Source: Candidatus Rifleibacteriota bacterium (lineage in GTDB: Bacteria > UBP17 > UBA6191 > JACPRK01). From it: DNA of 15,745 bases. The notes beneath the pieces were generated by a model, which made no database searches, had not been told where the DNA came from, and was given only the letters and a program-made list of their open reading frames with translations. Shown one piece after another: positions 1 through 15,745 of the stretch (positions within the stretch are counted from its first letter, which is position 1; each line of letters starts with the position of its first letter). The position numbers and the translations under genes were made by a program. The stretch is taken from assembly GCA_016213865.1 (NCBI GenBank), contig JACQZL010000336.1, positions 1-15,745 on the forward strand, written 5' to 3'.

Positions 1-1347
1 GACGGCGCGCTGCTCCTCCTACCCGCCGAAGTTCCTGACTGTAGGTCAGCACCGCGGCCGGCGCCGCCGTGTCCACCGTGAAGGTGCGTTTGGCCGGCTG
101 GGCCGTCAGAGGGTTGCCGGCTGGGTCGAAGGCGGTCAGGGTGATTTCGAAGGTGCCGTCGTCCAAGCCCAGGCCCGCCACGGACCGGGCAAAGGTCCAG
201 ACGGTGCCCCCGCCCGACATCGCGGTCGGCGGGACGTCGTTCGAGGGGTCGGCGGAGCCTCCGGCAAGCTCGACGGTCGGAGCGGCCTGAGTGATCGGCT
301 CGGAGAACGTGGCCGTTATCACAAACAGCTCGGCCCGGTAGGCCCGGTTTGCGTTGTTGTACGTCAGGACGACCGCCGGGCCGGTGGTGTCCACCGTGAA
401 GGTGCGGCCGGCCGGCTGGGCCGCCAGCGGCGTGCCGGTCGTGTCGAAGGCGGTCAAGGTAATGGTAAAGCTGCCGTCGTCCACGCTCCCGCCCACCACC
501 GTCCGCGTGTACGTCCAGACGGTGCCGCCGCCCGACATCGTGGTCGGTGCGACGTCGTTCGAGGAATCGACGGAGCCTCCGGCAAGCTCGAGGCTCGGAG
601 CAGCCGGCGTGAGCGGCTCGCTGAACGTGGCCGTCACCGTAAAGGTCTCGGCCCGGTAGGCCCGGCTCGCCTTGCTGTAGGTCAGCACGGCCTGCGGGGC
701 CGCCGTATCGATCGTGAAGGTCCGCTCGGCCGGCTGGGCCGCGAGCGGATTGCCGGCCGCGTCGCCGGCGGTCAGCGTCACCTCGAAGCTGCCGTCGTCC
801 ACGCTCCCGCCGGCGACCGTCCGCGTATACGTCCAAACGGCGCCGCCGCCCGACATCGCGGTCGGGGTCACGTCGTTCGACGCGTCCCCCGAGCCGCCGG
901 CAAGCTGCAGAGTCGGAGCAGCCGGCCCGATCGGCTCGCTGAACGTGGCCGTTACTCGAAACGTCTCGGCATCGTACCTCCGAGCGGTCTGGTTGTACGT
1001 GAGCACGACGGCCGGCGGCGTGGTGTCCACCACGAAGACGCTGCCCTCGGCCGGCAAGTTCTCGTAGCCCGCCGCGTCCTTGCCGCCGGCGATCGTCACG
1101 GTCGTCGAACCGTCCAGGATCGTGCTCCCGTCCTGGGGAAGGACCGTATAGGTGTAGGTCCAGACCGCAGAATCGCCGGTGGCCTGGAGCGGCGTCGCCG
1201 TGACGTCGTTCCCCGTTCCCGGACGGTTGACGGCGATGGAAGGCGTCGTGACGAGCGGCCTGCCGAAGGTCGCGGTGATGGCCAGGATGCCGGCACTGAC
1301 GGCGCTGTCGGGCTTGCTATACGCCAGAACCACCTCGGGTCCGTTCG
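1..1347 (-). repeat. Tandem bacterial Ig-like domain array closing module 4
   Basis: Four Ig-like repeats of about 106 residues are visible, at about 1020-1347, 702-1019, 381-701 and 69-380. The last three share TYxxxxRxxxAExFxVTATF, SEP, GGSxDxSNDV, MSGGGxVWT, DDGxFxITLTAxD, AQPAxRTFTVDT. They are closer to one another than to the first, so they look like a local expansion. Such repeats form beta-sandwich stalks in bacterial surface proteins. The last visible codons (positions 2 to about 49) read LTYSQELRRVGGAARR and fit the repeat consensus poorly after the first four residues. That is either a new domain or a lesion at the edge. Confidence 0.75.
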
Positions 1348-4300
1348 TGAGCCGGAACCCGACCACCCGATCGTTGCCGTAGTCGGCGACCCACAGGATG
1401 CCGCCGGTGACGAGGGAGGAGACGGGGCCTGACAGTCCGTAAGGAGAACACTCGGTGAGTTGCGTCCCCATCCCCGTCTGTCCCACCAGGCCGGCGGCCG
1501 GCTGTCCGTTGGGCATTGGCCCCACGGGCCAGACGGTCACCCGGTTGTTGCCGTTGTCGGCCACGAACAACCGGGTGCCGTCGCTGGCCACTCCGTCGGG
1601 GCCTGTCATGCTCGAGGCGGAGGAGGCCGCGCCGTCAGGCAAGCCCGAACCGAAATCCGGCTGGCCCAGTACCAGGGCAGCCGTTTGCCCGGTGGTCATC
1701 GGGAAGCTGTCCCAGATGAGCACGCGGTTGTTGGCATTGTCCGCCGTGAAGAGCCTGGTGGCGTCGAGGGCGACGCCGTACGGGCTGGACAGGCTCGAGC
1801 CAGTACGGCCCTCGCCGTTGGCGGTGTTGGTCATGGGAGAAAGCTGCCCCAGGAACAGGTCGGCCACCTGGCCGGTCGTCGTCGGAAAGCTGTTCCAGAT
1901 GGACACCCGGTTGTTGCCCTTGTCCGCCACGACCAGGCGGGTCCCGTCGCAGGCGACCCCGTACGGAGCGGACAGGCTCGACGCGCCCAGTCCGCCATTG
2001 TTCGCGGTACTGGTGAGCGCGGAAGGCTGGCCCAGGAACAGGTCGGCCGCCTGTCCGGTCGTCGTTGGCGCGCTGCTCCAGACGGACACCCGGTTGTTGC
2101 CCTTGTCCGCCACGAACAGCCGGGTCCCGTCGCAGGCGAGGCCGTACGGAGCGGAGAGGCTCGAGGCGCTCAACCCTCCGTTATTCGCGGTGTTCGAGAG
2201 GGGCGAAGGCTGACCCAAGAACAGGTCGGGCACCTGCCCACTGGTCGCCGGCAGGCTGTTCCAGACGGACACCCGGTGATTGCCGCTGTCGGCCACGAAG
2301 AGCCGCGTGCCGTCGCTGGCCAGGCCCCAGGGTTGGCGCAGTTTCCAGGCGGCCAGGCTTCCGGCGTTGTTGTACCCACCCGACGTGAAGGTGGGCTGGC
2401 CAAGGACCAGATCGGCTGGCTGCCTCGTTGCCGTGATGGGCTGCGTCCAGGCCAGAACGCGGCAGTTGGAACTGTCGGCTACGAAAAGCCTCGCGCCGTC
2501 GGACTCGACCGCGTAGGGATTGCACAGGCCGAGAGCACTGGTACCGCCCGTGCCCGAAGTGAAATCCGGCTGACCCAGAACCAGGTCGGCAACCTGTCCG
2601 TTGGCCGTCGGAAAGCTGCCCCAGACCAACACCCGGTGGTTTCCGCCATCGCCCACGAAGAGCCGTGTGCCGTCACTGGCGACCCCTTGAGGACCAGCCA
2701 GGCTGGAGGCGCTGCGCCCGCCGTTGTTGGACGTGTTCGACGTGAAGTTGGGCTGGCCCAGCACCAGGTCGGCCGGTTGCTTGTTGGCCGTCGGAAAGCT
2801 GCTCCAGACGAGCACGCGGTGGTTGTAGTTGTCGGCCACGAGGAGCCGCGTGCCGTCGCTGGCAACATCGTAGGGGGCATACAAGCTCGAGGCGCTGAGC
2901 CCCCCTGAGTTCGAATTGCCAGAACTGAGGTTGGACTGACCTAGAACAAGGTCGGCAGGCTGCTTCATTGCCGTAATCGGTTGGGTCCAGATCAGGACCC
3001 GGCTGTTGCCGTAGTCGGCAACGAAGAGCCGACCGCCGGCCCAGACAAGACCCCTCGGTCGGGTCAGACTGGAACTGCCAAGACCTTGTCCGTTTGAACT
3101 GAAGCTCGACTGACCCAGGACCAGATCGGCCGGCTGGCCGTTCCTTGTAGGGAAACTGCTCCAAACGAGGACTCGGTGGTTGTTGGTGTCCGCCACGAAG
3201 AGCCGAGTGCCGTCGGTGGCGATGCCACTGGGGAAGTTCAGACTCGAAGCACTCAGACCGCAGCGGTTGTCCCCACTCGATCCGAGATCCGGCTGGCCCA
3301 GAACCACGTCCGGCACCGCGTGGTTCAAGCTGGGTATCTGGTGCCAGAAGAGCACTCGGCTGTTGTAGGTGTCCGCAATTGCCAGCCGAGTCCCGTCAGT
3401 CCAGACAGCCTCGGGCGAGTACTCTCCCCGGCGAAGCGTCTCCAGACTGGACGTGTCCACCTGGCCCAACGCGATCGTCGCCCCCGGAGTCACGGACCAG
3501 CCCATCTGCGCGGCCACCGTGTCTCGCTGGCCAGTGCCCAGATTGACCGCGGTCAACGTGGCAGTCAACCCGACCGGCTCGAAGACGGTCGCACTCGGTT
3601 TGGGGCGCACCAGATAGACGAAGGTCTGGGTGGCACACGCCGGGATTGTGACCGGCAGCGCGGGCGGGGTCACCGTGTACTGCGAATCGACCGAACTGCC
3701 TTCGATCGCGAAGGTCAGGCTCGCGGAGTCCACTCGGAGCGAGGCCGTCCCGCTCTCGTTCTTGACCGTGAGCGTCACCGGCGTCGGGTCCACGGCGGGC
3801 AACTTCGGCTCCTGACGTCGCACGATGTCGTTGGTGAACGCCGTGAGCGTTGGAGGCCGGGTCTCGGTGGTGAAAGTCGCCCCGGTCGCCGGTGCGTTCT
3901 CGTGGCCCCCGGCGTCGCGTCCGTTCGCCACCGTCACGGAAACGAAGCCGTCATAGACGCTGGTGGCGCTGTCCCCGATTACCACCCAGTAGGTGTACGT
4001 CCACATCCTCGGATCGCCGGTGGCCGTCATCGGCGCGGCCACGACGTCGTTCCCGTCACCCGGCCGGTCGATCGAGACAGTCGGAACCGTGACGATCGGC
4101 TGGCTGAAGGTTGCCGTCAGGAAGAGTGGCCCCACGCCGACGATCCCACCCGCCCGACTGTGAGTGAGTGAGACGTTCACCGCGGCAGTGTCCACGGTGA
4201 AGCGAGCGTTGGTCGCAGGCGCATTCGAGTGGGCCGCGTCGTTGCGTCCGCCGGTGATCGTCACCCTCGCGGTCCCGTCCAGAACCGCGGAGCCGTCGTA

Positions 4301-7300
4301 GCCTGCCACCAGGTAGGCATACGTCCAGACCGCAGGGTCGGTGGTCGCGGCCATGGGCGTCGCTGCCACATCGTTGCCCGTGCCCGGCCGGTCGATCGCG
4401 AGGTTCGGCGTCGTGACCAGCGCGTCGCCGAAGGTCGCCGTGATGACCAGCGGGCCCGAGGTGACGGCACCCACGGGTTTGCTGTACGAGAGGGCGACCG
4501 ACAGCCCGTCGAGGCGGAATCCGAGGACCCGGTCGTGATTGCAGTCCGCGACCCAGAGAACGCCCTCGGCGACGACCAGCGAAACCGGCCCTGAAAGCGC
4601 GTACGGGGAGTAACCTCCCGCCACGCCCGCTCCCAGCGAGACCTGACCGATGACGCCCGTGGCCGGCTGCCCGGTGGCGGTGGGGGATTGCGCCCAGACG
4701 AGCACACGGTTGTGGTCTCGGTCCGCGACGAACAGCCGCGTCCCGTCGCTCGCGGCGTCTTGCGGTGCCCGCAGCCTCGAGGTGCCGCTGCCGTAGGCAC
4801 TCGACGTGAAGTCCGGCTGGCCCACGGCCAGGCCGGCCGGCTGCTGGTTCGCGACAGGCATCGAGCTCCAGACCAGGACCCTGTGGTTCTCGTCCACCAC
4901 GAGGAGCCGCGTCCCGTCGGCCGTGACGCCGCACGGGAAGAGCAGGCTCGAGGCACTGACGCCGCCCGTGTTCTCCGTGTTGACGCCAAAGCTGGGCTGC
5001 CCCAGGACGAGGTCGGCGGCTTGACGATGCAGGGTCGGAAGGCTGTTCCAGAGCAGAACTCGATTGTTGTCACGATCGGCCACGAAAAGCCGGGCCCCGT
5101 CGCTGGCGACGTCCAGCGGGCGTGCCAGGCTCGCGCTGTTGCACCCTCCGTTGTTGGCCGTGCTCGAGCCGAAGTCCGGCTGCCCCAGCACCAGGTCGGC
5201 CGGCTGCCCGTTCGTGGTCGGGGAGCCGTTCCAGATCAGCACCCGGTTGTTGTTCTCGTCCGCCACGTACAGCCGCGTGCCGTCGCTGGCGACCCCGCAG
5301 GGCAGGTCGAGAGACGCGGCTGGGCCCCCTCCATTGTCGGCAGCGCTCGACCCGAAGCCTGGCTGGCCCATGACGAGGTCGGCCGGTTGGCCGCTGGTCG
5401 TTGGCAACCCGTTCCAGACCAGCACCCGGTTGTTGGAACGGTCAGCCACGAAGAACCGGACGCCATCGGTGGCCAGGCCCCAGGGCCTGTTGAGGCTCGA
5501 GGCCAGGGCCCCACCGCTGTTGCTCGCTCTTGACGCGAAGTCCGACTGGCCTATGACCAGGTCCGCCGGCTGTTTGTTCGTCACCGGCAGAATGTTCCAT
5601 ACGAGAACCCGATAGTTGCTGGTGTCAGCCACGACCAGCCGAGTGCCGTCGATGGCCACTCCTTTGGGCTCGAAGAGACTGGAGCCACTCAGGCCTCCGT
5701 TGTTGTTCGTCCTCGAGGTGAAGTCCGGCTGGCCCAGGACCAGGTCGGCTGGCTGCCCGTTCGCAGTTGGAATGCTCGTCCAGACCAGCACGCGGTGGTT
5801 GTTGCCGCCGTCAGCCACGAAGACCCGCGTGCCATCGGTCGCGACCCCGTCCGAGTAGTCCAGGCGAGGCGTGCCGACTCCACTGCCGGCTGACGTGAAG
5901 TTGGACGGGCCCAGGACCAGGTCGGCCGGCTGTCGGTTCGTGGTCGGGAAGCTGTTCCAGATCAGCACCCGCTTGTTCTGGTAGTCGGCCACGAGGAGCT
6001 TCGTCCCGGCACACGCAACCCCTGCGGGCCCGCAGAGGCTGACCGCGCTGATACCTCCGTTGTTGTCGCTGGAAGCGGCGAAGTCCGGCTGACCCAGGAC
6101 CAGGTCGGCCGGCTGCCGGTTCGTGGTCGGGAAGCTGTTCCAGACCAGCACCCGACTGTTGTTGTAGTCCGACACGAACAGCCGCGTGCCATCCGTGGCA
6201 ACCCTCTGAGAGCCACTCAGACTCGAAGCACTGACGCCCCCATTGCTGTGGGCATTCGACGTGAAGTCCGGCTGGCCCAGGACCAGGTCGGCCGCCTGCC
6301 CGTTCGATGTCGGGAAGCTGTTCCAGATCAGCACTCGACTGTTGTCGTCACCCACCAGGAGCCGGGTCCCGTCGCTGGCCACCCCGCGAGGACTCTGAAG
6401 ACTCCAGGCGCTGACTCCGCCGTTATTTGCCGTGTTCGACGAGAGGTTCGGTTGGCCCAGCACCAGGTCGGGCGCGGCATGGTTCGAGCCGGGCAACTGG
6501 TTCCAGACGAGAACTCGATGGTTGGGGGTGTCCGCGACGACCAGCCGGGTCCCGTCGGTCCAGACCGCCTCGGGTTTGTTCAATCCCCTCCGCAGACTCT
6601 CCTGGCTATACCCGTCGAACTGGCCGAGGACGATCGTCGCTCCTGGCGACACGGTCCACGCCGTCGTAGCGGTCTCCGTGCCCTGCACGCTCGTGCCCAG
6701 GTCGGTCGCGGTCACCACCGCCGTGAGGGTGACCGACTCGAAGAGGCTCGCTCCCGGCTTGGGGCGCACCTGGAGGGTGAACGTCCGGGTGCCGCCAGGC
6801 AGGATCGTGGACGGCAGCCCAGGAGAGGTCACCTCGTACTGCCGGTCGGCGGAGAGCCCGCCCAGAGTAAAGGAGAGCCCCACCGCATCCACGCGGAGCG
6901 AGGACTGGTCACTGTTGTTCCGGACCCCGACCGTGACGGTCGTCGGGGGCGTGGCCGGAATCCCCACCTCCCTCCGCAAGGCAACCTCGGCGGCGGTCAG
7001 CACCACTGTCATCGGCCGGGTCAGGGTCGTGAACGTGGCGGCGGTCGCGGTCTCGTTCTCCACCCCCGACCCGTTCAGCCCACCGGCGATCGTCACCGTG
7101 ACCGGACCGTCCAGCACCGTCGTGCCATTGTGGCCGGCGACCAGGTACGTGTAGGTCCACACCGCCGGATCGGAGGTCGCCGTCATCGCCACGGCTGAAA
7201 CGTCGTTGCCCGTTCCGGGCCGGTCGACTGCAATCGTGGGGCCCGTGACCAGCGGCTCGCTGAAGGTCGCCGTGATGACCAGCGGACCGGACGTGACGGT

Positions 7301-10300
7301 CCCCACGGGCCGGCTGTAGCCCAGCGCGACCGTGAGCCCGTGCGACAGCTTGAATCCCAGCACCCGGTCGTGGCCGGAATCGACCACCCAGAGGATTCCG
7401 CCCGCGACGACCGAGGAAGAGGGGCCCGAGAGCGTGTACGGAGTGAAGGCGCCGGCGGCGGACGAGGCCATCGACTGCTGACCGACGACCCCGGTGGCCG
7501 GCAGCCCGTTCGCGGCCGGAATCCTGTTCCAGGCAAGCACCCGGTGGTTGGCCTGGTCGACCACGAAGAGCCGGGTGCCGTCGCTCGAGACCCCGGCCGG
7601 GTGGCTGGTCCCGGCGGCACCCAGGCCGCCCTCATTCGCCGTGCCGGACGAGAAGGACCTCTGGCCCAGCACCAGGTCGGCAGGTTGCCCGCTCGTCATC
7701 GGCAGGCCGTTCCAGGCCAGCACCCGGTTATTCCCAACGTCCGCCACGAAGAGCCGAACTCCGGCGAAGAAGCCGCCGGGCCCAGAGAGGCTCGAGGCCC
7801 CCAGCCCCGGGCCGTTCGCCAGGTTCGACGTGAAGTCCCGCTGGCCCAGCACCAGGTCCGCTGCCTGCTGGTTCGCCGCCGGAAAGCCGTTCCACATCAA
7901 CACCCGGTTATTGCCGTTGTCAGCCACGAAGAGGCGCAGGCCATCACTGGCGACCCCGCCCGGAGTCGCGAGGCTGGAGGCGCCAAGGCTGCCGCTGTTG
8001 GTGAGGCTCGACGCGAAGTCCGGCTGACCCAACACCAGGTCCGCCGCCTGCCCCGTCGCCGTGAGGGGCCGGGTCCAGGCCAGCACCCGGTGATTGCCGC
8101 CGTCCGACACGAACAGCCGGGCCGCGTCGCCAAAGGCGCCGTCGGGTCCCTTCAGACTGGAGGCGCTAACGCCGCCGTTGTTCGCGAGGCGAGAGCCGGG
8201 GTCCGGCTGCCCCAGGACCAGGTCGGCCGGCTGCTCATTGGCCAGCGGCAGGTGGTTCCAGACCAGCACCCGGTGGTTGCCCTTGTCCGTCACGAACAGG
8301 CGCGTCCCGTCGCTCGCAACTCGGAGCGGCTGAAGGAGGCTCCAGGGCTTTGCGCCCACGTCGTTCGCCGCATTCGACAGGAAGTCCGGCTGGCCCAGTA
8401 CCAGGTCGGCCGCCTGGTGGGTCACGGTGATGGGCTGCGTCCAGGCCAGCACCCGGTTGTTGTCGAGGTCGGCCACGAAGAGCCTGGTCCCATCGCATGC
8501 GACCCCGTAGGGGCTGTCGAGGCTGGAATCGTGGACACCCCCGAGATTGGCCGCCCCGGAAGCGAAGTCCGGTTGTCCGAGGACCAGGTCGGCCGGCTGC
8601 TGCGTTGCCGTGATGGGCTGCGTCCAGGCCAGCACTCGATTGTTGGTCCAATCCGCCACGAAGAGCCGAGTGCCGTCACTTGCGACTCCGTGGGGTTGGC
8701 ACAGACTGGAGGCGCTCCGCCCGCCCTGGTTCTGGGTGCTCGACCCGAAGTTCGGCTGGCCCAAAACTACATCGGCCGGCTGTTGTGTCGCCGTGATCGG
8801 TTGCGCCCAGACCAGCACTCGACTGTTAGCGACGTCTGCCACGAAGAGCCGGCTGCCGTCACACGCTACGCCATCGGGACCCTTGAGCGCCGTGGCACTG
8901 GTCGCCCCGCTGGTCGACGAGAAGTCCGGCTGCCCAAGGACCAGGTCGGCCGGCTGCTGCGTCTGCGTGATGGGCAAGTTCCAGACGAGCACCCGGTTGT
9001 TGCCCGAGTCCACCACGAAGAGCTGAGTGCCATTGGTCGCGACCCCGCAGGGTCCATTCAGGCTCGAGGCGCTCACGCCGCCGTTGTTCTGAGTGCCCGT
9101 GTCCAGGTCCGGTTGACCCAGCACCAGGTCGGCCGGTTGCCCGTGGACCGTCGGAAAGCTGTTCCAGACGAGGACCCGGTGGTTGGAGTTGTCCGCCACG
9201 AAGAGCCGCGTGCCGTCGCTGGCGAGGCCGCGAGGTTCCCGAAGCCCCGCTCGACGGCCGCCGGTGTTGAGCCCGCTGGTTTCGAACCCCGGCTGGCCCA
9301 GGACCACGTCGGGCACGGCCTGCAGGTCGCTGGGCATCTGGTTCCAGATCAGCACGCGATTGTTGCTGGTGTCCGCAATGGCCAGCCGGGTCCCGTCGCA
9401 GAAGACGTTCTGGGGCCGGTACTCCCCCCGCCGCAGCTTCTCTGAGCTGAAGGCATCCACCTGCCCCAGCACGATCGTCGCGCCCGGCGTCACCGACCAG
9501 GTCGCGGTCGCCTTCAGCGTGTCTTGCTGGCTGGTGCCCAGATCGGTTGCCAGCACCGTGGCCGTCAACGTGACTGGCTCGAACACCTTCGCGCTGGACT
9601 TGGGCTGCACCTGGAGGACCAGCTCGACGGAGGTGCCGGCCGTCACCGTGACCGGCAGCGCCGGCGCGGTCGTGTCGTACTGCGAATCGGCCGCGGTCGT
9701 GGCAATCGTGAAAGCCAGGCCCACCGAATCCACGCGCACGGGGGCTGCGCCGGCCGGGTTCGTGACCGTGACCGTCACCGGAGTCGGCTCGACGGGGCCC
9801 AGCGCCGGCTCCTGGCGCCGGGCCACCGCGGCGGCCGTCAGGGTGATGGTTGGCGGCTGGGTATCGACCGTGAAGGTGGCATTCTCGGCGGCATGGTTCT
9901 CGTTTCCAGCGGCGTCTCGGGCTCCGGCAATGGTCACCGTGGTCGGTCCGTCGAGGACCGGGCCGCCGTCGTAGGCTGTCACCATGTAGATGTACGTCCA
10001 GACCGCCGGATCGGCCGTCGCGGTCATGGCCACGGCCGTGACGTCGTTACCCGGGCCCGGCCGATCGATGGAGATGGTGGGCGTTGTGACCAGCGCAGCG
10101 CTGAAGGTCGCCGTGATGACGAGGGGACCTTGGCCGACAATGGACCCGGGTCCGGAATAGGTCATCGCGACCGTGAGGTCATTCTCGAGCTTGTACCCGA
10201 CCACCCGGTCGTTGTCAGTGTCGGCAACCCACAGGATCCCGCCGGCGACCACTGTGGACGACGGAGTGCCGATGTTGAAAGGGCTACATCCCGCAGCGAC

Positions 10301-11200
10301 CTTCCTCAGGGATGACTGGCCAGCTACACCGGTCGCGGGCTGCTGGTTGCCTGTCGGCATACTGGTCCAGACCGTCACCCGCCGGTTGCCGTCGTCGGCC
10401 ACGAAGAGACGGGCGCCATCGCACGCCACCCCGAGGGGCGAACTCAGACCCGCGGCACTCAACCCGCCGTTGTTCTCCGTGCTCGTTCCAAAGCTCGGCT
10501 GGCCCAGCACCAGATCGGCCGGTTGCCTCGTGGCCGTGACGGGCCTGGTCCAGGCCAACACACGGTTGTTGCCGGCATCGGCCACGTAGCATCGACTGCC
10601 GTCGCTCGCAGCCCCCACGGGGCCGTTCATGCTCGAGGCGCTCCGCCCTCCGTTGTTCACCGTGCTCGTTCCAAAGCTCGGCTGGCCCAGCACCAGATCG
10701 GCGGTCTGTTGCGTGGCCGTGACGGGCTGCGTCCAGAGGAGCACGCGGTGGTTGCCGCTGTCGGCCACCAAGAGATGTGTGCCATTTGTTGCGACGCCGG
10801 ACGGCCAGGAGAGGGTCGAAGCGCTCAGTCCCCCGTTGTTCTCCGTGTTGGTCACAGGAGAGGGCTGCCCCAGAACCAGGTCGGCGGGCTGAAAGCCACC
10901 CGTTGGTGGCACGTTCCACACGAGCACCCTGCTGTTGCCGGCGTCGGCCACGAAGAACCGGGTGCCGTCGCTCGCAATGCCGCGCGGTGAAGAGAACGTC
11001 GAAGCACTCAGCCCCCCATTGTTGGCGGTGTTGGTCAGTGGAGAGGGTTGCCCCAGAACCAGATCGGCGGGCCAACTGCTGGTCGTAGGGAGAGTGTTCC
11101 AGATCGAGACTCGGTGGTTGCCCGCGTCCGAGACGAAAAGCCTCGTGCCGTCCGTAGCGACACCCCAGGGACTCCGTAGGCTCCAAGCACTCACCTCGCC
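1..11200 (-). CDS. Giant secreted NHL-like propeller / Ig-like repeat protein, main body (3' end beyond window)
   Basis: The frame stays open for 3,733 codons from about 11200 to the left edge, with no stop seen. It continues the protein that starts at 12701 after a +1 shift. It holds 41 complete NHL-like blades of about 59 residues (VLGQPDF, SASSL, GVASDGTRLFVAD, NNRVLVW), the last part of one more, four 'ITATFSEP...DAAGN' Ig-like stretches before the terminal array, and three 'RRQEP' beta-sandwich domains. NHL blades form beta-propellers that usually bind protein or ligand; here the protein is exported, so a surface or extracellular role is inferred. No catalytic motif, anchor or sorting signal is visible, and the C-terminus lies outside the window. 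The long plus-strand frames here are antisense shadows: they repeat with the same blade period. I recognise the architecture but not a named gene. Confidence 0.85.
1348..3857 (-). repeat. Supermodule 4: beta-sandwich + 12-blade propeller
   Basis: The sandwich at about 3490-3857 begins IVRRQEPKLPAVDPTPVTLT. The propeller spans about 1348-3475, 12 blades in about 709 residues, from cap SLETLRRGEYSPEAVWTDGT to closing blade GLVGQTGM ... GGILWVADYGNDRVVGFRL. Blades 8-10 (about 1800-2240) are a distinct sub-type starting LFLGQPS or LFLGQLS and resemble one another more than other blades, also at the nucleotide level. This suggests recent local duplication. The module continues into the Ig-like array at the left end. 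Confidence 0.8.
3858..7011 (-). repeat. Supermodule 3: beta-sandwich + 12-blade propeller + 2 Ig-like domains
   Basis: The sandwich (about 6640-7011) is the most divergent copy, reading ALRREVGIPATPPTTVTV in place of ARRQEP. The propeller spans about 4512-6630: 12 blades in about 706 residues, with cap SQESLRRGLNKPEAVWTDGT and closing blade GVIGQVSL ... GVLWVADCNHDRVLGFRL. Two Ig-like domains follow (about 4185-4511 and 3858-4184), each with the DRPGxGNDV and WTYxYxV signature. One blade near 5910 has LVLGPSNF in place of LVLGQPDF. Confidence 0.8.
7012..9855 (-). repeat. Supermodule 2: beta-sandwich + 12-blade propeller + 1 Ig-like domain
   Basis: The sandwich spans about 9480-9855 (VARRQEPALGPVEPTPV) and is clearly homologous to that of module 1. 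The propeller spans about 7348-9470 with 12 blades in about 707 residues. Its cap blade reads SSEKLRRGEYRPQNVFCDGT and its closing blade GVVGQQSM ... GGILWVVDSGHDRVLGFKL. Several middle blades use the linker WTQPITATQQPAD rather than WNSFPTTNGQPAD. One Ig-like domain follows at about 7012-7347. All parts stay in one reading frame. Confidence 0.8.
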
Positions 11201-12509
11201 GCGCGCCCGAGGTCAGGTCGGGTTGACCCAAGACCAGCTCGGGAACCTGTCTGTTCACCGTCGGAAAGCTGCTCCAGACCAACACGCGGTTGTTCCCGCC
11301 GTCGCTGACAAAGAGCCGCGTTCCGTCGGAGGTAGCGGCACAGGGACTGGACAAAGCGAGACCAGTCAACCCCCCGTTGTTGGGAGAGGTCGAGCCGAAG
11401 TCAGGCTGACCCAGGACCAGAGCAGCAGACTGTTGCGTTTGCGTGATAGGCTCCGTCCACACGAGCACCCGATGGTTGCCGGTGTCTGCCACGAGGAGCC
11501 TGGTTCCGTCGGTCGAGACTCCTTTCGGGGCCGAAAGGCTCGCCGCGCTGATTCCCCCGAAATTCGGTTCGCCCGAGTCGAGACTGGCCTGCCCCAGAAC
11601 CAGGTTCGCCGGCTGCCCCGTGACCGTGATCGGTTGCGTCCAGACCAGAACTCGGTTGTTGTCGGGGTCTGCCACGAAGAGTCGAGCGCCGTCCGAGGCA
11701 AGACCTAGCGGGCGACCCATTTTGGACGCGGCCACTCCTCCTGAATTCGTCGTGAAGCTGTCCTGACCCAGGACCAGATCGGCCGGCTGGCCATTGCCAG
11801 TCGGGAAGCTGCTCCAGACAAGGACGCGGTTGCTGTCGGCGTCCGCCACAAAGAACCTCGTGCCGTCGCTCGCCATACTCTGTGGGTGGTTCAGACTCGT
11901 GGCCTTCGTTGAACCCTTGAAATCGGCCGATGCAAAACCTGGCTGGCCCAGGACGAGGTCCGGCGCCGCGTGATTGACGCTCGGCAGATGTCTCCACCAC
12001 AGCACCCGGTGGTTGTTGGTGTCAGCAATTGCCAGCCGAGTGCCGTCGGTCCACACCGACTTCGGGGAGTTCTCTCCAACTCGGTACTTCTCCAGACTGA
12101 ACGCGTCTTTCTGCCCCAGCACGATCGTCGCCCCCGGTGTCACCGACCAGGCCGTCGTCGCCGTCAGCGTCGCCTGCTGGCTCGTGTCCAGGTCGGTCAC
12201 GTTGACCGTGGCGGTGAGGGTGAACGGCTCGAACACCTTCGCGGTCGACCGGGGCCGAACCAGGAAGACGAACGTCTGGGTTATACTGGCCGGAACGGTG
12301 ACCGGCAGCGTTGGCGCAGTCGTGTCGTACTGCGAATCGGCTGCGGTCGTGGCCGTCGCGAAGGCCAGGCCGGCGAAATCCACGCGCACCGCGGTCGTGG
12401 GACTCGTGTTCGTGACCGTGACGGTCACCGGGGTCGGTTCGACGGGCCCCAGCGACGGCTCCTGGCGCCGGGCGACGTCGTTCGCGGTGAGGCCGGCGGT
12501 CCAGTCGGC
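9856..12509 (-). repeat. Supermodule 1: beta-sandwich + 11-blade propeller + 1 Ig-like domain
   Basis: Reading N to C (high to low coordinates), the 'ARRQEP' sandwich spans about 12125-12509 and ends in WSVTPGATIVLGQ. The propeller spans about 10178-12123 and the Ig-like domain (LVITATFSAAL ... ARDAAGNENHA ... ATFTVD) about 9856-10177. I count 11 blades, the first a special cap (SLEKYRVGENSPKSVWTDGT) and the last a special closing blade (GVAGQSSL ... GGILWVADTDNDRVVGYKL). At about 649 residues the propeller is almost exactly one blade shorter than the other three. The frameshift falls in blade 6. Confidence 0.8.
11198..11207 (-). other. +1 frameshift in a GC-alternating run (blade 6 of module 1)
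   Basis: Codons read in register down to 11202 give LVLGQPDLTSGA. From 11200 a different register gives GEVSAWSLRSPWGVATDGT, which is the normal middle of a blade. One extra base (or two missing) in the CGCCGCGCGCC run explains the change. No other shift is needed between here and position 1, because blade motifs keep the same codon phase throughout. It could be a real mutation or a sequencing error; the reads would tell. Confidence 0.85.
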
Positions 12510-12701
12510 CGCGCTCACCGGCGAAAGACCCGAAAGGAAGGCCGCCGCCAGCACGAGGGCCACGATGAAGCCCCGCCACCGCTGCCGGTCCGGCCGGAAT
12601 CGGAGACCATGGTCCCGTCCGGACGCCCCAGACGGCATGGCCCAAAAATCCGGCGCCGCTCGGCGGGTGTGACTCTCGAGTTTCCGGATCAGAACCGCCA
12701 T
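11202..12701 (-). CDS. Giant secreted repeat protein, N-terminal part with signal peptide, up to the frameshift
   Basis: These 500 codons are the authentic N-terminus of the giant protein. The start is ATG 12701, chosen for the GGGAGGAG Shine-Dalgarno five bases upstream; an in-frame ATG further upstream (12902) adds only low-complexity Arg/Gly sequence. Residues 1-44 are a long basic N-region, followed by a hydrophobic core (FIVALVLAAAFLSGL) and a likely signal peptidase I cut after VSA at residue 64. Residues 65 to about 190 form a beta-sandwich domain beginning ARRQEPSLGPVEPTPVTVTV, then come blades 1-5 and the start of blade 6 of propeller 1. The frame then leaves the repeat pattern at about 11201 and would end at a stop at 10284 after some 300 nonsense residues. 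An internal Met at residue 22 is a weaker start. Confidence 0.82.
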
Positions 12702-12799
12702 GGGAGCTCCTCCCGTATCGGACCTGGATCCGCGCCGCTCCAGGCCGCCCTGCGTCCTCGCAGAGGACTGCCTGCCCCGCACTCCCGGCGCTGGGCAGG
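12702..12799 (-). promoter_or_regulatory. Hairpin-rich 5' leader of the giant gene
   Basis: Four consecutive perfect short inverted repeats fill the presumed leader. They are CCTGCCC/GGGCAGG (12793-12799 with 12771-12777), GTCCTC-TGC-GAGGAC (12754-12768), CCTGGA/TCCAGG (12739-12744 with 12723-12728) and GGGAG-GAG-CTCCC (12702-12714), which contains the ribosome site. I do not recognise a known riboswitch. In DNA this GC-rich some stems arise by chance, so a regulatory role is inference only. Confidence 0.3.
12707..12714 (-). promoter_or_regulatory. Shine-Dalgarno of the giant gene, inside a small hairpin
   Basis: On the minus strand GGGAGGAG lies five bases before ATG 12701 and decides the start. 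The five spacer bases CTCCC are perfectly complementary to the GGGAG at the start of the ribosome site (stem 12710-12714 with 12702-12706, loop of three). The site could therefore fold on itself directly against the start codon. Confidence 0.75.
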
Positions 12800-12807
12800 T
12801 CGGAGCA

Positions 12808-12816
12808 AGTATAGCA
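12808..12816 (-). promoter_or_regulatory. Candidate extended -10 promoter element for the giant gene
   Basis: The minus strand reads TTTGCTATACTTG here. TGCTATACT matches an extended -10 (TGnTATAAT) with one mismatch in the hexamer. It sits in a short AT-richer island within very GC-rich DNA. No convincing -35 hexamer lies 16-18 bases upstream, which is acceptable for an extended -10. Transcription would start near 12801, giving a leader of about 100 bases. Confidence 0.35.
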
Positions 12817-12836
12817 AACGGGAGGCCGCTCGCACG

Positions 12837-12862
12837 GCCGCGGGCGCCGTCTTCCCCGCGGC
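12837..12862. repeat. 8-bp perfect inverted repeat upstream of the candidate promoter
   Basis: GCCGCGGG and CCCGCGGC flank a ten-base spacer. The repeat lies next to the -35 position of the candidate minus-strand promoter and about 200 bases upstream of the plus-strand gene, so it could be an operator for either. It could equally be a chance GC palindrome. Confidence 0.3.
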
Positions 12863-13048
12863 ACCGATTACTCTGGGCAGCACTCTCCGCACAGTCTGTC
12901 ACCTGGAGGATGTGACGGTGGCGGGTGCCCGAATCCCCTAACCGCGGGTGGCGCGTGCTACTCTAGCTCTGCTGGTCACCGGGTTTTCCGGGACGATGGG
13001 AGCTCGGGGTTCATCCGGGGCCGTGACAGCCCGGGTCGCCAACAAGCT

Positions 13049-13055
13049 AGAAAGG
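13049..13055 (+). promoter_or_regulatory. Ribosome binding site supporting GTG 13064
   Basis: AGAAAGG lies eight bases before GTG 13064. Two earlier in-frame GTG codons at 13055 and 13058 overlap or abut it and are therefore too close. The choice adds or removes only three residues (VLV) at the N-terminus of the signal peptide. Confidence 0.55.
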
Positions 13056-13063
13056 TGGTGCTC

Positions 13064-14386
13064 GTGAACCAGACGTTGTCGCTCCGGGTCTCACGTGTCC
13101 TGCTGGTGCTCTGCCTGGCGTCCTCTGGCGCGCTGCGCGCCGACCCCGTCCGGCTAGGTCGCGGAGTGAACCTCGTGGCGGTTCCAGGAGCACCCGCCGG
13201 CTGCTCGGCACGGTCGTTGGCTGACGTGCTGGACGCCTCGTTGGTCGTTCGCTCGGTCTCGGAGGCAGGCCAGGTCAACAGGTTCGAAGCCTATCTGCCC
13301 GGCCTCGGCTCCAGCAACGGCTTCCCCGTGACCAGCCACGCCGGCTACGTGGTCCTACTCCCACGGGCCGTCCTGTTCGACCCGGTGGCCGTAACGGTCA
13401 CCTCCGCCAACCTCGCGCCGCTCGCGAGCGCCGGCGACGACCAGACCGGGGCCATCGGCATTTCCGTGACCTTGTCGGCTTCGTCCAGTCGAGATCCGGA
13501 CGGCTCGCCGCAAGCCCTGAGTTACTCGTGGCACTGGACCGGAGGGACCGGTCCGCAAATCGTCCTGTCCAACCCCGGCAACGTCACCGTCACCTTCACA
13601 CCCCCGGCGGAAGGTACCTACACGTTCACCGTCGAGGTCCACGACGGCGAAGCCTCCGCCCAGGACGTCACGACCGTCACCGTCCCGGCTGTGGACGGCT
13701 TCAAGAACGCGGCAAACTGGGAAGCCTTCGATGCCGGGAACGTGGGCACCGGAGGCACCTTCCCCAGCAAGGGCTACTACGGTGCGGTCGCTGACGGACG
13801 CTACGTAAACTACGTCCCGTACGCCAACAACTCACCGGGGGACACGCTTCGCCATGCTCGGGTCCTGCGCTACGATACGCAGGGGCTCTACACCTCGGGG
13901 ACGAGCTGGGACGCCTACGACGCGGCCGCCACCGCCCCCATCCCCGCGTCTGCGGTCAACCTGGGCTACGACGGGGCCGTGTGGGACGGCTCGCGTCACG
14001 TCTACTTCGTCCCGTATGGCGACCAGAACGGGGCGAACGCCTTCGCTCTGCGCTACGACACGCAGAACGACGCTTCCTTCGCGAGCACCGCCAACTGGGC
14101 AGCCTACAACGTGATGAACACGAGCGGGCTCACGCAGAGGGGTTACTACGGCGGCGCCTACGACGGGCGCTACGTGTATTACGCACCCTTCGCCGCCGGG
14201 AGCGAGACCACGTTCCACGGCCAGGTGCTGCGTCACGACACGACCCTGGCCTTCACGCAGACAGCGAGCTGGACTGTCTTCAACGCGGGGGTCACCGGCG
14301 ACCTGGCAACCGTCGGCTACAAGGGCGCGGTCTTCGACGGACGATACGTGTACTTCGTACCCTTCAGGGACACACCTTCCACGTAG
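13064..14386 (+). CDS. Secreted PKD-domain / six-repeat propeller protein, truncated at an in-frame TAG
   Basis: With the GTG start this gives 440 residues. Residues 1-26 are a signal peptide (RVLLVLCLASSGALRA, cut before DPV); Cys17 lacks a proper lipobox. Residues 28-102 (LGRGVNLVAVPG ... GFPVTSHAGYVVLLP) resemble the small GWNL-type N-terminal domain of secreted proteins. Residues 117-208 are a PKD domain (ASAGDDQTG, SSRDPDGSP, YSWHW, TYTFTVEVHDG). From residue 213 run repeats of about 60 residues with GYYGAVxDGRYVYFVPY, VLRYDT and SWxAYDA. Three are complete, and the fourth is cut by TAG at codon 441, after FVPFRDTPST. Blades 4-6 follow in frame to 14776, so the intended protein is about 569 residues. 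It is transcribed divergently from the giant gene. Function unknown; an exported binding or structural role is inferred. Confidence 0.8.
   Translation: MNQTLSLRVSRVLLVLCLASSGALRADPVRLGRGVNLVAVPGAPAGCSARSLADVLDASLVVRSVSEAGQVNRFEAYLPGLGSSNGFPVTSHAGYVVLLPRAVLFDPVAVTVTSANLAPLASAGDDQTGAIGISVTLSASSSRDPDGSPQALSYSWHWTGGTGPQIVLSNPGNVTVTFTPPAEGTYTFTVEVHDGEASAQDVTTVTVPAVDGFKNAANWEAFDAGNVGTGGTFPSKGYYGAVADGRYVNYVPYANNSPGDTLRHARVLRYDTQGLYTSGTSWDAYDAAATAPIPASAVNLGYDGAVWDGSRHVYFVPYGDQNGANAFALRYDTQNDASFASTANWAAYNVMNTSGLTQRGYYGGAYDGRYVYYAPFAAGSETTFHGQVLRHDTTLAFTQTASWTVFNAGVTGDLATVGYKGAVFDGRYVYFVPFRDTPST
14384..14386 (+). other. In-frame TAG replacing an aromatic residue in blade 4
   Basis: Aligned to its own repeats, the stop takes the place of Phe in blade 3 (TTFHGQVLRHDT) and Tyr in blade 5 (LSYHANVLRYDT). 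Blade 4 reads ST-stop-HTRVLRYDT. A single change of TAC or TAT to TAG is enough to explain it. Confidence 0.85.
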
Positions 14387-14776
14387 CACACGCGCGTCCT
14401 GCGGTACGACACCCTCGCGAGCTTCACGGCCCCGGAGAGCTGGAGCGCCTACGATGCCGCCGGCACGGACGGCCTGAATACGGTCGGGTATGTCGGAGCC
14501 GTCTTCGACAGCAGGTACGTCTACTTCATCCCGTATCAGCAGGGCCTGAGCTACCACGCCAACGTCCTGCGCTATGACACACGCGGCGATTTTGCCGCGA
14601 CCTCGAGCTGGACGGCGTACAACGCGGGGGCGGTGGCCGGCATGAACACCAAGGGCTACAAGTACGCGACGTACGTCGACCCTTACGTCTACTTCGTGCC
14701 CTACAACAACTTCACCGGCACGGGGAGCATGGAGAGCTGCTACCATGCCATAGCCCTCCGGTACAGGGTGCGATGA
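14387..14776 (+). pseudogene. In-frame 3' remainder (blades 4-6) of the six-repeat propeller protein
   Basis: Directly after the TAG the same frame continues HTRVLRYDTLASFTAPES, then two more repeats (WSAYDAAGTDGLNTVGYVG, then WTAYNAGAVAGMNTKGYK) and ends LRYRVR at TGA 14774-14776. Repeat motifs are fully preserved, with GAVFDSRYVYFIPY and NVLRYDT intact, so this stretch was recently under selection as coding sequence. It has no start codon or ribosome site of its own next to the TAG. It is either the disabled 3' end of the gene, or it is translated by readthrough, or the TAG is an error in the sequence. Confidence 0.75.
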
Positions 14777-14905
14777 GGGCCTGGGTTCGATGACGGAGGA
14801 CAGGAAGCCGCCCGGTTTGTATGCAAGGTGTCCTTCCAGCAAGTCCAGATTCATGGACATCAGTCCTTGACGGAAGGTCACCTTCCCGGTCAGACTCCGG
14901 TCGAA
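14777..14905. other. Intergenic gap between the propeller gene and the ATPase
   Basis: These 129 bases have no clear gene or terminator. On the plus strand an ATG at 14790 opens a 26-codon frame (MTEDRKPPGLYARCPSSKSR...) ending at a TGA at about 14868, with no strong ribosome site. The minus strand reads smoothly through the same bases as FRQGLMSMNLDLLEGHLA and KPGGFLSSVIE, which looks more protein-like than the usual antisense sequence here. It may be the remnant of a gene or mobile element. The ATPase may also begin upstream at GTG 14828 or TTG 14867. Confidence 0.3.
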
Positions 14906-15745
14906 ATGCTGCTGCACCCGATACTCCTCGAGCTCCTCAACGCCTCGGTCGCGCCCCAGCCGCACCGGCTCATCACCCGGCGCGACGCACGGTTGCCGGC
15001 TGTGCCAGGCAAGGTGCAGGCAGTCATCGGGATGCGACGGGCTGGCAAGACGACGTTTCTGCGCCAGTTGCTGGCCGAACGACGGGAGCAACAGTCGCCC
15101 GAACGCGCGCTGTTCGTGAGCTTCGACGACGACAGGCTCGCGGACCTGGCGTCCGAGCAACTCAGTCTTCTCTTGGAGGAGTTCTACCGGCGTTACCCGG
15201 AGTTGCGGGGACGGGAAACCGTAGCCTGGTTCCTGGATGAGATCCAGCTCGTGGTCGGCTGGGAGCGCTTCGTGCGACGGGTGATGGACACGGAGCTCGT
15301 CGAGGTGGTGGTGTCGGGCTCCTCGGCCAGGATGTTGAGCCGCGAGGTCCACTCCTCGCTGCGCGGCCGCGGCCTGGAGACCGTCATCCGGCCGTTCAGC
15401 TTCCGGGAGTTCCTGCGCCATCGTGGTCAGGAGCCGGAAAGGGAGCCCGCATACTGGACCAGTGCCCAGCGTTCGCTGGTCGAGAAGGCGTTTCGCGAGT
15501 ACCTGCGCTGCGGAGGATTTCCGGAGGCCCAAGGTCTTGCTCCGGCACTCCGCGTGGAGCTGCTGCAGGGGTATGTGGACACCGTGGTCTTTCGCGACGT
15601 GGTGGAACGATATGGGATCACTCAGGTGGCGGCACTGCGCTGGCTGGTGCGTCAATGCCTGCGCAATCCGGCCGCGGCCTTCAGCGTGCACCGCTTTCAC
15701 CAGGACCTGAAGGCCCAGGGACTTGGCGTGGCGAAGGACACCGTG
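14906..15745 (+). CDS. AAA_14 / DUF4143-type ATPase (3' end beyond window)
   Basis: 280 residues are visible. The Walker A motif is GMRRAGKTT (residues 42-50), Walker B is WFLDEIQ (108-114), and a sensor-like VVVSGSSARMLSRE lies at 134-147. These are followed by LRGRGLETVIRPFSFREFL (152-170). From about 199, YLRCGGFPEA and YVDTVVFRDVVERYGI are the hallmark start of the DUF4143 C-terminal region. Family members are about 380-450 residues, so roughly a third is missing to the right. They are cytoplasmic P-loop ATPases of poorly known role, often found singly and patchily distributed, with DUF4143 a winged-helix-like DNA-binding candidate. The start ATG 14906 puts a typical short leader (LLHPILLELLN) before the nucleotide site. 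There is no clear Shine-Dalgarno, and upstream GTG 14828 is an alternative. Confidence 0.88.
   Translation, partial: MLLHPILLELLNASVAPQPHRLITRRDARLPAVPGKVQAVIGMRRAGKTTFLRQLLAERREQQSPERALFVSFDDDRLADLASEQLSLLLEEFYRRYPELRGRETVAWFLDEIQLVVGWERFVRRVMDTELVEVVVSGSSARMLSREVHSSLRGRGLETVIRPFSFREFLRHRGQEPEREPAYWTSAQRSLVEKAFREYLRCGGFPEAQGLAPALRVELLQGYVDTVVFRDVVERYGITQVAALRWLVRQCLRNPAAAFSVHRFHQDLKAQGLGVAKDTV

What the first reader, a model, noticed from the sequence alone, without database searches (positions are those of the whole stretch)
1..12701. Four-fold supermodule architecture in a >4,200-residue exported protein
The protein is made of four homologous blocks: sandwich, propeller, then Ig-like. Each propeller opens with the same special cap blade (SxExLRRGExxPxxVWTDGT) and closes with the same special last blade (GILWVADxxxDRVxGFxL). 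The cap and closing blades resemble each other across modules more than they resemble neighbouring blades. This implies duplication of whole modules, with the ends fixed by structure and the middle blades free to vary. The number of Ig-like domains grows toward the C-terminus (1, 1, 2, at least 4).
Basis: partly seen in the sequence, partly recalled or inferred. Interest (0 to 1): 0.7.

Follow-up and report, generated by a model that had tools for sequence, protein, structure and literature searches.

The report
Giant protein of paired six-blade propellers
The window encodes most of a huge bacterial, probably exported, protein built from four similar blocks, and what looked like four 12-blade propellers is most likely a string of paired six-blade propellers each locked by one shared strand, a design known so far from a different (WD40) propeller family.

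Summary
The four-block architecture is real: on the minus strand, 12701 to the contig edge, (beta-sandwich, blades, Ig-like) x4, with 47 NHL-type blades (11+12+12+12) and 1, 1, 2 and at least 4 Ig-like domains. Two corrections. First, the gene is not one open frame: the frame changes at about 11.2 kb in block 1, so the 4,200-residue length assumes that this break is an error or recent damage. Second, a block is not one 12-blade propeller. Two AlphaFold2 models (blocks 4 and 2), aligned to solved structures, agree: blades 1-6 close into a six-bladed ring without a Velcro strand; blades 7-12 form a second ring closed by the strand in front of blade 1. This is the connectivity of the tandem WD40 protein Utp21, built here from NHL blades. 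In relatives, 318 of 378 blade runs are multiples of six. Cap and closing blades do cluster across blocks, but family profiles made without the window recognise the same ends, so they mark the seam; block duplication rests on a separate tree. Function (multivalent surface binding) is inferred only. New variant of a known kind.

The parts
12510..12701 (-). N-terminus with a hydrophobic stretch (FIVALVLAAAFLSGLSPVSA) that looks like a signal peptide; start codon unsure (ATG at 12701 or a later one)
   Evidence: translation; no signal-peptide predictor was available
12129..12509 (-). module 1 sandwich domain
   Evidence: alignment with the other three and with L001
10181..12128 (-). module 1 strand D0 (TIVLGQ) and blades 1-11; read in two frames
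11190..11235 (-). frame break inside the loop after blade 5 of module 1
   Evidence: GC3 switch
9851..10180 (-). module 1 Ig-like domain
9479..9850 (-). module 2 sandwich; folds as an almost all-strand domain, block pLDDT 85-96
9461..9478 (-). module 2 strand D0 (TIVLGQ), which closes ring 2 in the model
   Evidence: Velcro-closed Pizza6 structures align 121..835
8396..9433 (-). module 2 ring 1: blades 1-6 (model residues 140-485), closed without Velcro
   Evidence: nv1Pizza6 245 of 251 residues at 2.1 A over 140..485; NHLRC2 (6g7w) 137..488
7340..8329 (-). module 2 ring 2: blades 7-12
7013..7339 (-). module 2 Ig-like domain; block pLDDT 58-87
6638..7012 (-). module 3 sandwich
4505..6637 (-). 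module 3 strand D0 and blades 1-12 (two rings by homology; not folded itself)
   Evidence: 57% identical to module 2
3851..4504 (-). module 3, two Ig-like domains
3479..3850 (-). module 4 sandwich
3461..3478 (-). module 4 strand D0 (TIALGQ), which closes ring 2 in the model
   Evidence: Pizza6 121..834
2402..3433 (-). module 4 ring 1: blades 1-6 (model residues 140-483)
1349..2332 (-). module 4 ring 2: blades 7-12
2..1342 (-). module 4 Ig-like domains: four complete and a fifth cut by the contig edge; the second and third match Big_13

Best explanation
An exported giant protein made of four repeated blocks. Each block is a sandwich domain, a tandem pair of six-bladed NHL propellers, and one or more Ig-like spacers. 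In each pair the chain first lays down one strand (D0), then builds ring 1 from blades 1-6, which closes on itself without a Velcro strand, then builds ring 2 from blades 7-12, whose last blade lacks its outer strand and takes D0 instead. One strand at the start of the blades therefore locks a ring that is finished some 700 residues later, and ring 1 sits inside that closure. The cap and closing blades are the two sides of this seam, and the family's blade number is held at 6, 12 or 18 because only sixes close. Shown directly: blade counts, seam pattern, clustering, frame break. Shown in AlphaFold2 models only: the 6+6 topology. Inferred: that the protein is exported, and that it works as a multivalent rod, with seven or eight propeller faces held out on Ig-like spacers to bind ligands or other cells.
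For: Module 4 model: 609 of 944 residues at pLDDT 90 or more, blades mostly above 90. Module 2 model, made with other relatives (only the window's module 4 is in both alignments): mean 91.6. Velcro-closed Pizza6 (3ww9) aligns 245 of 251 residues at 2.0 A across 121..834, and 244 of 251 at 2.2 A across 121..835 in the second model; the non-Velcro designs nv1/nv2Pizza6 align 245 of 251 at 2.1-2.3 A to contiguous stretches within 140-487, and NHLRC2 to 137-498, in both models. Two non-Velcro Pizza variants are described in PMC8458387 (passages), and NHLRC2 is reported to lack a Velcro strap (PMC6107167, passages). Utp21 has the same connectivity: two rings joined by the 14D-1A and 7D-8A loops, strand D of the first repeat paired with the last (PMC3897721, passages). 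In relatives the 6->7 D-A loop is least or joint least conserved of eleven in both alignments, C-D loops average 10.9-11.2 residues at each blade, and the C-D loops of blades 1, 6 and 7 are the three least conserved in both. Blade runs that are multiples of six: 135 of 164, 110 of 124, 73 of 90. D motif after the last blade in 2 of 111 six-runs, 2 of 53 twelve-runs, 0 of 21 eighteen-runs.
Against: No solved structure; both models come from one method, and coordinates could not be inspected, so ring membership is read from aligned ranges. Foldseek on the second model is weaker: its listed NHL rows reach TM 0.41-0.68 by target length, and no Pizza6 or Thin row is in its top 50. Utp21 itself fits the whole first model poorly (TM 0.29/0.38, 11 A), so the two rings are not set at its angle. 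In one search the SOQ1 entry 7djj spans 132..839 while the other SOQ1 entries lie within 137-495; a few rows start early (13-88) and 6fq3 aligns 1..470 at 20.5 A. Module 1 has 11 blades, which does not fit 6+6, and is also the broken module; which blade is missing could not be told. The D-strand pattern alone would also fit two independent rings. In eighteen-runs the D motif is rare after blades 5 and 8 (4 of 21 each), and in twelve-runs it is scarcest after blade 6 (37 of 53). Loop 1->2 is as poorly conserved as 6->7 in the first alignment. Blade counts come from related, partly overlapping sets. The likeness of blade i to i+6 is above shuffles (0.428 against 0.405) but is the best offset in only 26 of 134 runs. 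Nothing here tests function; export rests on a signal-like stretch.
Confidence: 0.82

Rival explanations
1. Each block is one very large 12-bladed propeller with a cap blade and a closing blade.
For: One seam per 12-blade run in sequence and no clade of special blades at 6/7. 12-bladed propellers exist, though PMC9218822 (passages) says the largest known form by oligomerisation (Ph1500).
Against: Complete six-bladed structures superpose on both models at about 2 A with 243-245 of 250-251 residues, which a 12-fold ring should not give. Runs of the same blade type also come as 6 and 18.
Confidence: 0.05
2. Each block is two independent six-bladed propellers in a row, each closed by its own strand (D0 with blade 6, D6 with blade 12).
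For: The sequence pattern of twelve D-A-B-C units fits it equally; P0164 and P0187 have a longer linker after six blades; the D motif after blade 6 is the scarcest in twelve-runs (37 of 53).
Against: Both models place D0 with the last blade and give ring 1 its own sixth D strand. The least conserved crossover is in the D-A loop, while the C-D loop of blade 6, where this rival needs the crossover, keeps 11 residues.
Confidence: 0.12
3. The four-block protein is an assembly artefact, or a decaying pseudogene (this could be true together with the best explanation).
For: One frame break in module 1 and one in-frame TAG in the divergent neighbour. PMC9218822 (passages) reports a non-trivial number of propellers disrupted by frameshifts and stops.
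Against: Modules differ too much (module 2 is 57% and 59% identical to 3 and 4) to be collapsed repeats; 3731 codons stay open after the break; third-position GC stays high in the used frame on both sides; P0004 and P0126 carry two sandwich blocks each.
Confidence: 0.15

Closest known systems
Tandem WD40 propellers (Utp21; Aip1 and 2YMU as cited in its paper)
   Same: Two rings in one chain, ring 1 nested inside the closure of ring 2, strand D of the first repeat pairing with the last blade (PMC3897721, passages).
   Different: Seven plus seven WD40 blades there, six plus six NHL blades here. No WD40 family was matched at E 0.01, and Utp21 does not superpose on the whole pair. Utp21 is a eukaryotic intracellular protein; this one is probably bacterial and exported (both inferred).
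NHL-repeat six-bladed propellers (Thin, TRIM71, PknD sensor domain, Pizza6, NHLRC2)
   Same: Same Pfam repeat (PF01436) and same six-bladed ring.
   Different: Single rings, each with its own Velcro or, in NHLRC2, none; here two rings share one.
LRP6, megalin and LDL-receptor propellers
   Same: Several propellers on one extracellular chain; listed by Foldseek.
   Different: From recall: their rings are separate domains divided by EGF modules. Here the rings are nested pairs divided by sandwich and Ig-like domains.
Sandwich + 12-blade modules of Candidatus Wallbacteria (L001/P0125), Candidatus Riflebacteria (P0126, P0007) and unnamed P0004
   Same: Same domain order and sandwich; P0125 and P0126 are 48% and 43% identical to module 2.
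   Different: One or two such blocks seen in them, four here.

Membership tests
NHL repeat proteins (PF01436) | Matches the curated repeat model above its cut-off | tested here: met
   337 bits against a cut-off of 20 for the frame-B protein, 53.6 for the frame-A protein
NHL repeat proteins (PF01436) | Six-bladed ring | tested here: met
Tandem WD40 propellers | WD40 repeat sequence | tested here: not met
   No WD40 family at E 0.01 or better in the Pfam scan
Tandem WD40 propellers | Ring 1 nested in the Velcro closure of ring 2 | tested here: met
   Aligned ranges 121..835 (Velcro-closed Pizza6) and 137-498 (nv1/nv2Pizza6, NHLRC2) in both models; model-level only
Single 12-bladed propeller | All twelve blades in one ring | tested here: not met
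   Six-bladed targets fit as closed rings in both models
Bacterial Ig-like domain Big_13 (PF19077) | Above the curated cut-off | tested here: met
   31.3 bits against 27 for 407-1018; the first Ig-like domain after the blades of module 4 (1019-1354) matches no Ig family there, and the other Ig-like domains were not scanned apart
Exported proteins | Cleavable signal peptide | not tested
   Hydrophobic stretch seen by eye; no predictor at hand

The most novel reading that the evidence does not exclude
A common but, in my searches, undescribed class of prokaryotic NHL proteins chains six-bladed rings as single, double or triple units that share one Velcro strand, so that blade number comes in sixes. 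This protein strings four doubles into one chain; no other protein shows more than two separate twelve-blade runs. The shared strand would make each block an all-or-none folding unit: the last ring cannot close until all its blades have been made and, if it is exported unfolded, moved out.
Probability: 0.6. Interest if true: 0.55.

Novelty: new variant of a known kind. Interest (0 to 1): 0.45.

Why it matters
PMC9218822 (passages) says that blade amplification has no counting system and that repetitive propellers mostly keep their lineage's number but show many larger and smaller ones. Here is a large natural family in which the count is mostly held to multiples of six, with a structural reason that can be tested. 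It would also show that the nested closure known from WD40 proteins arises with another blade number and blade type, and it would give a better reading to many proteins now named hypothetical or NHL repeat protein (one search scored 7,392 relatives of 519-1652 aa at E 0.001 or better, of which 120 were listed and counted here).

Tried and rejected
Own genome: none is held. Close relatives by exact peptide patterns in genome contigs: none confirmed; sandwich in viral contigs: none confirmed; near-identical DNA in plasmids, 6000 bases given: none. Finding the missing blade of module 1 by position profiles: positions 10 and 3 nearly tied, inconclusive; the profile window of module-1 blade 6 also reaches a few residues upstream of the frame break, in the wrong frame. 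Spacing between blades as a marker of the ring border: 6->7 has the largest spread (sd 3.7 over 133 runs) but only slightly. Source organism: sandwich relatives are in three Wallbacteria MAGs (3 of 39 genomes of that phylum at E 1e-15) and the neighbouring ATPase is nearest to one of them among those 39 (52%); no other phylum was compared, so this is a lead only. Print search: nine of the ten paper searches bore on blade numbers, tandem propellers or NHL proteins; no title or abstract start in their listings names a tandem NHL double ring; they cover open-licence papers only, and one search found nothing. Sandwich and Ig folds were not searched on their own. A claim that the sandwich and blade trees conflict was dropped: module 1 is absent from the blade tree.
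Full report
WHAT IS THERE. On the minus strand from 12701 to the contig edge lies a gene for a giant repeat protein. It is not one open reading frame: the first part is read in ORF 12902-10284 and the rest in a 3731-aa frame that starts at 11194 and is open at base 2. The change lies in the loop after blade 5 of module 1, around 11.19-11.24 kb, and third-position GC switches frame there, so both sides look coding. The database copy of this protein (P0003, 3640 aa) holds only 5 blades of module 1 in the first count, that is, it starts after the break. The neighbouring plus-strand gene has an in-frame TAG, so two lesions sit within 16 kb. Error and decay cannot be told apart.

BLOCKS AND BLADES. 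A core pattern finds 47 blades in four runs, 11, 12, 12 and 12. Pfam sees NHL repeats (337 bits). The four sandwiches are 48% (m3/m4) to 71% (m1/m2) identical. Ig-like domains number 1, 1, 2 and four plus a fifth cut off. In the FastTree of all 47 blades, caps, closing and next-to-last blades each form a clade of four (0.987, 0.999, 0.907). Over strands A-C the next-to-last blades are no more alike than other blades (0.557 against 0.559), so their signal probably lies in strand D. Middle blades of modules 2-4 keep only weak register (0.6125 against 0.5999 shuffled, p = 0.036) (all).

NOT ONE RING OF TWELVE. The decisive step was structure. Module 4 (944 aa, 46 sequences) and module 2 (945 aa, 33 sequences; only the window's own module 4 is in both alignments) were folded. 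VIA-align shows two kinds of match in both models. Velcro-closed Pizza6 and the TRIM71 and PknD domains run from residue ~121 to ~835, that is from strand D0 to the last blade, with nearly all their residues aligned at about 2 A. The non-Velcro designs nv1/nv2Pizza6, and NHLRC2, run over contiguous stretches within 137-498, blades 1-6. Ring 1 is therefore blades 1-6, complete in itself, and ring 2 is blades 7-12 plus D0. The same connectivity is described for Utp21 and, there, for Aip1 and 2YMU (PMC3897721, passages).

SEQUENCE SUPPORT FROM RELATIVES. One search gave 99 proteins (2052 aa or longer by design; one is the window's own, left out of the counts) and one search listed 120 of 7,392 (519-1652 aa). 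The genome scan kept 80 of 518 loci; record titles name Wallbacteria, Bdellovibrio- and Oligoflexus-like groups, Myxococcales, Omnitrophota, Elusimicrobia, Planctomycetota, Acidobacteria, Patescibacteria-type groups and three archaeal MAGs, among others. Some loci encode proteins that are also in the other two sets (L001 is P0125). Blade runs of three or more that are multiples of six: 135 of 164, 110 of 124 and 73 of 90; of the 60 others, 21 have 11 blades (runs joined over gaps up to 150 residues, gaps of 105-150 counted as one missed blade). A stricter count on the loci with cut-off runs set aside gives 63 of 93. Runs of 6, 12 and 18 that have enough sequence on both sides (111, 53 and 21; the rest were dropped) carry a D motif after the last blade in 2, 2 and 0, and before the first in 87, 34 and 20. 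Inside the runs the motif is usual, but in eighteen-runs it is rare after blades 5 and 8 (4 of 21 each), which I cannot explain, and in twelve-runs it is scarcest after blade 6 (37 of 53). In two family alignments the D-A loop 6->7 is the least or joint least conserved of eleven, while C-D loops average 10.9-11.2 residues throughout; the C-D loops of blades 1, 6 and 7 are the three least conserved in both. That is what crossovers between rings at D0-A1 and D6-A7 would leave. Blade i resembles i+6 slightly more than chance (0.428; 2000 per-protein shuffles reach at most 0.418; p = 0.013 for common reorderings), but offset 8 is best more often per protein (29 against 26 of 134).

DUPLICATION. 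Profiles made without the window's rows recognise the first and last blades of all four modules as positions 1 and 12, so their clustering does not by itself show module duplication. A tree of 12-blade regions does: window modules 2, 3 and 4 together 95/94, m2+m4 100/99, P0004's two modules 100/100 (module 1 left out because it is broken). The sandwich tree groups only m1+m2 (91/97) and leaves the other window modules unresolved.

FUNCTION. Inferred, not shown: a secreted or surface protein that offers seven or eight propeller faces on a flexible rod. The Pfam scan showed no enzyme family above its cut-off. The NHLRC2 paper describes NHL repeats as often serving protein-protein interaction (PMC6107167, passage).

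PAPERS. PMC9218822, PMC8458387, PMC3797127, PMC3897721 and PMC6107167 were read as passages; all others as search listings only.

Noticed in passing
window 13055-14788 +: Divergent neighbour: signal-like start, PKD domain (K319L-like, 7.6e-15) and ~60-aa repeats (GYxGAVFDGRYVYFVPY), interrupted by an in-frame TAG at 14384-14386 with high third-position GC on both sides.
   Followed up: partly
window 14828-15745 +: AAA_14 ATPase (PF13173, 1.4e-31), cut by the contig edge; 52% identical to one in a Wallbacteria MAG.
   Followed up: partly
relatives among P0019-P0048: Many proteins of about 3,200 aa, several named as Myxococcota genera, carry runs of exactly 18 blades, with PKD domains listed: candidates for triple nested propellers.
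   Followed up: no
relatives with 18-blade runs: The D-strand motif is rare after blades 5 and 8 (4 of 21 runs each), unlike every other inner position; unexplained.
   Followed up: no
relatives P0005 and P0028: Arrays of nine (P0005) and five (P0028) separate runs of six or seven counted blades in one chain, about 53 residues per blade.
   Followed up: no
P0126 and P0007, both with a longest contig of 42,771 bases: Two giant Riflebacteria proteins with the same sandwich; P0007 starts inside a blade run, as if its gene were also broken or cut.
   Followed up: no
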